A model generated the notes under the pieces. That model was not told the DNA's origin. It did not search any database and saw only the letters and a program-made list of their open reading frames with translations. A stretch of 64,000 nucleotides of DNA from Methylocapsa sp. D3K7 (GTDB taxonomy: Bacteria; Pseudomonadota; Alphaproteobacteria; Rhizobiales; Beijerinckiaceae). How positions within the stretch are numbered: position 1 is the stretch's first letter; every line of letters starts with the position of its first letter. Both the position numbers and the translations under genes were made by a program. Shown here in pieces: positions 1 to 64,000 of the stretch. Where the stretch lies: positions 1,364,001 through 1,428,000 of the forward strand of contig NZ_CP123229.1 in assembly GCF_029855125.1 (NCBI RefSeq). The letters run 5' to 3'.

Positions 1-419
1 GGCATGAAATTGATCCACCCTTGTGTGATGTCTCCGTTCATCCGGCGGCCAAGTTCCTCCCCCGTACCGGGATCGAGGAAGAGCTGGTCGAAATTCGGCT
101 GATAAGGTTTTTCCGTCGCGGGGTTTGTTCGCGGCATCATTTGCGCCACCGCCTGATCGGAGGCTGTTAAGGAAACCACTTGGACCTGCGCCTCGGGGAC
201 CATATTTTCCGCGCGGGCGGCGAGCGCACCGAGATCGAGGAGGGTGGCATCAGGCCTCGACGTGGCGAAAAGCTGCGGGCTGATCAGACGTTCCAGCTCG
301 TTGTTGAAGGCCAGCAGGCTGCCGGTGAGCCCAACGAGGACGAGAAAGCCCGTCATTGCGAGCCCCACCCAGTGGTGCAGCCAGACGAAAACGCGGCGGA
401 TCGCGATATTAGCGCGCAT
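1..419 (-). CDS. PepSY-associated membrane protein (3' end outside window)
   Basis: The minus-strand frame is open from an ATG at 419 to the window edge, giving about 139 residues of the N-terminus. It begins with basic residues and a WLHHW motif followed by a hydrophobic helix (roughly residues 17-40) ending in LLAFNNELER. The following soluble part contains an LFLDPGTGEELGRR segment. This is the layout of PepSY-associated TM-helix proteins, inner-membrane partners of TonB-dependent siderophore receptors, some of which are ferric-siderophore reductases. It lies downstream of a decayed TonB receptor on the same strand, which fits an iron-uptake operon. The substrate cannot be told. The family call is by recognition of the N-terminal pattern only, because the C-terminal helices are missing. 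Confidence 0.7.
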   Translation of the reverse strand, partial: MRANIAIRRVFVWLHHWVGLAMTGFLVLVGLTGSLLAFNNELERLISPQLFATSRPDATLLDLGALAARAENMVPEAQVQVVSLTASDQAVAQMMPRTNPATEKPYQPNFDQLFLDPGTGEELGRRMNGDITQGWINFM

Positions 420-587
420 GATTTTGCGGCCTCCCGCCGATGAGACCCGTCTCTCGTGATCTGGCGGAAACGGTGCACCGATCGCCGCAAAAGAGGCGCC
501 GGAATCTTTTCAAATTCCAGCGCCCAAGTTTTCTGCATGAGATCGGGGAGGGAAGATAATCTCCTGCTACAGCGATGAGACGTTTCA

Positions 588-719
588 TCAAGCCGGATCC
601 CGCCAGGTCAAAGCAAATTTTTTCGCGCGCAGTCTGGTTAGGCGGATGACGATGAGGAAATCCGCCATCAGCGCAGTCGTCCACCGGTGCAGCCAGACGA
701 AAACGCGCTGGAGCAAGGC
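588..719 (-). pseudogene. Remnant of a second PepSY-type N-terminus
   Basis: Immediately after the receptor stop codon, the minus strand reads RVFVWLHRW followed by a hydrophobic stretch (ALMADFLIVIRLT), then stops at 588. This matches the N-terminus of the PepSY gene at 419 (RVFVWLHHW, AMTGFLVLVGLT). About 20 nt around the WLH codons are identical in both places. There is no proper start codon, and the homology ends after about 25 residues. It looks like the stump of a duplicated or recombined PepSY gene between the receptor and the surviving copy. Confidence 0.55.
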
Positions 720-2310
720 TCAAAACTCCGCGCGGAGGGAAACGAGGAAGGTTCTCGGCGCACCGGGCTGGATGCTGTTGCGGTCGAAGGAACTTAGGTA
801 ATAGGTCGTGTTGAAGAGATTTTTCACATTCAGCTGCACCGTCGCATTTTTCATCCAGGTGGGCAGCATTGCGGGCTGCAAGCGATACATCGCCATCGTG
901 TTGACGAATGTATAGGCAGGCAATTGGAAAGTATTTGCATTGTCCCCCGGTCGTTCGCCAACGGCGTAGATACCCGCGCCGAGGCTTAGGCCCCTGTAGT
1001 CGCAGAGTGCGTCATATTTGACCCAGAGACTGCCGGCGTTGAGAGGGACGTCTTGCAGCCGGTTTCCCAGCAAACCGGTGTTATCGTTTACGAAGCGCGC
1101 TTCATCGAAAGCGTAGGTACCGATCAGGCTCCAATTCTCGTTGATGCGGCCGGCGAGATCGAATTCCGCGCCGCGGCTCTCCACCGTGCCGGCCAGTTCC
1201 ACGAGTTGCGTGCCGGGGATAGTTTGGGTGATATTGGTTTTGATGATGTCGTAAAAAGCGACGGTCGCGGCCAAGCGTTTGTCGAAGAATTCCGCTTTCG
1301 CTCCGCCCTCCCATTGGGTCGCGATCTGCGGCGGCAACAAAGGTTGTCCAGGAGCGGAGCTGAATAGATTGGTCGCCCCGATAGAATTTACATAAGCACC
1401 GTAAAAGAAAGCCAGGGCAGCCGCTGAACCACCGCGCCAACGCGTGGGCTGAAATGTTTATCTAGGGCGCTCACGCTATTCGCCAACGCATCAGCATAGG
1501 AAATCGAACTGAACCCGGAAAAAGTATCGGCCCAGTCGTACCGCCCTCCGATGAGCAGATGCAGCCGGTCATCGGCAAAAGAGATCATGTCCTGCGCATA
1601 GACGCCTTTCCACAATTCAGTGAAAGGGCCAAAACCATTGGGGGCGGGTCTAAGATTTCCGGAGAAGCTATAGACGGGGGCAAAAATATTGATCGGCGGA
1701 ACGTAGGGGATTGCCGCGTAAAGATCGAGGGTACCGTTGCCCGGCTGATTAAAATTAAGGTAATCGGTTCCGATCAGGACGTTGTGGTTGAATGGACCAG
1801 TCTCAAATTTGCCCTTGAGATCGAGATTCGTTTAAAGCGTGATTCGATTGAAGTTTTCGTCGGAGAGGAAGCGTTGTGCAATCCCGAACTGGGACGGATT
1901 GCCCGCGATGTCCAGGCAAGCCGCAGTCCCGTCGCCCACGCAATAATCCGTAATTCTTTGCGCATTGGAGATATTTTCGAAAGCAAAACGATTGGTCAGG
2001 CTCCAATTTGGATTGATGTCGAATGTCCAATCATAGCCAATGAACTTCCGGATTAGGCGGCTGGGATTCGCGACAGTGACGGCGGGATCCTGAAGGTAGC
2101 GGCTGATCGGGATATCCGCGGGCCGGTTGCCAAATGCTGGGATGGCGGAATCGGCGTCCGCCACGAATATATAGTTCTGATATTCCGCGTCAACAGCCGG
2201 TGAACCGGCCTCCCAATCCCGCGCCGCCGACACTGTTTCCGGGCCCTTCCCCATTGCCATCCTCCCTGTTGGCCTCGACCACCACCGTCGGCAAAGCGAT
2301 CGCGCCGCCC
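720..2310 (-). pseudogene. TonB-dependent siderophore receptor, decayed
   Basis: The C-terminal 200 or so residues (720-1340) are a clear TonB-dependent receptor beta-barrel, with KAEFFDKRLAATVAFYDI, NVKNLFNTTYY and a terminal ...LRAEF ending in Phe. Upstream, the same protein continues in a different frame; a one-base loss in a T run near 1401-1406 separates the two. In that second frame there is an in-frame TAA at 1832-1834, inside an otherwise continuous barrel sequence. Near 2191-2294 a third frame encodes a typical mature N-terminus (LPTVVVEANRED). The plug domain that should follow is missing, so the N-terminus is joined almost directly to barrel sequence. With three independent lesions plus a large deletion, this is a dead gene. 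It would have imported a ferric siderophore across the outer membrane. Confidence 0.85.
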
Positions 2311-2744
2311 AATTGTGGATGCCTGCACAACACGGGCACGCATCTTTTATCGCACTAGCGACAACCTCGAACTCGGGTGCCGTGAGCTCTGGCATTGGTG
2401 CGGGAAAATCAGACGTTCGCTGTTCGCTGCCTGGCGGTGTTTTCGGTGCTCGTCATGGTGGCACTCCCGTGCCGTGCCAACATGACAATTGCCCTTGCTG
2501 CCCGCTCGTGCACGTCGCGATTGGCGTTCTGCCGCGGGAAGCGGCGCGAGTGGCCTGTTCACCGCTTCTGTCCACGAGGGCCGCACCGCCAGAACTTCTC
2601 GGCTCATTTACGCGGTCTGTGGGCTTTGCCGGTCAACCGCGCGCGCCACCCTTCATCCTGATCTGATCGACGAACAATCTCCCGGCGACCCCGTTCGGCT
2701 TTGGCGCTGGGACCACCCCCTATAATTCAGATCGAGGGTTCCTC
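2311..2744. other. Degenerate intergenic stretch
   Basis: About 430 bases separate the receptor remnant from the next gene. Several overlapping frames are open on both strands, but none has a plausible start, ribosome binding site and recognisable protein. A short hydrophobic run on the plus strand near 2420-2475 could be the relic of a signal sequence. Nothing here is supported as a gene. Confidence 0.4.
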
Positions 2745-3119
2745 ATGTCCTATAAGGCGTTCATTGCCGATGGCGTCGTACTCATTGGCGCGGCCATTCT
2801 TGCCGGCATTGGCCCAGCACACTTCGTCTTACCTGCAGCGGCCGAAGACAGTCTCGCAACCATCCTCTCGCCTGCTGACGGTGTCAAACTGGAGGCAAAA
2901 CACGCCTACCAACTTGGCTATGAAGTGAACCCCTCATCGAAGGCGGATCACGTGCATCTCTTCGTTGATGGCGACGAAGCCGCCATGGCCCATAAGCCTA
3001 AGGGCAGCTTCAAGCTCGGACCGCTGAAGCAAGGGAACCGGAAAGTCTGCGTCAGCCCTGTCAACAAGAATCATACGCCAATCGGGACGCAGGCCTGCAT
3101 CACTGTGACGGTGCAGTAG
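2745..3119 (+). CDS. Exported DUF4399-like protein
   Basis: This 124-residue protein starts with a signal peptide (hydrophobic residues about 9-30, cleavage plausible after AAA-ED near 36). The mature part reads ILSPADGVKLEA, then DHVHLFVDGDEAA, then a central GPLKQGNRKVCV and a C-terminal NHTPIGTQACITVTV. That order (His-rich DHVHLFVDG strand, hinge, NHxP strand, final ITVTV strand) resembles DUF4399/Ig-like periplasmic proteins. Two cysteines near the C-terminus could form a disulphide. It is followed after 6 bp by a small membrane protein, so the two probably form one transcript. The family link is by motif similarity, and no function is known to me. Confidence 0.65.
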   Translation: MSYKAFIADGVVLIGAAILAGIGPAHFVLPAAAEDSLATILSPADGVKLEAKHAYQLGYEVNPSSKADHVHLFVDGDEAAMAHKPKGSFKLGPLKQGNRKVCVSPVNKNHTPIGTQACITVTVQ

Positions 3120-3125
3120 AAGCGC

Positions 3126-3533
3126 ATGGAACTGGAGAATGTCCTCTATGGCAGCGTTCAGCTCGTCCATAATTTTGGCGCCGTGGCGGTAACCGGGCTG
3201 CCGATCGCTGCTTTATGGTTCAAGTCGGCGCCATCGGTTCTCCGCACGATGGCTTGGCTCACTTTGCTTGCCTGGCTTTTGCAAGCTGCGAGCGGTTTTG
3301 GCTTCGGTACGGTGAGCTACTTCATGGAAGGCGAGCTGCCTCAGATTCATCATCTCGCGCTGGGCGCGCTCTGTTTAAAAATCGCCTGCGCGCTCTTGGC
3401 TATCACGCTTCTTGCGTTTCATTTCGCAAGACATGCAGCGGTGCCGGTGCCAGGCCAGAGGCTCTGGGCTGGCCTTGCCGTTCTTGGAGTGACGGCGCTC
3501 CCCTGCGCGGCGGTCTTGCGATGGTTCTCCTGA
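3126..3533 (+). CDS. Small four-helix integral membrane protein
   Basis: This 135-residue protein has four predicted membrane segments (about 10-30, 40-60, 75-95 and 110-130). Histidines sit near the membrane edges (residues 15, 77, 78, 101), including an HH pair, which could in principle bind haem or copper. I do not recognise the family; CopD- or DUF2269-like proteins are the nearest in general layout. It starts 6 bp after the DUF4399-like gene, which suggests joint expression and perhaps a joint role in the cell envelope. Confidence 0.6.
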   Translation: MELENVLYGSVQLVHNFGAVAVTGLPIAALWFKSAPSVLRTMAWLTLLAWLLQAASGFGFGTVSYFMEGELPQIHHLALGALCLKIACALLAITLLAFHFARHAAVPVPGQRLWAGLAVLGVTALPCAAVLRWFS

Positions 3534-3580
3534 AAGGGAGAGCATTTGAGGAAATCCGACTAGTAAGGCTCCCGATTGAA

Positions 3581-3793
3581 TTAGTCGATCCAGCCTTGGA
3601 TGCGGGCCTCATGCAGAGCAAATGCGCGAGCCTGATTTCGGAGACTGAGGTCGGAGGGTTTCGGCTCATTGGCATCTACGCCGTTAAATTTTCGGCCTTT
3701 CATCACAAATAAGAACCGTACATCTGCCAACAAGTGGCGAACCAGAATTGTCACATCGTCAGCTTCTTCGATAACAAATTCATCTTGGGGCAT
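3581..3793 (-). CDS. Hypothetical small protein
   Basis: This is a 70-residue frame beginning MPQDEFVIEEADD. The choice of the internal ATG at 3793 rests on an AAAGGA ribosome binding site six bases upstream; the frame itself is open to 3847. It is acidic at the start and Arg/Lys-rich later, with no membrane segment and no motif I recognise. It stands alone, convergent with the preceding membrane gene. Confidence 0.35.
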   Translation of the reverse strand: MPQDEFVIEEADDVTILVRHLLADVRFLFVMKGRKFNGVDANEPKPSDLSLRNQARAFALHEARIQGWID

Positions 3794-3847
3794 TTTGAAT
3801 CCTTTCAACAGTCTTATGACAGCTGCGCTGTCCCCCAATGAATGCAA

Positions 3848-4352
3848 CGTCCCAGCGCCTTAGAAGACGCCACTTAATACGCCTGCGCACTCATCTACGG
3901 GAAATGATTGATCCTAAAGTTACCCCAATTGGATCGTTCCTGCGCATAAGAGGGCCTAATGCAATCGGCCAAGCGGCTCTTGCGGCATACCAAAGGCATC
4001 AGGCCGCGCGGCCTCGGCGCATGTGTGGGTACTGAGCGACCAGCCGCTCCTCGCAAATTCAGAATCGAGCAAGGCCAGGATCAGAGACACCGGTCCGCCA
4101 ACGATCCCCTTGATCAAGAAACGGGATTGATCGCTGGCCTGGCTCTAGGACGCGAGTGGCGTCGTTACGACCCATAATCTGGACGTTTGGAAATTGACGT
4201 CACAAATTGCGGTGGTAAAAACTATTGTGACATGATTCTCATCGGTCTTCCGGCGAAAATCCGATCGAGTTGCCTATCGCGATTGGCGATGCGCCAGCCC
4301 GAGCGCTGAGATTGACGGAGCCCGTTAAGTAGCCGGCTCCGCCAAGATTTAA
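3848..4352. other. Gene-free stretch
   Basis: About 500 bases without a supportable gene. Short frames on both strands lack starts and ribosome binding sites. I see no repeat or RNA gene. It probably belongs to the decayed accessory region. Confidence 0.4.
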
Positions 4353-4559
4353 TCACTCGGCGGGGGCCCTGCCGAATATGTCCTCATAACCGGAGCAAAG
4401 CTCCTGGATTCGACAGAGAATCAGAAGCGACACGCCAAATATCCCGACGGAAAACCAGCCAAAGAATACGGATGGCCAATGGAGCGGAGCAACGGATAAA
4501 TCCTCCATGATCCAGAAGGTAGTTCCCCATTCGCCCAAACCAGCCGCTGGAAGAAACAT
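4353..4559 (-). CDS. Small membrane protein, possibly truncated by IS insertion
   Basis: From an ATG at 4559 the frame gives 68 residues: a GEWGTTFWIMEDL segment, one strong membrane helix (about residues 30-50, FFGWFSVGIFGVSLLIL) and a cytoplasmic-looking acidic tail. Upstream on the same strand, another frame (4559-4660) reads a plausible membrane-like segment that runs into the left end of the IS3 element near 4670. The real gene may therefore have been longer and been cut by the insertion. I do not recognise the family. Confidence 0.35.
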   Translation of the reverse strand: MFLPAAGLGEWGTTFWIMEDLSVAPLHWPSVFFGWFSVGIFGVSLLILCRIQELCSGYEDIFGRAPAE

Positions 4560-4669
4560 CACGGACCGAAGACGAAACACGCGAAAGCGATCGAGACACC
4601 CTTGTAAGCAAAGGTTGGAGAGCGAGTCCGGGCATACATAAAAGCACCAACTCCGGCGTGACCCTCCCT

Positions 4670-5200
4670 CGAGATGGTGGACACCTCTGATAAGCTGCTT
4701 TGGGAGCAGGAAGGTGTTTGATGGGCACAGCGCGTCGTCAATTCACGGAGGAATTCAAGCGGGAGGCGGTGGGGCTGCTGGCGAGCAGCGGTCGGCCGTT
4801 GAGCCAAATTGCCCAGGAGCTGGGGATTGCTGCGTCGAGGCTGCGCGCCTGGCGCAATAAGGATGATGGGAGGCATGCGGGTTCGCCGTGGCGCTCCAAT
4901 ACGCAGGCGGTGATCCCGCATGCCGGCGCGGATTTGGTCGCTGAAAACGCCCGTCTACGGCGCGAGAACGAGCGTCTACGCACGGAGCGGGAGATTCTAA
5001 AAAAAACTCTGCAAATTTTCTCGGAAGCGCCGAGATGAAATTCCGCCTCATCGCTGATCAGCGCGAGACATTCCCGATTCGCATCATGTGCGATGTGATG
5101 GGCGTCTCTCCGGCGGGGTATTATGCTTGGCGTGGCCGACCCGAAAGTCCGCGCAAGGCGGCCAATCGTGTCTTGCTGACCAAGATTCGGCGGAGCACGC
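4670..5200 (+). mobile_element. Truncated IS3-family insertion sequence
   Basis: This segment contains an intact orfA and the first 54 or so codons of orfB, and then stops abruptly where host sequence for an extensin-like protein begins. The left boundary is placed just before a GGTGGACACC sequence at about 4676, which suits a terminal repeat. No right terminal repeat is seen, so the element has lost about two thirds of its length and cannot move on its own. A run of eight A residues at 4999-5006 sits where IS3 elements place their programmed -1 frameshift. Confidence 0.8.
4721..5038 (+). CDS. IS3-family transposase OrfA
   Basis: This 105-residue protein starts MGTARRQFTEEFKREAVGL. It has the helix-turn-helix of IS3 OrfA (SQIAQELGIAASRLRAWR), then a leucine-zipper-like region ending in the typical LRTEREILKKTLQIF. 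It would bind the element's ends and dimerise with OrfB. ATG 4721 is chosen because the family begins with this motif and a GGAAGG sequence lies upstream. It overlaps orfB by four bases (ATGA). The A8 run at 4999-5006 permits a -1 shift into the orfB frame, which stays open from there to 5035. Confidence 0.85.
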   Translation: MGTARRQFTEEFKREAVGLLASSGRPLSQIAQELGIAASRLRAWRNKDDGRHAGSPWRSNTQAVIPHAGADLVAENARLRRENERLRTEREILKKTLQIFSEAPR

Positions 5201-5982
5201 GCACGACTATTGTTCTCGGCGTGCTGGGGCTTCTTGGCCTTTCCTCTCTTTGTCGCGGGGTCGAGGCCGACGTCCAACCCCGGCCGTCCTTGGGTGCCGC
5301 ATCGCGGCAGATTCCTCTTCCCGTTCCAAGGCCGGACATGAAATCTCCTACGCCAAGTGACATGTCTGCTGTCCCCAAGCTTGTCCCATCTCCGTCTGTC
5401 CTATCGGAAGATGACACGTCCAACCATTGTTTAGCTGACCTCAAGATCGCTGGGGCTCAGTTCTCGCCGACGCCTTCTGACAGACTTGATGGACGCTGCC
5501 CCGTCATCAGCCCTATCGACATCATATCTCTCGAGACGCCGTCTGGTCGCATTACCTTTCCCGGCAAGCCGACATTCAATTGCGTTTTCGCGCTCCAATT
5601 GGCGAAATGGCTTTCCAATGTTGCAGCGCCCCTCGTCAAAATTCTTGCCGGAAACGACCTTGTGACCCTCGAAACCGGGCCTGGCTATGTCTGCCGTATG
5701 CGCAACGGCGACACCTTCCAAGACGCAAAATTGAGCGAGCATGCCACTGGCAACGCCGTGGACATCACGAGTCTCGGCTTGGCCAATAAGCGGCAGATTG
5801 GAATTGCGGCGGTGGCCGACGAAAGCAATCCGGACCGTCGACTCCTGACGGCCCTGCGTCTCACGGCCTGCGGCTACTTCACCACGGTGCTTGGACCAGG
5901 CGCCAATGCCGCCCATGCCACGCATTACCACCTGGACCTTGGCGTTCATGGCAAAAGCAGCAACTACCGCATTTGTGAGTAA
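5035..5982 (+). CDS. Chimeric ORF: IS3 OrfB N-terminus fused to extensin-like (M15-type) protein
   Basis: One uninterrupted 315-residue frame joins two unrelated proteins. Residues 1-54 (MKFRLIADQRETFPIRIMCD through LLTKIRR) are the start of an IS3 OrfB transposase and lack its DDE catalytic core. From about residue 57 a signal-peptide-like hydrophobic stretch appears (TIVLGVLGLLGLSSLC), followed by a Pro-rich linker. An extensin-like C-terminal domain (PF06904 type) comes next, with SEHATGNAVDI and HATHYHLDLG, the zinc-site motifs of the M15 peptidase fold. Cysteines that may form disulphides are conserved in this kind of protein. The original start codon of the envelope protein was lost to the insertion. 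Translation may now start at the orfB ATG, or at an in-frame GTG at 5221 within the hydrophobic stretch. It probably acts on peptidoglycan if exported. Confidence 0.8.
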   Translation: MKFRLIADQRETFPIRIMCDVMGVSPAGYYAWRGRPESPRKAANRVLLTKIRRSTRTTIVLGVLGLLGLSSLCRGVEADVQPRPSLGAASRQIPLPVPRPDMKSPTPSDMSAVPKLVPSPSVLSEDDTSNHCLADLKIAGAQFSPTPSDRLDGRCPVISPIDIISLETPSGRITFPGKPTFNCVFALQLAKWLSNVAAPLVKILAGNDLVTLETGPGYVCRMRNGDTFQDAKLSEHATGNAVDITSLGLANKRQIGIAAVADESNPDRRLLTALRLTACGYFTTVLGPGANAAHATHYHLDLGVHGKSSNYRICE

Positions 5983-6095
5983 GCCTTTTCTGCGCCGCTA
6001 TTTTGACACCGTCGTGGCAGGAACCAACGCGCAAAATTGCCGTTCCTGCGGAGCCTTCGCGCTGGCTGAGGCAGCAGATCCAGGGGAGAACGCAT

Positions 6096-6428
6096 ATGCA
6101 TGGCACCGATATCGACATGAAACACTGTATCGACGCGTGTTTGACTTGTTACCAAATGTGCCTATCGACAGCCATGGGGCATTGCTTAGAGCAGGCGGAC
6201 AACATACCGAACAAAAGCACTTCAGCTTGATGATGGCATGCGCCGAAATGTGCAGGACGTCGGCGCATATCATGGTGATCGGCTCGGAGCTGCACAAACG
6301 CACCTGCCGCTTGTGCAGCGAGATTTGTGAACAATGCGCAGCCGATTGCGACCGCATGGGGGATATGAAAGAATGCGCGGATACGTGCCGCCTCTGCGCC
6401 GAAAGCTGCAAAAAAAATGGCAGCTTGA
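6096..6428 (+). pseudogene. csp: Four-helix-bundle copper-storage protein (Csp/DUF326), two frameshifts
   Basis: Reading from ATG 6096, which has an AGGGGAGA ribosome binding site, the first frame gives HGTDIDMKHCIDACLTCYQM with the Cys-rich pattern of cytosolic copper-storage proteins. Near 6187-6193 one base is missing, and the protein continues one frame back ([37 protein letters not shown]). At 6410-6417 a run of eight A has one base too many; removing it restores the original frame and the usual family ending KKMAA, stop at 6426. Csp proteins bind many Cu(I) ions through cysteines lining a helical bundle. As written, the gene makes only a 44-residue stub. Two opposite one-base errors could also be assembly mistakes. 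Confidence 0.8.
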
Positions 6429-6489
6429 TGCCGCTGGAATGCGGCGCATACACGAGGGGCGCTACTCCGAGAGAGCATGGAAACATACG

Positions 6490-9114
6490 ATGGCCAAAAC
6501 TCTAACGGTCTATCGTTCGAAACGGGATTTCACCAAAACGCCGGAGCCGGACAGTTCTGGGAAGGTGGCACCGTCGGCCACACGCCGCTACGTCATCCAA
6601 AAGCATGCCGCCCGGCGCCTCCACTATGATCTGCGCCTTGAGCTTGATGGCGTTTTCAAATCCTGGGCAATCACCCGTGGCCCATCGCTTGATCCCCGTG
6701 ACAAACGACTCGCCGTCGAGGTGGAAGATCATCCTCTCGAATATGGCGACTTTGAAGGCATAATTCCGAAAGGACAATATGGCGGCGGCACCGTGCAACT
6801 CTGGGACCGCGGCGTCTGGACGCCGGAAGGACGCGACTCGCCAGACGCTACTTTGGAGAAGGGCGAGTTGAAGTTCACGCTCGATGGGACGCGGCTGCAT
6901 GGCAGTTGGGTTCTGGTTCGGATTAAGAATGATCGTAAAGCGAGGCGGCACGCAAACTGGCTTCTGATCAAACATCGCGACAATGCGGCGCAAGACGGCG
7001 ACGGCGATGCTCTGCTTGCGGAGGACCGTTCCGTCGCCTCGGGGCGGAGCATGGAAATGATCGCTGCTGGAAAAGGCAAGCGGCCTATGCCGTTCATGAC
7101 CCGCGAGGATACAAAGCTGGCAGCGAACGCCGTCTGGGATTCGACCGGAGGCGCCAGCGATAGCAAGAGAAGCGGCCGCATCGCATCGAACAAGCTCCGC
7201 CGCTCCGTATCCCTCGTGATGCCGGATTTCGTGGCACCGCAACTTTGCACGCCAGTCGAACGTCCCCCGGATGGGGCTGGCTGGGTGCACGAGATCAAGT
7301 TTGATGGATACCGCATGCAGCTGCGGGTGGACGGCGGCAAGGCCAATCTCAAGACCCGTAAAGGTCTCGATTGGTCGGCGAAGTTTGCCGCGATTGCAAA
7401 TGCGGCATGCAATCTTCCCGACGCGATGATCGACGGTGAGATCGTCGCACTCGATACGAGTGGGGTGCCCGATTTCGCCGCGCTTCAGGCCGCCTTGTCG
7501 GAGGGACGAACGGACGATCTGATGTTTTTTGCCTTCGACCTTATGTTCGATGCGAATGGCGACTTGCGCAAACGCCCGCTCTCTGAGCGCAAAGCGAAAT
7601 TGCGGGATTTGCTATCGGACCTCGGCAACGATGGCGTGATTCGCTTTACCCAACATTTCGAGAGCGGCGGCGAGGCGATCTTGCGTTCCGCATGCCGTTT
7701 ATCTTTGGAAGGCATCGTATCGAAGAAACTCGACGCATCCTACCACTCGGGACGCGGACGCAACTGGCTGAAAGCCAAATGCCGGGCGGGACATGAGGTT
7801 GTAATCGGCGGATGGACGACGACGAATGAAAGATTACGATCTTTGCTCGCCGGCGTTTATCGGGGCGATCACCTCGTTTATATTGGCCGCATTGGAACGG
7901 GCTACAGCGCCGCGAAAATAAAGACTCTCCTGCCCCGCCTGCAAGCTGTTGCGGCAAACACATCGCCATTCACGGGCATAGGGGCGCCGCGCAAGGAGGA
8001 CAATATACATTGGACGACGCCAGAACTCGTCGCGGAGATCGAATTTACCGGCTGGACTGGCGATGGCATGGTACGGCAAGCCGCCTTCAAGGGCTTGCGC
8101 GAGGATAAACCCGCGGAAGATGTCACAGCCGAGAAGCCGGCCAAAGCGAGCCATGCCAAGCTGCCGCAGCCCTTAGTTCCTGTGACACCAGCGCGGATCA
8201 ATGCTGCAAAGAAGCCACTGGTTATGGGCGTCATGCTGTCCAATCCCGGCAAGGAGCTTTGGCCCGACGCAGGCGATGGGTCGCCGGTTTCCAAGCTCGA
8301 TCTCGCGAATTACTATGAGGCGGTTGGAAGCTGGATGCTCGGTCATCTTCAGGGGCGCCCATGTTCGATCATCCGCGCGCCGGACGGCATCTCCGGATCG
8401 CAGTTCTTTCAACGTCATGCTATGCCGGGCACATCGAATCTTCTCGAACTCGTCACGGTCTCTGGCGACCGCAAACCTTATCTTGAAGTTGATCGGGTCG
8501 AAGGCTTGGCGGCACTGGCGCAAATCGCCGCTCTCGAACTGCATCCCTGGAACTGCCAACCACAGCAGCCCGACGTCCCAGGCCGGCTCGTGTTTGATCT
8601 CGATCCTGGGCCAGATGTCGCCTTTTCGACCGTCGTCGCGGCGGCCCGTGACATGCGGGAGCAATTAGATGAGCTTGGTCTTGTCAGCTTTTGCAAAACT
8701 ACAGGAGGCAAGGGGCTTCATGTCGTCACGCCGCTGGCCCTTTCAAAGAAAAGCAAGCTGACCTGGCCAGTGGCTAAGGATTTCGCGCATCAAATATGCT
8801 TACGGCTGGCGCACGAAAATCCGCAGCGTTACGTCGTGAACATGGCAAAGAAGCTGCGCACCGGCCGCATTTTTCTTGATTACCTCCGTAATGATCGCAC
8901 GGCGACGGCAGTGGCGCCCTTATCACCGCGCGCCCGGCCTGGGGCGCTCGTTTCGATGCCGCTGACGTGGACACAGGTGAAGTCAGACCTGGCCCCGCAG
9001 CGATTTACCCTCCGAACGGCCCCCGCTCTGATCCGGAGGAGTAAGGCATGGGCGGATTATGACGAAAGCCGGCAGCCGCTCGAAGATGCGATCAAACGAC
9101 TCGGCAAGACATGA
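6490..9114 (+). CDS. ligD: DNA ligase D (non-homologous end joining)
   Basis: This 874-residue enzyme has the full bacterial NHEJ domain set. The N-terminal 3'-phosphoesterase has [16 protein letters not shown] near residue 45. The ATP-dependent ligase has EIKFDGYR, with catalytic Lys270, and the later motif EGIVSKKLD. The C-terminal archaeo-eukaryotic primase-like polymerase has FDLDPGP, with metal ligands Asp703 and Asp705. It would process and seal double-strand breaks together with Ku, whose gene is not in this window. ATG 6490 is preferred over longer readings because [14 protein letters not shown] is the usual family start. It follows the broken copper-storage gene by 61 bp and is intact, unlike most of its neighbours. 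Confidence 0.95.
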
Positions 9115-9388
9115 CTTGCATAATATAGCGAGTCGCGACGTTGGCGGTTAAAAGACGGTGAGGTACTTCAAGAGCGAGATAATGCCGATGAGGATCACAA
9201 TGATCTGGACGATCTGCAATCAGCAATTATGTGGAGGGCGCTCGGATACCGCCAGACGTTGTCGTTATGTCAAGGGACGACCCGTATGTGGCTATCTCCA
9301 AACGCCGTCTTGTAGGTATTTAAAGCCTCTTCCCGACTGAAGACGGGGGTTAAATCCAAAGAACTGACAATGATCTTGGCTTGGTAGT
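9115..9388. other. Intergenic stretch between ligD and integrase remnant
   Basis: No supportable gene. The minus strand near 9135-9205 reads a short hydrophobic peptide (LQIVQIIVILIGIISLLKYL) from a TTG, probably chance or a relic. An imperfect stem (CCCG...CGGG) lies at about 9332-9350. Confidence 0.35.
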
Positions 9389-9574
9389 GTGGATTTGTGG
9401 ACGCTTTCCCGTCAGTTAGGTCATACCAGCGTGAAGGTAACAGAGAGCAGATATCTGGCATTCCTAAAACCGGAACAAGGGGATGCCGCCCGACAAGGGG
9501 CGGCACAAAATTCGGCACAACTACAACGATTTGGCAAAGGTTTGGTGGCAAGAAAAACTATCGTAAGTCTTTGA
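9389..9574 (+). pseudogene. Tyrosine recombinase (phage integrase) C-terminal fragment
   Basis: The frame reads LWTLSRQLGHTSVKVTESRY followed by LAFLKPEQGDAA. This is the last helix region of tyrosine integrases, with the LGHxS motif (conserved His) and the nucleophile region VTExxYLxFL (Tyr). Upstream of 9389 the frame is closed by a stop, and no further integrase sequence is visible, so only about 60 of the usual 350-450 residues remain. The fragment points towards, and ends 4 bp before, the 3' end of tRNA-Ser. This is where integrases of tRNA-targeting islands normally sit. Confidence 0.75.
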
Positions 9575-9578
9575 AATC

Positions 9579-9670
9579 TGGCGGAGACGAGGGGATTCGA
9601 ACCCCTGATACAAGTTGCCCTGTATAACGGTTTAGCAAACCGCCGCCTTCAGCCGCTCGGCCACGTCTCC
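9579..9670 (-). tRNA. tRNA-Ser (anticodon GCU)
   Basis: On the minus strand the acceptor stem GGAGACG pairs with CGTCTCC, followed by an encoded CCA (complement of 9579-9581). The D-arm region is GTGGCCGAGCGGCTGAAGGC. The anticodon stem-loop GCGGTTTGCTAAACCG carries GCT in the loop. A long variable arm typical of class II serine tRNAs follows, then GGTTCGAATCC in the T arm. It decodes AGC/AGU. An integrase fragment abuts the 3' end. Confidence 0.96.
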
Positions 9671-9744
9671 ATACTCGGAAAAGCCCTTTAGACGCGATTC
9701 CGGTTGCCCAGATATGCCCGAGCGCTAGCGTGATGGCAAGAGCT

Positions 9745-9780
9745 CCCGCGGCATGACTTGAGCTTGGTGTTTGCCGCGGG
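9745..9780. repeat. Perfect 9-bp inverted repeat upstream of porin
   Basis: CCCGCGGCA at 9745-9753 and TGCCGCGGG at 9772-9780 are perfect reverse complements separated by 18 bases. There is no T run after it, so it is not a standard terminator. It lies in the 445-bp gap between the tRNA and the porin, which otherwise contains no gene that I can support. It may be a regulator site or an RNA structure in a long porin leader. Confidence 0.5.
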
Positions 9781-10115
9781 CATCCCCGCGGTTTCGGGAA
9801 TCACGCGGGCGCTAATTTCAATTTTCCCGCGTTTGAAACTTGTGCGTGGCTTTCGCAAGTTGCATTAAAGCCACACCTCCAACCAAATGCCTGTAACTGG
9901 CTTAACTCCGCTTTACTTGATCCTTGTTATAGCTACGCTAGGGTTAAGCTGCCGCCCATTGGCGATTGGTGCCACCTAATATATACCTATCAAATTGTTC
10001 GGCTGAGATGAGACAAATGTTGCACCATTTCCCCATGCCGGAAGGCCAGGATCGAACCGCCGCCGGCACGAGCTTGGAACGGACCCAACGCGAGATCGGG
10101 CTTTGGGGATTTGAC

Positions 10116-11804
10116 ATGAGACTTCTCAAAGGACTTCTTCTGGGTTCGGCCGCGAGCTTGGCTGTGACCCTTCTGGTGCCGGGGGCCCGCGCCGCCGATC
10201 TGCCGGCCGCCCAGGCCGCTCCCATCGAATATGTCCGCGTCTGCGATGCCTATGGCGCCGGCTTCTTCTACATCCCCGGCACCGAGACCTGTTTGCGGAT
10301 CGGCGGCCTGGTACTCGGCGAGTTCCGCGGCTTTAGCCCGAGCTACAGCGTTGGCGGCACCGGTTTCTACGGCAATGGCGCGGTGATCGGGCATGCGGCC
10401 TTGCCCGGGGTGGGGGTTCCCGCCGGGGCCAGCTTCATCCCTGGTATTGGCCAATATACCAACGCCCGCTCGCGCGATGCGACGAGCTTCAATGCCCTCG
10501 GCCGCGCCGAACTCGACGCCAGGACGCAATCACCCTGGGGCACCTTGCGCGCCTTCGCTCGGATCGATTCCTATTATGGCTCGGGCGGCAATTCCGCCAC
10601 CGGCAGCCTGGGCTCGCTTTCCAACACCTTCAACACGACGGCGGGCTCCAGTTCGCAGCGCGAAACGACGATCGTCAACAAGGCGTTCATCCAATTCGCC
10701 GGCCTCACCGCCGGCCGCGCCCAATCGATGTTCGATTTCTACGCCGACGCCTACAACTACGACAATTTACGCGGCTCCAACGCGACCGTCGCCCTGTTGT
10801 CCTATACGGCGACTTTCGGCAGCGGCTTCTCGGCGACCCTGTCGGCCGAGGATCAGGCGTCGCGGCGCGCCGCCATCGGCAGCACCATCGCGACCACGAC
10901 CCTGACCGCGGCGGGTGCGGGCGTGCCAATTACCATCAACGGCATTGCGGCCGCCTCCTTCCAGGGCCAGCCGGCCGGATCGCGGATCCCGGACATCGTC
11001 GGCAGCTTCCGCTACGATCAACCCTGGGGGACGGTGCAAATCTCGGCCGCCGCGCATCAGAACAACGCCAGCCTGTTTGGAGCGAACGCCCTCACCACGC
11101 CGCCAGCCACTCCCGGCGTTGTTGGCGGCGTCCTTTCCACCCCCGCCTATGCCTTCCCGGCCGTCACCAGCAACAATTACGGCTTCGCGGTCCAGGCCGG
11201 CATTCAGCTGAACGCCGATTATCTCTCGCCCGGCGACAAGCTCTGGCTGCAGGCGGCTTATGAGCAAGGCGCCTTCGGCTATATCGCGGGCAACAATCTT
11301 GGCTTCAACTATGGCGCGGTCAACCAGAACCGCTACGCCGGTTCGGGCTTCACGCCGTCGGATTACAGCGCCGGCTGGAACGCGCAGCCGAATGCCGATT
11401 GCGTCTTCGCCAGCAGCGTGCCCGGCACTTTCCCCGGCAGCGTTTCCTGCCAGCAGCAGACGGGCTGGGACATCACCGGCGCCTACAAACATTATTGGAT
11501 CCCGACCTTGGCTTCGGCGGTGTATGGCTCTTACATGGCGGTGAATTATTCCGGCGACGCGCTGGCCGGGTTTGGCGGCGGGGTCGGCATTTCCAACATC
11601 AAGGAAGGCCGGGTCGGCACCAATCTCGTCTGGACGCCGCTCAAGGGCTTCGATATCGGCGCCGAGTTCATGTATGTGCATGTGAATCAGTCGCGGCCGG
11701 TTGGTCTCGCCCCGGACGTGGTGCTCAACGCCGTCGGCCTGCCCTCGTTCCAGCCGAACACCAACCAATATGAAGGGCGTTTGCGCGTGCAACGGGCGTT
11801 TTGA
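10116..11804 (+). CDS. Outer-membrane porin (Porin_2 family)
   Basis: This 562-residue protein has a Sec signal peptide (RLLKGLLLGSAASLAVTLLV, cleavage after ARAA). The mature start, with VRVCDAYGAGFFYIPGTETC and LRIGG, is the hallmark of Hyphomicrobiales porins (PF02530). The first two cysteines probably form the family's N-terminal disulphide. Alternating aromatic beta-strands run to a C-terminal ...LRVQRAF with terminal Phe, the signal for BAM insertion. It forms general diffusion channels in the outer membrane. ATG 10116 is chosen because it precedes the signal peptide; the frame is open further upstream, but that part shows no targeting sequence. It is longer than most family members owing to Ala/Gly/Thr-rich loops. 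Confidence 0.93.
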   Translation: MRLLKGLLLGSAASLAVTLLVPGARAADLPAAQAAPIEYVRVCDAYGAGFFYIPGTETCLRIGGLVLGEFRGFSPSYSVGGTGFYGNGAVIGHAALPGVGVPAGASFIPGIGQYTNARSRDATSFNALGRAELDARTQSPWGTLRAFARIDSYYGSGGNSATGSLGSLSNTFNTTAGSSSQRETTIVNKAFIQFAGLTAGRAQSMFDFYADAYNYDNLRGSNATVALLSYTATFGSGFSATLSAEDQASRRAAIGSTIATTTLTAAGAGVPITINGIAAASFQGQPAGSRIPDIVGSFRYDQPWGTVQISAAAHQNNASLFGANALTTPPATPGVVGGVLSTPAYAFPAVTSNNYGFAVQAGIQLNADYLSPGDKLWLQAAYEQGAFGYIAGNNLGFNYGAVNQNRYAGSGFTPSDYSAGWNAQPNADCVFASSVPGTFPGSVSCQQQTGWDITGAYKHYWIPTLASAVYGSYMAVNYSGDALAGFGGGVGISNIKEGRVGTNLVWTPLKGFDIGAEFMYVHVNQSRPVGLAPDVVLNAVGLPSFQPNTNQYEGRLRVQRAF

Positions 11805-11817
11805 CCATTGTGAATAC

Positions 11818-11842
11818 ATATTCGACGGAATATTTTGTTTTC
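11818..11842 (+). terminator. Probable porin terminator
   Basis: A six-base stem ATATTC / GAATAT with a four-base loop (GACG), followed by TTTGTTTT, 14 bases after the porin stop. The stem is AT-rich and weak, but its place and T tract fit an intrinsic terminator. Confidence 0.45.
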
Positions 11843-12007
11843 AGCAAATGGTGGGTCCGTGAACGTGGTTGCGCTTGCCGTGATGCATCAAGACCTGGCG
11901 CCTGATGTGCCATGCACAAGAGGTGGAAGCGTTCAAAAAATCACGAATGTGTGTGTCATTACTGCCCCCCAGAAATTTCTTGGCTGCATCGGTGATCAAG
12001 CAGGCAG

Positions 12008-12628
12008 TTATTCAGGAATCCCGCCAGTGCGAGCATGAACCCTACGGCTTTGTCGCATCTGTTCATCAATCAGCATATTGGCAATGGACATGCGCCGCGC
12101 CGCGTTGGTCCGGCTGCCAGGCTCGAAGCGATCCGGGTGGTTCTTCTTGGCAAAATCGCGTCGAATACGCTGCAGATCGATGGTCGCGAGTTCCGGGCTT
12201 AACCCGAGTTCATCGGCAATGGTTTGATTCTCGGTTTTCGGTGGTTGAACAGATGCGGCCTCCGGCTTGGAGGAAGGAGGCGGCGATGCGCTTTGCGCTT
12301 CAGCGGCTTCCTCGGCATAGGGCTCCGGGGGGTGCCGCGCAAAGCCCCCAATAAGTCCGCTGATGCCTGATGGCCAAGGCAAGGAAAAAGTTGCAAGCCA
12401 ACGCCGCAAAGGGCTTTTGTGCCGCGGCCGGCGGCTCGCATCCAGTTCAGTCTCGGCTTCCGAATCAGGCTCTGGCGCCCTCGATTGGCAGACTTCCGGC
12501 GAGGCTTCATTTCCCAGCCCGCGGTCGAACGAGGCAAGAATATCCTCAAAATTGCCGATGTTATGTCGTTTGCGTGGCGGCATAAACGAGACAGTCTTGC
12601 TCTTTGCCCAGTTCGTTTCAAATTTCAT
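12008..12628 (-). CDS. J-domain protein
   Basis: This 206-residue protein has a polar, low-complexity N-terminal two thirds (Pro/Ala/Glu-rich about residues 100-135). Its C-terminal J-domain (about 137-190) contains LSPELATIDLQRIRRDFAKK directly followed by NHPDRFEP. The HPD tripeptide is the element that stimulates DnaK ATPase. There is no zinc-finger or substrate-binding domain, so it is a specialised co-chaperone, not DnaJ itself. An alternative start is the Met at 12583. It is convergent with the porin and divergent from the phosphopantetheinyl transferase gene. Confidence 0.8.
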   Translation of the reverse strand: MKFETNWAKSKTVSFMPPRKRHNIGNFEDILASFDRGLGNEASPEVCQSRAPEPDSEAETELDASRRPRHKSPLRRWLATFSLPWPSGISGLIGGFARHPPEPYAEEAAEAQSASPPPSSKPEAASVQPPKTENQTIADELGLSPELATIDLQRIRRDFAKKNHPDRFEPGSRTNAARRMSIANMLIDEQMRQSRRVHARTGGIPE

Positions 12629-12721
12629 CTCACTATGTGCGCGCGCGCTTGAGTCCGCGTTAATGGAAACGAGCCATTTGAGTTAAAACTGTTATCAAAG
12701 CAACTCGCAGGCGGTATTGGG

Positions 12722-13429
12722 ATGGAAATCGTCGAACATCACTGGCTTCCCATCAAGCGATTAACGCTAGCAAGCGCTGCCAATGAGGGGGTTGTGATTT
12801 GGCTTGCGGGCCCCGTCTGGGCAAGGGAAATCCCAGAGCCTTTGTGGAACTGCCTCTCGAATGACGAAAGGAACCGTGCGAGCAGGTTTTTCCACGATCG
12901 GGATAGGAATTTATTCGCGATGACCCGCGCGATTTTGCGCACGCTGTTGAGTGAGGCGGCAAGCGTTCCAGCGAACCAAATCCTGTTCGCGGAGGGGCCG
13001 CAGGGAAAGCCCGGCCTAGCAGGAATAAAGGGGCCGCAGTTCAATGTTTCCCATTCTGGTTCCTGGGCTTTGATTGGCTTGTCGGATCGCCGTCCAATCG
13101 GTGTCGACATCGAATTGACGCGCAATTCAGGAGATGAGCTGGATTTGGCAAGATCCTTTTTTTCCGACGCCGAATATCGCACACTCGAAAGATTGGAAGA
13201 CGGCGCGCGGCTCCAATCCTTCTACAAGATCTGGACTTGCAAAGAAGCGGTTCTGAAAGCGATAGGTGCCGGGATTTCGGCACATCTCAAGGATTTCTCG
13301 GTTGAATGGACCAGCGATCGTTATGCAATCATTCCCGAATGTAGTTGCCCTTTGCCGTTGCTTGCGTCCATTGCCGCCTATCCGGTCGAGGTTCCGATAG
13401 GCTATGCGGGATGTTACGCCTTGGCTTGA
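12722..13429 (+). CDS. 4'-phosphopantetheinyl transferase, Sfp type
   Basis: This 235-residue protein carries the two Sfp-family signatures: RRPIGVDIELTR (about residues 121-132, Mg-binding Asp/Glu) and FYKIWTCKEAVLKAIGAGI (about 168-186, Lys of the WxxKEA motif). Family members move the phosphopantetheine arm from coenzyme A to a Ser of a carrier protein. No polyketide or peptide synthetase lies in the window, so the target is unknown. It is free-standing, divergent from the J-domain gene. Confidence 0.92.
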   Translation: MEIVEHHWLPIKRLTLASAANEGVVIWLAGPVWAREIPEPLWNCLSNDERNRASRFFHDRDRNLFAMTRAILRTLLSEAASVPANQILFAEGPQGKPGLAGIKGPQFNVSHSGSWALIGLSDRRPIGVDIELTRNSGDELDLARSFFSDAEYRTLERLEDGARLQSFYKIWTCKEAVLKAIGAGISAHLKDFSVEWTSDRYAIIPECSCPLPLLASIAAYPVEVPIGYAGCYALA

Positions 13430-13477
13430 CTGCTTTGCTATAATAGAAAGTAGTGTACACCCGCATGAGGGGCATGG

Positions 13478-15007
13478 ATGCAAAAGCTCTCCCGCCGCCA
13501 GACCCTAACTTCCATCCTGGCCGCTGGCGCGACTGTTGCCGTGCCCCCGGCCCGTGCGGACGGCGCCACTGCGCGGGTTTCTCTACTGTTGATCAACGAT
13601 ATTTACCGGATCGAGGAAAAGAACGGACGCGGCGGCATGGCCCGCTTCGCGGCGGTGGTGAGGGCGGAACGCGCCAGAACGCTGGCCGAGGACTCCCATC
13701 TCATTTGTGTTCACGCTGGCGATACGCTGTCGCCGAGCTTGTTGTCGAGTTTCGACCAGGGTGCCCACATGGTTGACCTCTTCAACGATTTGGAACTCAA
13801 CGCGTTCGTTCCCGGCAATCACGAATTCGATTTTGGCAAGGAGGTTTATTTCGACCGGATGCGACAGGCGCGGTTTCCGGTCCTTGCCGCCAATCTTAGG
13901 AGCGCCGCCGGGATGAAACTCCCGCGCCATGAGGATCAAATCCTGATCGAGGCAGGGAAACTCAATCTGGCATTTATTGGCACCGCCTTCGACGGGACGG
14001 CAATTGCCTCGCGGCCTGGTGATCTCGTCTTTTCGCCGACGATCTCGACGGTCCTGGCTAACGCCGAAAAGGCGCGCGCGGCCGGCGCTGATCTCGTGAT
14101 CGCGATCGTGCATGCCGATAAGGCCACCGGTGCCGCCTTGATGAATTCCCATGCCGTGGACTTTATATTGTCCGGCCACAATCATGATCTCCATATCGAT
14201 TTCGATGGCCGCACCGCGCTGATGGAGTCCGAACAAGACGCGAATTATGTCACGATTGCCGACATCGAGGTCACGCAAAACCGGGGTCAAGCCGATCGCT
14301 CTTCATCATGGTGGCCCAATTTCCGTGTCATCGATACGGCGAAAGTCATTTCCGACCCAGCTATGCTTGCCAAGGTCCAAATGTACAGCGCCGGATTGAA
14401 CCGGTTGTTCGACGTCGAGATCGCAACCCTTGCCGCGGCTCTAGATAGCCGCACCGGAGCTCTACGCTCGGGTGAATGCGCGATCGGTGATCTTGTTGCG
14501 GACGCACTTCGGAGTGCATCGGCCGCAGAAGTTGCCATCATCAACGGAGGCAGCATCCGTGGAAACAGAATCTATGCCGCGGGCACGAGATTGACGAAGC
14601 GGGATATTCTCGACGAACTTCCCTTCGGCAACAAGACCATGGCAACCAAGGTTTCCGGAACGTCGATTGTGGACGCGCTGGAGAATGGGTTTTCTCAAAT
14701 CGAGCGCCCAACGGGACGGTTTCCACAAGTTTCTGGCTTGGTTGTCTCTGCCAATCCGGCGGCCCCTCCGGGCGAGCGCGTGAAGACGGTCTGGGTCAAT
14801 GGTGAGGCTCTCGACCTTGGCCGCGAGTACAAGATAGCGACCAATGATTTCATGGCAAGCGGCGGTGACGGATATGGAATGCTTGCCGGAAAAACTCATG
14901 TAAGCCCGGATTCTGGAACCCGGCTTGTCGCCCTTGACGTGATCGACTACATCGCTGCAGCGAAGCGGATCGATGCGAAGATCGAGGGAAGGATCGTGTT
15001 TCAATAG
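13478..15007 (+). CDS. 5'-nucleotidase/metallophosphoesterase, exported
   Basis: This 509-residue protein starts with a Tat-like signal (LSRRQTLTSILAAGA, then APPARA). The N-terminal metallophosphoesterase domain has VHAGDTLSPS, PGNHEFDFG and SGHNHDLHID, which supply most dimetal ligands. The first metal motif, usually NDxH, reads NDIYRIEE here: Asp is kept and His is replaced by Tyr. The C-terminal 5'-nucleotidase domain has NGGSIRGN, LPFGNKT and NDFMASGGDGY, which form the substrate pocket. It probably removes phosphate from nucleotides or related esters in the periplasm. It stands alone; argB begins 132 bp downstream on the same strand. Confidence 0.9.
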   Translation: MQKLSRRQTLTSILAAGATVAVPPARADGATARVSLLLINDIYRIEEKNGRGGMARFAAVVRAERARTLAEDSHLICVHAGDTLSPSLLSSFDQGAHMVDLFNDLELNAFVPGNHEFDFGKEVYFDRMRQARFPVLAANLRSAAGMKLPRHEDQILIEAGKLNLAFIGTAFDGTAIASRPGDLVFSPTISTVLANAEKARAAGADLVIAIVHADKATGAALMNSHAVDFILSGHNHDLHIDFDGRTALMESEQDANYVTIADIEVTQNRGQADRSSSWWPNFRVIDTAKVISDPAMLAKVQMYSAGLNRLFDVEIATLAAALDSRTGALRSGECAIGDLVADALRSASAAEVAIINGGSIRGNRIYAAGTRLTKRDILDELPFGNKTMATKVSGTSIVDALENGFSQIERPTGRFPQVSGLVVSANPAAPPGERVKTVWVNGEALDLGREYKIATNDFMASGGDGYGMLAGKTHVSPDSGTRLVALDVIDYIAAAKRIDAKIEGRIVFQ

Positions 15008-15139
15008 CATCGCACGGGACAGCTTCGGGCGAGCTTGCGGCGCTGCTGGGAACAGCGCTCTTCCTCAATTTCCTGTCCGCGTTGAGCTTGTCGCAACAAG
15101 CGGATAATACACGCACGCATGACTCGGAGACGAGAGCCA

Positions 15140-16033
15140 ATGAACGAACCAGATATGCATCCGCACGACGAGGCGCAGGCACGCGCGCAACAGCAAGCGG
15201 CAATCTTGATGCAGGCTTTGCCACATATGTTGCGCTACGATGATGCGATCGTTGTCGTCAAATATGGCGGCCATGCCATGGGAGACGACAAGGTCGCCCG
15301 GGATTTCGCGCGCGACATGGTTTTGCTTGAGCAGTCCGGGGTCAATCCCGTTGTCGTCCATGGCGGCGGCCCGCAGATCGGCGCGATGCTTGGCAAGCTC
15401 GGCATTAAGTCGGCGTTCTCGGATGGTCTGCGAATTACCGACCGGGCCACCATGGAAATCGTGGAAATGGTGCTAGCCGGATCGATCAACAAGCAAATCG
15501 TCGGCTTCATCAATGCGGAGGGCGGCCGCGCGATCGGCCTTTGCGGCAAGGATGGCAATATGGTCATCGCGAGCAAGGTCCCGCGGATGAGCAATGGCCT
15601 TGACCTTGGTTTCGTGGGTGAGCCCGCAAAGGTGGATACGACCGTGTTGGATCAGGTGCTTGGGCGCGAACTCATTCCCGTCCTCGCACCCGTTGCGCAA
15701 GGCGAGGACGGCGAGACCTATAATGTCAACGCCGATACGTTTGCCGGCGCGATCTCGGGCGCCCTTAAGGCAAAGCGGCTCGTGTTGCTGACCGATGTGC
15801 CCGGCGTGCTTGACCGTGACAAGAATTTGATCAAGCAATTGTGCGTCGATGAAATTCATGCCCTTATCGCCGACGGTACAATCACAGGCGGGATGATCCC
15901 CAAGGTCGAGACTTGCATCTATGCGCTCGAACAAGGCGTCGAAGGGGTCGTTATTCTCGACGGCAAAATGCCTCATGCAGTGCTCATCGAACTCTTGACC
16001 GATCATGGCGCTGGTACTTTGATTACACGGTGA
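15140..16033 (+). CDS. argB: Acetylglutamate kinase
   Basis: This 297-residue amino-acid kinase phosphorylates N-acetylglutamate, the second step of arginine synthesis, in the cytoplasm. Visible motifs are [12 protein letters not shown] (ATP-binding Lys), [13 protein letters not shown] (Gly-rich substrate loop), [19 protein letters not shown] and [10 protein letters not shown]. The N-terminal helix of about 30 residues ([20 protein letters not shown]) is of the kind used in arginine-sensitive hexameric forms. ATG 15140 is chosen over an upstream non-ATG start. Its stop overlaps the GTG start of the next gene by two bases (GTGA), which indicates translational coupling. Confidence 0.97.
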
Positions 16034-16911
16034 ACGAGGCGAGACCTTATTTGAAAGATTCCTTTGACACTCCAAAAACGGCACTCGCTGGTGACGAGGC
16101 CCAAGAGGCCAGCGAGCCCCTGAGCTCCTTCGTCGAAACCGCATCTCACGCGGAATCCTTCCCGGAAACTGGGGCGCAATCGCCTGGGGAACTCTCACCC
16201 CTTATTCATTCGCTATCGCAAATCGATACCTGGGTCTTCGATCTCGACAACACACTTTATCCGTCCGACTGCGATCTGTGGCCGAAAATCGACCAGAGAA
16301 TCACCTTGTTCCTGGCGCATCTTTTTGGACTTGACGGGATGTCGTCGCGCGCCTTGCAAAAATATTACTATGAGCGCTATGGCACGACGTTGCGCGGCTT
16401 GATGGAGGAACATGAGATTGGCGCTGAGGAGTTTCTCGATTTCACGCATGACATCGACCGCTCCTCGCTGCTTCCCAATCTTGCCCTTGCAACGGCCATC
16501 ACCGCCCTCCCCGGCCGCAAACTTATTCTCACAAATGGATCACGGGAACACGCTTTTCGTACCGCCGAGGCCCTCGGAATCGAGGCGATGTTCGAGGATA
16601 TTTTCGATATCGCCGCCGCCGATTTCGTGCCAAAGCCCCAGGCGGCAACCTATGAACGATTCTTCGAACGGCACATGGTCGACCCGGCGCGGTCGGTGAT
16701 GTTCGAGGATCTTGCGAGGAATCTCATTGTTCCTCACGAACGCGGAATGACCACCGTCCTCGTCGTTCCCAAGCCAGGCCAAATGGATCATCGCGACGCC
16801 TTCGAGATTACGAGCGAAGTCGTGCCGCCGCATATCGATTACATAACAAGCGACCTTGCGCTATTCCTGATGGGCCTTATCCTTGACACCCCCGGCGAGG
16901 CGGACACTTAG
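16030..16911 (+). CDS. HAD-family pyrimidine 5'-nucleotidase
   Basis: This 293-residue protein starts at a GTG that overlaps the argB stop. The HAD core has [11 protein letters not shown] (nucleophile Asp, about residue 76), [12 protein letters not shown] (motif II), VPKPQ (motif III Lys) and [11 protein letters not shown] (motif IV acids), as in SDT1/YjjG-like pyrimidine nucleotidases. The first 65 or so residues are an acidic, Ala/Ser-rich extension with no counterpart in typical members, and there is no internal ATG nearer the domain. It is placed between argB and dapD as in many Hyphomicrobiales, which points to co-expression, not to a role in either pathway. Confidence 0.85.
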
Positions 16912-16988
16912 CTGCCATTGACATCCGCGCGGCATATATCGAAACGTTCCCCGCAACGTGTTGCCATTCGTCATTTTTGGAGACCCGC

Positions 16989-17840
16989 ATGCCCGACCTC
17001 GAAACGATTATCGATGCCGCCTACGAGGATCGCGCCAACATCACCCCGGGGACGCAAGGCGAAGTCCGTGAAGCTGTCGAAGCGGCCTTACAGCTTCTCG
17101 ACACGGGGAAGCTCCGCGTCGCGGAAAGGATTGAAGGCTCGTCCGGGCCAGGTTCCTGGAAGGCCAATCAATGGCTCAAGAAAGCCGTGCTTCTGTCGTT
17201 TCGCCTGAGCGACATGGCCCTGATACCGGGCGGCCCCGGCGGCTCCTCTTGGTGGGATAAGGTTCCCTCGAAATTCGAAGGCTGGGGTTTTGAGCAACAT
17301 GCCGCCGCCGGCTTCCGCTCGGTGCCCAATTGCGTCGTCCGGCGCTCGGCCTATATCGCGCCAGGGGTAATCTTGATGCCGTCGTTTGTGAACCTCGGCG
17401 CCTATGTCGATAGCGGCACGATGGTTGATACGTGGGTCACCGTCGGCTCCTGCGCCCAAATCGGCAAAAATGTGCATCTTTCAGGGGGAGTCGGCATAGG
17501 CGGCGTGCTCGAACCCTTACAGGCCAATCCGACGATCATCGAGGACGATTGTTTCATCGGCGCCCGCTCGGAAATTGTCGAGGGCGTGATTGTCGGCCAG
17601 GGCTCGGTGATCGCGATGGGGACCTTCATTTCCGCCTCGACAAAGATCATCGACCGGGCAACCGGCGAGATCCGTACCGGTTTCGTGCCGCCCTATTCAG
17701 TGGTGGTTTCCGGCAATTTGCCGGGAAAGCCATTGCCTTCCGGCGCACCCGGCCCCTCGCTCTATTGCGCCGTCATCGTCAAAACCGTCGATGCCCAGAC
17801 CCGCTCGAAAACCGCGATCAACGAATTGCTGAGGGACTGA
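16989..17840 (+). CDS. dapD: Tetrahydrodipicolinate N-succinyltransferase
   Basis: This 283-residue left-handed beta-helix acyltransferase transfers succinyl from succinyl-CoA to tetrahydrodipicolinate in the succinylase branch of lysine and diaminopimelate synthesis. Motifs are [55 protein letters not shown] and [12 protein letters not shown] (hexapeptide repeats forming the trimer coil), with a C-terminal [19 protein letters not shown] 16989 has a GGAGA ribosome binding site six bases ahead. The stop overlaps the next ATG by one base (TGATG). Confidence 0.97.
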
Positions 17841-18325
17841 TGCGGGCGTTTGTCGCGAAATTCGCCGGGCGTTTTGGGTTCCGGACCGATCAAGGCAGGA
17901 TCGACGCCAAAACCTGGCGGCAGGGCACCCTATTTCTCATCGTACCGCTTGCCGCGCTGACCATCATATGGTTTTTTCTGGCGCCCTATACCCATCACGA
18001 CCTCGCCACCACGCCATTCCTGGCCTGGGGGACACTGGCGGCTTTCGTCTATCTCGTGTGTTACGCTTTCGCGGTCCTCTTAGCGGCAATCTGCTATTAT
18101 AATCTCAGCGCGAAACGCTGGCGCGACCGGGGATGGCGCTTTCCTGGGGCGTTGGCGGGGCTTTTGCCGTTGTCGGCGCTCGCGAGCGGTGCGGCGCACT
18201 GGCTGCAACCGCGCGTGGCGGATGTCATGCCGTATTGGCATGTGGCGGTGTTGGACACTTTGCTCGCCGCGATCATCATCTGGAACATGGTGGAGCTTGG
18301 CTTTTTGCCTGCCCGGACACCGTGA
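17840..18325 (+). CDS. DUF805-like membrane protein
   Basis: This 161-residue protein starts on the last base of the dapD stop. Its N-terminus FGFRTDQGRIDAKTWRQGTL resembles the entry motif of DUF805 proteins (F..GRi.r..fW). Four membrane helices follow (about residues 28-50, 60-85, 100-118 and 128-152), with RWRDRGW in the middle loop. Function is unknown. The overlap with dapD implies it is carried on the same transcript. Confidence 0.7.
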   Translation: MRAFVAKFAGRFGFRTDQGRIDAKTWRQGTLFLIVPLAALTIIWFFLAPYTHHDLATTPFLAWGTLAAFVYLVCYAFAVLLAAICYYNLSAKRWRDRGWRFPGALAGLLPLSALASGAAHWLQPRVADVMPYWHVAVLDTLLAAIIIWNMVELGFLPARTP

Positions 18326-18421
18326 CCAAACTTGCCGAAGTTGGTTTTTCAACCTCCAACCGGTTCACACCGCCCTTCAAAATGCTCTAAGACAGCGGAG
18401 CATGTCTTGGAAACCGCCCAA

Positions 18422-19276
18422 ATGATTGATCCATCCAGTCTTGAGACCCTGGCCGATCTTCGTATCGAGATCGATCGAATCGACGCGGCGCTGCACCAAC
18501 TGTTGATGGAGCGCGGCGAGATCATCCACCGGCTGATCGAAGCCAAGGCGCGGCAGGGCGGCGGACTGGCATTCCGGCCGGCCCGGGAGGCCGACATGAT
18601 GCGGGCACTCGTTTCCCGCCATCAGGGCCTGCTGCCGCTCGACACCGTCGAAAGCATTTGGCGGATCATCATCTCGACCTTTACCTTTGTCCAATCGAAC
18701 TACTGCGTCCATGCCGACATTTCTAGCGGCGACGCCGCGATGCGCGACTGCTGCCGGTTCCATTTCGGCTTTACGGTTCCCTATATACCTCATCAAGGCG
18801 CTACGCAGGTCATCGAAGCCGTGGCAAAATCCGGCGGCGACCTTGGCGTCGTGCGAGTCCTGGCACCGGAAGGCCCTTGGTGGCGCGGCCTCGCCGAACC
18901 GGGGGCACCCAAGATTATTGCCCGGCTGCCCTTTGTCGAGCGGCCGGACCATCCAGCCGGAATGCCGGTTTTCATCATAGCCCAGCCGCTAGCCGAAGCG
19001 GCCGTGCATGATGTCGTCCTCTATGACGTCGAAATCCCCGAAAATTTGGGGCATCGCACCCTCCCCGGCCAAATGGGCTCTGGGGTGGAAATTCTCGATC
19101 GCTTTAAAACTGAGTCTCGCCTGTGTTTGATGATCGCGGTGGAAGTCAGTCGCGATTTCGATGAATGGCGCGAAACTTTGATTGGATCCGGCGCCGCCGG
19201 ACCCAGGGTGGCCAGTATTGGCAGCCACGCCGCACGTTGCGATGTGAGCCGCCTCCAGAAGGTTGCCGCGCAATGA
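18422..19276 (+). CDS. Chorismate mutase with C-terminal PDT-like region
   Basis: This 284-residue protein has an AroQ-type chorismate mutase helix bundle in its first 90 residues ([20 protein letters not shown] with catalytic Arg, then [11 protein letters not shown]). About 190 further residues follow, resembling the periplasmic-binding-like or prephenate-dehydratase half found in alphaproteobacterial proteins annotated as chorismate mutase. It would convert chorismate to prephenate. It precedes hisC and tyrC closely (22 bp to hisC), forming a compact tyrosine/phenylalanine branch operon. ATG 18422 is chosen because the conserved helix starts just after it. Whether the C-terminal part is catalytic or regulatory is not visible. 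Confidence 0.85.
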
Positions 19277-19298
19277 TTTTGCTCTGGAGTTGGCTTGG

Positions 19299-20429
19299 AT
19301 GATCAATCTTGCGACCACCGGTATCGAGACCCAGCCGCGGCCGCGGCCCGGCGTGCTTGCCATCGATCCTTATGTGCCGGGCCAAAGCTCGGCACCCGGC
19401 GCCGCGACGATTTTCAAACTTTCGGCAAACGAGACGCCGCTCGGGCCGTCACCCCATGCGCGCGATGCCTTGCGCGGTTTTGCCGATCGCCTTCAGGATT
19501 ACCCCGACGGCGCCGCAATTGTCCTGCGTACGGCAATTGGCACCAAGCATGGCTTTGATCCGGCACGCATCGTTTGCGGGAACGGCTCGGATGAAATCCT
19601 CCACCTCCTCGCTTCGGCGTATATTGGTCCGGGCGATGAAGGCATTTTTACCGAGCATGGTTTTCTCGTCTACAAAATCGCAATTCTCGCTGCAGGCGGG
19701 GTTCCAATCGTTGCTGGCGAAACGAATCTAACGGCCGACGTGGATAAAATCCTTGCCCTTGTCGGCCCTAGAACCAAAATGGTTTTCCTTGCCAATCCGA
19801 ACAATCCAACCGGCACCTATCTGCCGTTCGGCGAAGTCAAGCGTCTCGCCACCCATCTGCCCGGACATGTCCTTCTCGTTCTCGACGCGGCCTATGCTGA
19901 ATATGCGACGCGCGAGGATTATGCGCCGGGGGAAGAGCTTGTCTCGGACAGCGAAAACGTCGTGATGACAAGGACGTTTTCGAAGATATACGGCCTCGCT
20001 GGGCTCAGGCTTGGATGGTGCTATGCGCCGCTCAGCGTATGTGATGCGCTAAACCGCATTCGCGGACCGTTCAACACAAGCGGCGGCGCGATCGCGGCCG
20101 GGGTCGCGGCCCTGGGGGATGCCCGCCACATTGAAAAGGCGATCTCCCATAACAACACCTGGCTTGCGTGGCTCACCCAAGAAATTTCCGAAATCGGAAT
20201 TAAGGTCACGCCGAGCGCCGGGAATTTTCTGCTTTTGCATTTCATCAGCGAGACTCAGGCGTGGGCGGCGGACCGGTTTCTTCTGGGCCGCGGCTTGATC
20301 CTGCGCGCGGTCGGCGCCTATGGATTGCCGCAGTGTCTGCGGCTAACTGTTGGCACCGATGAAGCAAATTGTCTTGTGGCCGCCGCCCTCAAGGATTTCG
20401 TTGCATCAGAAAGCCGAGCGCGTGCTTGA
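19299..20429 (+). CDS. hisC: Histidinol-phosphate aminotransferase
   Basis: This 376-residue fold-type I aminotransferase has [16 protein letters not shown] at the start, [11 protein letters not shown] (PLP phosphate contact), [14 protein letters not shown], and [17 protein letters not shown] with the PLP Lys at about residue 229. HisC enzymes transaminate imidazole acetol phosphate in histidine synthesis. In this position, between chorismate mutase and tyrC, they often also act on aromatic keto acids. ATG 19299 is preferred over a TTG at 19263 because it has a GGAG box and begins at the expected residue. Confidence 0.95.
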
Positions 20430-20445
20430 CGGTCTTGGGACGCCT

Positions 20446-21369
20446 TTGAGCGAGCCGCTGTTCCAACGTCTCGCCCTCATCGGCATGGGGTTGATCGGCT
20501 CCTCCCTGGCACATGTTTGCCGGCGCAAGGGACTTGCGCGCGAGATCGCGGCGGCAGACACATCGGCCACGGTCCGGGAGACGGTCAAGGAACTCGGTCT
20601 CGCCGACGAAGTCTTTGAAACGGCGGCGGCCGCGGTCTCTGGCGCCGACCTCGTCATCCTTTGCGCTCCCCCCGGCGCCATGGGATCTATTGCACAAAAT
20701 ATCGGCCCATTTCTTGAACCGGGTGTGATTCTATCCGATGTCGGTTCGGTCAAAGCCTCGATCATCAAGGCTGTCGCTCCGCATCTGCCCGCCACCGTTC
20801 ATTTTGTCCCGGCGCATCCCGTGGCGGGAACCGAGCAATCGGGTCCACGTGCCGGGTTTTCGACACTTTTTCTCAATCGCTGGAGCATACTGACCCCCCC
20901 GGAAGGAACCGACCCTAAGGCCGTTGCGCGCGTCGCCGCTTTTTGGTCCGGCGCCGGCTCGAACGTGGAAATCATGCAGCCCGCGCATCATGATCTGGTG
21001 CTGGCAATTACCAGTCACGTGCCGCATCTCATCGCCTACAATATTGTCGGCACCGCCGCTGACCTCGAGGAAGTGACGCAATCCGAAGTCATTAAGTTTT
21101 CCGCCGGCGGGTTTCGTGACTTCACCCGGATCGCCGCCTCCGACCCGACGATGTGGCGCGATGTTTTTCTCAACAATAAGGCGGCTGTTCTCGAAATGCT
21201 CGGCCGTTTCAACGAGGACCTCAGCGCCCTTCAGCGCATGATTCGCAACAGTGATGGCGATGGCCTTTTCGAGCTTTTCACACGAACGAGGGCGATCCGG
21301 CGCGGCATCATCGAACAGGGACAGGAAACCGCCGCGCCGGACTTTGGCCGCCGGATGCCCGAGACGTAA
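20446..21369 (+). CDS. tyrC: Prephenate/arogenate dehydrogenase
   Basis: This 307-residue protein starts, by family comparison, at a TTG (SEPLFQRLALIGMGLIGSSL), which places the NAD(P)-binding GxGxxG right after the start. An upstream GTG at 20422 overlapping hisC is the alternative. Further motifs are LCAPPGAMGSI, LSDVGSVKASI and FVPAHPVAGTEQSGPRAGF, plus ITSHVPHLIAY and GGFRDFTRIAASDPTMW, typical of TyrA-family dehydrogenases. It oxidatively decarboxylates prephenate or arogenate on the way to tyrosine. It is the last gene of the chorismate mutase-hisC-tyrC operon. Confidence 0.92.
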   Translation: MSEPLFQRLALIGMGLIGSSLAHVCRRKGLAREIAAADTSATVRETVKELGLADEVFETAAAAVSGADLVILCAPPGAMGSIAQNIGPFLEPGVILSDVGSVKASIIKAVAPHLPATVHFVPAHPVAGTEQSGPRAGFSTLFLNRWSILTPPEGTDPKAVARVAAFWSGAGSNVEIMQPAHHDLVLAITSHVPHLIAYNIVGTAADLEEVTQSEVIKFSAGGFRDFTRIAASDPTMWRDVFLNNKAAVLEMLGRFNEDLSALQRMIRNSDGDGLFELFTRTRAIRRGIIEQGQETAAPDFGRRMPET

Positions 21370-21401
21370 TTCGCTGGACGGCTCCGTCTCCGTTCGTGCG
21401 C

Positions 21402-22451
21402 TCAATAAAGGGGCGGAATCTGGATTGAAGTCCGGACTGGACCAACCGACAAAAAGCCCTCGGAGACACTCACCGGCAAATTGAGCCGTCCAGGAACGTC
21501 ACCGCCCTTACTCAAAAGCCCCGAAAGGAACTGACCCGCAGTGATGAGGCCAGGATCGATACCGAGCTGTCGAAACGCCTTTTGGAACCCCGCAAAGCCA
21601 GCGTCGAGATTGCCATGAACGCGATGCTCGTCATCTAGGCCAAGGCCGCCCTTGACTTCAACGAGAACACCGCCGCTCGTGAGCCGGCCGCTGGTAATAT
21701 CGATGTGGCCATCCGCCGAACGCCATTTTTCAAAAAATTCGGGGAGTGTTTGTACGCCACCGAAAGCCGCCTGCGAAATCGTGCCCCCCAATTGCATGAA
21801 AATAGGAAGCTGTGAATCCAAAAGAGTGTTGAGCGCCGGAATTGAGCCGTCATTAAACGAAACCACAAAATCGTACGAGTTATCGTGGCGGTCTTGTGTT
21901 GGCATGAAACTGCTGTGAATCTCGCCAAACTTTCCCTCCAGGGAGCCGGCGCCGCCCACTCTCCCTTGCAATGAGACATCGGTGCCGGCGATGGCGACCC
22001 TGTCGAACGTGCCTGGCGGCCCATCGAGTTCGACGTATAATTCCGACCATTGCAGCGTTAGATCGTAGGTTCCATCGTTCGTTTGGGCCGTAAACGGCGA
22101 TTCAATGCGAGCAATCAAATTGTCATTGCGCAGGAGGGGCGCGGTAACATGAAAACCGCGCACGGTGCCCGTTGACGTCTTGTCAAGGAGTATTCCTTGG
22201 AAGCGCAGGTTTGCGCAAGAGACCTCAACGGCAAAGGGAAACCCCCTCGTTTTCTGGTCCGGACAGGTCCAGATGCGTCCGGCTTTCGCCTCTTGCGTCA
22301 TCCAATTGGTGACGGCGGCCGCCGTCTGATGTGAGGCAACATACCAAAAAATCGACCAACCGACCACGATCGCCACAATCACGGCACTCGGCACATACAG
22401 CAGGTAAAAGGCAGTTGAGCGCTGCCGCGTTTCTTCTTTCTTTGATTGCAT
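21402..22451 (-). CDS. DUF2125 envelope protein
   Basis: This 349-residue protein begins with a charged cytoplasmic stretch and a single membrane anchor (about residues 16-38, LLYVPSAVIVAIVVGWSIFW). A large soluble, probably periplasmic domain follows, with CPDQKTRGFPFAVEVSCANL, the recognisable DUF2125 start. ATG 22451 is chosen for its GGGAGGA ribosome binding site, though the frame is open upstream. The family is restricted to alphaproteobacteria and its role is unknown. It is convergent with tyrC, 32 bp away. Confidence 0.85.
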   Translation of the reverse strand: MQSKKEETRQRSTAFYLLYVPSAVIVAIVVGWSIFWYVASHQTAAAVTNWMTQEAKAGRIWTCPDQKTRGFPFAVEVSCANLRFQGILLDKTSTGTVRGFHVTAPLLRNDNLIARIESPFTAQTNDGTYDLTLQWSELYVELDGPPGTFDRVAIAGTDVSLQGRVGGAGSLEGKFGEIHSSFMPTQDRHDNSYDFVVSFNDGSIPALNTLLDSQLPIFMQLGGTISQAAFGGVQTLPEFFEKWRSADGHIDITSGRLTSGGVLVEVKGGLGLDDEHRVHGNLDAGFAGFQKAFRQLGIDPGLITAGQFLSGLLSKGGDVPGRLNLPVSVSEGFLSVGPVRTSIQIPPLY

Positions 22452-22800
22452 GACGTCCTCCCGGAGGGCTGATTGGCGGGCACGATTTCTCATTCCCCGC
22501 CCCATGACGAAATTGAGGTGCAAAGCTATCCCATAGCGAGGCAAGGCATATATCGTGATGCACGTTGAAGCAAAATGCCTCAAATCTTGGAAAACCCTCG
22601 CTGGGCCGCATCCTCAGTAAGGACAAATAAATGCCGCTTCAGAGGGCAAATAGGGTTGATTCACTGGTACGGGATTTGATTTCCAGAACAAAATGCGAAA
22701 AAGTTCATACATGCAAGCGTCTATTTCCATTGACCGTGCCTGCTGGTGCATGATTTGCAGGGAATGGTCAGTGATATTCTCCGGCCCTAAGTGAGTGTCC

Positions 22801-25800
22801 ATGCGCCGAATTCACCGTTTGCTTGTCGCCAATCGCTCAGAAATCGCGATTCGTGTGTTCCGCGCGGCAACCGAACTTGGAATTGAGACGGTTGCGATCT
22901 TTGCTGAAGAGGATAAGCTTTCGCTGCACCGCTTTAAGGCTGACGAAGCCTATCAAGTCGGCGCCGGCAAAGGGGCGCTCGAAGGTTATCTGTCCGTCGA
23001 AGAGGTCATCCGGGTCGCCAAGGAAGCCAAGGTCGACGCGATCCATCCTGGCTACGGATTCTTATCAGAAAGTCCTGAATTCGCCGAAGCTTGCGCGGAA
23101 GCGGGGATTATCTTCGTCGGCCCTAGCCCGCAGACCATGCGTGATCTCGGGAACAAGGTGGCGGCGCGCAACCTTGCGGTGTCCTGTGGCGTGCCGGTCA
23201 TGCCGGCGACGCCCCCTCTCCCGGACAATCCCGAGGAAGTGAAGCGCCTTGCGCGCGAGATTGGCTACCCCGTCATGCTCAAGGCCTCCTGGGGAGGCGG
23301 CGGCCGCGGCATGCGGCCAATCGAGGACGAGGACAAGCTCCTCGATGCCGTCCTCAGCGGCAAACGGGAGGCGAAGAGCGCCTTTGGCAAGGATGAAGTT
23401 TATCTCGAAAAGCTTGTCCGCCGGGCTCGCCATGTCGAGGTACAGATTCTTGGCGATAAGCACGGCAACCTCGTGCACCTCTTCGAGCGCGATTGTTCGA
23501 TCCAGCGCCGCAACCAGAAAGTGGTGGAGCGGGCCCCTGCCCCCTATCTCGACGACGCGGCGCGCCACGGCCTCTGCGAGTCCGCCCTAAAACTCGGGCG
23601 CGCCGCTCATTATGCCGGCGCTGGCACGGTCGAATTCTTGATGGATGTGGACACCGGAAAATACTATTTTATCGAGGTCAATCCGCGCGTCCAGGTCGAA
23701 CATACCGTGACGGAAGTCGTTACGGGTCTCGACATCGTGAAGGCACAGATCCGGATTGCGGAAGGCAAGCGGATTGGCTTTCCGGAAGAAACCGGGATTC
23801 CGCCGCAGGAGTTAATCCGCCTCTCCGGCCATGCACTGCAGTGCCGGATTACCACGGAGAATCCCGAAAACAATTTCATACCCGATTACGGCCGCATCAC
23901 CGCTTACCGGGGAGCGATGGGATTTGGTATCCGCATCGATGGCGGCACGGCCTATTCGGGTGCCGTCGTCACCCGTTACTACGACCCGTTGCTCGAAAAA
24001 ATCACCGCCTGGGCGTCGACGCCGGAAGAAGCGATCCGCAGAATGGACCGCGCGCTTCTCGAATATCGCATTCGCGGCGTGACCACCAATCTCGCCTTCC
24101 TGCACAATATCATCAACCATCCGCGATTCATCGCCAGCGATTATACAACGCGGTTCATTGACGAAACACCGTCCTTGTTCGATTTCAAGAAACGCAAGGA
24201 CAGGGCGACAAAACTCCTGACGTGGATTGCCGAAGTCACCGTCAACGGCCATCCCGAAACCCGTGACCGGGCCCGCCCCCCGGCCGTAGCGCGCGAGCCG
24301 GTCGTACCTCAATTCGCACCCGGTCATACCCCTGATGGGACGCGCCAGTTGTTTGAAAAGCTCGGCGCGGTACGTTTCGCGGCATGGATGCGAGCCGAGA
24401 CCCGTCTCCTTATGACCGATACCACCATGCGGGATGCCCATCAGTCACTGCTCGCGACGCGCATGCGCACAAAGGACATCGCTGCGGTCGCCGGAGCCTA
24501 TGCAATGGGCTTGCCGCAACTGCTCTCGCTCGAATGCTGGGGCGGCGCGACTTTCGACGTCGCGATGCGATTTCTCTCGGAGGATCCGTGGGAGCGCCTC
24601 GCCCTTGTGCGAGAGAGGGCGCCAAACCTTTTAACCCAGATGTTGCTGCGCGGCGCCAATGGCGTCGGCTACACCAATTACCCCGACAATGTCGTGAAAT
24701 ATTTTGTTCGCCGCGCCGCCCACGGCATTGATCTCTTCCGTATTTTCGATTGCCTCAACTGGGTCGAGAATATGCGTGTCGCGATCGATGCCGTTTGCGA
24801 GACAGGCAAGCTCGCCGAGGGCGCTATCTGCTACACAGGCGATATTCTCGATCCTGACCGCGCCAAATATTCGCTCGCCTATTATGTCGGCGTCGCCAAG
24901 GAACTGGAGAGAGCAGGCTGCCATATCCTTGCGATCAAGGATATGGCAGGCTTGCTGCGGCCTTCGGGAGCGCGCGTGCTGGTCAAGGCTTTGCGGGAGG
25001 CTTGCGGTCTGCCGCTGCATTTGCACACCCATGATACCTCGGGGATTTCGGCGGCGACTGTCTTGGCCGCAGCTGAGGCCGGTGTCGATGCGGCGGATGC
25101 AGCAATCGATACCATGTCTTGCACGACATCGCAGCCCTGCCTTGGTTCGATCGTCGAAGCCTTGCGCCACGGTAACCGCGATACCGGACTTGACCCTGTC
25201 GTGATCCGCCAACTCAGCGCCTATTGGGAGGCTGCGAGGTTGCAATATGCGGCCTTCGAGAGCGACCTCAAGACCGGCACCAGCGAGGTCTATCTCCACG
25301 AAATGCCGGGCGGCCAATTCACCAATCTCAAGGAGCAGGCACGCGCCCTCGGGCTTGACAAACGCTGGGACAAGGTCGCCACGGCCTATCGCGCGGCGAA
25401 TGATCTTTTCGGCGACATCATCAAGGTAACTCCTTCCTCGAAGGTCGTCGGCGACATGGCATTGATGATGGTGAGCCAGGATTTGACACCGGACGACGTA
25501 CTCGATCCGGCACGGGACATCGCCTTCCCCGCTTCGGTCGTCGAGATGCTGAAAGGCGATCTTGGTCAGCCGCCAGGCGGCTGGCCGAAGGCCCTACAGA
25601 CGAAGGTGCTCAAGGGAGAAAAACCGATTACCGCGCGACCAGGCTCGCTGCTCGCCCCGGCTGACCTCGACACCGTCCGTGCCGAAGCCGAACGGGCGTG
25701 CGGCCGGCAGCTGAACGAAGACGAACTCGCCTCCTATCTTATGTACCCTAAAGTCTTCACGGAATTCGCAGCAACGATCCGCCGCTACGGTCCGGTTTCC

Positions 25801-26244
25801 GTCCTGCCAACGCCTGTGTTTTTCTATGGCATGGAACTTGGGAGCGAAATCGCCATCGAGATAGAGCCAGGCAAGACTCTCGTGCTGGTTTTGATGACCA
25901 TCGCCGAGACCGATGAGGAGGGACAGGTCAAGGTCTTCTTCGAACTGAACGGTCAGCCCAGGATTATCAAAGTGCTGAATCGCGCGGCTGCCGTGACACT
26001 CGTCGCGCGCCGCAAAGCCGAGGATGGCAATCCATTGCATGTCGCCGCGCCCATGCCCGGCTCGATTTCGATCGTCGCCGTCCGGCCCGGTCAAGATGTC
26101 AAGTCAGGAGATGTCGTCGCCACGCTGGAGGCCATGAAGATGGAGACCGTGCTGCACGCGCCGAGCGATGGTAAAATCGCCGAGATTTTGGTTGCGCCTG
26201 GTCAGCAAGTGGACGCAAGGGATCTTTTGATGCGGTTGGAATAG
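22801..26244 (+). CDS. pyc: Pyruvate carboxylase
   Basis: This 1147-residue single-chain enzyme has all domains in order. Biotin carboxylase comes first (RLLVANRSEIAIRVFRAATE, the ATP-grasp Gly-rich loop SWGGGGRGMR, EVNPRVQVEHTVTE). The HMGL-like carboxyltransferase (MTDTTMRDAHQSLLATRMRT, metal site HLHTHDTSG) follows, and last the biotinyl domain (EAMKMETVLHAP, biotinylated Lys about 1113). It makes oxaloacetate from pyruvate and bicarbonate to refill the TCA cycle. A GTG six bases upstream of ATG 22801 is an alternative start. It is monocistronic, with wide gaps on both sides. Confidence 0.98.
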   Translation: MRRIHRLLVANRSEIAIRVFRAATELGIETVAIFAEEDKLSLHRFKADEAYQVGAGKGALEGYLSVEEVIRVAKEAKVDAIHPGYGFLSESPEFAEACAEAGIIFVGPSPQTMRDLGNKVAARNLAVSCGVPVMPATPPLPDNPEEVKRLAREIGYPVMLKASWGGGGRGMRPIEDEDKLLDAVLSGKREAKSAFGKDEVYLEKLVRRARHVEVQILGDKHGNLVHLFERDCSIQRRNQKVVERAPAPYLDDAARHGLCESALKLGRAAHYAGAGTVEFLMDVDTGKYYFIEVNPRVQVEHTVTEVVTGLDIVKAQIRIAEGKRIGFPEETGIPPQELIRLSGHALQCRITTENPENNFIPDYGRITAYRGAMGFGIRIDGGTAYSGAVVTRYYDPLLEKITAWASTPEEAIRRMDRALLEYRIRGVTTNLAFLHNIINHPRFIASDYTTRFIDETPSLFDFKKRKDRATKLLTWIAEVTVNGHPETRDRARPPAVAREPVVPQFAPGHTPDGTRQLFEKLGAVRFAAWMRAETRLLMTDTTMRDAHQSLLATRMRTKDIAAVAGAYAMGLPQLLSLECWGGATFDVAMRFLSEDPWERLALVRERAPNLLTQMLLRGANGVGYTNYPDNVVKYFVRRAAHGIDLFRIFDCLNWVENMRVAIDAVCETGKLAEGAICYTGDILDPDRAKYSLAYYVGVAKELERAGCHILAIKDMAGLLRPSGARVLVKALREACGLPLHLHTHDTSGISAATVLAAAEAGVDAADAAIDTMSCTTSQPCLGSIVEALRHGNRDTGLDPVVIRQLSAYWEAARLQYAAFESDLKTGTSEVYLHEMPGGQFTNLKEQARALGLDKRWDKVATAYRAANDLFGDIIKVTPSSKVVGDMALMMVSQDLTPDDVLDPARDIAFPASVVEMLKGDLGQPPGGWPKALQTKVLKGEKPITARPGSLLAPADLDTVRAEAERACGRQLNEDELASYLMYPKVFTEFAATIRRYGPVSVLPTPVFFYGMELGSEIAIEIEPGKTLVLVLMTIAETDEEGQVKVFFELNGQPRIIKVLNRAAAVTLVARRKAEDGNPLHVAAPMPGSISIVAVRPGQDVKSGDVVATLEAMKMETVLHAPSDGKIAEILVAPGQQVDARDLLMRLE

Positions 26245-26252
26245 CAGCATTT

Positions 26253-26369
26253 TTAGGACCCAAGACCGAGCGACAGCACAGAATCCGTGATCTTCCCGCT
26301 AGCCTTTGCCATGATCCCGCCGCGTGCGTATTCCATCAATTCTTTAGCCGCGCCGTGAACGCGCGGCAA
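26253..26369 (-). CDS. Possible short ORF (38 residues)
   Basis: In the gap between pyc and the flippase, the minus strand reads a TTG-initiated 38-residue peptide containing AAKELMEYARGGIMAKASGK and ending in SLGLGS. An AAAGG sequence lies at suitable distance upstream. The composition looks protein-like, but there is no ATG at the start and no family I know. It could equally be the relic of a longer gene. Confidence 0.2.
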   Translation of the reverse strand: MPRVHGAAKELMEYARGGIMAKASGKITDSVLSLGLGS

Positions 26370-26430
26370 GGCTCGCCTTTCGTCGAGACGATCATGACAT
26401 CCGTCCGTTTAGCAGCATTGGTTGATTAGC

Positions 26431-27723
26431 ATGTCCTCTTCAGGTTCGTTTAAGCGCGTTGGCTTTACGTTTGGCGCAAATGTTTATGGACAAGTCGTCA
26501 CCATTGCCGCGCAGATCGGTCTCGTGCCAATCCTACTGCATGCTTGGGGGATCGAGCGCTATGGCGCCTGGCTTCTTCTGTCGGCGCTCTTGGCCTATCT
26601 GACGCTAAGTGATTTTGGCTTTACCTTCATTGCCAAAAACGAAATGACGATGAAAGCGGCGAGCGGCGACCGTCAGGGTGCGCTCGTCACCTATCAAAGC
26701 GTCTTCATGCTGCTCAACGTCATCGTTGCCGCTGTCACGCTTTTAGCGACTGTTTTAATTGTTTCGATTCGGCTTGGTTCGATTTTCGCTTTGGATCCGA
26801 TGCTTGAAAGCGACGCAAAACTCATACTTTTTCTTTTTACATTGAACATCGCCTGTTTTCAGTATTTCCAACTTCTCCATGCTGCGGCCCGCGCCGCAGG
26901 GAAGCCGGCCGCGGAAACAATCTGGGCCGCATCTTCGAGGCTTGGCGAAGCCGCGGTGATCGCCGCCACCGCGTTACTTGGCGGCGATCCCGTGATGGCA
27001 GCGATAGCCATGCTGGTCAATCGCTTGGTCTTTACGGCCGCGATATTCGTTTGGCTGCAATCAATCGCACCATGGTTGCGGCTCGGCTGGTCGTTTTGCT
27101 CACAGAAGGAAATCAAACATCTCGCCCATCCGTCGATGAGTTATATGTTCGTTCCGATTGGAACGGCACTGCTGATCCAAGGTCCAGTTGTGATTCTCGG
27201 CTTGATTTCCAGCCCGGCTCAAGTTGTTGTATTCTCGACTTCGCGTACGCTCGTCAGGCTCGGAACATCGGCCATGAATATGGTGAATTTTTCTCTTATG
27301 CCTGAATATTCTCGTCTCTTTGGCATGAACGACGTCTCTCGCTTTTTTTATATCCTCAAGATTCATCTCGCGCTCGTTGCGACGGGGACCCTCATTTATG
27401 TAATCTTTACGATTTACGCGGGCAATTTCATTATCGAGCGTTGGACAAATGGAAGGCTAGTGGCAGAGGAGCCTTTTTTTACACTTCTGGTTTTCTCTGT
27501 CGGTGCGGAAATGATTTGGGCGGCGCTGTTTGTGCCTCTTTCCTCAATCAATCGGCATGTCATAGTTTCTGACGCCTTCGCGGTACTGAGCGTGATCGGC
27601 ATTGCCGCTTGTTACGTGGGTGCCGCTTCGCACGGGTTAACGGGGACCGCCCTGGCTTTGCTCGGCACCCACGTTCTCATGATTGCAATTACATCCGAGC
27701 AACTAATCCGAAAGCGGCCTTAA
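26431..27723 (+). CDS. Wzx-like polysaccharide/lipid-linked oligosaccharide flippase
   Basis: This 430-residue polytopic protein has about 12 membrane helices and the opening pattern of the MVF/Wzx superfamily (FTFGANVYGQVVTIAAQIGL, then YGAWLLLSALLAYL and LSDFGF). Such proteins move lipid-linked sugar units across the inner membrane for surface polysaccharide. No glycosyltransferase lies beside it, so the substrate is unknown. ATG 26431 is used; a TTG nine bases upstream is also in frame. Confidence 0.8.
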   Translation: MSSSGSFKRVGFTFGANVYGQVVTIAAQIGLVPILLHAWGIERYGAWLLLSALLAYLTLSDFGFTFIAKNEMTMKAASGDRQGALVTYQSVFMLLNVIVAAVTLLATVLIVSIRLGSIFALDPMLESDAKLILFLFTLNIACFQYFQLLHAAARAAGKPAAETIWAASSRLGEAAVIAATALLGGDPVMAAIAMLVNRLVFTAAIFVWLQSIAPWLRLGWSFCSQKEIKHLAHPSMSYMFVPIGTALLIQGPVVILGLISSPAQVVVFSTSRTLVRLGTSAMNMVNFSLMPEYSRLFGMNDVSRFFYILKIHLALVATGTLIYVIFTIYAGNFIIERWTNGRLVAEEPFFTLLVFSVGAEMIWAALFVPLSSINRHVIVSDAFAVLSVIGIAACYVGAASHGLTGTALALLGTHVLMIAITSEQLIRKRP

Positions 27724-27745
27724 GAAGCTTTTTTTACCAGAGTCT

Positions 27746-27860
27746 AGAGCATGTCCCAAAAAAGTTGCTCGACTTTTTCGATCAGGACACGCTCCAACTC
27801 TTTGAAATTGAACGTTTCCTTTTCGATCACGTGATTCCACGTGATCGGGAAGCGCTTTAA
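27746..27860 (+). repeat. Dispersed intergenic repeat with palindromes (Hyphomicrobiales type)
   Basis: This stretch opens with AGAGCATGTCCC, has CTCTTTGAAATTGAACG in the middle and ends with GGGAAGCGCTTTA. It contains the imperfect palindrome GATCACGTGATTCCACGTGATC. The order (AGAGCATG, a hairpin, CTCTTTGAA, a second hairpin, GCGCTTTA) matches degenerate repeats often seen between genes in Bradyrhizobium and Beijerinckiaceae-type genomes. It lies between the flippase and the YkgJ-type gene. No second copy is visible in this window. Confidence 0.55.
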
Positions 27861-28055
27861 CGTGTGAGGAAGCTGAATCAGAAAGGAGCTCACAAGCTGC
27901 TTTGGCGGGGGGACGCCGACGAGTGAACGCCCGCGTGCTCGCCGCTTAGACCGCACCAGACCGAAAATTCTTAAGGTCCGTTTCGATTCCTCTTGCGCGG
28001 GCGACTTTCCAATTTCAAAATTAAGATCATCGAATCGGGCTGTCACGAGGAATTC

Positions 28056-28478
28056 ATGCTTGCAATCCCAGGAAAAGCCTGCGGTGAATGCAGCCTTTGC
28101 TGCAAAGTTCTCGAGATTACAGAGCTCACGAAAACCGCCGGAAAATTATGCGAAAATTGCCTGACATCGGGGTCCGGCGGTTGCGGAATCTATATGACGA
28201 GGCCGCAAGTTTGCCGCGACTACGAGTGCGCGTGGAAGGGCGAACGGAGCCTCGGTCCGCGTTTGCGCCCGGATCGCACCGGTACGATTTTGATGGAAGA
28301 TCCCGATTCCGATGAATATCGCGCCGTCTGCGATCCTGAAAAGCCGTTCGCCTGGCTGACGCCGCTCGTTTTCAAACATTTGGTCGCAATGGCAAAAAGC
28401 GGGCGCATCGTCGTCGCCAAGGCAGGCTTGAAATCCTGGCGTATCCACGCGAATGGCCAATGGGGTCCCTGCATTTAG
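28056..28478 (+). CDS. YkgJ-type cysteine-cluster protein
   Basis: This 140-residue protein has the cysteine pattern of the putative zinc- or iron-chelating YkgJ family: CGECSLCCKV at the start, CENC, then GCGIY and RPQVCRDYECAW. The rest is a short alpha/beta tail. ATG 28056 has a GAGG box before it; a longer in-frame start at 27993 is possible but would add residues without family likeness. Function is unknown. Confidence 0.75.
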   Translation: MLAIPGKACGECSLCCKVLEITELTKTAGKLCENCLTSGSGGCGIYMTRPQVCRDYECAWKGERSLGPRLRPDRTGTILMEDPDSDEYRAVCDPEKPFAWLTPLVFKHLVAMAKSGRIVVAKAGLKSWRIHANGQWGPCI

Positions 28479-28530
28479 GACCTGGCTGAACTTGTTAACG
28501 ATGCCGCTTTGAGGCGATCCAGAACGCACC

Positions 28531-28558
28531 TTGCCTCCATTGAAAATCCTTGTATAAA
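28531..28558 (+). promoter_or_regulatory. Candidate sigma-70 promoter of rpsF
   Basis: TTGCCT and TATAAA are separated by 16 bases, about 165 bases before the rpsF start. The hexamers are near consensus and the spacing is acceptable. Confidence 0.5.
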
Positions 28559-28655
28559 GCACGTTCCGCGGCTCTAGCCGGGGGCTGAACGGAAGCTCGC
28601 TACGCGGGCAGGATCATTCGATCCGCTTTCCAGTGTCCCCGCCTTCGTTTGCTGC

Positions 28656-28675
28656 TCGAGCCTTTCCGGGCTCGA
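28656..28675 (+). promoter_or_regulatory. Hairpin in the rpsF leader
   Basis: TCGAGCC pairs with GGCTCGA around a six-base loop (TTTCCG), in the leader between the predicted promoter and rpsF. S6-S18 leaders in several bacteria carry an RNA that binds the S6:S18 complex. Whether this is such an element cannot be judged from one sequence. Confidence 0.4.
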
Positions 28676-28724
28676 AGGGCTCCGCGCTGGGGCGTCGCGG
28701 CGACTAAAAAAGAAAGGCTGTTGC

Positions 28725-29174
28725 ATGGCTCTTTACGAGCATATCTATCTGGCACGTCAGGACATTTCCGCCCAGCAGGTGGAAACTCTTACGGCGCAAT
28801 TCACGGCCATTATCGAAAGTTTCGGCGGCAAGGTCGAGAAAGTCGAATATTGGGGTGTGAAATCCCTGGCCTACCGGATCAAGAAGAACCGGAAGGCGCA
28901 TTTCTCACTCCTTAATATCGATGCCCCGCCCGCAGCGCTCACCGAAATGGAACGCCAGATGGGGATCAACGAGGACATTCTCCGCTTCATTACGATCCGT
29001 GTCGAAGCTTTGGAGCAGGGCCAATCGGCGATGATGCGCAAGCGCGACGACGACGACCGCGGGGATCGCCCGGAACGGGGTGACCGCAGCCGCGGACCGC
29101 GCCCCGATCGTGGCGACCGAGGCCCGCGACGCCCGCGCGACGAGTCTGCCGCTATCGAGGAGGCTAGCTACTGA
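28725..29174 (+). CDS. rpsF: 30S ribosomal protein S6
   Basis: This 149-residue protein opens [20 protein letters not shown], with the S6 ferredoxin-like fold ([20 protein letters not shown]). A long charged C-terminal tail rich in Arg, Asp and Gly (about residues 100-149, with repeated [13 protein letters not shown] units) extends beyond the usual 95-110 residues, as is common in alphaproteobacteria. It partners S18 on the platform of the small subunit. Its stop overlaps the rpsR start by one base. Confidence 0.97.
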
Positions 29175-29416
29175 TGACCACCGCCGCTGCCCCCCGCAGG
29201 CCTTTTTTCCGCCGCCGCAAAACCTGCCCGTTTTCCGGACCGAACGCGCCTAAGATCGACTATAAGGATACCCGCCTTCTTTCGCGGTACATTTCCGAAC
29301 GGGGAAAGATTGTTCCCTCGCGGATTACCGCTGTTTCGGCTAAAAAGCAGCGTGAATTGGCCAAGGCGATCAAACGTGCCAGGTTTCTTGGATTGTTGCC
29401 TTACGTCATTCGTTGA
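29174..29416 (+). CDS. rpsR: 30S ribosomal protein S18
   Basis: This 80-residue protein contains [20 protein letters not shown] and [20 protein letters not shown], the S18 core that binds S6 and 16S rRNA. It starts on the last base of the rpsF stop (TGATG), so the two are translationally coupled. Confidence 0.97.
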
Positions 29417-29513
29417 TCTCGTGCTCTGACAGGCCAAGCATCCGCTTGTGGGATATTTCCACCAAGGTGGAACTGTTCTACTATCCACTCTACTAAAAGA
29501 AGCAGATCACAGG

Positions 29514-29539
29514 CCGCGCGGTGAGGCCGCGCGGTTTTT
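29514..29539 (+). terminator. Intrinsic terminator after rpsR
   Basis: The self-complementary octamer CCGCGCGG occurs twice (29514-29521 and 29527-29534), separated by TGAGG and followed by five T. It forms a strong GC hairpin with a U tract. DUF2232 and rplI downstream would need readthrough or their own promoter. Confidence 0.75.
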
Positions 29540-29604
29540 GTTGGGATCAACGGAGACTTAACTTCTCCGATGGCCCTAACCGCGTTCAAGCGGGACAGCA
29601 AGGC

Positions 29605-30666
29605 ATGATGAAGAAGCGTTTGAAGAAATTGGGTCCAGCTGTCGCCATCGGGATCGGGGCGGGTATCGCAGCGGCCGTTTTATGCAGCGTCGCCACCCGC
29701 GAGACAATTCCCGCGGAGATCCTCGCCAATCTCTCTCCGCTTCCGATCATGATCGCGATGCTCGGCTATGGCACCATTGCTGGCGCTACTGCGGTTGTTT
29801 CAGCTACGTTTACTGTCTCGATCCTTTTTTATGCGCACGAGAAATTCGGCAACCTCGACTCAGCGGCTCTCGCCGGGCTGACGTTCCTTTTTTTCCTTGC
29901 TCTGCCTGCGTTTTGGCTCAGTCTTCTTGCTGTACTTAGCAGGGTGAAGGGCAGTCCTAATTGGGTTGTCACGACCCGAGTCGGAAGTTTTTTCGCTCGC
30001 GAATATTGTCCGCTTGAACGTGTTCTTTCCTATGCCACCTCTTTGTGCGCCACGATTGGCGTCGCCCTTGCGATTTACGTCAGCTCTGAGTACGGCGGAT
30101 TCGATATAGCGGTTGAACGGCTCACGGCGGACATAGCTCCAGTCGTCGACCAGCTGATTGGCTCCCGGATGCAGCTTCCGAAGGGCGTCGATGCGAAAAG
30201 CTTGGCGCACGCCACGGTTCTGGCAGCGGCGCCAATGGTGGCCGGGTGCAGCCTCATCATGATGATTCTCAATCTTTGGCTTGCCGGACGCGTGGCACAA
30301 CTTTCAGGGCAGCTTCCCCGCCCATGGCCCGACATAGCTTGGGAATTGCGACTCCCGCGAATCTATCTTTTGGTGTTTGGCCTTGCCGCTGCGATAGGCC
30401 CCTATTTGGGCGGTCTTCCCGGCCTTATCATCGTCATTGTCGCGACGACGCTCGGCGTTGCTTATGCCCTGCTCGGTCTTGCCGTGGCCCACTATCTGAC
30501 GCGCGGATCGAGCTTCCGGATTCCTGTGCTCGCGGCGATTTATGTTGGCCTCGCCATCCCCGTGACTTGGCTCGTATTTTTGCTGGCTCTGGTTGTCGTT
30601 GGCATTCTCGACACGGCTTTCTCCTTACGCGACCGCAAGAAAAAGGCCACCGAGCCCAATCCCTGA
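29605..30666 (+). CDS. DUF2232 integral membrane protein
   Basis: This 353-residue polytopic protein has about eight hydrophobic segments, starting with AVAIGIGAGIAAAVLCSVAT and ending in a basic RDRKKKATEPNP tail. It belongs by position and layout to the DUF2232 proteins placed between rpsR and rplI in Hyphomicrobiales. Its function is unknown. ATG 29605 is used; a second ATG follows directly. rplI starts 36 bp after its stop. Confidence 0.75.
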   Translation: MMKKRLKKLGPAVAIGIGAGIAAAVLCSVATRETIPAEILANLSPLPIMIAMLGYGTIAGATAVVSATFTVSILFYAHEKFGNLDSAALAGLTFLFFLALPAFWLSLLAVLSRVKGSPNWVVTTRVGSFFAREYCPLERVLSYATSLCATIGVALAIYVSSEYGGFDIAVERLTADIAPVVDQLIGSRMQLPKGVDAKSLAHATVLAAAPMVAGCSLIMMILNLWLAGRVAQLSGQLPRPWPDIAWELRLPRIYLLVFGLAAAIGPYLGGLPGLIIVIVATTLGVAYALLGLAVAHYLTRGSSFRIPVLAAIYVGLAIPVTWLVFLLALVVVGILDTAFSLRDRKKKATEPNP

Positions 30667-30702
30667 AATTGAAAATTCAACAGCAACTTGAAAGGCCATG
30701 TA

Positions 30703-31272
30703 ATGGAAATTATTCTGCTTGAGCGCGTCGGGAAACTCGGCCAGATGGGAGATACCGTCCGGGTGAAGGACGGTTACGCCCGCAATTACTTACTGCCCGG
30801 CGGAAAAGCCCTGCGCGCGACGGAAGCCAATAAGACCCGCTTCGAAAGTCAACGCGCACAGCTCGAAACCCGCAATCTCGAATCGCGGCAAGAGGCATCG
30901 GCTGTCGCTGAAAAACTTAACGGCCAAGTCTTCGTCATCATCCGGCAAGCGGGCGAGACGGGTCATCTTTATGGTTCTGTCTCGCCGCGTGACATCACCG
31001 ACGCGGTCACGGCCGGCGGGTTCAGCGCCATGCGCAATCAGATCGTTCTGAAAGCGCCGATCAAATCGCTGGGTCTCCACGAAGTGCCAGTGCATTTGCA
31101 TCCCGAAATCGAAGCCCTCATCTCCGTCAATGTCGCGCGTTCCGCGACGGAGGCCGAGCGCCAGGCCAAGGGGGAAGCGATCAACGTTGTCGAGGAAACA
31201 AGCATGGATGACCTTGGCCTAGAAGTCGGCGCCGCGCTTGCCGATGCAAATGGCAGCCTCGGCGACGAATAG
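30703..31272 (+). CDS. rplI: 50S ribosomal protein L9
   Basis: This 189-residue protein begins [20 protein letters not shown], followed by [12 protein letters not shown], the invariant L9 N-terminal domain. A long connecting helix and a C-terminal domain ([34 protein letters not shown]) follow. An acidic tail of about 35 residues extends past the usual length. An upstream in-frame ATG-like start at 30688 is rejected because L9 always begins at MEIILLE. Confidence 0.97.
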
Positions 31273-31316
31273 AGGAACAGGCGCCGTGACAGCGCTCGAG
31301 CTCGGTCTAAATGGCG

Positions 31317-31985
31317 TCAAGTGCCGCGTTCGAAAAGCAGCCTTGCTATCGCGCTGCGCAACTCGGCGATACCTTCGCCCCCGCGTGACGAGGTGAACAC
31401 CACTTCTGGATAGGCGGCGGGGTGCCTGGCGATGAGGGCGAGGGTTGCCGCAAGGCGCTGCTCCCGCTCAGCCGCTGCCACGTCGTCCCATTTCGTCAAA
31501 ACAATCTGGTAGGAAACAGCAGAGCGATCGAGAAGATCGAGCATATCCAAGTCGATCGGTTTCGCACCATGTCGGCCATCGATGAGGAGGAAAACGCGCA
31601 ATAAGGATGCCCGTCCGCGCAAAAACTCTTCGATCAGGACGCTCCAGGACGCGGCTTTTTCCTTTGACGTCGCCGCGTAACCATATCCAGGCATATCCAC
31701 GAGGCGGAGTTTTGCACTGTCCACGCCATTGCCGAGCGAGAAAAAATTGAGTTCGCGCGTGCGCCCCGGCGTATGCGACGTCCGGGCCAAGGTTTTCCTA
31801 CAGGTCAGCGCATTGAGCAGTGAGGATTTCCCGACGTTTGACCGTCCCGCGAAGGCGATCTCCGGCGGCCCTAGGGGCGGCAATTGAGCGGCACTCGCTG
31901 CCGCCCATACGAAACCACATTCCCCAGCGAAAAGCTTGCGGCCGATCTCCACGAAGTCGGGTTGTGCGATCGCCAAATCCTTCAC
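31317..31985 (-). CDS. engB: Ribosome biogenesis GTPase YsxC/EngB
   Basis: This 222-residue GTPase has GRSNVGKSSLLNAL (G1), TPGRTRELNFF (G2 region), VDMPGYGYA (G3) and LTKWDD (G4). EngB acts in assembly of the large ribosomal subunit. The GTG at 31985 gives the normal family length; a GTG at 32048 inside yidC would add 21 residues. It lies directly after yidC and is convergent with rplI. Confidence 0.93.
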   Translation of the reverse strand: MKDLAIAQPDFVEIGRKLFAGECGFVWAAASAAQLPPLGPPEIAFAGRSNVGKSSLLNALTCRKTLARTSHTPGRTRELNFFSLGNGVDSAKLRLVDMPGYGYAATSKEKAASWSVLIEEFLRGRASLLRVFLLIDGRHGAKPIDLDMLDLLDRSAVSYQIVLTKWDDVAAAEREQRLAATLALIARHPAAYPEVVFTSSRGGEGIAELRSAIARLLFERGT

Positions 31986-31996
31986 GCTTTTTCGAC

Positions 31997-33823
31997 TCAG
32001 GTTGTCGTTGTCGCTTTCTTGCGAAATATACCGGTCAAATTGTCCCACAGTTCTATTTTCACTCCGGCCCGCTTCATGATGGTCGTTTGTTGAATGACCG
32101 ACAGTATATTATTCCAGCTCCAATAGATGACGAGTCCAGAGGCAAAGGTGCCGAGGGTGAATGTGAAAAGGACCGGCATCCAGGTAAAAACTTGCTTTTG
32201 CACCGGATCGGCCGGCTCCGGGTTCACCTTCATCTGAAGGAACATCGTAATGCCCATGATCAACGGCCATGCGCCAATGGCGAGATAAGGCCCGAAGACG
32301 GGAATTTGCGTCGGATCATAGGGGATGAGACCGAACAGACTGAAAACATTCGTCGGATCGGGCTGCGAGAGATCCTTGATCCAGCCGAAAAATGGCGCCT
32401 GCCGCATCTCGATCGTTAAGACAAGCGTCTTGTAAAGCGCGAAAAATACTGGAATCTGGATCAGCACCGGCAAGCAGCCAGAGAGCGGGTTGATCTTTTC
32501 GCGCTTGTAAAGCGCCATCACTTCCATCTGCTGTTTGTGCTTGTCGTCGGGGAAGCGGTCGCGAAGAGCCAGGATTTGCGGCTGGATCAACTTCATCTTA
32601 GCCATTGCTCGATAGCTGCGATTGGCCAGCGGGAAAAAGAGTGTTTTAAATACAACCGTGATGATCAAGATCGCAACGCCGAAATTGCCAACAAACCCGT
32701 AGATCAGGTGCAACAGCCGGAACATCGGCTTGGTGATAAAATAGAACCACCCCCAATCGATCAGAAGATCGAACTTCTTGATCCCAAAATTGGCCTGATA
32801 TCTGTCGAGCGTATCGGTCTCCTTGGCACCGGCAAAGACTCTGGACGTGAATTCACTCGTCGTTCCCGGCGCAACTGTCTTTGCATCAGAGTCGACGAAA
32901 CCTGACTGGTAAATCGGGGCAGCGCCGATCACGCCCGAAAAGCTTGCCTCGACGGGGTTGGCCTGATCGGGAATGACGGCCGCCGCCCAATATTTGTCGG
33001 TCAACCCGATCCAACCGCCGCTGCCGGAGAAACTCTTCGTCCCGCGATCTTCCTTTTCGATCTTTTCGTACCTTATTTGCTGTACGCCTGAATCGCCGAT
33101 GACTCCGACAAAGCCTTCGTGGAGGATGGAATACCCAGCGGAAACCGGCTTTCCGTGGCGCTTGACGAAGGCATAAGGGTGAAGCGTAACCGGCTGCCCT
33201 GATTTATTTTCAACGCTATCGGTCACCGTAAACATATAACGGTCATCGACGGCGATCTTGCGGTGGAACACAAGACCCTGCCCGTTGTCATAGGTCAGCG
33301 TCAGGGGTGCGGTCTCCGTCAGAACGTCATGATCCGCCTGCCAGAGCGTTTCCGGTCCCGGCAGAACAAGAGTCGCGTTCGGATCCGTGATGAAGCCTCC
33401 CTCGACGTAATAGGGATGGGATGAACTTGCCGGCGAGAGCAAGACGATGTCTGGGCTGTGGGGATCGACGGTTTCCCGGTAATGCTTTAAGACAACGTCG
33501 TCGAGCCGCGCGCCTTTAAGCGCAATCGATCCGTAAATGGCGGGCGCGTCGAGCTTAATCCTGGGACTCTCGGCCAGCGCGTCGGCGCGAGTTTTTTTCG
33601 GTTCCTGCTCGCTGGTTTGCACCGGGACGCCGGAGCCCGTTCTGTTTGAGGAATTGCCCGCCTGCCCGGTTGTTTGCGCTCCTGAGGCGTCTCGCGCGTG
33701 CATTTGCGCTAAGCGCTGACGCTCCTTTTCGAGTTGCGGACCGGCATAAAACGTTTCCCAGCCAAGGACGACAAGGATCGACAGGCAGGTTGCGAGAATG
33801 ATGTTCTTGGTTTCTTGATTCAT
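31997..33823 (-). CDS. yidC: Membrane protein insertase YidC
   Basis: This 608-residue protein has an N-terminal membrane anchor ([19 protein letters not shown]), a Pro/Thr-rich linker and a large periplasmic beta domain (about 90-370). A C-terminal five-helix core follows, with the hydrophilic-groove Arg region ([20 protein letters not shown]), [20 protein letters not shown] and [19 protein letters not shown]. It inserts and folds inner-membrane proteins with or without SecYEG. Its ATG overlaps the rnpA stop by four bases. Confidence 0.97.
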
Positions 33824-34317
33824 CCCTTGGGTGTCCTGCCTTTTGAACTCTTGTGGCGTGCCTCGCCGGCACCACCGGAAACGGGTTTGTTGCGGCGGTG
33901 AGCCTGGCGCATTCGCGGCGGGTTTTTATCTGTATCGATCTTGCCGAGCGCTCGCATGATTTCACCCTGCAAGGCCACAAAGGACATCGCAAGTGCCTCT
34001 GGCCGTGCGAGGATGACATAATCATGGCCGCGCCGCGCCGGAAGAGGTTCGATCAGTCGCAAAGCTTCCTTAAGACGGCGGCGGATGAGGTTACGCTGGA
34101 CCGCCCCTCCGAATTGCTTGGTGATGGTGAACCCAAACCGTGGTGGCGAATCCTCATAGGGCGTGGTGTTATGCTGATCGCCGCTTTGATTGAGGGTACC
34201 CAGCGCCGGCAAAACGCGCGGTGCCGCCTGCAGAGTCAATCCGCGAGCGTGAAAGCGCTTTCCCTTCGCGGCGCGGAGGAAGTCCGCTCGCCGTCTCAGA
34301 CGTTCCGGCACGGCCAC
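33820..34317 (-). CDS. rnpA: Ribonuclease P protein component
   Basis: This 165-residue basic protein has [20 protein letters not shown] (usual N-terminal motif), [20 protein letters not shown] (the RNR signature region) and [15 protein letters not shown]. It assists the catalytic RNA in 5' maturation of tRNAs. A basic C-terminal tail of about 40 residues exceeds the normal 110-125 residue length. GTG 34317 is chosen for its GGAGG box four bases ahead; a TTG at 34359 is the longer alternative. It overlaps yidC by four bases. Confidence 0.92.
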
Positions 34318-34624
34318 GGCGCCTCCATGCGGCTCGTCCAAGACATTTCCCCAGATCAAGTGGCAGCAGTTTTTATTGCACTACATGTTTGTTTCTGCGC
34401 CATATTTTACACACGCTTCTTTGTGACGCTTGAGTGACGAAGCATAATTGTCAAGCTGCCGATGCGCGCTTGGCCAGCGCGGCCCCATCCAAGAGCCGGG
34501 GCTATGAAGCCGCACGAATTGGTGTCTGAGACGCAAATGCTAGTTGGAAACCTCGCCGTATTCGATGTCTGTCAGGAGCACCTAAAGGAACACCAAAAAC
34601 TCGCGTGCAAAATCCCCGGAGGGT

Positions 34625-34759
34625 TCACGCGGACAGCCGTTTGCGGCCGCGCGCGCGCCGTGCCGCGATGACCTTGCGGCCTCCAACGGTTGACATCCGG
34701 GCACGAAATCCATGCCGGCGCTTGCGCACAAGCTTGCTAGGTTGGTAAGTCCGCTTCAC
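34625..34759 (-). CDS. rpmH: 50S ribosomal protein L34
   Basis: This is a 44-residue protein of canonical sequence: [20 protein letters not shown], then [20 protein letters not shown] and a final LSA. Translation starts at GTG 34759. It precedes rnpA, yidC and engB on the same strand, the conserved order near the bacterial replication origin, although dnaA is not seen here. The 307-bp gap between rpmH and rnpA holds no other gene. Confidence 0.97.
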
Positions 34760-35018
34760 CGCGCCGCTCCAATTTCAGTCCCAATAACGCAAAAAAAGCC
34801 GTTCCAGCAAGACTGAATATTTCAAGTCTCGGCCGGCATCAGCATCGAAACCGCCAAACGATGGCGGCGCAGCCAATGCTTCCTCCCTAGCAAGGACGGA
34901 CCCCATTGGTTGCGGTTGCGCGTCTTATAAGGGAAACCTGCAAATCAAGTCAATTCGGCTCGACACGCGCGCCAGCACTTCATGGCCACCGTCCGGTCCG
35001 CCAAACCGAAACCTCTCC
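34760..35018. other. Divergent intergenic region between rpmH and nasT
   Basis: About 300 bases between two divergent genes must contain the rpmH promoter and, at its right end, the nasT promoter. I see no gene. A 13-base sequence TGCTAGTTGGAAA at 35031-35043 also occurs at 34538-34550, on the other side of rpmH. Confidence 0.4.
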
Positions 35019-35034
35019 TGGCCCGCTACGTGCT
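35019..35034 (+). promoter_or_regulatory. Candidate sigma-54 promoter of nasTS
   Basis: TGGCCC-N5-GTGCT has the required GG-N10-GC spacing (GG 35020-35021, GC 35032-35033) and differs from the TGGCAC-N5-TTGCT consensus at two positions. Transcription would start about 20 bases before the nasT start codon. It is weaker than the site ahead of nrtA. Confidence 0.4.
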
Positions 35035-35064
35035 AGTTGGAAATCATCGACTTAGGGAGCTTTG

Positions 35065-35649
35065 TTGAGCCGGGATCTGCGCATTGCCGTTATCGACAAG
35101 AATCCGCTGCGCGCGGCGATTCTCGAGGAAGGCTTGCGCGCGGCTGGCCACATGAGCGTCACGCACATCGACGATACGGCGGACCTTCTCGATCGTATTC
35201 ACGCGATCGATCCCGATGTCATCCTGATCGATCTTGAAAGCCCGAGCCGCGACGTGCTCGAACAAATGTTCAAAATGAGCCGTTCGGTCGCCCGGCCGAT
35301 CGCCATGTTCGTCGACCGCTCCGACACGGGGATGATCGATGCCGCGATCGATGCAGGAGTTTCGGCCTATATTGTCGATGGCCTCCGCAGTGACCGGGTG
35401 AAGCCGATTCTTGACACGACGATCAGCCGGTTCAACGCCTTTGCCAAGCTCAAGAAGGAACTTGAAACGGCAAAGTCACAGCTCGAGGACCGGAAAGTCA
35501 TCGACCGGGCCAAGGCACTGGTCATGCGCGCCAAGTCGATTCCGGAAGAGCAAGCCTACGCCCTCATGCGCCAGGTGGCGATGAATGAAGGCAAAAAGAT
35601 CGCCGACGTTGCACGGTCCATCATCACCGCCGCGGAGTTATTGGGATGA
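35065..35649 (+). CDS. nasT: Nitrate-responsive ANTAR antiterminator NasT
   Basis: This 194-residue protein has an N-terminal pseudo-receiver domain (LRIAVIDKNPLRAAILEEGL, then DVILIDLESPSRD with the Asp position). A coiled linker follows (KLKKELETAKSQLEDRKVID), and then a C-terminal ANTAR RNA-binding domain (RAKALVMRAKSIPEEQAYAL, MRQVAMNEGKKIADVARSI). NasT binds paired hexaloop hairpins in leader RNAs and prevents termination when nitrate releases it from NasS. A TTG start is used; of two adjacent TTGs, 35065 is better spaced from the AGGGAG box. It overlaps nasS by four bases. Confidence 0.93.
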   Translation: MSRDLRIAVIDKNPLRAAILEEGLRAAGHMSVTHIDDTADLLDRIHAIDPDVILIDLESPSRDVLEQMFKMSRSVARPIAMFVDRSDTGMIDAAIDAGVSAYIVDGLRSDRVKPILDTTISRFNAFAKLKKELETAKSQLEDRKVIDRAKALVMRAKSIPEEQAYALMRQVAMNEGKKIADVARSIITAAELLG

Positions 35650-36782
35650 CGCAAAGGCTGCGGATCGGATATGTGCCTCTCACGGACGCTGCGTTGCTTC
35701 ACGTCGTAAAAGCCCAGAATCTGACCGGTAAATACGGGCTCGGCATTGAACTCATTGCCGAATCCTCCTGGGCCAATATCCGTGACAAGCTCGTCGCGGG
35801 CCATTTCGACGCGGCACATATGCTGGCGCCGGCCGCCATTGCGGTCTCGCTCGGCGCCGGACAAATCGAGGCGCCGTTGATAGCGCCGGTAGCCCTTGGC
35901 CTGAACGGAAATGCCTTCACGGTCTCAAATGCCCTATTTGAAGCTCTGCTGCGTGAGGTGCAGGGCGATATGTCCGATCCCCGCGTCACCGCCAGGGCGC
36001 TTGCTAGGATCATGGCACGGCGCCGCGAAAAGGCGGAGCCGCAACTCACATTTGGCCATGTTTTTCCCTTTTCCAGTCATCATTACCAATTGCGCCTGTG
36101 GTTGCGGGCCGGTCACATTGATCCGGACGAAGATGTCAGACTTGTTGTCGTGCCTCCCCCTTTCATGGCCGAGACCTTACGCAAGGGACAATTGGACGGT
36201 TTTTGTGTCGGGGCGCCCTGGAATTCGGTCGCGGTGGCGGCGGGCGCCGGGATCATCCTTCATCAAGGCACCGATATTGTCCGCGATTGCCCAGAAAAGG
36301 TATTGGCCTTCCGGACAGAATGGGCGCGTACGCATAAAGAGGAGGTCGGCGCCCTCGTGGAAGCGATCGGCGGCGCATCGCGCTGGGCGTCGTCGTCAAG
36401 CAACCGGAATGCCCTCGTGACGCTACTTACGGCAACGGCTGGGCAAGATGTTCCGGCCGCGACAATCGAAAGAATCCTAGGAGATCCAGCCTCTCCGTCG
36501 GCCTCTCCGCTCGTCGCCACCGGCTTGCGGCTCGATGAAGAGGCCATCAAAGCCAGTCCAATCCAGGCACTTTGGCTCTATGCCCAGATGGTGGCAGCTG
36601 GACAGATCACGTATTCGGACGCTTTTGCGGCAGCGGCGGCGGCCGTCTACGAGCCAACTCCAGGATCCTCGATCCCGCCGAACCACGCCGCCACGCCCGC
36701 CGTCTTCGACGCTCCTGTGTTTTCCGCGAATGACATCCCCTCTTACCTTGCGTCCCTGAACCCCAGCGGGACGAACGATTAA
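35646..36782 (+). CDS. nasS: Nitrate sensor NasS (NrtA-like, cytoplasmic)
   Basis: This 378-residue protein resembles the NrtA/CmpA nitrate-binding fold (RIGYVPLTDAALLHVVKAQN, AHMLAPAAIAVSLG, GHVFPFSSHHYQLRLWLRAG, GFCVGAPWNSVAVAAGAG). It lacks the signal peptide of NrtA, so it stays in the cytoplasm. In the known NasS/NasT systems it holds NasT inactive until nitrate or nitrite binds. It begins within the nasT stop (ATGA), as expected for a stoichiometric pair. Confidence 0.93.
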   Translation: MTQRLRIGYVPLTDAALLHVVKAQNLTGKYGLGIELIAESSWANIRDKLVAGHFDAAHMLAPAAIAVSLGAGQIEAPLIAPVALGLNGNAFTVSNALFEALLREVQGDMSDPRVTARALARIMARRREKAEPQLTFGHVFPFSSHHYQLRLWLRAGHIDPDEDVRLVVVPPPFMAETLRKGQLDGFCVGAPWNSVAVAAGAGIILHQGTDIVRDCPEKVLAFRTEWARTHKEEVGALVEAIGGASRWASSSSNRNALVTLLTATAGQDVPAATIERILGDPASPSASPLVATGLRLDEEAIKASPIQALWLYAQMVAAGQITYSDAFAAAAAAVYEPTPGSSIPPNHAATPAVFDAPVFSANDIPSYLASLNPSGTND

Positions 36783-36917
36783 ATTTCATGCACTGCACAA
36801 TAAGTATGCGGCGCGGGTAGTGGTTGAGCAGATTGCGGCTTGATAAATCAACCTGCAGCACGATGGATGCGATGCTTTGTCAAACCCGCAAGAGGGGAGA
36901 ATGCCGCGTAGGAGGTT

Positions 36918-36933
36918 TGGCACATAGCTTGCT
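36918..36933 (+). promoter_or_regulatory. Sigma-54 promoter of the nrtA operon
   Basis: TGGCAC-N5-TTGCT is a full match to the RpoN -24/-12 consensus, with GG at 36919-36920 and GC at 36931-36932 (N10 between). The start of transcription would fall near 36945, just before the first leader hairpin. This implies activation by an enhancer-binding protein, most likely NtrC under nitrogen limitation. I found no clear palindromic NtrC site upstream. Confidence 0.85.
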
Positions 36934-36947
36934 TCTCTATAACCACA

Positions 36948-36990
36948 GACCGGCTCCCTACGGTCTTTTCTGGGTCCAATGATGGGCCTG
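36948..36990 (+). promoter_or_regulatory. ANTAR-type paired hairpins in the nrtA leader
   Basis: There are two consecutive stems. The first is AGACCG / CGGTCT (36948-36967) with an eight-base loop GCTCCCTA. The second is GGGTCC / GGGCCT (about 36972-36989) with the six-base loop AATGAT. The second loop has A at position 1 and G at position 4, the signature of ANTAR target RNAs. The first does not fit the hexaloop rule as written, unless a G-A mismatch closes it. Both precede an intrinsic terminator. Confidence 0.65.
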
Positions 36991-37003
36991 GGCATCCAGC
37001 AAC

Positions 37004-37052
37004 GCCGCTGACTGGCCTTCACTCTGTGTGGGTCCGCCAGCGGCTTTTTTTT
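37004..37052 (+). terminator. Leader terminator (attenuator) of the nrtA operon
   Basis: GCCGCTG (37004-37010) pairs with CAGCGGC (37038-37044) and is followed by eight T (37045-37052). The AAGGAG ribosome binding site of nrtA begins only a few bases later, so this hairpin stops transcription before the operon unless it is prevented. It is the expected target of NasT antitermination. Confidence 0.85.
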
Positions 37053-37068
37053 GGCAAGGAGCCAACGT

Positions 37069-38388
37069 ATGAACGCTAAGACTCTGACCGAAGTGGCCGG
37101 ACTGACACGCCGCTCATTCATTGGTTCGACCGCTAGCCTTGGCGGCACCGCCGCGCTCACCCTGGCCGCGCAGAGCGCGTTTCCGGCCGGTGTTTTCGCC
37201 GAAACAGCCGGCCCTGAGGTGACGAAAGTGGTCCTCGGCTTCATCGCACTGACCGATGCCGCCCCCCTGATCATCGCCAAGGAAAAAGGTCTGTTCGATA
37301 AGCATGGGCTGACCGGCGTCGAAGTCAATAAGCAAGCTTCGTGGGGCGCTACGCGGGACAATCTCGTCCTTGGCTCGGAGTCAAATGGGATTGACGGGGC
37401 ACATATCCTCTCGCCGATGCCCTATCTGATCTCGGCCGGCAAGGTCACGCAAAACAACGTGCCGGTGCCGATGTATCTCCTCGCGCGGCTCAATTACGAC
37501 AGCCAGGGAATCTCGGTTTCCAATGAATATAAGGATTCAAAAGCCGGTCTCGATTCCGCGCCGCTAAAAGAGATCTTCGCCAAGAAGAAAGCCGACGGCA
37601 AGGATGTGAAGATCGCCATGACGTTCCCGGGCGGCACCCATGATTTGTGGATCCGCTATTGGCTCGCCGCCGGCGGCATCGACCCCGACAAGGACGTATC
37701 CACGATCGTTGTGCCGCCGCCGCAGATGGTGGCCAATATGAAGGTCGGCAATATGGATGCCTTCTGTGTCGGCGAGCCGTGGAACGAGCAACTCGTCAAC
37801 CAGGGAATTGGATTTACAGCCTGCACGACGGGCGAAATCTGGAAGCGGCACCCCGAAAAAGCACTCGGTATGCGGGCCGCTTGGGTCGATAAAAATCCAA
37901 AAGCCGCGAAGGCCGTTCTCATGGCCGTGATGGAAGCGCAGCAATGGTGCGACAAAACTGAAAACAAAGAAGAAATGGCGGCAATTCTCGGTAAGCGCCA
38001 ATGGTTCAACGTTCCCACCGCCGACGTGCTCGGCCGGCTGAAGGGAGATATCAACTACGGCAATGGCCGGGTTGCAAAAGGCACTGGCCTGCAGATGAAA
38101 TTCTGGGCGGGCGGGGTGTCCTATCCGTTCAAGAGCCATGATACATGGTTCGTGGCCGAGGATATCCGTTGGGGCAAGTTCGAACCTTCGACCGATATCA
38201 AGGCGCTGGTCGATAAGGTCAACCGCGAGGATCTTTGGCGCGATGCCGCCAAGGCGCTTAATGCGAGCGCGGCTGACGTGCCGAAATCAACGTCGCGCGG
38301 CAAGGAGACCTTCTTCGACGGAAAGGTCTTCGATCCGGCAAACCCTTCCGAATATCTGAAAAGCCTTGCGATCAAGCGGGTCGCATGA
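37069..38388 (+). CDS. nrtA: Nitrate ABC transporter, substrate-binding protein
   Basis: This 439-residue protein has a Tat-type signal (LTRRSFIGSTASLGGTAAL). The mature NrtA/CmpA fold shows KVVLGFIALTDAAPLIIAKE, GTHDLWIRYWLAAGGIDPDK, VVPPPQMVANMKVGNMDAF and CVGEPWNEQLVNQ. It captures nitrate (perhaps nitrite) in the periplasm for the NrtBC complex. ATG 37069 follows the AAGGAG box at 37056-37061. It is the first gene of a seven-gene operon controlled by the leader just upstream. Confidence 0.95.
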   Translation: MNAKTLTEVAGLTRRSFIGSTASLGGTAALTLAAQSAFPAGVFAETAGPEVTKVVLGFIALTDAAPLIIAKEKGLFDKHGLTGVEVNKQASWGATRDNLVLGSESNGIDGAHILSPMPYLISAGKVTQNNVPVPMYLLARLNYDSQGISVSNEYKDSKAGLDSAPLKEIFAKKKADGKDVKIAMTFPGGTHDLWIRYWLAAGGIDPDKDVSTIVVPPPQMVANMKVGNMDAFCVGEPWNEQLVNQGIGFTACTTGEIWKRHPEKALGMRAAWVDKNPKAAKAVLMAVMEAQQWCDKTENKEEMAAILGKRQWFNVPTADVLGRLKGDINYGNGRVAKGTGLQMKFWAGGVSYPFKSHDTWFVAEDIRWGKFEPSTDIKALVDKVNREDLWRDAAKALNASAADVPKSTSRGKETFFDGKVFDPANPSEYLKSLAIKRVA

Positions 38389-38428
38389 CGCCCCAGACTC
38401 AAGAATTCAACGAACGACGGAGATTCCC

Positions 38429-39334
38429 ATGTCCTTTACCGGCTCGCCACAAGACTCAAGCACCGCAACGGCGGCCGTAGAGACTTCGATCCAATCATCC
38501 GTCGGCGATAGGCGGCACGTCCCTCTCATTGAGATGCCGTTTGTGAGATCAATGTTTCGATCCGCGCGGCGCAATCTCGTGCCGCCGTTGATCACTTTCA
38601 TATTGATCCTGATCGCCTGGCAGATTCTTTGCTCGCGGCCGGGCGCCACCCTCCCATCCCCCACCGTCGTTTGGTCGGAAGCTGGTGATCTGATCAAGCA
38701 TCCTTTCTTCAACAATGGACCGCAGGATATAGGGCTTGGCTGGCGCGTGCTGGTCTCGGTCCAGCGCGTCATGGTTGGCTTCGGCTTCGCCGCCGTCGCC
38801 GGCGTGCTCCTCGGCACGCTCGTCGGACAATCCATCTGGGCGATGCGCGGGCTCGATCCGATCTTTCAAGTCCTTCGCACGGTGCCCCCTCTCGCGTGGC
38901 TGCCGCTCGCGCTCGCGGCATTCCGCGACAGCAACCCGTCAGCAATTTTCGTGATCTTCATCACGAGCATCTGGCCGATCATCATCAACACCGCCGTCGG
39001 TGTTCGAAACATTCCGCAGGATTACCGTAACGTCGCGAAAGTGCTTCGGCTCAACCCGTTTGAGTTCTTCACCAAGATCATGGTCCCGTCCGCCGCGCCT
39101 TATATCTTCACCGGGCTGCGGATCGGAATAGGGCTCGCGTGGCTCGCGATCGTGGCAGCGGAAATGCTGACCGGTGGTGTTGGCATCGGCTTCTTCATCT
39201 GGGACGCCTGGAATTCCTCGCGGCTGCCCGACATCATAGTCGCGCTCGGCTACATCGGGGTGACTGGTTTCGTACTCGACCGCATCGTGGGTGCGATCGG
39301 CAGATTCGTTACGCGCGGCACCGTCGCAAATTAA
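38429..39334 (+). CDS. nrtB: Nitrate ABC transporter, permease
   Basis: This 301-residue protein has about six membrane helices after a 50-residue cytoplasmic N-terminus (Ser/Thr-rich). The EAA-loop region NVAKVLRLNPFEFFTKIMVP contacts the ATPase, and TVPPLAWLPLALAAF is conserved in the NrtB/SsuC group. It forms the membrane channel of the nitrate transporter. It lies 40 bp after nrtA. Confidence 0.94.
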   Translation: MSFTGSPQDSSTATAAVETSIQSSVGDRRHVPLIEMPFVRSMFRSARRNLVPPLITFILILIAWQILCSRPGATLPSPTVVWSEAGDLIKHPFFNNGPQDIGLGWRVLVSVQRVMVGFGFAAVAGVLLGTLVGQSIWAMRGLDPIFQVLRTVPPLAWLPLALAAFRDSNPSAIFVIFITSIWPIIINTAVGVRNIPQDYRNVAKVLRLNPFEFFTKIMVPSAAPYIFTGLRIGIGLAWLAIVAAEMLTGGVGIGFFIWDAWNSSRLPDIIVALGYIGVTGFVLDRIVGAIGRFVTRGTVAN

Positions 39335-39345
39335 AGGAGAGCCTC

Positions 39346-40143
39346 ATGGCGCGTTCCTACCTCAAAATCGATCATGTCACGAAATGTTTTTCGCGCAACG
39401 GCACGACGTCGGAAGTGTTGAAGGATGTCGATCTGGCAATCGAGCGTGGACAGTACGTCTCCATCATCGGCCATTCCGGTTGCGGCAAGTCAACGCTTCT
39501 CAACCTTGTAGCCGGCCTCACCGGCGTAACCGAAGGCGTCATCTTGCTTGAAGAGCGCGAGGTTGATAGTCCCGGTCCCGATCGGGCGATTGTCTTCCAA
39601 AACCATAGTCTGCTGCCCTGGCTCACGGTCTACGGAAATGTGCGACTCGCCGTCGACAAAGTGTTCCGGGGCAAGAAGTCGCGCGCCGAGCGGCATCAAT
39701 GGACCATGCACAATCTAGATCTCGTGCAGATGACGCATGCCAAGGATAAGCAGCCCTCCGAGATTTCCGGCGGCATGAAGCAGCGCGTCGGCATTGCCCG
39801 TGCGCTCGCCATGGAACCGAAGGTCCTGCTCCTTGACGAGCCTTTCGGTGCACTGGACGCACTCACGCGCGCCCATTTGCAAGACAGCGTCATGCGTATC
39901 CATGCAACTCTGAAAAATACCGTCATCATGATCACGCATGACGTCGACGAGGCCGTGCTGCTTTCCGACCGTATCGTCATGATGACGAACGGTCCGTCGG
40001 CAAGGATCGGCGAGGTGCTCGATGTACCGCTCGAACGGCCGCGCCAGCGGCTCGATCTCGCGACTGATGATACCTACATCCACACCCGAGAAAGCGTTTT
40101 GAAATTCCTTTATGAACGCCACCAGTTTGTCGAGGCCGCATAA
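39346..40143 (+). CDS. nrtC: Nitrate ABC transporter, ATPase
   Basis: This 265-residue ATPase has GHSGCGKSTLLNLVAGLTG (Walker A), a Q-loop at IVFQNHSLLPWL, EISGGMKQRVGIARAL (signature), VLLLDEPFGALDALTR (Walker B/D-loop) and ITHDVDEAV (switch His). It lacks the NrtA-like C-terminal domain that long NrtC proteins carry, so it is of the NrtD type in length. ATG 39346 follows AAGGAGAG, 11 bp after nrtB. Confidence 0.95.
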   Translation: MARSYLKIDHVTKCFSRNGTTSEVLKDVDLAIERGQYVSIIGHSGCGKSTLLNLVAGLTGVTEGVILLEEREVDSPGPDRAIVFQNHSLLPWLTVYGNVRLAVDKVFRGKKSRAERHQWTMHNLDLVQMTHAKDKQPSEISGGMKQRVGIARALAMEPKVLLLDEPFGALDALTRAHLQDSVMRIHATLKNTVIMITHDVDEAVLLSDRIVMMTNGPSARIGEVLDVPLERPRQRLDLATDDTYIHTRESVLKFLYERHQFVEAA

Positions 40144-40170
40144 ATTCGTATCCCTCGGGAGGTCAGGCAC

Positions 40171-41388
40171 ATGGGTGAGCCCCTCGTTGTCATCGGAAAC
40201 GGAATGGCCGCGACGCGCTTCGTCGACGAACTGATGCAGAACGCGCTTGGCCGTTATAGCGTGATTGTCGTCGGCGCGGAACCGCGGCTCTCCTACAACC
40301 GCGTCCTCTTGTCTTCTCTGCTTGCGGGTGAGATTGACGAGGCGGCGATCGAATTGAAGCCGCGCGAATGGTGGAGCGGGCGCGGCGTCACAACTCTCGA
40401 TGGACAGGCTGTTGTTTCGATCGAGCGCGCTTCTCAAACGGTGACACTCGCGAATGGGCTGAGCTTTCCCTATTCAAAGCTCGTCTTGGCGACCGGCTCG
40501 CAACCCATAATGCTTGCAAAGCCAGGCATGGATCTTCAAAATGTCCTTAGCTTCCGGGATCTTGCCGATGTCGCCGCGATGCGCGGCTTGATGCGGAAGG
40601 GTGCCCGCGCGGTGGTAATCGGCGGCGGTCTTCTCGGCCTGGAAGCCGCCTATGGCCTTGCCAAGGCAGGCGTGAAAGTGACGCTAGTTCATTTGATGGA
40701 CCGCTTAATGGAGCGTCAGCTCGATCAGCGCGCGGCGGCCCTCCTGACTCATGCGATCGCCGCCAAGGGCGTCGAGGTGCTGCTCGGCGCCGATACAAAG
40801 CAAGTGTTGGGCGAAGATCGAGTTACGGGTCTCGAACTCAATTGCGGGCGGATCGTTCAATCCGATTTCGTAGTCTGCGCGGTCGGTATCCGGCCGCGGG
40901 CGCAACTCGCGCGCGATGCGGGCCTCACGGTCAATCGCGGCATTATCGTTGACGACGGGCTCGCTACCAGCGATCCCAATGTCTTCGCAATTGGCGAATG
41001 TGCCGAACATCGAGGCGTTGTGTACGGTCTCGTCGAACCAGCCTATGAACAGGCGAAGGTCTTGGCGCGCAAACTCTCCGGAGACTCTTCGGCTTCATAC
41101 GCGGGATCGATCCTTGCAACAAATTTGAAGGTGTCTGGAGTGAGTTTGTTTTCGGCCGGGGAATTTATGGAAAGCTCATCGAACGATGTCCTCCTTTTCG
41201 AGGATCATGGCACCGGAGTTTATAAAAAGCTCGTCATCGAGAATGATAGACTCAAGGGCGCAGTTCTGTTTGGCGATACGGCGGACGGCCTTTGGTACCA
41301 GGGTCTCATTCGCGAAGGCGCTGACGTTTCGCATTTGCGCGATGTGCTTGCCTTCGGGCCAGCGCTCGCTCTCCCGCAAGCCGCGTGA
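40171..41388 (+). CDS. NAD(P)H/FAD oxidoreductase of nitrate assimilation
   Basis: This 405-residue flavoprotein has two Rossmann folds: VVIGNGMAATRFVDEL (FAD) and VVIGGGLLGLEAAYGLAKAG (NAD(P)H). It also has LVLATGSQPI and the FAD-contact Asp region DPNVFAIGECAEH. It corresponds in size and order to the N-terminal part of NirB and to the Flp/NasB electron-transfer proteins of nitrate clusters. There is no BFD-like or Rieske cysteine cluster in it. It probably passes electrons from NAD(P)H to the nitrate reductase, whose own BFD domain is the likely acceptor. That is inference. Confidence 0.85.
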   Translation: MGEPLVVIGNGMAATRFVDELMQNALGRYSVIVVGAEPRLSYNRVLLSSLLAGEIDEAAIELKPREWWSGRGVTTLDGQAVVSIERASQTVTLANGLSFPYSKLVLATGSQPIMLAKPGMDLQNVLSFRDLADVAAMRGLMRKGARAVVIGGGLLGLEAAYGLAKAGVKVTLVHLMDRLMERQLDQRAAALLTHAIAAKGVEVLLGADTKQVLGEDRVTGLELNCGRIVQSDFVVCAVGIRPRAQLARDAGLTVNRGIIVDDGLATSDPNVFAIGECAEHRGVVYGLVEPAYEQAKVLARKLSGDSSASYAGSILATNLKVSGVSLFSAGEFMESSSNDVLLFEDHGTGVYKKLVIENDRLKGAVLFGDTADGLWYQGLIREGADVSHLRDVLAFGPALALPQAA

Positions 41389-41397
41389 GGCATTTCG

Positions 41398-43188
41398 ATG
41401 TCCGGCGATTTCACCCCTGAACAGAAGCGTTATCTTGAAGGCTTTGTCTCTGGCGTTCAGGCGCGCGGCGGCAATGGCTTTTCGGCTTCGCCGTCTGTTT
41501 CGACACCAGTGCAAGAGCCAAAACCCATGGGCCCCGACGCGCCCCACCTCTTGGCTCAGGACGAAACGATCAAGGCAGGCAAGAAACTTGTGGACCAGGA
41601 AAAGTGGAAACGCGAAGAGCACCCGTTTGACGCCTATCAGAAACTGCGTGGGCAGGCGGCGCGTGACGAATTTCCGAAGCCCGCCGACAATTTTCGCTGG
41701 CGTTATTATGGTCTCTTCTATGTCGCACCCGCGCAGGATAGCTATATGTGCCGGTTGCGTATTCCGAACGGTATTCTTTCCCATTGGCAGTTCGCGGGGG
41801 TTGCTGATCTTGCCGAAAAACTCGGTGGCGGTTTTGCGCATGTGACAACGCGCGCCAATCTGCAATTTAGAGACATCGCGGCGAAGAATGCGGTCCATGT
41901 CGTCGAGGGAATTCGGGATCTAGGCCTCACCTCGCGCGGCTCCGGCGCCGACAACATCCGCAACGTGACCGGCGACGCCACTGCCGGTATCAGCAGGCAG
42001 GAACTGATCGATACCAGGCCCTATACCCGTGCGTGGCACTTTCATATCCTGAACCAGCGCACGCTCTATGGTCTGCCCCGTAAATTCAATGTCGCATTCG
42101 ACGGCGGCGGCGCCATTCCAACGCTTGAAGACACCAATGACATCGGCTTCCAGGCCGTCGAAATCGAAGATGGCGCCGGCATTGAGCCCGGTATCTGGTT
42201 CAAGCTCATTCTCGGCGGCATTACGGGACATAAGGATCTGGCGCGTGAAACTGGCGCGATCCTTAAACCAGATGAAGCCAGCGAAGTCGCCGATGCAATC
42301 GTGCGCGTCTTCATCGCCGAAGGTGACCGGACCAACCGCAACAAAGCGCGGCTGAAATATGTTCTCGACCGCTATCTTGCCGAGAGCGGCGGCCTGGATG
42401 GCTTTCTCGCCAAGGTGGAGGGGCAACTCGGGCACCCCATCGCACGCGTCGACGCAAAGCATATTCGGCCGCGTCCCGTGCAAGACAGGCAGGCGCATAT
42501 CGGCGTGCATCCGCAAAAGCAGCCAGGCCTTTTTTATCTTGGGATTGTCCTTCCAGTCGGCAGACTAAGCTGCGCCCAGATGCGCGCGCTCGCTTCCATT
42601 GCGCATGACTTCGGCGACGGCGAACTCCGCCTCACGGTCTGGCAGAATCTTTTAATCTCGGGGATTCCTGAAGGCCACCTCAACAACGTCAAGGCGGCGG
42701 TGGAATTGGCTGGCCTCGATTGGCGGGCCTCATCGATCCGCGCTGGACTCGTCGCCTGCACCGGTTCGCGCGGCTGCAAGTTTTCCGCCGCCGACACCAA
42801 GACCCATGCGGAGGATATCGCGGCATGGTGCGAAGCGCGGGTCACGCTCGATCAGCCGGTCAACATTCATTTGACAGGCTGCCATCATTCCTGCGCTCAG
42901 CATTATATCGGCGACATCGGGCTCATCGCGGCACGGGTGAGCATTAACGATGAGGGTGACACAGTTGATGGCTATCACATTGTCGCCGGCGGGGGCTATG
43001 GCGCTAAGGGTGCGATCGGCCAAGAGATTTTGCGCGATGTGAAGGCGCAAGATGCGCCAGCGAAAGTCGAGAACCTGCTGAAGGCATATCTTGCTCATCG
43101 CACCTGCAGCGCCGAGGGTTTTCGAGATTTTTCCGCCCGCTACGATGTTGGCGCCCTTAAGAAATTCGCCGAAGGACAAGGGACATGA
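41398..43188 (+). CDS. nirA: Siroheme [4Fe-4S] nitrite reductase, NirA type
   Basis: This 596-residue protein has two ferrite-reductase-like half domains and two siroheme/4Fe-4S repeats. The cluster cysteines are Cys454 and Cys460 (CTGSRGC) and Cys495 and Cys499 (TGCHHSC). It reduces nitrite to ammonium with six electrons. The N-terminus carries FTPEQKRYLEGFVSGVQ, which resembles the WLxGF/YxxG motif at the N-terminus of CysJ-type flavoproteins, including its own neighbour. It is followed by the flavoprotein gene with a four-base overlap (ATGA). A close sulphite reductase role is less likely given the nitrate operon. Confidence 0.9.
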   Translation: MSGDFTPEQKRYLEGFVSGVQARGGNGFSASPSVSTPVQEPKPMGPDAPHLLAQDETIKAGKKLVDQEKWKREEHPFDAYQKLRGQAARDEFPKPADNFRWRYYGLFYVAPAQDSYMCRLRIPNGILSHWQFAGVADLAEKLGGGFAHVTTRANLQFRDIAAKNAVHVVEGIRDLGLTSRGSGADNIRNVTGDATAGISRQELIDTRPYTRAWHFHILNQRTLYGLPRKFNVAFDGGGAIPTLEDTNDIGFQAVEIEDGAGIEPGIWFKLILGGITGHKDLARETGAILKPDEASEVADAIVRVFIAEGDRTNRNKARLKYVLDRYLAESGGLDGFLAKVEGQLGHPIARVDAKHIRPRPVQDRQAHIGVHPQKQPGLFYLGIVLPVGRLSCAQMRALASIAHDFGDGELRLTVWQNLLISGIPEGHLNNVKAAVELAGLDWRASSIRAGLVACTGSRGCKFSAADTKTHAEDIAAWCEARVTLDQPVNIHLTGCHHSCAQHYIGDIGLIAARVSINDEGDTVDGYHIVAGGGYGAKGAIGQEILRDVKAQDAPAKVENLLKAYLAHRTCSAEGFRDFSARYDVGALKKFAEGQGT

Positions 43189-44828
43189 ACGCCATTTCGC
43201 GTCCGCCACAGACCGCACCCATGATTCCGGAAAATGCACCGTTTTCTACCGAACAGCGCGCCTGGCTGAATGGATTCTTCGCGGGCCTTCTTACAACCGA
43301 TTCGCAAGGCGGCACCGCCCTCCCCGCACAGGAAAGCGCGGCGCTTGCCGCCGCTTTTGCGACGCAATCCGTGGCGCCCGAGCTTGAAGACGATGGTGCC
43401 CCCTGGCACGATCAAACATTGCTTCTCGCCGACCGGATGAAGCTTGCAGAAGGCCGTCCGCTCCCACGCCGCATGATGGCCGCAATGGCGCAACAGGACT
43501 GCGGTCAATGCGGCTATAATTGCGAGGATTATGCCAATGCCATCGCCTCGCAATCTGAAGACCGCCTGAATCTTTGTGTGCCCGGCGCCAAAGAAACTGC
43601 CCGCACGCTCAAAATCCTGATCGAAGAGATGGGTGGAGGCGCGACCGACCCGGACGAAGCCAAGGCAAAAGCTGACGCCAAGGCCGCCAGTAAGGCTCTT
43701 GACGTTGATGTCCGTCTAGGGCGTTCGCGGAATACTCCGGCTGAGGCCGTATTCATCGCCCGCAAAAGGCTAAATAAGGAAGGGTCGGAAAAAGCGACAT
43801 ATCACGTCGAATTCGATATTTCGGATGCAGGCCTTGATTATGAACCGGGGGATAGTTTTGGCATCTTTCCGGCGAATGGCGATGATCTCGTGAGCCGTGT
43901 CATTGACGCGATCGGCGCACCGCAGAATTTTCCCATCGCCGGTAAAACGCTCCGGCAAGTGCTCCGCGAGGATGTTTCGCTCGGCCTCGCGCCGGACATG
44001 TTGTTCGAACTCATCTCTTATATCACCGGCGGTGTGGCACGCACAAAGGCAAAAGCCTTGGCGAAAGGGGAAGATCCAGACGGCGACGCCGCTACCCTTG
44101 ATGTGCTGGCGGCGCTCGAGAAATTCAACCGTCTGAGACCCGATCCAGAAGCGTTCGTCGAAGCCTTGGAACCGTTGCAACCAAGGCTCTATTCCATCGC
44201 GTCTTCGCATAAGGCAGGACCAGGACGCGTCGCGCTCACTGTTGATCATGTGCGCTATGCGATCGATGGGCGCGAGCGGCTTGGGGTCGCCTCGACCTTT
44301 GCTGGGGCGACATTGCGTCCCGGCGACAAGATTAAAGCCTATGTCCAGCGCGCCCATGATTTCGCCCTCCCGGCGGACGGGAACACGCCCATCATCATGG
44401 TCGGACCTGGCACCGGGGTCGCGCCTTTCCGGGCGTTTTTGCAAGAACGCATGGCGGCCCATGCCAAGAGTCCCGCCTGGTTGTTCTTCGGCCACCAAAA
44501 GCGCAACACCGATTTTTTCTACGAGGACGAATTGTCGGGCTTCCAGGCGGCAGGCACGCTGTCAAAACTCTCGCTGGCCTGGTCGCGCGATGGCGAGAAC
44601 AAAGTGTATGTGCAAGACAAGATGCGCGAGGACGCCGCCGAACTTTGGTCATGGCTCAGCAAGGGCGCTCATTTCTATATATGCGGCGATGCCAAGCGCA
44701 TGGCAGCTGACGTCGATGCAACGCTCATCCAAATCTGCGCCGACCACGGCAAGATGGACGCCGCCGCCGCCAAGGCTTTCGTGAAGGAACTTCGGGCGCA
44801 ACACCGCTATCAGGCGGACGTCTATTGA
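43185..44828 (+). CDS. CysJ-like FAD/NADP diaphorase with [4Fe-4S] domain
   Basis: This 547-residue protein has three parts. The N-terminal helix motif FSTEQRAWLNGFFAGL (about residues 20-36) is found in sulphite reductase flavoproteins. A PF04060-type iron-sulphur domain follows, with Cys106, Cys109, Cys113 and Cys131 (CGQCGYNCEDYAN, NLCVPG). The last part is a CYPOR-like FAD/NADP module, with PRLYSIASS for FAD, MVGPGTGVAPFRAFLQER for NADP and a C-terminal VY. The flavodoxin-like FMN domain of CysJ is absent and the Fe-S domain takes its place. It likely feeds NADPH electrons to NirA. Both neighbours overlap it (ATGA with nirA, TGATG with nasA). Confidence 0.85.
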   Translation: MNAISRPPQTAPMIPENAPFSTEQRAWLNGFFAGLLTTDSQGGTALPAQESAALAAAFATQSVAPELEDDGAPWHDQTLLLADRMKLAEGRPLPRRMMAAMAQQDCGQCGYNCEDYANAIASQSEDRLNLCVPGAKETARTLKILIEEMGGGATDPDEAKAKADAKAASKALDVDVRLGRSRNTPAEAVFIARKRLNKEGSEKATYHVEFDISDAGLDYEPGDSFGIFPANGDDLVSRVIDAIGAPQNFPIAGKTLRQVLREDVSLGLAPDMLFELISYITGGVARTKAKALAKGEDPDGDAATLDVLAALEKFNRLRPDPEAFVEALEPLQPRLYSIASSHKAGPGRVALTVDHVRYAIDGRERLGVASTFAGATLRPGDKIKAYVQRAHDFALPADGNTPIIMVGPGTGVAPFRAFLQERMAAHAKSPAWLFFGHQKRNTDFFYEDELSGFQAAGTLSKLSLAWSRDGENKVYVQDKMREDAAELWSWLSKGAHFYICGDAKRMAADVDATLIQICADHGKMDAAAAKAFVKELRAQHRYQADVY

Positions 44829-47515
44829 TGAATGCCCATACGCAGGCGCCGGGCGTTCAAACGACATGCCCCTATTGCGGCGTCGGCTGCGGCGTCGTCG
44901 CGACGCCTGACGGAACAGGCGGAGCCGCCATCGCCGGCGACAAGGGCCATCCAGCGAATTTTGGCCGCCTGTGTTCCAAGGGTTCGGCACTTGGTGAAAC
45001 CCTGGGACTCGAAACCCGGCTCCTATATCCAATGGTAGACGGCGCCCGCACCACATGGGACGCGGCAACCCAACGCATCGCCGACGGTTTCCAGCAAACC
45101 ATCGAGCGGCATGGGTCGGGTGCAGTTGCGTTTTATCTATCGGGTCAATTGCTCACCGAAGATTACTACGTTGCCAACAAGCTGATGAAGGGTTTTATCG
45201 GTTCCGCCAATGTCGACACCAATTCGCGGCTGTGCATGTCCTCGTCCGTCGCCGGACACCGACGGGCATTTGGCTCGGATACTGTACCAGGATGCTATGA
45301 GGATCTCGATGAAGCAGATCTCTTGGTGCTTGTGGGATCGAACGCCGCATGGTGCCACCCGGTGCTTTACCAGCGGATGGTCAAAGCGCGAGAGACGCGC
45401 GGAGCGCGCATTGTCACCATCGATGTCCGCGGCACGGCGACGACTGAGAGCGCCGATCTCGCCCTGTGCATCGCACCCGGCATGGATAGTGTGTTGTTCA
45501 GCGGCCTTCTGGTTCATTTGACTGATGGCGGATTTATTGATCGCGCCTATATCGGATCGCACACCGAAGGTTTCGAAACAGCCCTCGCCGAGGCGCGTAA
45601 ATTCGCCCCGGATCTCGCCGCCGTCTCCCAAAAATGCGGCGCATCGAGCGCTGATGTTGAAGCTTTTTTCGACCTCTTTGCCTCAACAAAACGCGCGGTG
45701 ACCCTCTATAGCCAAGGTGTCAACCAATCCTGGCAGGGGACGGACAAGGTCAACGCCCTTATCAATTGCCATCTCGCCACGGGGCGCATTGGCATTCCGG
45801 GTGCCGGGCCATTTTCCCTGACCGGGCAGCCCAACGCCATGGGCGGCCGTGAAGTTGGCGGTCTCGCCAATCAGCTTGCGGCCCATATGGGATTTTCGAC
45901 GGAGGAGATCGATCGTGTCGGCCGTTTCTGGGGTGCGCCTCGCATGGCCCGGCGGGAGGGTCTCAAGGCGGTGGCCATGTTGGAGGCCGTCGCGCGGGGT
46001 GATATTAAGGCACTGTGGATCATGGGCACCAATCCGGCGGTGAGCCTGCCGCGCGCCGATCATGTCCGCACCACGCTGCGCAATCTCGATCTGCTTGTCA
46101 TCTCTGACAATGTAATCTCGACCGATACGATCAGTGCTGGCCCCCATGTCCTATTGCCCGCAGCCGCGTGGGGGGAAAAAGACGGCACGGTGACCAATTC
46201 CGAACGACGCATCTCCCGTCAACGCGCATTCGTACCTCCAGCAGGCGAGACGAAGCCCGATTGGTGGGCCGTTTCGGAAGTCGCCAAACGGATGGGCTTC
46301 GGCGCCGCGTTCGCGTATCCAGGTCCGGCTGCAATATTCCGGGAACATGCCGCCCTCTCGGCGTTCGAGAACAAGGGAACCCGCGACTTCGATCTGGGCG
46401 GGCTTGCCGGGCTTCATGACGCTGATTACGATTCGCTTGAGCCTCTTCAATGGCCGGTTGCCGTGGGCTCATCCGGCGGAAAAAAGCGAATCTTCGCGGA
46501 CGCCCGCTTCTTCACGCCCTCGGGCCGGGCGCGTTTCATCGCCATCAACGAGCCCATGCTGGCCGAATCTCCGGACGCAAACTTTCCGTTTCTGTTGAAC
46601 ACCGGGAGGGTTCGCGACCAATGGCACACAATGACGAGAACCGGCCTTTCGCCGCGCCTCTCAAGCCACATGCCCAACCCCTTTGTCGAGGTCAATCCAG
46701 ACGATGCGGCGAAGATCGGCCTGGAGGAGGACGGTTTTGCCAAGGTGCACACGGCACATGGAAGCGCGGTTCTTCGCGTCAATATCACTTCTAGGCAAGT
46801 CCCAGGCCGGATCTTTGTTCCTATTCATTGGAACGACGAGACCGCGGGACGCGCCCGGGCTGGCGCGCTGATCCATCCCATCACGGATCCCCATTCGGGT
46901 CAGCCGGATTCCAAGGCCGTTCCGGCAGCGCTGACCCCAATAAGCTTCGCCGCACATGGCTTCGTCCTCTCGCGAGCTCGCACGCCATTGGCGGGCGACA
47001 CCGTTTTTGCCTGGAGCGCCATCGAGGGTGGTTATGCAGCCAGGTTTGCGACCAACGAGCCCTTCAAAACAGTGTTTGAAGCCCTTGCGGACCGGTCGCG
47101 CGGCACCGAGCAAACGACCTATATTGATCCCTCGCGCGGAATTTTCCGCGCGGCGCTCATTCAACGTGACAGGCTGGAAACGGTTGTTTTTTTTGGCAGG
47201 TGTGAAGACGTTCCACCTTACAGCATTCTTGCCAAAGCCTGGAAGATTGAACGCCTTGATGCAACAGCGCGCCGCTTTCTCCTCTCAGGCAGAGCCGCGT
47301 CCGCGAGCTTCGATGCAAGCCCCACGATCTGCGCATGCTTCGGCGTAAAATTGGGAGCTATCACGCGCGCCATCAGCGATGGCGCCGCTTCGACGGAAGC
47401 GATCGGCGCCCGGCTCAACGCAGGCACAAATTGTGGATCGTGCCTGCCCGAGCTCCGCAAAATGATCGCGGCCGCGCAGAAGCAAGAGAAGGCCACAGCC
47501 TACGTACCTGCATAA
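44828..47515 (+). CDS. nasA: Assimilatory nitrate reductase, molybdenum catalytic subunit
   Basis: This 895-residue molybdopterin enzyme has an N-terminal [4Fe-4S] site (Cys14, Cys17, Cys21, Cys49), molybdopterin-binding stretches (QPNAMGGREVGGLANQLAAH, GTNPAVSLPRAD) and a C-terminal dinucleotide-binding domain (RDQWHTMTRTGLSPRL). An extra BFD-like [2Fe-2S] domain closes the protein, with Cys835, Cys837, Cys869 and Cys872 (CACFGVKLGAI, TNCGSC). It reduces nitrate to nitrite in the cytoplasm; there is no signal peptide. The BFD domain, also known in Klebsiella-type NasA, should receive electrons from the FAD oxidoreductase of the operon. It is the last gene of the operon. Confidence 0.94.
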   Translation: MNAHTQAPGVQTTCPYCGVGCGVVATPDGTGGAAIAGDKGHPANFGRLCSKGSALGETLGLETRLLYPMVDGARTTWDAATQRIADGFQQTIERHGSGAVAFYLSGQLLTEDYYVANKLMKGFIGSANVDTNSRLCMSSSVAGHRRAFGSDTVPGCYEDLDEADLLVLVGSNAAWCHPVLYQRMVKARETRGARIVTIDVRGTATTESADLALCIAPGMDSVLFSGLLVHLTDGGFIDRAYIGSHTEGFETALAEARKFAPDLAAVSQKCGASSADVEAFFDLFASTKRAVTLYSQGVNQSWQGTDKVNALINCHLATGRIGIPGAGPFSLTGQPNAMGGREVGGLANQLAAHMGFSTEEIDRVGRFWGAPRMARREGLKAVAMLEAVARGDIKALWIMGTNPAVSLPRADHVRTTLRNLDLLVISDNVISTDTISAGPHVLLPAAAWGEKDGTVTNSERRISRQRAFVPPAGETKPDWWAVSEVAKRMGFGAAFAYPGPAAIFREHAALSAFENKGTRDFDLGGLAGLHDADYDSLEPLQWPVAVGSSGGKKRIFADARFFTPSGRARFIAINEPMLAESPDANFPFLLNTGRVRDQWHTMTRTGLSPRLSSHMPNPFVEVNPDDAAKIGLEEDGFAKVHTAHGSAVLRVNITSRQVPGRIFVPIHWNDETAGRARAGALIHPITDPHSGQPDSKAVPAALTPISFAAHGFVLSRARTPLAGDTVFAWSAIEGGYAARFATNEPFKTVFEALADRSRGTEQTTYIDPSRGIFRAALIQRDRLETVVFFGRCEDVPPYSILAKAWKIERLDATARRFLLSGRAASASFDASPTICACFGVKLGAITRAISDGAASTEAIGARLNAGTNCGSCLPELRKMIAAAQKQEKATAYVPA

Positions 47516-47648
47516 CCGGCCGGAATTTCTACAATCGCGGATAGGGACACAACTTTGCATGCACCAACGGGGACGGTTCCGCATTTTGGCTTGCAGGCGG
47601 CCCACCACCGTGCGACGAGCAGCCGGTTAGACGATCGATAGGACCAGC

Positions 47649-48446
47649 ATGGCAACGGTGGATTTTGCCGCTTTCGTCGAAAGGCTCGCGGACGTCGCAG
47701 CTGATACGATTTTGCCGTTTTTTCGCACGGCCCTTCGCGCTGATGACAAAAACGTCGGAGGCATGTTCGATCCTGTGACGGAGGCAGACCGTGCTGCCGA
47801 AGCCGCGATGCGGCACCTCATTCAGGAGACATTCCCAGAACATGGCATCATTGGCGAGGAATTCGGCTCCATTCAAAGCGATGCGGACTATGTTTGGGTG
47901 CTGGACCCGATCGATGGCACCAAAAGTTTTATTGCCGGTATGCCGGTATGGGGCAGTCTTATCGGGCTTTTGCACAAAGGTCTGCCGGTCTATGGCATGA
48001 TGGTTCAACCCTTCACGCTTGAGCGATTCACGGGGGATGGGAAGGGCGCGGTGTGGCGCGGTCCTGGGTCCGGCCGGCACATAGTGCAACGCAAGCTTGC
48101 TACCAGCAGGTGCCCGGGAATAACACAGGCCACTTTGATGACGACGTCGCCGTTATTATATTCCGCTGCGAAGCTCAAGGCATTCCGCCGGGTCGAATCC
48201 AAGGCCCGTCTTTCGCGCTATGGCGGCGATTGCTATGCCTTTGCCATGCTTGCGGCGGGTCACGTCCATTGCGTGATTGAATCAAATCTCAAAACCTACG
48301 ATATCGCTCCCCTTGTTCCCATCATCCAAGGGGCAGGAGGAACCGTCACACGTTGGGATGGCGGCAATCCGGCAAACGGCGGCGATGTTGTTGCATCATG
48401 CGATGCCCGCACCCACGATGAAGTTTTAAGCTTGCTGGAAGGGTAA
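47649..48446 (+). CDS. hisN: Histidinol-phosphatase, inositol-monophosphatase family
   Basis: This 265-residue phosphatase has FDPVTEADRAAEAAMRHLI, GIIGEEFGS, WVLDPIDGTKSFIAGMP (metal and phosphate site) and GDCYAFAMLAAGHVH. The last two patterns, with GGDCYAFAML, are those of HisN-type enzymes of histidine synthesis, not general inositol phosphatases. It lies 133 bp after nasA with no visible link to nitrate use. Confidence 0.88.
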   Translation: MATVDFAAFVERLADVAADTILPFFRTALRADDKNVGGMFDPVTEADRAAEAAMRHLIQETFPEHGIIGEEFGSIQSDADYVWVLDPIDGTKSFIAGMPVWGSLIGLLHKGLPVYGMMVQPFTLERFTGDGKGAVWRGPGSGRHIVQRKLATSRCPGITQATLMTTSPLLYSAAKLKAFRRVESKARLSRYGGDCYAFAMLAAGHVHCVIESNLKTYDIAPLVPIIQGAGGTVTRWDGGNPANGGDVVASCDARTHDEVLSLLEG

Positions 48447-48450
48447 GCGC

Positions 48451-48555
48451 ATGAACGAGACGGTTGCCATTGGCAGACAGGAAAACCGTGTCACCCTGCC
48501 AGCCATTAACCGATGCCGCTCTCAGCTCCGCGCCTTCTTATTGAGCTTGGCCTGA
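48451..48555 (+). CDS. Possible short ORF after hisN (34 residues)
   Basis: An ATG four bases after the hisN stop starts MNETVAIGRQENRVTLPAIN and runs to a stop at 48555. It may be the decayed start of a gene that once followed hisN, or chance. I recognise no family. Confidence 0.2.
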   Translation: MNETVAIGRQENRVTLPAINRCRSQLRAFLLSLA

Positions 48556-48752
48556 ATCTCGAGCAGAAGGTTTCGGAGCTTTTCCGGTTCGGAGTTTTCT
48601 CCCGGCAGAGGAAAAATTTTCTGCAATTTCCGGCCAAAATGTCCGCAGTGAGTCTTACCGAGAATTGGCCCGATTTCCGCCTTCTCGAACCGGCTTTCCG
48701 CTTGCAACGGCACTCCGCCTGAAAAATCGTTTTGGTTCGAGTATATTTTCAT
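48522..48752 (-). CDS. Hypothetical small basic protein
   Basis: From an ATG at 48752 the frame gives 76 residues: MKIYSNQNDFSGG, then FGRKLQKIF and EPEKLRNLLLEIQAKLNKKA, an amphipathic helix at the end. The pattern GRKL...EP...LL weakly recalls the small NepR anti-sigma factors, but the family's conserved residues are not convincingly present and no PhyR or EcfG gene is nearby. The frame is open to 49067. The stretch 48753-49063 holds no other gene that I can support. Confidence 0.35.
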   Translation of the reverse strand: MKIYSNQNDFSGGVPLQAESRFEKAEIGPILGKTHCGHFGRKLQKIFPLPGENSEPEKLRNLLLEIQAKLNKKARS

Positions 48753-49063
48753 CGTAAAGGATTGCTTGCTATGTTCGAGTTTTGCCGGAACTTGGCATCT
48801 AAGAGCAGGCCGCGCCCACAATTTCACCTCGCGCTTTAAGTTTTGCGAAGTGTGGCGCGCCGCATTTTTGCTTCCGCACGACAAACTTCCGGGGCGCATT
48901 TTCGTTCCCCCCGGAATGGTTTGGCCGTTGGAATAGTTTTGGCAAAATCTTGCCCGGGCCCGGATCCCAGCTGGAAGCTTTGCTTTAACTTCGGTGGCTT
49001 CAACCGTCGAGGAGAAGCGCTGCCGCCACAGCGACATTTCACAATTAACGAAATTTTGGCTTT

Positions 49064-50059
49064 TCACGGATTGCGCCGTGAAAACGAAACGGCATAAGCC
49101 CCATCCCGAACGCCGATCAAGGGATCGTCGGATGGCTCTATCCCCTCGACGAGCTGGCCTGGCAAAAACAACAATGTCTTCTGAGCCTCGAGGCTATTGG
49201 AGACGGGCTTATCGATCGTCAGCACGCCGAGTTCCACAATCTCATTCCCGCTCGGCCAAGGGACCGAAGCATCTTTCGTCGAATCGCCCGGCGAGGCGAG
49301 CTGCGCTTTGAGGTGGAACGTCACGGGACCGCGCGCGAGACGGGCTGGCAGTTCATCAATGAGAAAGTCTGGCGCGGCTTTGGCCGCGTCCGCCTCCGAA
49401 AGATGCACCAGTTTGTCCGGAGCCATGATATAACGCACCGCGCGGCGTTCTCCCTTATCGTTGACCAAAACAAAGGCATTGACGCCGTAATATTCTTCGT
49501 CGGCGAAGCTGTCCGGCGTTTCTACTGTTGCCAAGGCTTTCGGCATGCTTGGATGTTTGGCCGCGAACTCGTCGAGCTTCGTCGGCTTTGGCGCACCGGG
49601 GGGACTTTCCGCAACGGCAAGCAGCATGTCGCGAAAATCTTCGCCTGACGAAACAGGAAAGAATTTGAGCGAATTGATCACCATGTCGGTCTCGCTGCCG
49701 TCCGCTAGGTGATATTTGATCGCCAATCCATGCGGGTTGGCGAGCCGCGAACCATCGGGCAGATTGGGAACGCCGGTTGAATCCGAAAATCGCACGGTGA
49801 CCGGAACTGGGCTACCAGTGAATATGACCGCCTTGCTCAGGCGCGCCGCCGTCGGCGCGGCCTTAAAACTTCCTTCGGCGACGACCCCCTTGGCGTGATT
49901 GGCACGAAAACCTGGATGAACACCATAGACTTTGTTCATGGCATCGACGATTTCCGTCTCTAACGCCGTGTCCTGGGCCACGGCCGGCCCAAACCATGCG
50001 GTCAGGAGGAGGGCCGCCACTGCCTGTATTTTTGTCGCTATTGCCACTGAACACCTCAT
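49064..50059 (-). CDS. Secreted catalase-related peroxidase
   Basis: This 331-residue protein has a signal peptide (AVAALLLTAWFGPAVAQ). A shortened catalase fold follows, with HPGFRANHAKGVVAEGSF (distal His region), VRFSDSTGVPN, ANPHGLAIKYHL and a C-terminal substrate-channel part. The SrpA-like small catalases of this kind act as haem peroxidases in the periplasm. The proximal haem-binding Tyr cannot be fixed without alignment. The gene follows the caspase-fold gene on the same strand with a 92-bp gap, so co-transcription is possible. Confidence 0.85.
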   Translation of the reverse strand: MRCSVAIATKIQAVAALLLTAWFGPAVAQDTALETEIVDAMNKVYGVHPGFRANHAKGVVAEGSFKAAPTAARLSKAVIFTGSPVPVTVRFSDSTGVPNLPDGSRLANPHGLAIKYHLADGSETDMVINSLKFFPVSSGEDFRDMLLAVAESPPGAPKPTKLDEFAAKHPSMPKALATVETPDSFADEEYYGVNAFVLVNDKGERRAVRYIMAPDKLVHLSEADAAKAAPDFLIDELPARLARGPVTFHLKAQLASPGDSTKDASVPWPSGNEIVELGVLTIDKPVSNSLEAQKTLLFLPGQLVEGIEPSDDPLIGVRDGAYAVSFSRRNP

Positions 50060-50151
50060 TGTTTGCGGCGGACCCGCCGCCCATTGTGACGCTATTCGTC
50101 AGCTTCGTCTCTCGGAACCGCAAACGTGGCTTTTTGTTCCAACGGTGCGTG

Positions 50152-51480
50152 TCACCACTGGCTCCCGCCAGTGCCCGGTGTTCCGCTATTTGCTCCGGCT
50201 CGCAGCCAGATACCCGTCCCCAGCCGTCCCGTCATGATGAGCGTGTTGGGATCACGGAATTCATAGGGTCCCCCATCTTCCCAACCCGCCAAATATCCGC
50301 GGGTCGTGTGCAACGTCCAATGCCCATTGCTGAGGGTAATCGTTCCCTCATGCGAGCCGACAGCACCCGGCCCTCCGCTGCGGAAACGGTATGTGCCGTT
50401 AGAGAGAATGTCCCATATCCACCGGGCGGGACCCCGTTTGTTCGAAACAGCGGTTTCCCAAGTGCCAACTCCCGCGGGATCGACCGGAATTGGCGCCGGT
50501 ACCCGGATCGCCGCATTGGACGGGGGCATCAACGCGGCAAGCTTAGCCTTAGCAAGGCCCGCAAAGGTGCAATTGGGAAAGCGGGACAGATGGTCCTCGA
50601 AGCCCTCCTTTGTGCCAAGCCTCTCGGAACTCTTCCAGTGCGCTTCGGCATCGGCACAGGGATTGGTCCGTGTCACGTTCATATCGGGCGCCATCACGGG
50701 CGCAACCGATGGTTTTTCATGCAGATAGAACTCACCGATCAGAGACAAGGAAAGTTCAGGAAGTTGAGCGTGGTTTGTCGTGTCATAGACATCCGAACCA
50801 ATCTGGCGAAAGATGGTGCCTATTTCCGCATTACTCTCAATGTGTTTGAGGAACGCTGCTGTGTAAGGACTGTTTCGGCCCGTCCCATCCTCCGCTGTCC
50901 GGGCCGCCTGGGTGGCATAGGCGACAATCATCCCTTGCGGACTGTCGATCTTGGCCAAGCCGTGCTGCATTGACGCCGCCCGCGTCAGTCCGATTGAACG
51001 CTTCATTTCGTCGGCAAGCGGATTGTCGCGGCAGGCATCCAGGACGAGAATGCGCAGATTCTTGGCCTGCTGAAGATCCGCGACGATATCGTCAACCCGT
51101 ATCATACGGCGCAAGTCCGCCTCGTCGGTGAGCTTAGCGTCGAGCGGCATCAGATAATTAACGCCAGCGAACTGCATAGCGTGACCACTATAATAAAAAA
51201 GTGCCACATCCGCGTCACGCGCCAGCCGTGCGAATAGGATGGTACGCTCATCCATCCCGGCCTTGTTCAGATCGAGGCCGACTATGGTTTCGAAGCCCGA
51301 GCGGGTAAGCGCATTAGCAACATCCTGGGCATCATTCCTCGGATTGGGCAAATGGACCGCATTTTGGTAGGCGCCATTCCCGATTACCAGCGCCACGCGC
51401 TTGTCAGCGAAGGCGGGCAAGGCGCCCCATAGGACCAAGGCTGCGGCTAAGCTAAACAGACTTTGCCAATTCTTGCCCAT
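50152..51480 (-). CDS. Secreted caspase-fold peptidase (C14 family)
   Basis: This 442-residue protein has a signal peptide (SLFSLAAALVLWGALPAFA). A p20-like caspase domain follows, starting RVALVIGNGAYQN. The catalytic dyad is His100 (FYYSGHAMQ) and Cys150 (LVLDACRDNP). After about residue 250 comes a CADAEAHWKSSERLGTKEGF segment, of the kind repeated in bacterial caspase-like proteins, then a C-terminal beta-rich, Gly-rich domain (about 350-442) that I do not recognise. The substrate is unknown. ATG 51480 starts the signal peptide and is preferred to an upstream start. Confidence 0.88.
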   Translation of the reverse strand: MGKNWQSLFSLAAALVLWGALPAFADKRVALVIGNGAYQNAVHLPNPRNDAQDVANALTRSGFETIVGLDLNKAGMDERTILFARLARDADVALFYYSGHAMQFAGVNYLMPLDAKLTDEADLRRMIRVDDIVADLQQAKNLRILVLDACRDNPLADEMKRSIGLTRAASMQHGLAKIDSPQGMIVAYATQAARTAEDGTGRNSPYTAAFLKHIESNAEIGTIFRQIGSDVYDTTNHAQLPELSLSLIGEFYLHEKPSVAPVMAPDMNVTRTNPCADAEAHWKSSERLGTKEGFEDHLSRFPNCTFAGLAKAKLAALMPPSNAAIRVPAPIPVDPAGVGTWETAVSNKRGPARWIWDILSNGTYRFRSGGPGAVGSHEGTITLSNGHWTLHTTRGYLAGWEDGGPYEFRDPNTLIMTGRLGTGIWLRAGANSGTPGTGGSQW

Positions 51481-52103
51481 GAGAACCTCAGGGTGACAGC
51501 GTCGCGGGATCTGGACCATGCTCACCTGGTGCCGTCACAACTGGATGCTATCTGGAGCTGTTGGACACTATCCAACGGGATGTTCCAAAGTACAACCAGT
51601 CTTGAGAATCGCATCGCCGAGGCGGCGTCTGGCCAAGTGCAGCCGCTCTAGCGGCGACATCCGAGCCACCACAGCCCGGACCGTAGAGCTGTTTGGGACG
51701 GGGAACTCAAAGCACGGTCTTTAAAACATCGGCTTTTTCCTGTTAAAGAGGGTTGACGTGCCTGGCGAGCGCTATTAAGTTCCGCCCACTTCAGACAGGC
51801 AGTAGGTTTTTGCTTTCGGGGCGGCTCGCCCTGGACCTATCAAACCTAAACGCTGTCAGACTCAGCGGCATAACAGTCACATCGGTCCAAGAGAGAATTT
51901 ACTGTCTCTCCAGGATCACCATCGGGCAAGAACGCGGCATTTATCGCCGTGCTCCTCTACCAAATCCGGGCGCCGGAGGCCTTGACGGGCTGAAGGCGCT
52001 TTGCCGTTTGCCTTGATCGCAGCGGCGGCCGGAGCCGGACGTTTATTTCGAGGCGAATCGGGTTTCCCGGCCGCGCCAAACCTGAAGATTGAGAAAGTCC
52101 AGA
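51481..52103. other. Intergenic region upstream of rpsL
   Basis: About 620 bases separate the divergent caspase and rpsL genes. I see no gene. A TTGACG at 51753 followed 14 bases later by TATTAA (or 17 bases later by a weaker TTAAGT) is a possible promoter for the ribosomal run, leaving a leader of about 320 bases. Confidence 0.4.
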
Positions 52104-52475
52104 ATGCCCACGATCAGCCAGTTGATCCGTAAGCCCCGGCAGGAAAAGACGTATCGCGAAAAGGCGCGGCATCTCGGCGCCTGCCCGCAGAAACGTGGCG
52201 TCTGCACCCGTGTTTACACAACAACCCCGAAAAAGCCCAATTCGGCGTTGCGCAAGGTCGCCAAAGTCCGCCTGACCAATGGCTTCGAAGTGATCGGCTA
52301 TATTCCCGGCGAAGGGCATAATTTGCAGGAGCACTCGGTTGTCATGATCCGCGGCGGCCGGGTGAAGGATTTGCCCGGTGTGCGGTATCACATCCTGCGC
52401 GGCGTGCTTGATACGCAGGGCGTCAAGAACCGCAAGCAGCGCCGTTCCAAATATGGTGCCAAGCGGCCGAAGTAA
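52104..52475 (+). CDS. rpsL: 30S ribosomal protein S12
   Basis: This 123-residue protein begins [20 protein letters not shown] and carries [20 protein letters not shown] and [14 protein letters not shown]. The lysines at the usual streptomycin-resistance positions (Lys43/44 and the Lys of RVKDLPG) are wild type. S12 sits at the decoding centre. It starts the rpsL-rpsG-fusA-tuf (str) series. Confidence 0.98.
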
Positions 52476-52537
52476 GTCTCGAGAGTATTCAAGCAATTGG
52501 GCAGCCATTTTTAGTAATGGCGCCTCTAATATCCTAG

Positions 52538-53032
<495 letters not shown>

Positions 53033-53074
53033 AGGCTCTAAGTTAAGCGGTTTTCCGCCCAAAGGAATATTGTC

Positions 53075-55150
53075 ATGCCCCGCCGTCATCCGATCGAGGA
53101 TTACCGAAACTTCGGCATCATGGCCCATATTGATGCGGGCAAGACGACGACGACCGAGCGGATTCTCTACTATTCCGGCAAATCGCATAAAATTGGCGAA
53201 GTGCATGACGGCGCCGCCACCATGGATTGGATGGAGCAGGAGCAGGAGCGCGGCATCACGATTACGTCCGCCGCGACGACGACATTTTGGAATGGCAAGC
53301 GGCTGAACATCATCGACACCCCGGGCCACGTCGATTTCACGATCGAGGTTGAGCGCTCGCTCCGTGTGCTTGATGGTGCCGTCTGCGTCCTTGACGGCAA
53401 CCAAGGCGTCGAGCCGCAGACCGAGACGGTCTGGCGGCAAGCCGACAAATATAACGTGCCGCGGATCGTCTTCGTCAACAAGATGGACAAGATCGGCGCC
53501 GATTTCTTTCGCTGTGTCGAGGAAATCAAGACCAAGGTCGGCGGCCGTCCGGTATGTATCCAACTGCCGATTGGCTCGGAATCCGATTTCAAGGGCGTCA
53601 TCGACCTCGTCCGGATGAAAGCCGTCGTTTGGGAAGACGAAGCGCTCGGGGCCAAATATTCCGATGCCGAGATCCCGGAGGATCTCAAGGCCAAGGCCGA
53701 GGAATACAGGCACATTCTTCTTGAAGCGGCCGTCGAGCTCGATGACGACGTTATGGCCGCCTATCTCGATGGGGTTGAGCCGGATGCCGATACCTTAAGG
53801 CGCCTTTTGCGCAAAGCGGTCCGGTACATTACCTTCGTTCCGATCTTATGCGGTTCGGCCTTTAAAAACAAAGGCGTGCAGCCCTTGCTCGACGCCGTCG
53901 TGGATTTGCTTCCTTCACCGGTCGACCGCGAGGCGATCAAGGGCGTCGATATGGACACCGGCGCCGAGGTGGTTCGCCTTCCGCGCGACGAAGACCCTTT
54001 TTCCATGCTTGCCTTCAAGATCATGGATGATCCCTTCGTCGGCACCATTACCTTCGCCCGCGTCTATTCCGGCCATGTCGAATCCGGCACCACCGTGTTG
54101 AATTCGACCAAGGACAAGAAAGAGCGGGTGGGTCGCATGCTTCTTATGCATGCGAACAACCGCGAAGACGTTAAGGAGGCCTATTCGGGAGACATTGTCG
54201 CCCTGGCTGGGTTGAAGGATACGCGGACCGGGGACACGCTTTGCGACCTCAACAAGCCGGTGATCCTGGAGCGGATGGAATTCCCCGAACCGGTGATCGA
54301 GATCGCGATCGAACCGAAATCCAAGGCCGATCAAGAAAAACTCGGCGTCGCCTTGTCCAAGCTCGCGGCGGAAGATCCGTCCTTCCGGGTCTCGACCGAC
54401 CAGGAATCCGGGCAAACCATCTTGAAGGGCATGGGCGAACTCCATCTCGACATCAAGGTCGATATTCTGCGGCGCACCTATAAGGTCGATGCCAATATCG
54501 GCAAGCCGCAAGTCGCCTATCGCGAAAAGCTGACGCGGCGGGTCGAGATCGACCATACCCATAAGAAGCAGACCGGCGGTTCCGGGCAATTCGCGCGGGT
54601 CAAGATTGTCTTCGAGCCAAGCGAAGCGGGCTCGGGCTCGAGTTTCGAGAGCAAGGTCGTCGGCGGCACGGTGCCAAAGGAATTTATTCCCGGCGTCGAA
54701 AAAGGCATCAACAGCGTCATGGGAGCGGGCGTTCTCGCGGGCTTCCCCGTCGTCGATGTCAAGGCGACTTTGGTCGATGGTGCCTATCATGATGTCGACT
54801 CATCGGTGCTTGCCTTCGAAATTGCAGCGCGCGCGGCGTTCCGCGAAGCGATGCAAAAGGGCGGCTCGGTCCTGCTTGAACCGATCATGAAGGTCGAGGT
54901 CACCACACCCGAGGACTACACCGGCGCGGTTATGGGAGACCTCCTCGGCAGGCGCGGGCAGGTGCAGGGGCAAGACATGCGCGGCAATGCGGTCGTCATC
55001 AATGCGATGGTGCCGCTCGCCAATATGTTTGGCTATGTCAATGAGTTGCGGTCCTTTAGCCAGGGCCGTGCCAATTACACGATGCAATTTGATCACTATG
55101 AGCAGGTCCCCGCAGGCGAAGCCGGGAAGATTCAGGCCAAATACGCCTAA
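53075..55150 (+). CDS. fusA: Elongation factor G
   Basis: This 691-residue translational GTPase has [20 protein letters not shown] (G1), [11 protein letters not shown] (G2), [20 protein letters not shown] (G3) and [12 protein letters not shown] (G4), with domains II-V following. It drives translocation on the ribosome. The length is standard. Confidence 0.98.
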
Positions 55151-55192
55151 CCTTCGATTGAACGCGTGCGAGAATCCTAAAGGAGCCGGATA

Positions 55193-56383
<1,191 letters not shown>

Positions 56384-56419
56384 TTTGGAATTCGTTTTTC
56401 GCGAATTTTGTTGAATGAT

Positions 56420-56456
56420 GTCCGCCTTGCCGCCTCCCTTGGGGGCGTCAGGCGGG
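56420..56456 (+). promoter_or_regulatory. Nested hairpin between tuf and rpsJ
   Basis: An outer stem CCGCCT / AGGCGG encloses an inner GC-rich stem (CGCCTCC against GGGGGCG with one bulge). No U tract follows, so it is not a full terminator. It may be a leader structure for the S10 operon or an mRNA-processing site. Confidence 0.4.
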
Positions 56457-56519
56457 AAAACGAGGATCGGCGAGTGCCGTTTTGGGAAAGTCCAGAACAG
56501 CCGGCAGGGATGATTTGAG

Positions 56520-56828
56520 ATGAACGGCCAAAATATTCGCATTCGCCTCAAGGCGTTCGATCATCGAATCCTCGATTCCTCGACAAAGGAAATCGTGTCC
56601 ACGGCGAAGCGGACGGGAGCGCATGTCCGCGGTCCCATTCCGCTGCCGACGAAGATCGAAAAGTTTACGGTCAACCGTTCGCCGCACGTCGATAAGAAGT
56701 CGCGCGAACAATTCGAAATCAGGACGCATAAGCGGGTTCTCGATATCGTCGATCCGACACCGCAGACGGTGGATGCATTGATGAAACTCGATCTCGCTGC
56801 CGGCGTCGACGTGGAAATCAAGCTTTAG
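56520..56828 (+). CDS. rpsJ: 30S ribosomal protein S10
   Basis: This 102-residue protein has [40 protein letters not shown] and [20 protein letters not shown]. It is also NusE, a partner in antitermination. It opens the S10 operon, 136 bp after tuf. Confidence 0.98.
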
Positions 56829-56904
56829 GCACTGCCTGGCTTGTTGAAATGAGAAATATCCCTGCCGGCCACCAGGCCAGCCGAGGGATCGTGAGGGAAT
56901 AAAC

Positions 56905-57630
56905 ATGCGATCAGGTGTCATCGCGCAAAAGCTCGGCATGACCCGCATCTTCACCGGTGCTGGTGAACATGTGCCGGTCACTGTGTTGAAGCTTGGCGGC
57001 TGTCAGGTCGTGGCCCACCGGACCAAGGATCGCAACGGCTACACGGCTGTTCAGCTTGGTATCGGCCGGGCGAAGGTGAAGAACGTTTCGAAAGCCGAGC
57101 GTGGCCGCTTCGCGGTCGCCACCGTCGAGCCGAAATTGAAGCTTGCCGAATTTCGCGTCGAGGAAGATTCCCTGCTTCCGGTGGGCGCTGAAATTACCGC
57201 GGATCATTTCGTCATCGGCCAGTTCGTCGATGTCACAGGGACGAGCACCGGCAAAGGCTTTGCCGGTCCGATGAAGCGGTGGAATTTCGGCGGCCTCCGC
57301 GCCACCCACGGCGTCTCGATTTCGCATCGGTCGCATGGTTCGACCGGCGGCCGTCAGGATCCCGGCAAGACCTTCAAGAACAAGAAAATGGCCGGTCATC
57401 TTGGTGCCGAACGCGTGACGACGTTGAATTTGCGGGTTGTGGAGCTTGATATCGATCGCGGGCTCATTCTTGTCGAAGGCGCGGTTCCCGGAACTTCGGG
57501 CAGTTGGATTTATGTGCGTGACGCGGTGAAAAAGGCGCTTCCAAAAGACGCGCCGAAGCCCGGTAAATATCGTATGGCGGACGCCGTTGCCAGTGGCGCG
57601 TCCGTGGAAGAAACGGGAGCCACCGCGTGA
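56905..57630 (+). CDS. rplC: 50S ribosomal protein L3
   Basis: This 241-residue protein starts [20 protein letters not shown] and contains [20 protein letters not shown] and [20 protein letters not shown] (the site of the methylated Gln). L3 nucleates large-subunit assembly. A short acidic tail extends the C-terminus. The stop overlaps the GTG start of rplD. Confidence 0.98.
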
Positions 57631-58247
57631 AGATCGACATCACCAACTTTGACGGCGAAGCCGCCGGTTCGATTGACCTCGACGATGCCATTTTTGGCCT
57701 CGTGCCGCGTGAGGATTTGATTGCCCGCATGGTGCGCTATCAGCTGGCCAAACGCCGCGCTGGAACACATCAAACCCAAGGCCGCTCGGACATCGCGCGC
57801 ACGGGCAAGAAATTATACAAGCAGAAGGGCACGGGCTCGGCGCGGCACGGAGCGGCCAGCGCGCCGCAGTTTCGCGGCGGCGGGCGGGCGTTCGGCCCGG
57901 TCGTGCGGTCGCATGCGCATGATCTGCCGAAAAAGCTGCGCGCGCTCGCGCTCAAACATGCGCTTTCCGCCAAGGCCCAGGACGGCGCGATTATCGTGTG
58001 GTCCGAGGCGCGTGCCGAGGATTCCAAGACCAAAACGCTGAAGGAAAGTTTTGCCAAGCTTGGTTTGACCAATGCGTTGATCATCGATGGCGCAACCCCG
58101 GAAGCCAACTTCCGTCTCGCGGCGCGCAACATCCCGGAGATCGACGTCCTCCCTGTCCAGGGCATCAACGTCTATGACATTCTCCGCCGCAAAAAGCTGG
58201 TCTTGACCCAAGCGGCCATCGATGCATTGGGAGCGCGTTTCAAATGA
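57627..58247 (+). CDS. rplD: 50S ribosomal protein L4
   Basis: This 206-residue protein has the long loop [20 protein letters not shown] and [20 protein letters not shown]. It lines the exit tunnel. The GTG start at 57627 overlaps the rplC stop (GTGA), and its stop overlaps the rplW ATG, so all three are coupled. Confidence 0.97.
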
Positions 58248-58555
58248 GTACGGCAAAATTCGCGCACGACGCCACGCATTTCGACGTGATCATCTCCCCG
58301 GTCATTACCGAAAAGGCGACGATGGCGTCGGAGGCAAACCAGGTTGTTTTCAAGGTTCGCAAGACTGCGACAAAGCCCGAGATCAAAGTGGCGGTCGAGC
58401 GGCTTTTCGATGTTAAGGTGGACGCGGTCAATACGCTCGTCCGCAAGGGCAAGCGAAAGACCTTTAAGGGAACGCGCGGTGTGCAGTCCGACTTTAAGAA
58501 GGCAATCGTGACCCTCGCCGAGGGCCATAAGATCGATGTTACGACCGGGCTCTAA
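58244..58555 (+). CDS. rplW: 50S ribosomal protein L23
   Basis: This 103-residue protein contains [40 protein letters not shown] and a C-terminal [15 protein letters not shown]23 is the docking site for trigger factor and SRP at the tunnel exit. Confidence 0.97.
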
Positions 58556-58579
58556 GAATATGATGCGAGGAACGCGCCC

Positions 58580-59419
58580 ATGGCACTGAAATCATTCAAA
58601 CCCGTCACGCCGGGGCTGCGCCAGCTGGTCATCGTCGATCGCAGCGGCCTCTACAAGGGCAAACCCTTAAAGCAGCTGACCGAGGGCAAGAGCTCGAGCG
58701 GCGGGCGTAACAACAATGGCCGCATCACCGTCCGCTTCCGGGGTGGCGGTCACAAGCAAAGCTACCGGATCGTCGATTTCAAGCGGCGTAAGCTTGATAT
58801 TCCAGCGAAAGTCGAGCGGATCGAATATGATCCCAACCGGACCTCTTTCATTGCGCTCATCCGCTACGCCGATGGGGAGCTTTCCTATATCATCGCGCCG
58901 CAGCGCCTGGCGGTCGGCGACGAGGTCGTTTCCAGCATGCAGGCCGACGTCAAACCCGGCAATGCGATGGCCTTGGCCAATATCCCAGTCGGCACGATCG
59001 TCCACAACGTCGAAATGAAGATCGGCAAGGGCGGCGCCATGGCGCGCTCAGCCGGCACTTACACCCAAGTCGTTGGACGCGACGAAGGCTATGTGATTGT
59101 TCGTCTCAATTCTGGAGAGCAGCGGCTCATCCACGGCCAGTGTTTCGCAACCGTGGGCGCTGTCTCCAATCCCGATCACATGAATATTTCATTGGGAAAG
59201 GCCGGCCGTAGCCGCTGGCTCGGACGCAAGCCCCACAATCGCGGCGTGACCATGAACCCCGTCGATCATCCGCACGGCGGCGGCGAAGGCCGCACTTCCG
59301 GCGGCCGTCATCCCGTCACTCCCTGGGGCAAACCGACCAAGGGAAAAAAGACGCGCAGCAACAAATCCACAACCAAATTCATCGTGACCTCGCGTCACAA
59401 GAGCAAGAAGAAGGGCTGA
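58580..59419 (+). CDS. rplB: 50S ribosomal protein L2
   Basis: This 279-residue protein has [40 protein letters not shown] and [20 protein letters not shown], with the invariant His near the peptidyl-transferase centre. Confidence 0.98.
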
Positions 59420-59423
59420 TCCC

Positions 59424-59702
59424 ATGGCTCGGTCAATCTGGAAAGGCCCGTTCGTCGATGGTTATCTGCTTAAGAAGGCAGAGGCCTCCCGTAACTCAGG
59501 CCGGTCTGAAGTCATAAAAATCTGGAGCCGCAGGTCGACGATACTGCCGCAGTTCGTCGGCCTGACCTTCGGAGTTTATAATGGCCATAAACATATTCCG
59601 GTCTCCGTAACCGAAGATATGATTGGTCATAAATTCGGTGAATTTTCACCGACGCGAACCTTCCACGGTCATGCGGCCGATAAAAAAGCCAAACGAGGCT
59701 GA
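59424..59702 (+). CDS. rpsS: 30S ribosomal protein S19
   Basis: This 92-residue protein has [40 protein letters not shown] and [13 protein letters not shown]. It binds the head of 16S rRNA. It starts four bases after rplB. Confidence 0.97.
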
Positions 59703-59716
59703 GAGAGACCTAAGTC

Positions 59717-60106
59717 ATGGCCAAGGAAAAAGCGCCGCGCGCGCTCAAGGACAATGAAGCGAAGGCGGTTGCCCGCATGCTGCGGGTCAGCCCGCAGAAG
59801 CTCAACCTTCTTGCGCAGTTGATCCGTGGCAAGAAAGTGGAGACGGCGCTTGCCGATCTCGAATTTTCGCGCAAGCGAAGCGCATTTGACGTGAAAAAGA
59901 CCTTGGAGAGCGCGATTGCCAATGCCGAGAACAACCACAATCTCGATGTCGACGACCTTGTCGTTGCCGCGGCTTTTGTCGGCAACGGAATGGTGCTGAA
60001 GCGCTTCAGCGCCCGCGCACGGGGCCGTTCCGGCCGCATCCATAAGCCTTTCGCGCATTTGACGATCGTCGTGCGCGAAGCCGGCGCCGCCGCGTCTCAG
60101 GCCTGA
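59717..60106 (+). CDS. rplV: 50S ribosomal protein L22
   Basis: This 129-residue protein has [20 protein letters not shown], the beta-hairpin region [20 protein letters not shown] and TIVVREA. Its hairpin narrows the exit tunnel. Confidence 0.97.
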
Positions 60107-60116
60107 GGAGAAAACG

Positions 60117-60839
60117 ATGGGACAGAAAGTCAATCCAATCGGCCTGCGGCTCGGCATCAACCGGACCTGGGATTCGCGCTGGTTCGCCGACAGGGCCGAA
60201 TATAGCAAGCTGCTACACGAAGACATGGCGATTCGCGCGGTGCTGGTGAAAACCTTAAAGCAGGCAGCGATTTCGAAGATCATCATCGAGCGGCCGCATA
60301 AGAAGTGCCGCGTGACGATCCATTCGGCGCGCCCCGGGGTCGTAATCGGCAAGAAGGGCGCGGATATCGACAAGATCCGCAAACTCGTCGCGAAGATGAC
60401 GGAATCCGAAGTCCTCATCAACATCGTTGAGGTGCGCAAACCGGAGGTCGACGCAACACTCGTCGCCGATTCGATCGCCCAGCAACTCGAACGCCGTGTG
60501 GCCTTCCGCCGGGCGATGAAACGGGCCGTGCAATCGGCGATCCGGCTCGGCGCCGAAGGCATCCGGATCAATTGCTCGGGCCGTCTTGGCGGTGCTGAAA
60601 TCGCACGGCTTGAATGGTATCGCGAAGGCCGCGTGCCTTTGCATACTTTGCGTGCCGACGTCGATTACGGCACTGCGACGGCGCATACGGCCTATGGCAC
60701 TTGCGGGATCAAGGTCTGGATCTTCAAAGGTGAAATTCTTGAGCATGATCCCATGGCGCAAGACAAGAAAATGGCAGAACAAGATCATTCCGGCAGCGGC
60801 GGCGGTGAACGGCGTCGCCGTGACCGCGATGCCGCCTGA
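60117..60839 (+). CDS. rpsC: 30S ribosomal protein S3
   Basis: This 240-residue protein has [20 protein letters not shown], the KH-domain loop [20 protein letters not shown] and [21 protein letters not shown] polar tail ([18 protein letters not shown]) closes it. S3 forms the mRNA entry helicase site with S4 and S5. Confidence 0.98.
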
Positions 60840-60871
60840 CCTCGCCCTCGCGCTAAATTAGAGTTTGAACC

Positions 60872-61285
60872 ATGTTGCAACCGAAGCGAACAAAATTCCG
60901 GAAAGCCTTCAAGGGCCGCATTCGCGGTGCCTCGAAAGCAGGCTTTGAACTGAATTTCGGTCAGTTCGGTCTGAAAGCACTTGAGCCGGAGCGGATCACC
61001 GCGCGCCAAATCGAGGCCGCGCGGCGTGCGTTAACGCGCCATATGCGCCGCGCCGGACGCGTCTGGATCCGGATTTTCCCGGATGTTCCTGTCTCGAAAA
61101 AGCCAACGGAAGTCCGCATGGGCAAGGGCAAGGGCGCGCCTGAGTTCTGGGCGTGCAGGGTCGCGCCGGGGCGTATCATGTTCGAGCTAGACGGCGTCCC
61201 GCCCATTGTCGCGCGGGAGGCGCTTTTGCTGGCCGCCGCGAAGCTTCCAATCAAGACACGTTTCATCGAACGGATTGTCGAGTAA
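60872..61285 (+). CDS. rplP: 50S ribosomal protein L16
   Basis: This 137-residue protein has [60 protein letters not shown] and [17 protein letters not shown]. It helps to position the acceptor end of tRNA. Confidence 0.98.
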
Positions 61286-61298
61286 GGGAGGCGTGGCC

Positions 61299-61505
61299 AT
61301 GAAACAGAAGCAGCGTTTGTCCGATCTCAAGGTGATGTCCAAGGATCAGCTTGAGCAGGAATTTTTGAATCTGAAGAAAGAGCAGTTCAATCTGCGCTTT
61401 CAGCGCGCCACCGGACAGCTCGAAAATACCGCGCGGGTGCGGGTCGTGCGCCGCGATATCGCGAGAATCAAGTCACTTGCCGCGCAGCAAACGGCAAAAG
61501 CCTAA
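61299..61505 (+). CDS. rpmC: 50S ribosomal protein L29
   Basis: This 68-residue helical protein contains [40 protein letters not shown] and [17 protein letters not shown] 61299 follows a GGGAGG box; a GTG six bases upstream is also possible. Confidence 0.96.
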
Positions 61506-61562
61506 CATTGGAAATTTGGAAATCTAACGCAATCGCTTGTGTTGAAAGACGGATTGAAGATC

Positions 61563-61802
61563 ATGCCGAAGCGAATTCTCCAAGGCGTCGTTGTCAGCGA
61601 CAAGCAGGACAAGACGGTCGTCGTCAAAGTCGAGCGGCGTTTTACGCATCCGCTGTTGAAAAAGACGGTGCGGCGGTCAAAGAATTATCACGCGCATGAC
61701 GAGGTCAAGGCCTACAAGGTCGGAGACACGGTATCGATCGAGGAGACGAAACCGATCTCGAAGCTGAAGCGCTGGATTGTTGTCAGCGCCGCAGCGAAAT
61801 AA
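61563..61802 (+). CDS. rpsQ: 30S ribosomal protein S17
   Basis: This 79-residue protein has [58 protein letters not shown] and [14 protein letters not shown] 61563 is the family start; the frame is open 24 bases further upstream. Confidence 0.97.
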
Positions 61803-61898
61803 CGGTTGAATCGTGGGGAGGCGAAGAGCCTCCCGGCCCACGAAGTCCGGCTGGCTGTGCCGCCACTGGAAACCGTCTGGGAAGAAAGGTTTAAGACG

Positions 61899-62267
61899 AT
61901 GATACAGATGCAAACCAACCTCGACGTCGCCGACAACTCCGGCGCGCGCCGCGTGATGTGTATCAAGGTGCTTGGCGGTTCGAAGCGCAAATACGCGGGT
62001 GTCGGCGACATTATTGTCGTGTCGATCAAGGAGGCGATTCCGCGCGGGCGTGTCAAAAAGGGCGACGTCATGAAGGCGGTCGTCGTGCGCACCGCCAAGG
62101 ACATCAAACGCGCCGATGGTTCGGTCATCCGCTTCGATTCGAACGCGGCGGTTTTGATCAACAACCAGTCGGAACCGGTCGGCACCCGCATTTTTGGTCC
62201 CGTGCCGCGCGAATTGCGCGCCAGGAACCAGATGAAAATCATTTCGCTTGCGCCAGAGGTGTTGTGA
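61899..62267 (+). CDS. rplN: 50S ribosomal protein L14
   Basis: This 122-residue protein has [40 protein letters not shown] and [20 protein letters not shown]. Its stop overlaps the rplX ATG by one base. The 96 bases before it, after rpsQ, hold no gene. Confidence 0.98.
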
Positions 62268-62584
62268 TGGCGGCAAAAATCAAAAAAGGCGACCGTGTCG
62301 TGGTCCTCACCGGGCGCGACAAGGGCCGTTCGGGAGACGTTCTCTCGGTCAAGCCCAAAGAAGAACGGGCGATCGTGCGCGGAATCAACACCGTGAAACG
62401 TCACCAGAAGCAAACCGCCAGCCAGGAAGCGGGGATCGTCACCAAGGAGGCCCCGATCCACTTGTCGAACCTCGCGATCGCCGATCCGAAGAATGGCAAG
62501 CCGACCCGTGTGGGATTCAAGATTTTGGATGATGGACGCAAGGTCCGTTACGCCAAGCGCTCCGGAGAATTGATCGATGGCTGA
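62267..62584 (+). CDS. rplX: 50S ribosomal protein L24
   Basis: This 105-residue KOW-domain protein has [20 protein letters not shown] and [20 protein letters not shown]. It is an early assembly protein. It overlaps rplE by eight bases. Confidence 0.97.
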
Positions 62585-63293
62585 GTCGAAGACAGGCAAG
62601 GGCGGCGCCAAGGGCGCGGGCAAACCCGCTGCCAAGGACGCCGCCAAGGAAGCGCCGAAGGCTGCTAGCAAGGCTAAGAAACCGCCGCGCGAGGACGCTG
62701 GAGTGTCAGGGGCTGCGGGCACAGCGGAATCCTTCGCGCCGCCGGCGGACTATGCGCCTCGGCTTAAGAAACATTACGAAGAGGTCGTGCGGCCGCGGCT
62801 CATCGAGCAATTTGGTTATAAAAACCGTTTCGAAGTGCCCGGCATCGAAAAGATTGTGCTCAACATGGGCGTCGGCGAAGCGGTGAACGACACCAAGAAG
62901 GTCACCCTTGCGGCGGCGGATCTTGCCCTGATTGCCGGCCAGAAGCCGGTTATTACCCATGCCCGCAAGGCGATCGCGACATTCAAGGTGCGCGAAAACA
63001 TGCCAATCGGCGCAAAGGTGACTTTGCGCAAGACTCGCATGTACGAGTTTCTCGACCGCCTGATCACGATTGCCCTGCCGAGGGTCCGGGATTTTCGCGG
63101 CCTCAACCCGAAGAGTTTCGATGGCCATGGCAACTATGCCATGGGGATCAAGGAACATATCGTGTTCCCCGAAATCGACTACGATAAGACCGAAAGCATA
63201 TTGGGTCTCGACGTCATCGTTTGCACGACGGCGAAATCCGACGATGAGGCGCGCGCCCTGCTGGGCGCCTTCAACTTCCCGTTCCGGCAGTGA
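62577..63293 (+). CDS. rplE: 50S ribosomal protein L5 with N-terminal extension
   Basis: This 238-residue protein is about 55 residues longer than usual L5. The first 55 or so residues are Lys/Ala/Gly-rich and probably disordered ([20 protein letters not shown]). The normal protein then follows ([60 protein letters not shown]). L5 binds 5S rRNA and contacts the small-subunit head. The start within rplX, before its stop, is the only ATG near the extension. Confidence 0.96.
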
Positions 63294-63334
63294 AACCGGT
63301 GTGTTTCAAACGCGGACACCAGAGGTAAAGATTT

Positions 63335-63640
63335 ATGGCCAAGAAAAGCTCGATTGAAAAAAACAATCATCGTATGAAGCTGGTCAAGCAATATGCGGGC
63401 CGTCGCCGGCGCTTGAAAACCCTCGCGAACAACGAGGCCTTGACCATGGAGGAGCGCTTCGCGGCGCGCCTTAAGCTTTCCGAATTGCCGCGGAATTCCT
63501 CCGCTGGGCGAATCCGCAACCGTTGCGAAGTCAGCGGCCGGCCGCGCGGCTTTACCGGCAAAATGCGACTGTCACGCATCGCGCTGCGGGAATTGGGCTC
63601 GAAGGGCCTGATCCCCGGCCTCGTCAAGTCCAGCTGGTAG
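63335..63640 (+). CDS. rpsN: 30S ribosomal protein S14
   Basis: This 101-residue protein has [20 protein letters not shown] and [20 protein letters not shown]. It is of the long, zinc-free type because the CxxC pairs are missing. Confidence 0.97.
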
Positions 63641-63650
63641 GAGGCGGATC

Positions 63651-64000
63651 ATGTCCATGAACGATCCGCTAGGTGACATGCTCACCCGCATCCGCAATGC
63701 GCAAATGCGCCGTAAGGGCAAGGTGCAGACGCCAGGATCGCGTCTGCGCGCACATGTGCTCGACGTCTTGCAGTCGGAAGGTTATATTCGCGGTTATTCG
63801 ACGACCGAATATGGCAATGGCCGCACCGAATTTGAAATCGAATTGAAATATTCGGACGGCACGCCGGTCATTCGCGAAATCGAGCGTGTGTCGAAGCCGG
63901 GACGCCGTGTCTATGCGGCGGTCGATGCCATGCCGCGTGTCGCGAACGGTTTGGGCGTGACCATCGTTTCCACCTCGAAAGGGGTCATGGCGGATCATGC
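63651..64000 (+). CDS. rpsH: 30S ribosomal protein S8 (3' end outside window)
   Basis: From ATG 63651, with a GGAGG box, the frame is open to the window edge. It gives [40 protein letters not shown] and [15 protein letters not shown]. About 116 of roughly 132 residues are present. S8 binds the central domain of 16S rRNA and, in many bacteria, represses the spc operon. Confidence 0.96.

Follow-up and report, generated by a model that had tools for sequence, protein, structure and literature searches.

The nasTS–nrtA locus

The window, by which we mean the whole 64,000-nucleotide stretch of the Methylocapsa sp. D3K7 genome analyzed here, carries on its forward strand three genes that frame the leader of interest. 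The first, nasT (35062..35649), codes for a predicted antiterminator combining REC and ANTAR domains, and is the sole ANTAR match in the genome. It is followed by nasS (35646..36782), a member of the NMT1_2 family and, judging from its homologues, a probable nitrate/nitrite sensor. These family matches place nasT and nasS, in that order, directly 5' of the leader of a gene tentatively named nrtA (37069..38388), which codes for an NMT1_2 binding protein and is the first gene of the putatively controlled cluster. Its Shine–Dalgarno sequence, AAGGAG, can be read directly at 37056–37061, ahead of the ATG at 37069. Of the relevant regulators, the genome has one RpoN, one NtrC scoring over the cut-off and the one ANTAR protein, NasT. 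A candidate sigma-54 site also lies before nasT (TGGCCCGCTACGTGCT, 35019..35034, + strand, predicted +1 at 35045); it is weak taken alone, as 11.1 sites scoring at least 17.5 are expected per shuffled window, and it is kept in two of the four relatives compared.

A dual-hexaloop hairpin pair and its terminator

Between the predicted transcript start and nrtA, the forward strand features two short hairpins with related loops. P1 (36972..36989, GGGTCC-AATGAT-GGGCCT) and P2 (36997..37010, CAGC-AACGCC-GCTG) each display a hexaloop with A at its first and G at its fourth position, at 36978–36983 and 37001–37006, respectively, and in both a C:G pair closes the loop (C36977–G36984 and C37000–G37007). 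The linker between them is 7 nt (36989 to 36997), or 4 nt if P1 is taken as a 9-bp stem, and either value falls within the 2 to 25 nt that an actinobacterial survey uses as a criterion for ANTAR targets (PMC8164766). An intrinsic terminator follows, with a stem GCCGCTG...CAGCGGC at 37004..37044 (−24.5 kcal/mol) and a tract of eight T at 37045..37052. The 3' arm of P2 (37007–37010) lies inside the 5' arm of the terminator (37004–37010), making the two structures mutually exclusive. Such an overlap of the second hairpin with the terminator is described for ANTAR targets (PMC8934654; PMC3369931; PMC7496416), and the two-hairpin motif has been identified for NasT too (PMC7496416). On its sequence, then, the combination of P1, P2 and terminator has the predicted form of a textbook dual-hexaloop ANTAR target. 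An earlier note on this DNA had correctly reported a stem with an eight-base loop (36947–36966), the AATGAT stem, the GC stem with its eight T ahead of the nrtA ribosome site, a perfect sigma-54 promoter and the upstream nasT and nasS; it had, however, taken the first two stems as the tandem ANTAR pair, whereas the canonical pair consists of the second of these, P1, and the overlooked P2.

The predicted folding of the leader fits such a switch. Of 200 dinucleotide shuffles of the 114-nt leader (36944–37057), 199 fold less well than the leader itself (z −2.79). For an RNA ending at 37011, the minimum free energy fold includes P2, whereas for the full leader the fold with the terminator reaches −48.3 kcal/mol against −41.2 kcal/mol with P2 forced, a gap of about 7 kcal/mol in favor of the terminator.

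The comparison with relatives that the earlier note had proposed shows conservation within the leader to be highest in P1 and P2, although the invariance of P2 in alignment A2 partly reflects the choice of loci by the P2 pattern. All 12 terminator pairs are formed in each of seven leaders from the genus. Across 18 leaders from outside the genus, 95.1% of the cells are paired as against 88.0% in shuffles, and 11 cells are double-changed as against 3.2, with none of 500 shuffles as high in either measure. The number of pairs with a double change (3 versus 2.1; 155 of 500 shuffles as high) and the number of pair types (8 versus 8.0) are not above shuffles in the same 18 leaders. Within P2, four of these 18 relatives have G-C in place of A-U at a single pair, and the outer pair is not formed in seven.

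Model searches and the collection of leaders

An Rfam search of the leader, also proposed by the earlier note, gave nothing usable, with no match at the gathering score. A match to the narK RNA (RF03032; 15.2 bits against a gathering score of 43.2 bits) was dropped because that model matches 13 of 14 control genomes at E ≤ 10. We built two covariance models of our own. R2 derives from 18 leaders, none from a genome labeled as belonging to the genus of the window, with the genus placement of four loosely named records among them (L181, L194, L204 and L206) being unsure; these training leaders have a short linker and most of them a spacer stem. R2 scores the leader of the window at 43.4 bits as the sole site in the genome at E ≤ 0.01. 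In the order, it finds matches in 24 of 297 genomes, one of which is the present genome. R1, which is no independent test because the window's own leader is among its training sequences, finds one strong site in this genome (59.4 bits; the next best 17.7), and we therefore claim no second target or regulon here. Over the class, R1 has matches in 12 of 385 genomes at E ≤ 0.001, again including this one. By eye, some of the class matches of R1, such as L166 and L167, resemble chance matches.

Leaders were also collected with a detector run on all loci other than the controls L009–L030 and L139–L158. On the control loci (250,568 bases, both strands) it gave one signal, L144, which is a true leader of G005. 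Its yield was 66 leaders, reduced to 64 by the removal of the spurious L174- and L163-, of which 50 are nonredundant. It misses L008/L170, which has an irregular terminator, and found nothing in 56 of the 80 named nasT loci, including every Bradyrhizobium-titled one; the P2 sequence pattern found nothing in 46 loci. The presence of a promoter is built into this set, because a sigma-54 score of at least 16.5 near P1 was demanded. By contrast, the 23 other loci of the order picked by R2 were selected without a sigma-54 requirement. Omitting L267, L268 and L278 (short spacers) and L274 (spacer the same as that of L266) leaves 19 separately found leaders, nine of them from one genus; among the 19, the spacer of L276 is identical to that of L195 from the first set, and L281, in which P1 was not found (0 bp), has an unsure spacer.

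The promoter and the NtrC-like dyad

Upstream of the leader, the sigma-54 promoter TGGCACATAGCTTGCT (36918–36933, + strand) matches TGGCAC-N5-TTGCT, with GG at 36919–36920 and GC at 36931–36932 separated by exactly ten bases. It is the only site in the window with the maximum score under our own weights, and no such site occurred in 20 Markov-shuffled windows. The sigma-54 geometry predicts a +1 at 36944. Comparable sites are present in the leaders of the genus, and 20 of the 23 loci picked by R2 have a sigma-54 score of at least 17 near P1.

Further upstream lies a dyad, TGCAC-AATAAGT-ATGCG (36794..36810, + strand), whose center is at about −142 from the predicted start and which resembles an NtrC site. 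NtrC usually binds 100–150 bp upstream of the promoter it activates. With its imperfect second half (ATGCG), the dyad of the window is a weak match taken alone (p 0.11), and a dyad reaches p ≤ 0.05 in 17 of 51 leaders (the 50 nonredundant ones plus L002 and L004, minus L056, which is too near the end of its locus). It lies, though, where related leaders have such a dyad: the best NtrC-like site falls within −145..−138 in 23 of the 51 leaders of this first set, against 2.8 expected if sites were uniformly placed, and in 15 of the 19 separately found leaders (7/9 from one genus and 8/10 from ten other genera). With seven leaders of the window's genus removed, the count is 16 of 44, in which two further leaders of that genus, L007 and L083, remain, neither lying inside the counted range.

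The additional 5' stem

The stem with the eight-base loop, here termed P0 (36947..36966, + strand), folds into six base pairs, AGACCG-GCTCCCTA-CGGTCT. Among seven genus leaders, four of its six pairs show changes on both sides. L006 is one column off in P0 in alignment A6, and its three unpaired cells are included in the tally of that alignment; in a hand register all 42 of 42 cells pair. Two genus members, G002 and G013, are without P0. P0 is conserved and, by prediction, lies at the very 5' end of the transcript, outside the canonical P1–P2 pair. The spacers of relatives often hold a P0-like stem, and a minority of these stems are A1/G4 hexaloops.

We favor, at somewhat under even odds, the reading of P0 as a structural element of the 5' end that NasT does not see and that might serve stability, early folding or the blocking of 5' pairing with P1 and P2. 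In the 50 nonredundant leaders, the distance from the predicted +1 to P1 splits into two groups, 21 leaders at −2..7 nt and 28 at 21–39 nt, with one at 16; the +1 is only predicted, however, and the detector called the first stem P1 in some leaders with three hexaloops, which blurs the division. Among the 29 longer spacers, 18 are more stably folded than their shuffles (p ≤ 0.05; mean z −2.05), compared to 5 of 29 equally long segments 5' of the promoter (mean z −0.52), the shuffles preserving base composition only. The other 11 spacers are without significant structure, and one of them belongs to a member of the genus, G014 (L083, p 0.17). The change of bases in P0 while pairing persists accords with a structural role, but the recurrence of CTC in the loop of six of the seven genus leaders exceeds what a purely structural stem needs.

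That recurrence suggests a loop that is not free, and a distinctly less likely reading makes P0 a third, altered target of NasT, an early recruiter whose loop drifted to eight bases in this genus. It is still entertained because a minority of relatives do have an A1/G4 hexaloop at the position of P0. Three A1/G4 hexaloop stems, the first stem being among them, occur in seven of the 44 leaders with room for an extra one, against 0.67 expected from shuffles, and in five of the 19 separately found spacers, against 0.75 expected under a looser stem threshold than in the count of 44, with L193 and L280 as examples of such triple-hexaloop leaders; the double changes preserving the pairing of P0 also fit. 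The earlier note had proposed this stem as a variant target, which agrees poorly with its features: P0 lies upstream of the canonical pair, none of the seven genus loops is an A1/G4 hexaloop, and GCTCCCTA is closed by a G-C pair, whereas the targets selected by NasR have a closing C:G, and P1 and P2 alone give full NasR binding (PMC7496416). Moreover, A1 and G4 are required for control by NasR (PMC3369931), and the two genus members without P0 further weaken the case for a third target.

A quite improbable alternative invokes translational control through pairing of the P0 loop region, GGCUCC, with the Shine–Dalgarno region of nrtA. P0 does hold an exact complement (GGCTCC) of GGAGCC at 37058–37063, six of the seven genus loops share CTC, and a translation-level step has been proposed in Paracoccus (PMC5424462); yet L003 and L006 retain, by eye, only about three complementary bases, the loop of L112 is without CTC, and a match of CTC to GGAG is likely to arise by chance.

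Proposed control of nrtA

We conclude that the leader most likely attenuates transcription under the control of NasS/NasT, downstream of an NtrC/sigma-54 promoter, a reading to which we assign a probability of roughly 0.87. That the hairpins are instead an ordinary terminator with spacer stems, nrtA being under another promoter or some control other than NasT, is highly improbable given a conserved double hexaloop that is exclusive with the terminator and adjoins nasTS in a genome with a single ANTAR protein, and given promoter and dyad at similar positions in leaders of the order.

Under the attenuator reading, a shortage of nitrogen would lead NtrC, bound near −142, to activate RNA polymerase–sigma-54 at 36918–36933, with a transcript start near 36944. 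As the RNA emerges, P0, P1 and P2 can by computation form one after another. P2 belongs to the favored fold as long as the terminator still lacks its 3' arm, and the terminator fold is the more stable one thereafter. By analogy with homologous systems, NasT would be held by NasS in the absence of nitrate, leaving the terminator to form and to end transcription at 37045–37052, before the ribosome site of nrtA. With nitrate, free NasT would occupy the hexaloops of P1 and P2, and P2, kept folded, would allow read-through into the nrt and nas genes. NasT is reported to bind the nasA leader, with nitrate separating NasS from NasT (PMC3795266), and both hairpin HI and NtrBC are important to the expression of nas in Paracoccus (PMC5424462). 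A predicted NasT hairpin is nonetheless no guarantee of the expected effect, since narK-bjgb-flp expression rose in a Bradyrhizobium nasT mutant (PMC6759348). The two-key control suggested by the earlier note, with nitrogen need deciding at the promoter and nitrate at the leader, is thus probable at nrtA, being supported at the level of sequence by the promoter, the position of the dyad, the single regulators and the dual-hexaloop switch.

Relationship to known systems

The nasAB nitrate genes of Azotobacter vinelandii are reportedly controlled by NasT antitermination, as Wang is said to have described in 2012, and the present locus is likened to them by description rather than by sequence. 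With the EutV/eutP system of Enterococcus faecalis it shares two A1/G4 hexaloops, the second sharing an arm with the terminator, and a REC–ANTAR protein (PMC8934654, PMC3369931); it differs in its sigma-54/NtrC-type promoter, in NasS as the likely sensor in place of a kinase and in the extra P0. The nasABGHC genes of Paracoccus denitrificans likewise have nasTS immediately before them, hairpins in the leader that separates nasS from the first structural gene, and NtrBC as the nitrogen key (PMC3795266, PMC5424462). There, the NtrC site is shown before nasT and called unidentified at nasA (PMC5424462, PMC3795266), whereas the window features a sigma-54 site and an NtrC-like dyad before nrtA; hairpins HI and HII are likened by description only. 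Klebsiella nasF similarly combines Ntr control with nitrate control of a leader terminator via P1–P2 hexaloops, and the portions of these papers covered describe no P0 for it (PMC5424462, PMC3369931, PMC7496416). Its NasR is a one-component NIT–ANTAR protein, whereas NasS and NasT are separate in the window. RNAs that are bound by ANTAR proteins and hold more than two hairpins include EutX, with an additional hexaloop bearing G4 (PMC8934654), and the mycobacterial PPE1-5', with three predicted (PMC8131098); both, however, are described as sequestering their protein in trans rather than as terminator leaders of nitrate genes (PMC8934654, PMC8131098).

Implications

The two-key logic is already in print for Klebsiella and Paracoccus (PMC5424462), and because this logic is known, the main value of the window is as a clean new example, with one ANTAR protein, one strong target and one matching promoter. 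The analysis adds a corrected leader anatomy, R2 as a working model for finding such leaders, the fixed position of the NtrC-like dyad, a covarying extra 5' stem present or missing among members of one genus, and the triple-hexaloop leaders elsewhere in the class. More speculatively, and rather against the odds, many alphaproteobacterial NasT leaders might be three-stem devices, in which a stem at the 5' end is usual on the sigma-54 transcript, downstream of an NtrC site with a constant position near −142. The extra stem, which could be a canonical third hexaloop, changed as in the window or missing, would tune the recruitment of NasT or the life of the leader. If this is true, antitermination would be graded. 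Structural work on EutV led to the proposal that a dimer first binds P1 before moving on to P2 (PMC8934654); the triple-hexaloop leaders and the pairs of relatives with and without P0 would be natural objects for testing that model.

Architecture of the nasS-nrtA leader

The 286-bp gap between nasS (ending at 36782) and nrtA (starting at 37069) contains, in order, a dyad, a sigma-54 site, three stems, an intrinsic terminator with its run of eight T, and a Shine-Dalgarno sequence. On sequence reading, the NtrC-like dyad is TGCAC-N7-ATGCG (36794-36810). The perfect sigma-54 site that an earlier note on this region had placed in front of nrtA is indeed present at 36918-36933, with the GG (36919-36920) and GC (36931-36932) in GG-N10-GC arrangement; it is the sole maximum-score site in the 64-kb window, and none occurred in 20 Markov-shuffled windows. 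The geometry of sigma-54 promoters predicts a transcript start at 36944, one base off the start guessed in that note. The whole leader folds at -48.3 kcal/mol, beating 199 of 200 shuffles.

The earlier note was sound as an observation, with one pair of stems mis-assigned: it paired the first stem (here P0, 36947-36966), which has an 8-nt loop, with the second (36972-36989, loop AATGAT). The canonical pair is instead the AATGAT stem and an overlooked third hairpin, CAGC[AACGCC]GCTG (36997-37010), whose loop, like AATGAT, carries A at position 1 and G at position 4 (A1/G4). The 3' arm of this hairpin lies inside the 5' arm (37004-37010) of the terminator (37004-37044, with T8 at 37045-37052), and the best conserved parts of eight leaders from the genus are GGTCCAAYG-N2-GGGCC and CAGCAACGCCGCTG. 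The A1/G4 hairpin in the terminator arm, taken with the conservation of both motifs, thus identifies the AATGAT stem as P1 and the unseen hairpin as P2. This is the layout of ANTAR targets in the available portions of published descriptions, with P1 free and P2 embedded within the terminator (PMC8934654; PMC3369931), and both loops share the C:G closing pair reported for NasR-selected targets (PMC7496416). In an RNA ending at 37011, P2 belongs to the computed MFE fold; in the full leader, the terminator fold is favoured (-48.3 versus -41.2 with P2 forced). This mutual exclusion in computed energy stands, with the anatomy, the conservation and the presence of the regulators, as directly established.

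Conservation across genera

A covariance model, R2, was trained on 18 short-linker leaders, none from a genome labelled as the window's genus. Among these, 95.1% of P1 and P2 cells were paired, against 88.0% in shuffles, and 11 cells were double-changed, against 3.2, with 0 of 500 shuffles as high in either count. No excess was seen in these 18 leaders for pairs with a double change (3 versus 2.1) or for pair types (8 versus 8.0). One P2 pair changed from A-U to G-C in 4 leaders, and the outer P2 pair was open in 7. Searched against the 4.15-Mb genome, R2 recovered the window leader (43.4 bits, E 4.6e-6) as the single match at E<=0.01; within the genus it had matches in 10 of 15 genomes, and a scan of the order at E<=1e-4 picked out 24 of 297, the window genome among them. 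The 59.4 bits from a second model, R1, are not independent, as its training included the window's own leader. At its core, the leader joins the ANTAR dual-hexaloop class as a new member.

Regulators, promoter and dyad

The nasT product combines REC and ANTAR domains and that of nasS is an NMT1_2 protein. The genome has one ANTAR match, one sigma-54 DNA-binding domain and one NtrC above cut-off, with three related regulators falling below (306-366 bits). The leader is followed by genes for an NMT1_2 binding protein, an ABC permease and an ATPase, which we infer to be nrtABC, and further downstream by those for a pyridine-nucleotide oxidoreductase, a nitrite/sulphite-reductase-family protein, a flavin reductase with an iron-sulphur domain and a molybdopterin oxidoreductase. 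Directly 5' of nasT lies a sigma-54-like site, TGGCCCGCTACGTGCT (35019-35034; predicted +1 35045, TTG start 35062), kept in two of four relatives compared (G005 and G010); nasTS may itself be under nitrogen control.

Scanning 5' of 51 leaders, we found the highest mean best dyad score at spacing 7 (10.42 versus 8.89-9.36 at seven other spacings). The dyad reached p<=0.05 against shuffles in 17 of the 51, and the window's own fell above this threshold (p 0.11). For 23 of 51 leaders the best dyad fell between -145 and -138 (2.8 expected if uniform); the count was 16 of 44 once seven of nine genus leaders were removed. R2 picked out a further 23 loci in the order, of which 20 had a sigma-54 score of at least 17 near P1 and 20 a spacer (predicted +1 to P1) of 23-37 nt. 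Of the 19 taken forward for dyad and stem counts, 15 had the dyad at -145 to -138 (7/9 in one genus, 8/10 across ten others). These positions support the predicted start and a nitrogen key.

An additional stem at the predicted 5' end

The earlier note looked to conservation of its stems among relatives. This holds for its second stem (P1), as it does for P2, and P0 has compensatory changes within the genus, though it is missing from G002 and G013, two genomes of the genus whose sigma-54-like sites abut P1. In seven genus leaders (six genomes), four of six P0 pairs show double changes with pairing retained; 92.9% of cells pair on an alignment not fitted to P0, and 42/42 by hand register. By that register, the loops are of 8, 7 or 5 nt, none of the seven leaders has an A1/G4 hexaloop in P0, and six carry CTC in the loop.

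Across 50 nonredundant leaders, the predicted start-to-P1 distance is -2 to 7 nt in 21, 21 to 39 nt in 28 and 16 nt in one. Spacers of at least 16 nt folded better than shuffles at p<=0.05 in 18 of 29 cases (mean z -2.05), against 5 of 29 control segments 5' of the promoter (mean z -0.52). Thus, where P1 is away from the 5' end another stem usually sits there, with exceptions; the 27-nt spacer of G014 (L083) showed no significant structure (p 0.17). Full NasR binding was obtained with P1P2 alone, so that NasR needs no third stem (available text of PMC7496416). A structural role of P0 at the 5' end is favoured over the changed NasT target envisaged earlier.

Triple hexaloops and unusual leaders

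Among 44 leaders that could accommodate a further A1/G4 hexaloop stem beyond P1 and P2, 7 have one, against 0.67 expected on shuffling; the same count for other base choices at these two loop positions reached at most 5. A separately found set, at a looser threshold, gave 5 of 19 (0.75 expected; at most 4 with other bases). Three A1/G4 hexaloop stems in all are present in L075, L159, L179, L185, L190, L192, L193 (AAGGAC-AATGGC-AACGTC), L261, L262, L269, L273 and L280 (AACGAT-AAGGGC-AAAGCT). Dual stems are the rule for ANTAR targets in the published accounts available. The mycobacterial PPE1-5' RNA, which binds PdtaR, has three predicted hairpins (PMC8131098) and EutX an additional hexaloop (PMC8934654), and both are described as sequestering RNAs. 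We found no description of a triple hexaloop in a nitrate leader in the mostly open-access ANTAR literature covered, which is weak evidence of absence.

In L043, L065, L070, L076, L102-L104 and similar leaders, P1 is near +1 and a non-A1/G4 stem lies between P1 and P2, with a linker of ~20 nt or more; in EutV, lengthening the linker by 20 nt abolished antitermination (PMC8934654). A Rhodopseudomonas palustris leader (L178, ~6010-6100) has a sigma-54-like site and a canonical P2, but its first stem is long and (by eye) lacks the A1/G4 hexaloop. In alignment, the consensus start of Rfam RF03032 (narK RNA) resembles a sigma-54 -24/-12 site (GGCaCA...CUUGCU-like); promoter DNA may thus make up some of this RNA model.

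The leader as a portable module

Two genomes, G003 and G005, have the leader and an nrtA-like start of ~15-20 codons (by eye) ahead of an MFS transporter that replaces nrtABC (L118, 4202-5677; L117, 2609-3997); in L118 the MFS protein continues this start in frame. A further P0-bearing leader stands ahead of a porin gene in G005 and G006. In L112 the gene is Porin_2 (3-919, minus strand); in L119 (~3000-3400, minus strand) a 14-codon nrtA-like start is followed by a porin-like reading frame (both by eye) that is split over frames. No nasT, nasS or nrtA matches were found in the 3.0 and 13.5 kb around these porin-linked leaders. Recurring before MFS transporter and porin genes, the leader, P0 included, behaves as a portable unit.

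Control of the nitrate operon

In homologous systems, as far as the available texts go, NasS-NasT comes apart upon nitrate and NasT binds the leader (PMC3795266), and Paracoccus nas expression needs a leader hairpin and NtrBC (PMC5424462). By analogy, nitrate would dissociate NasS-NasT and free NasT for this leader, and a leader hairpin and NtrBC would be needed for expression. In Bradyrhizobium, an operon for which NasT hairpins are predicted went up in a nasT mutant (PMC6759348), which counts against too simple a mechanism. The two-key control proposed earlier, with NtrC/RpoN deciding the start and NasS/NasT the passage beyond the leader, is probable from anatomy, conservation, regulators and homologues, though its logic is already known rather than new. 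What makes the leader a variant worth a look is its extra covarying 5' stem, together with the relatives that have triple hexaloops.
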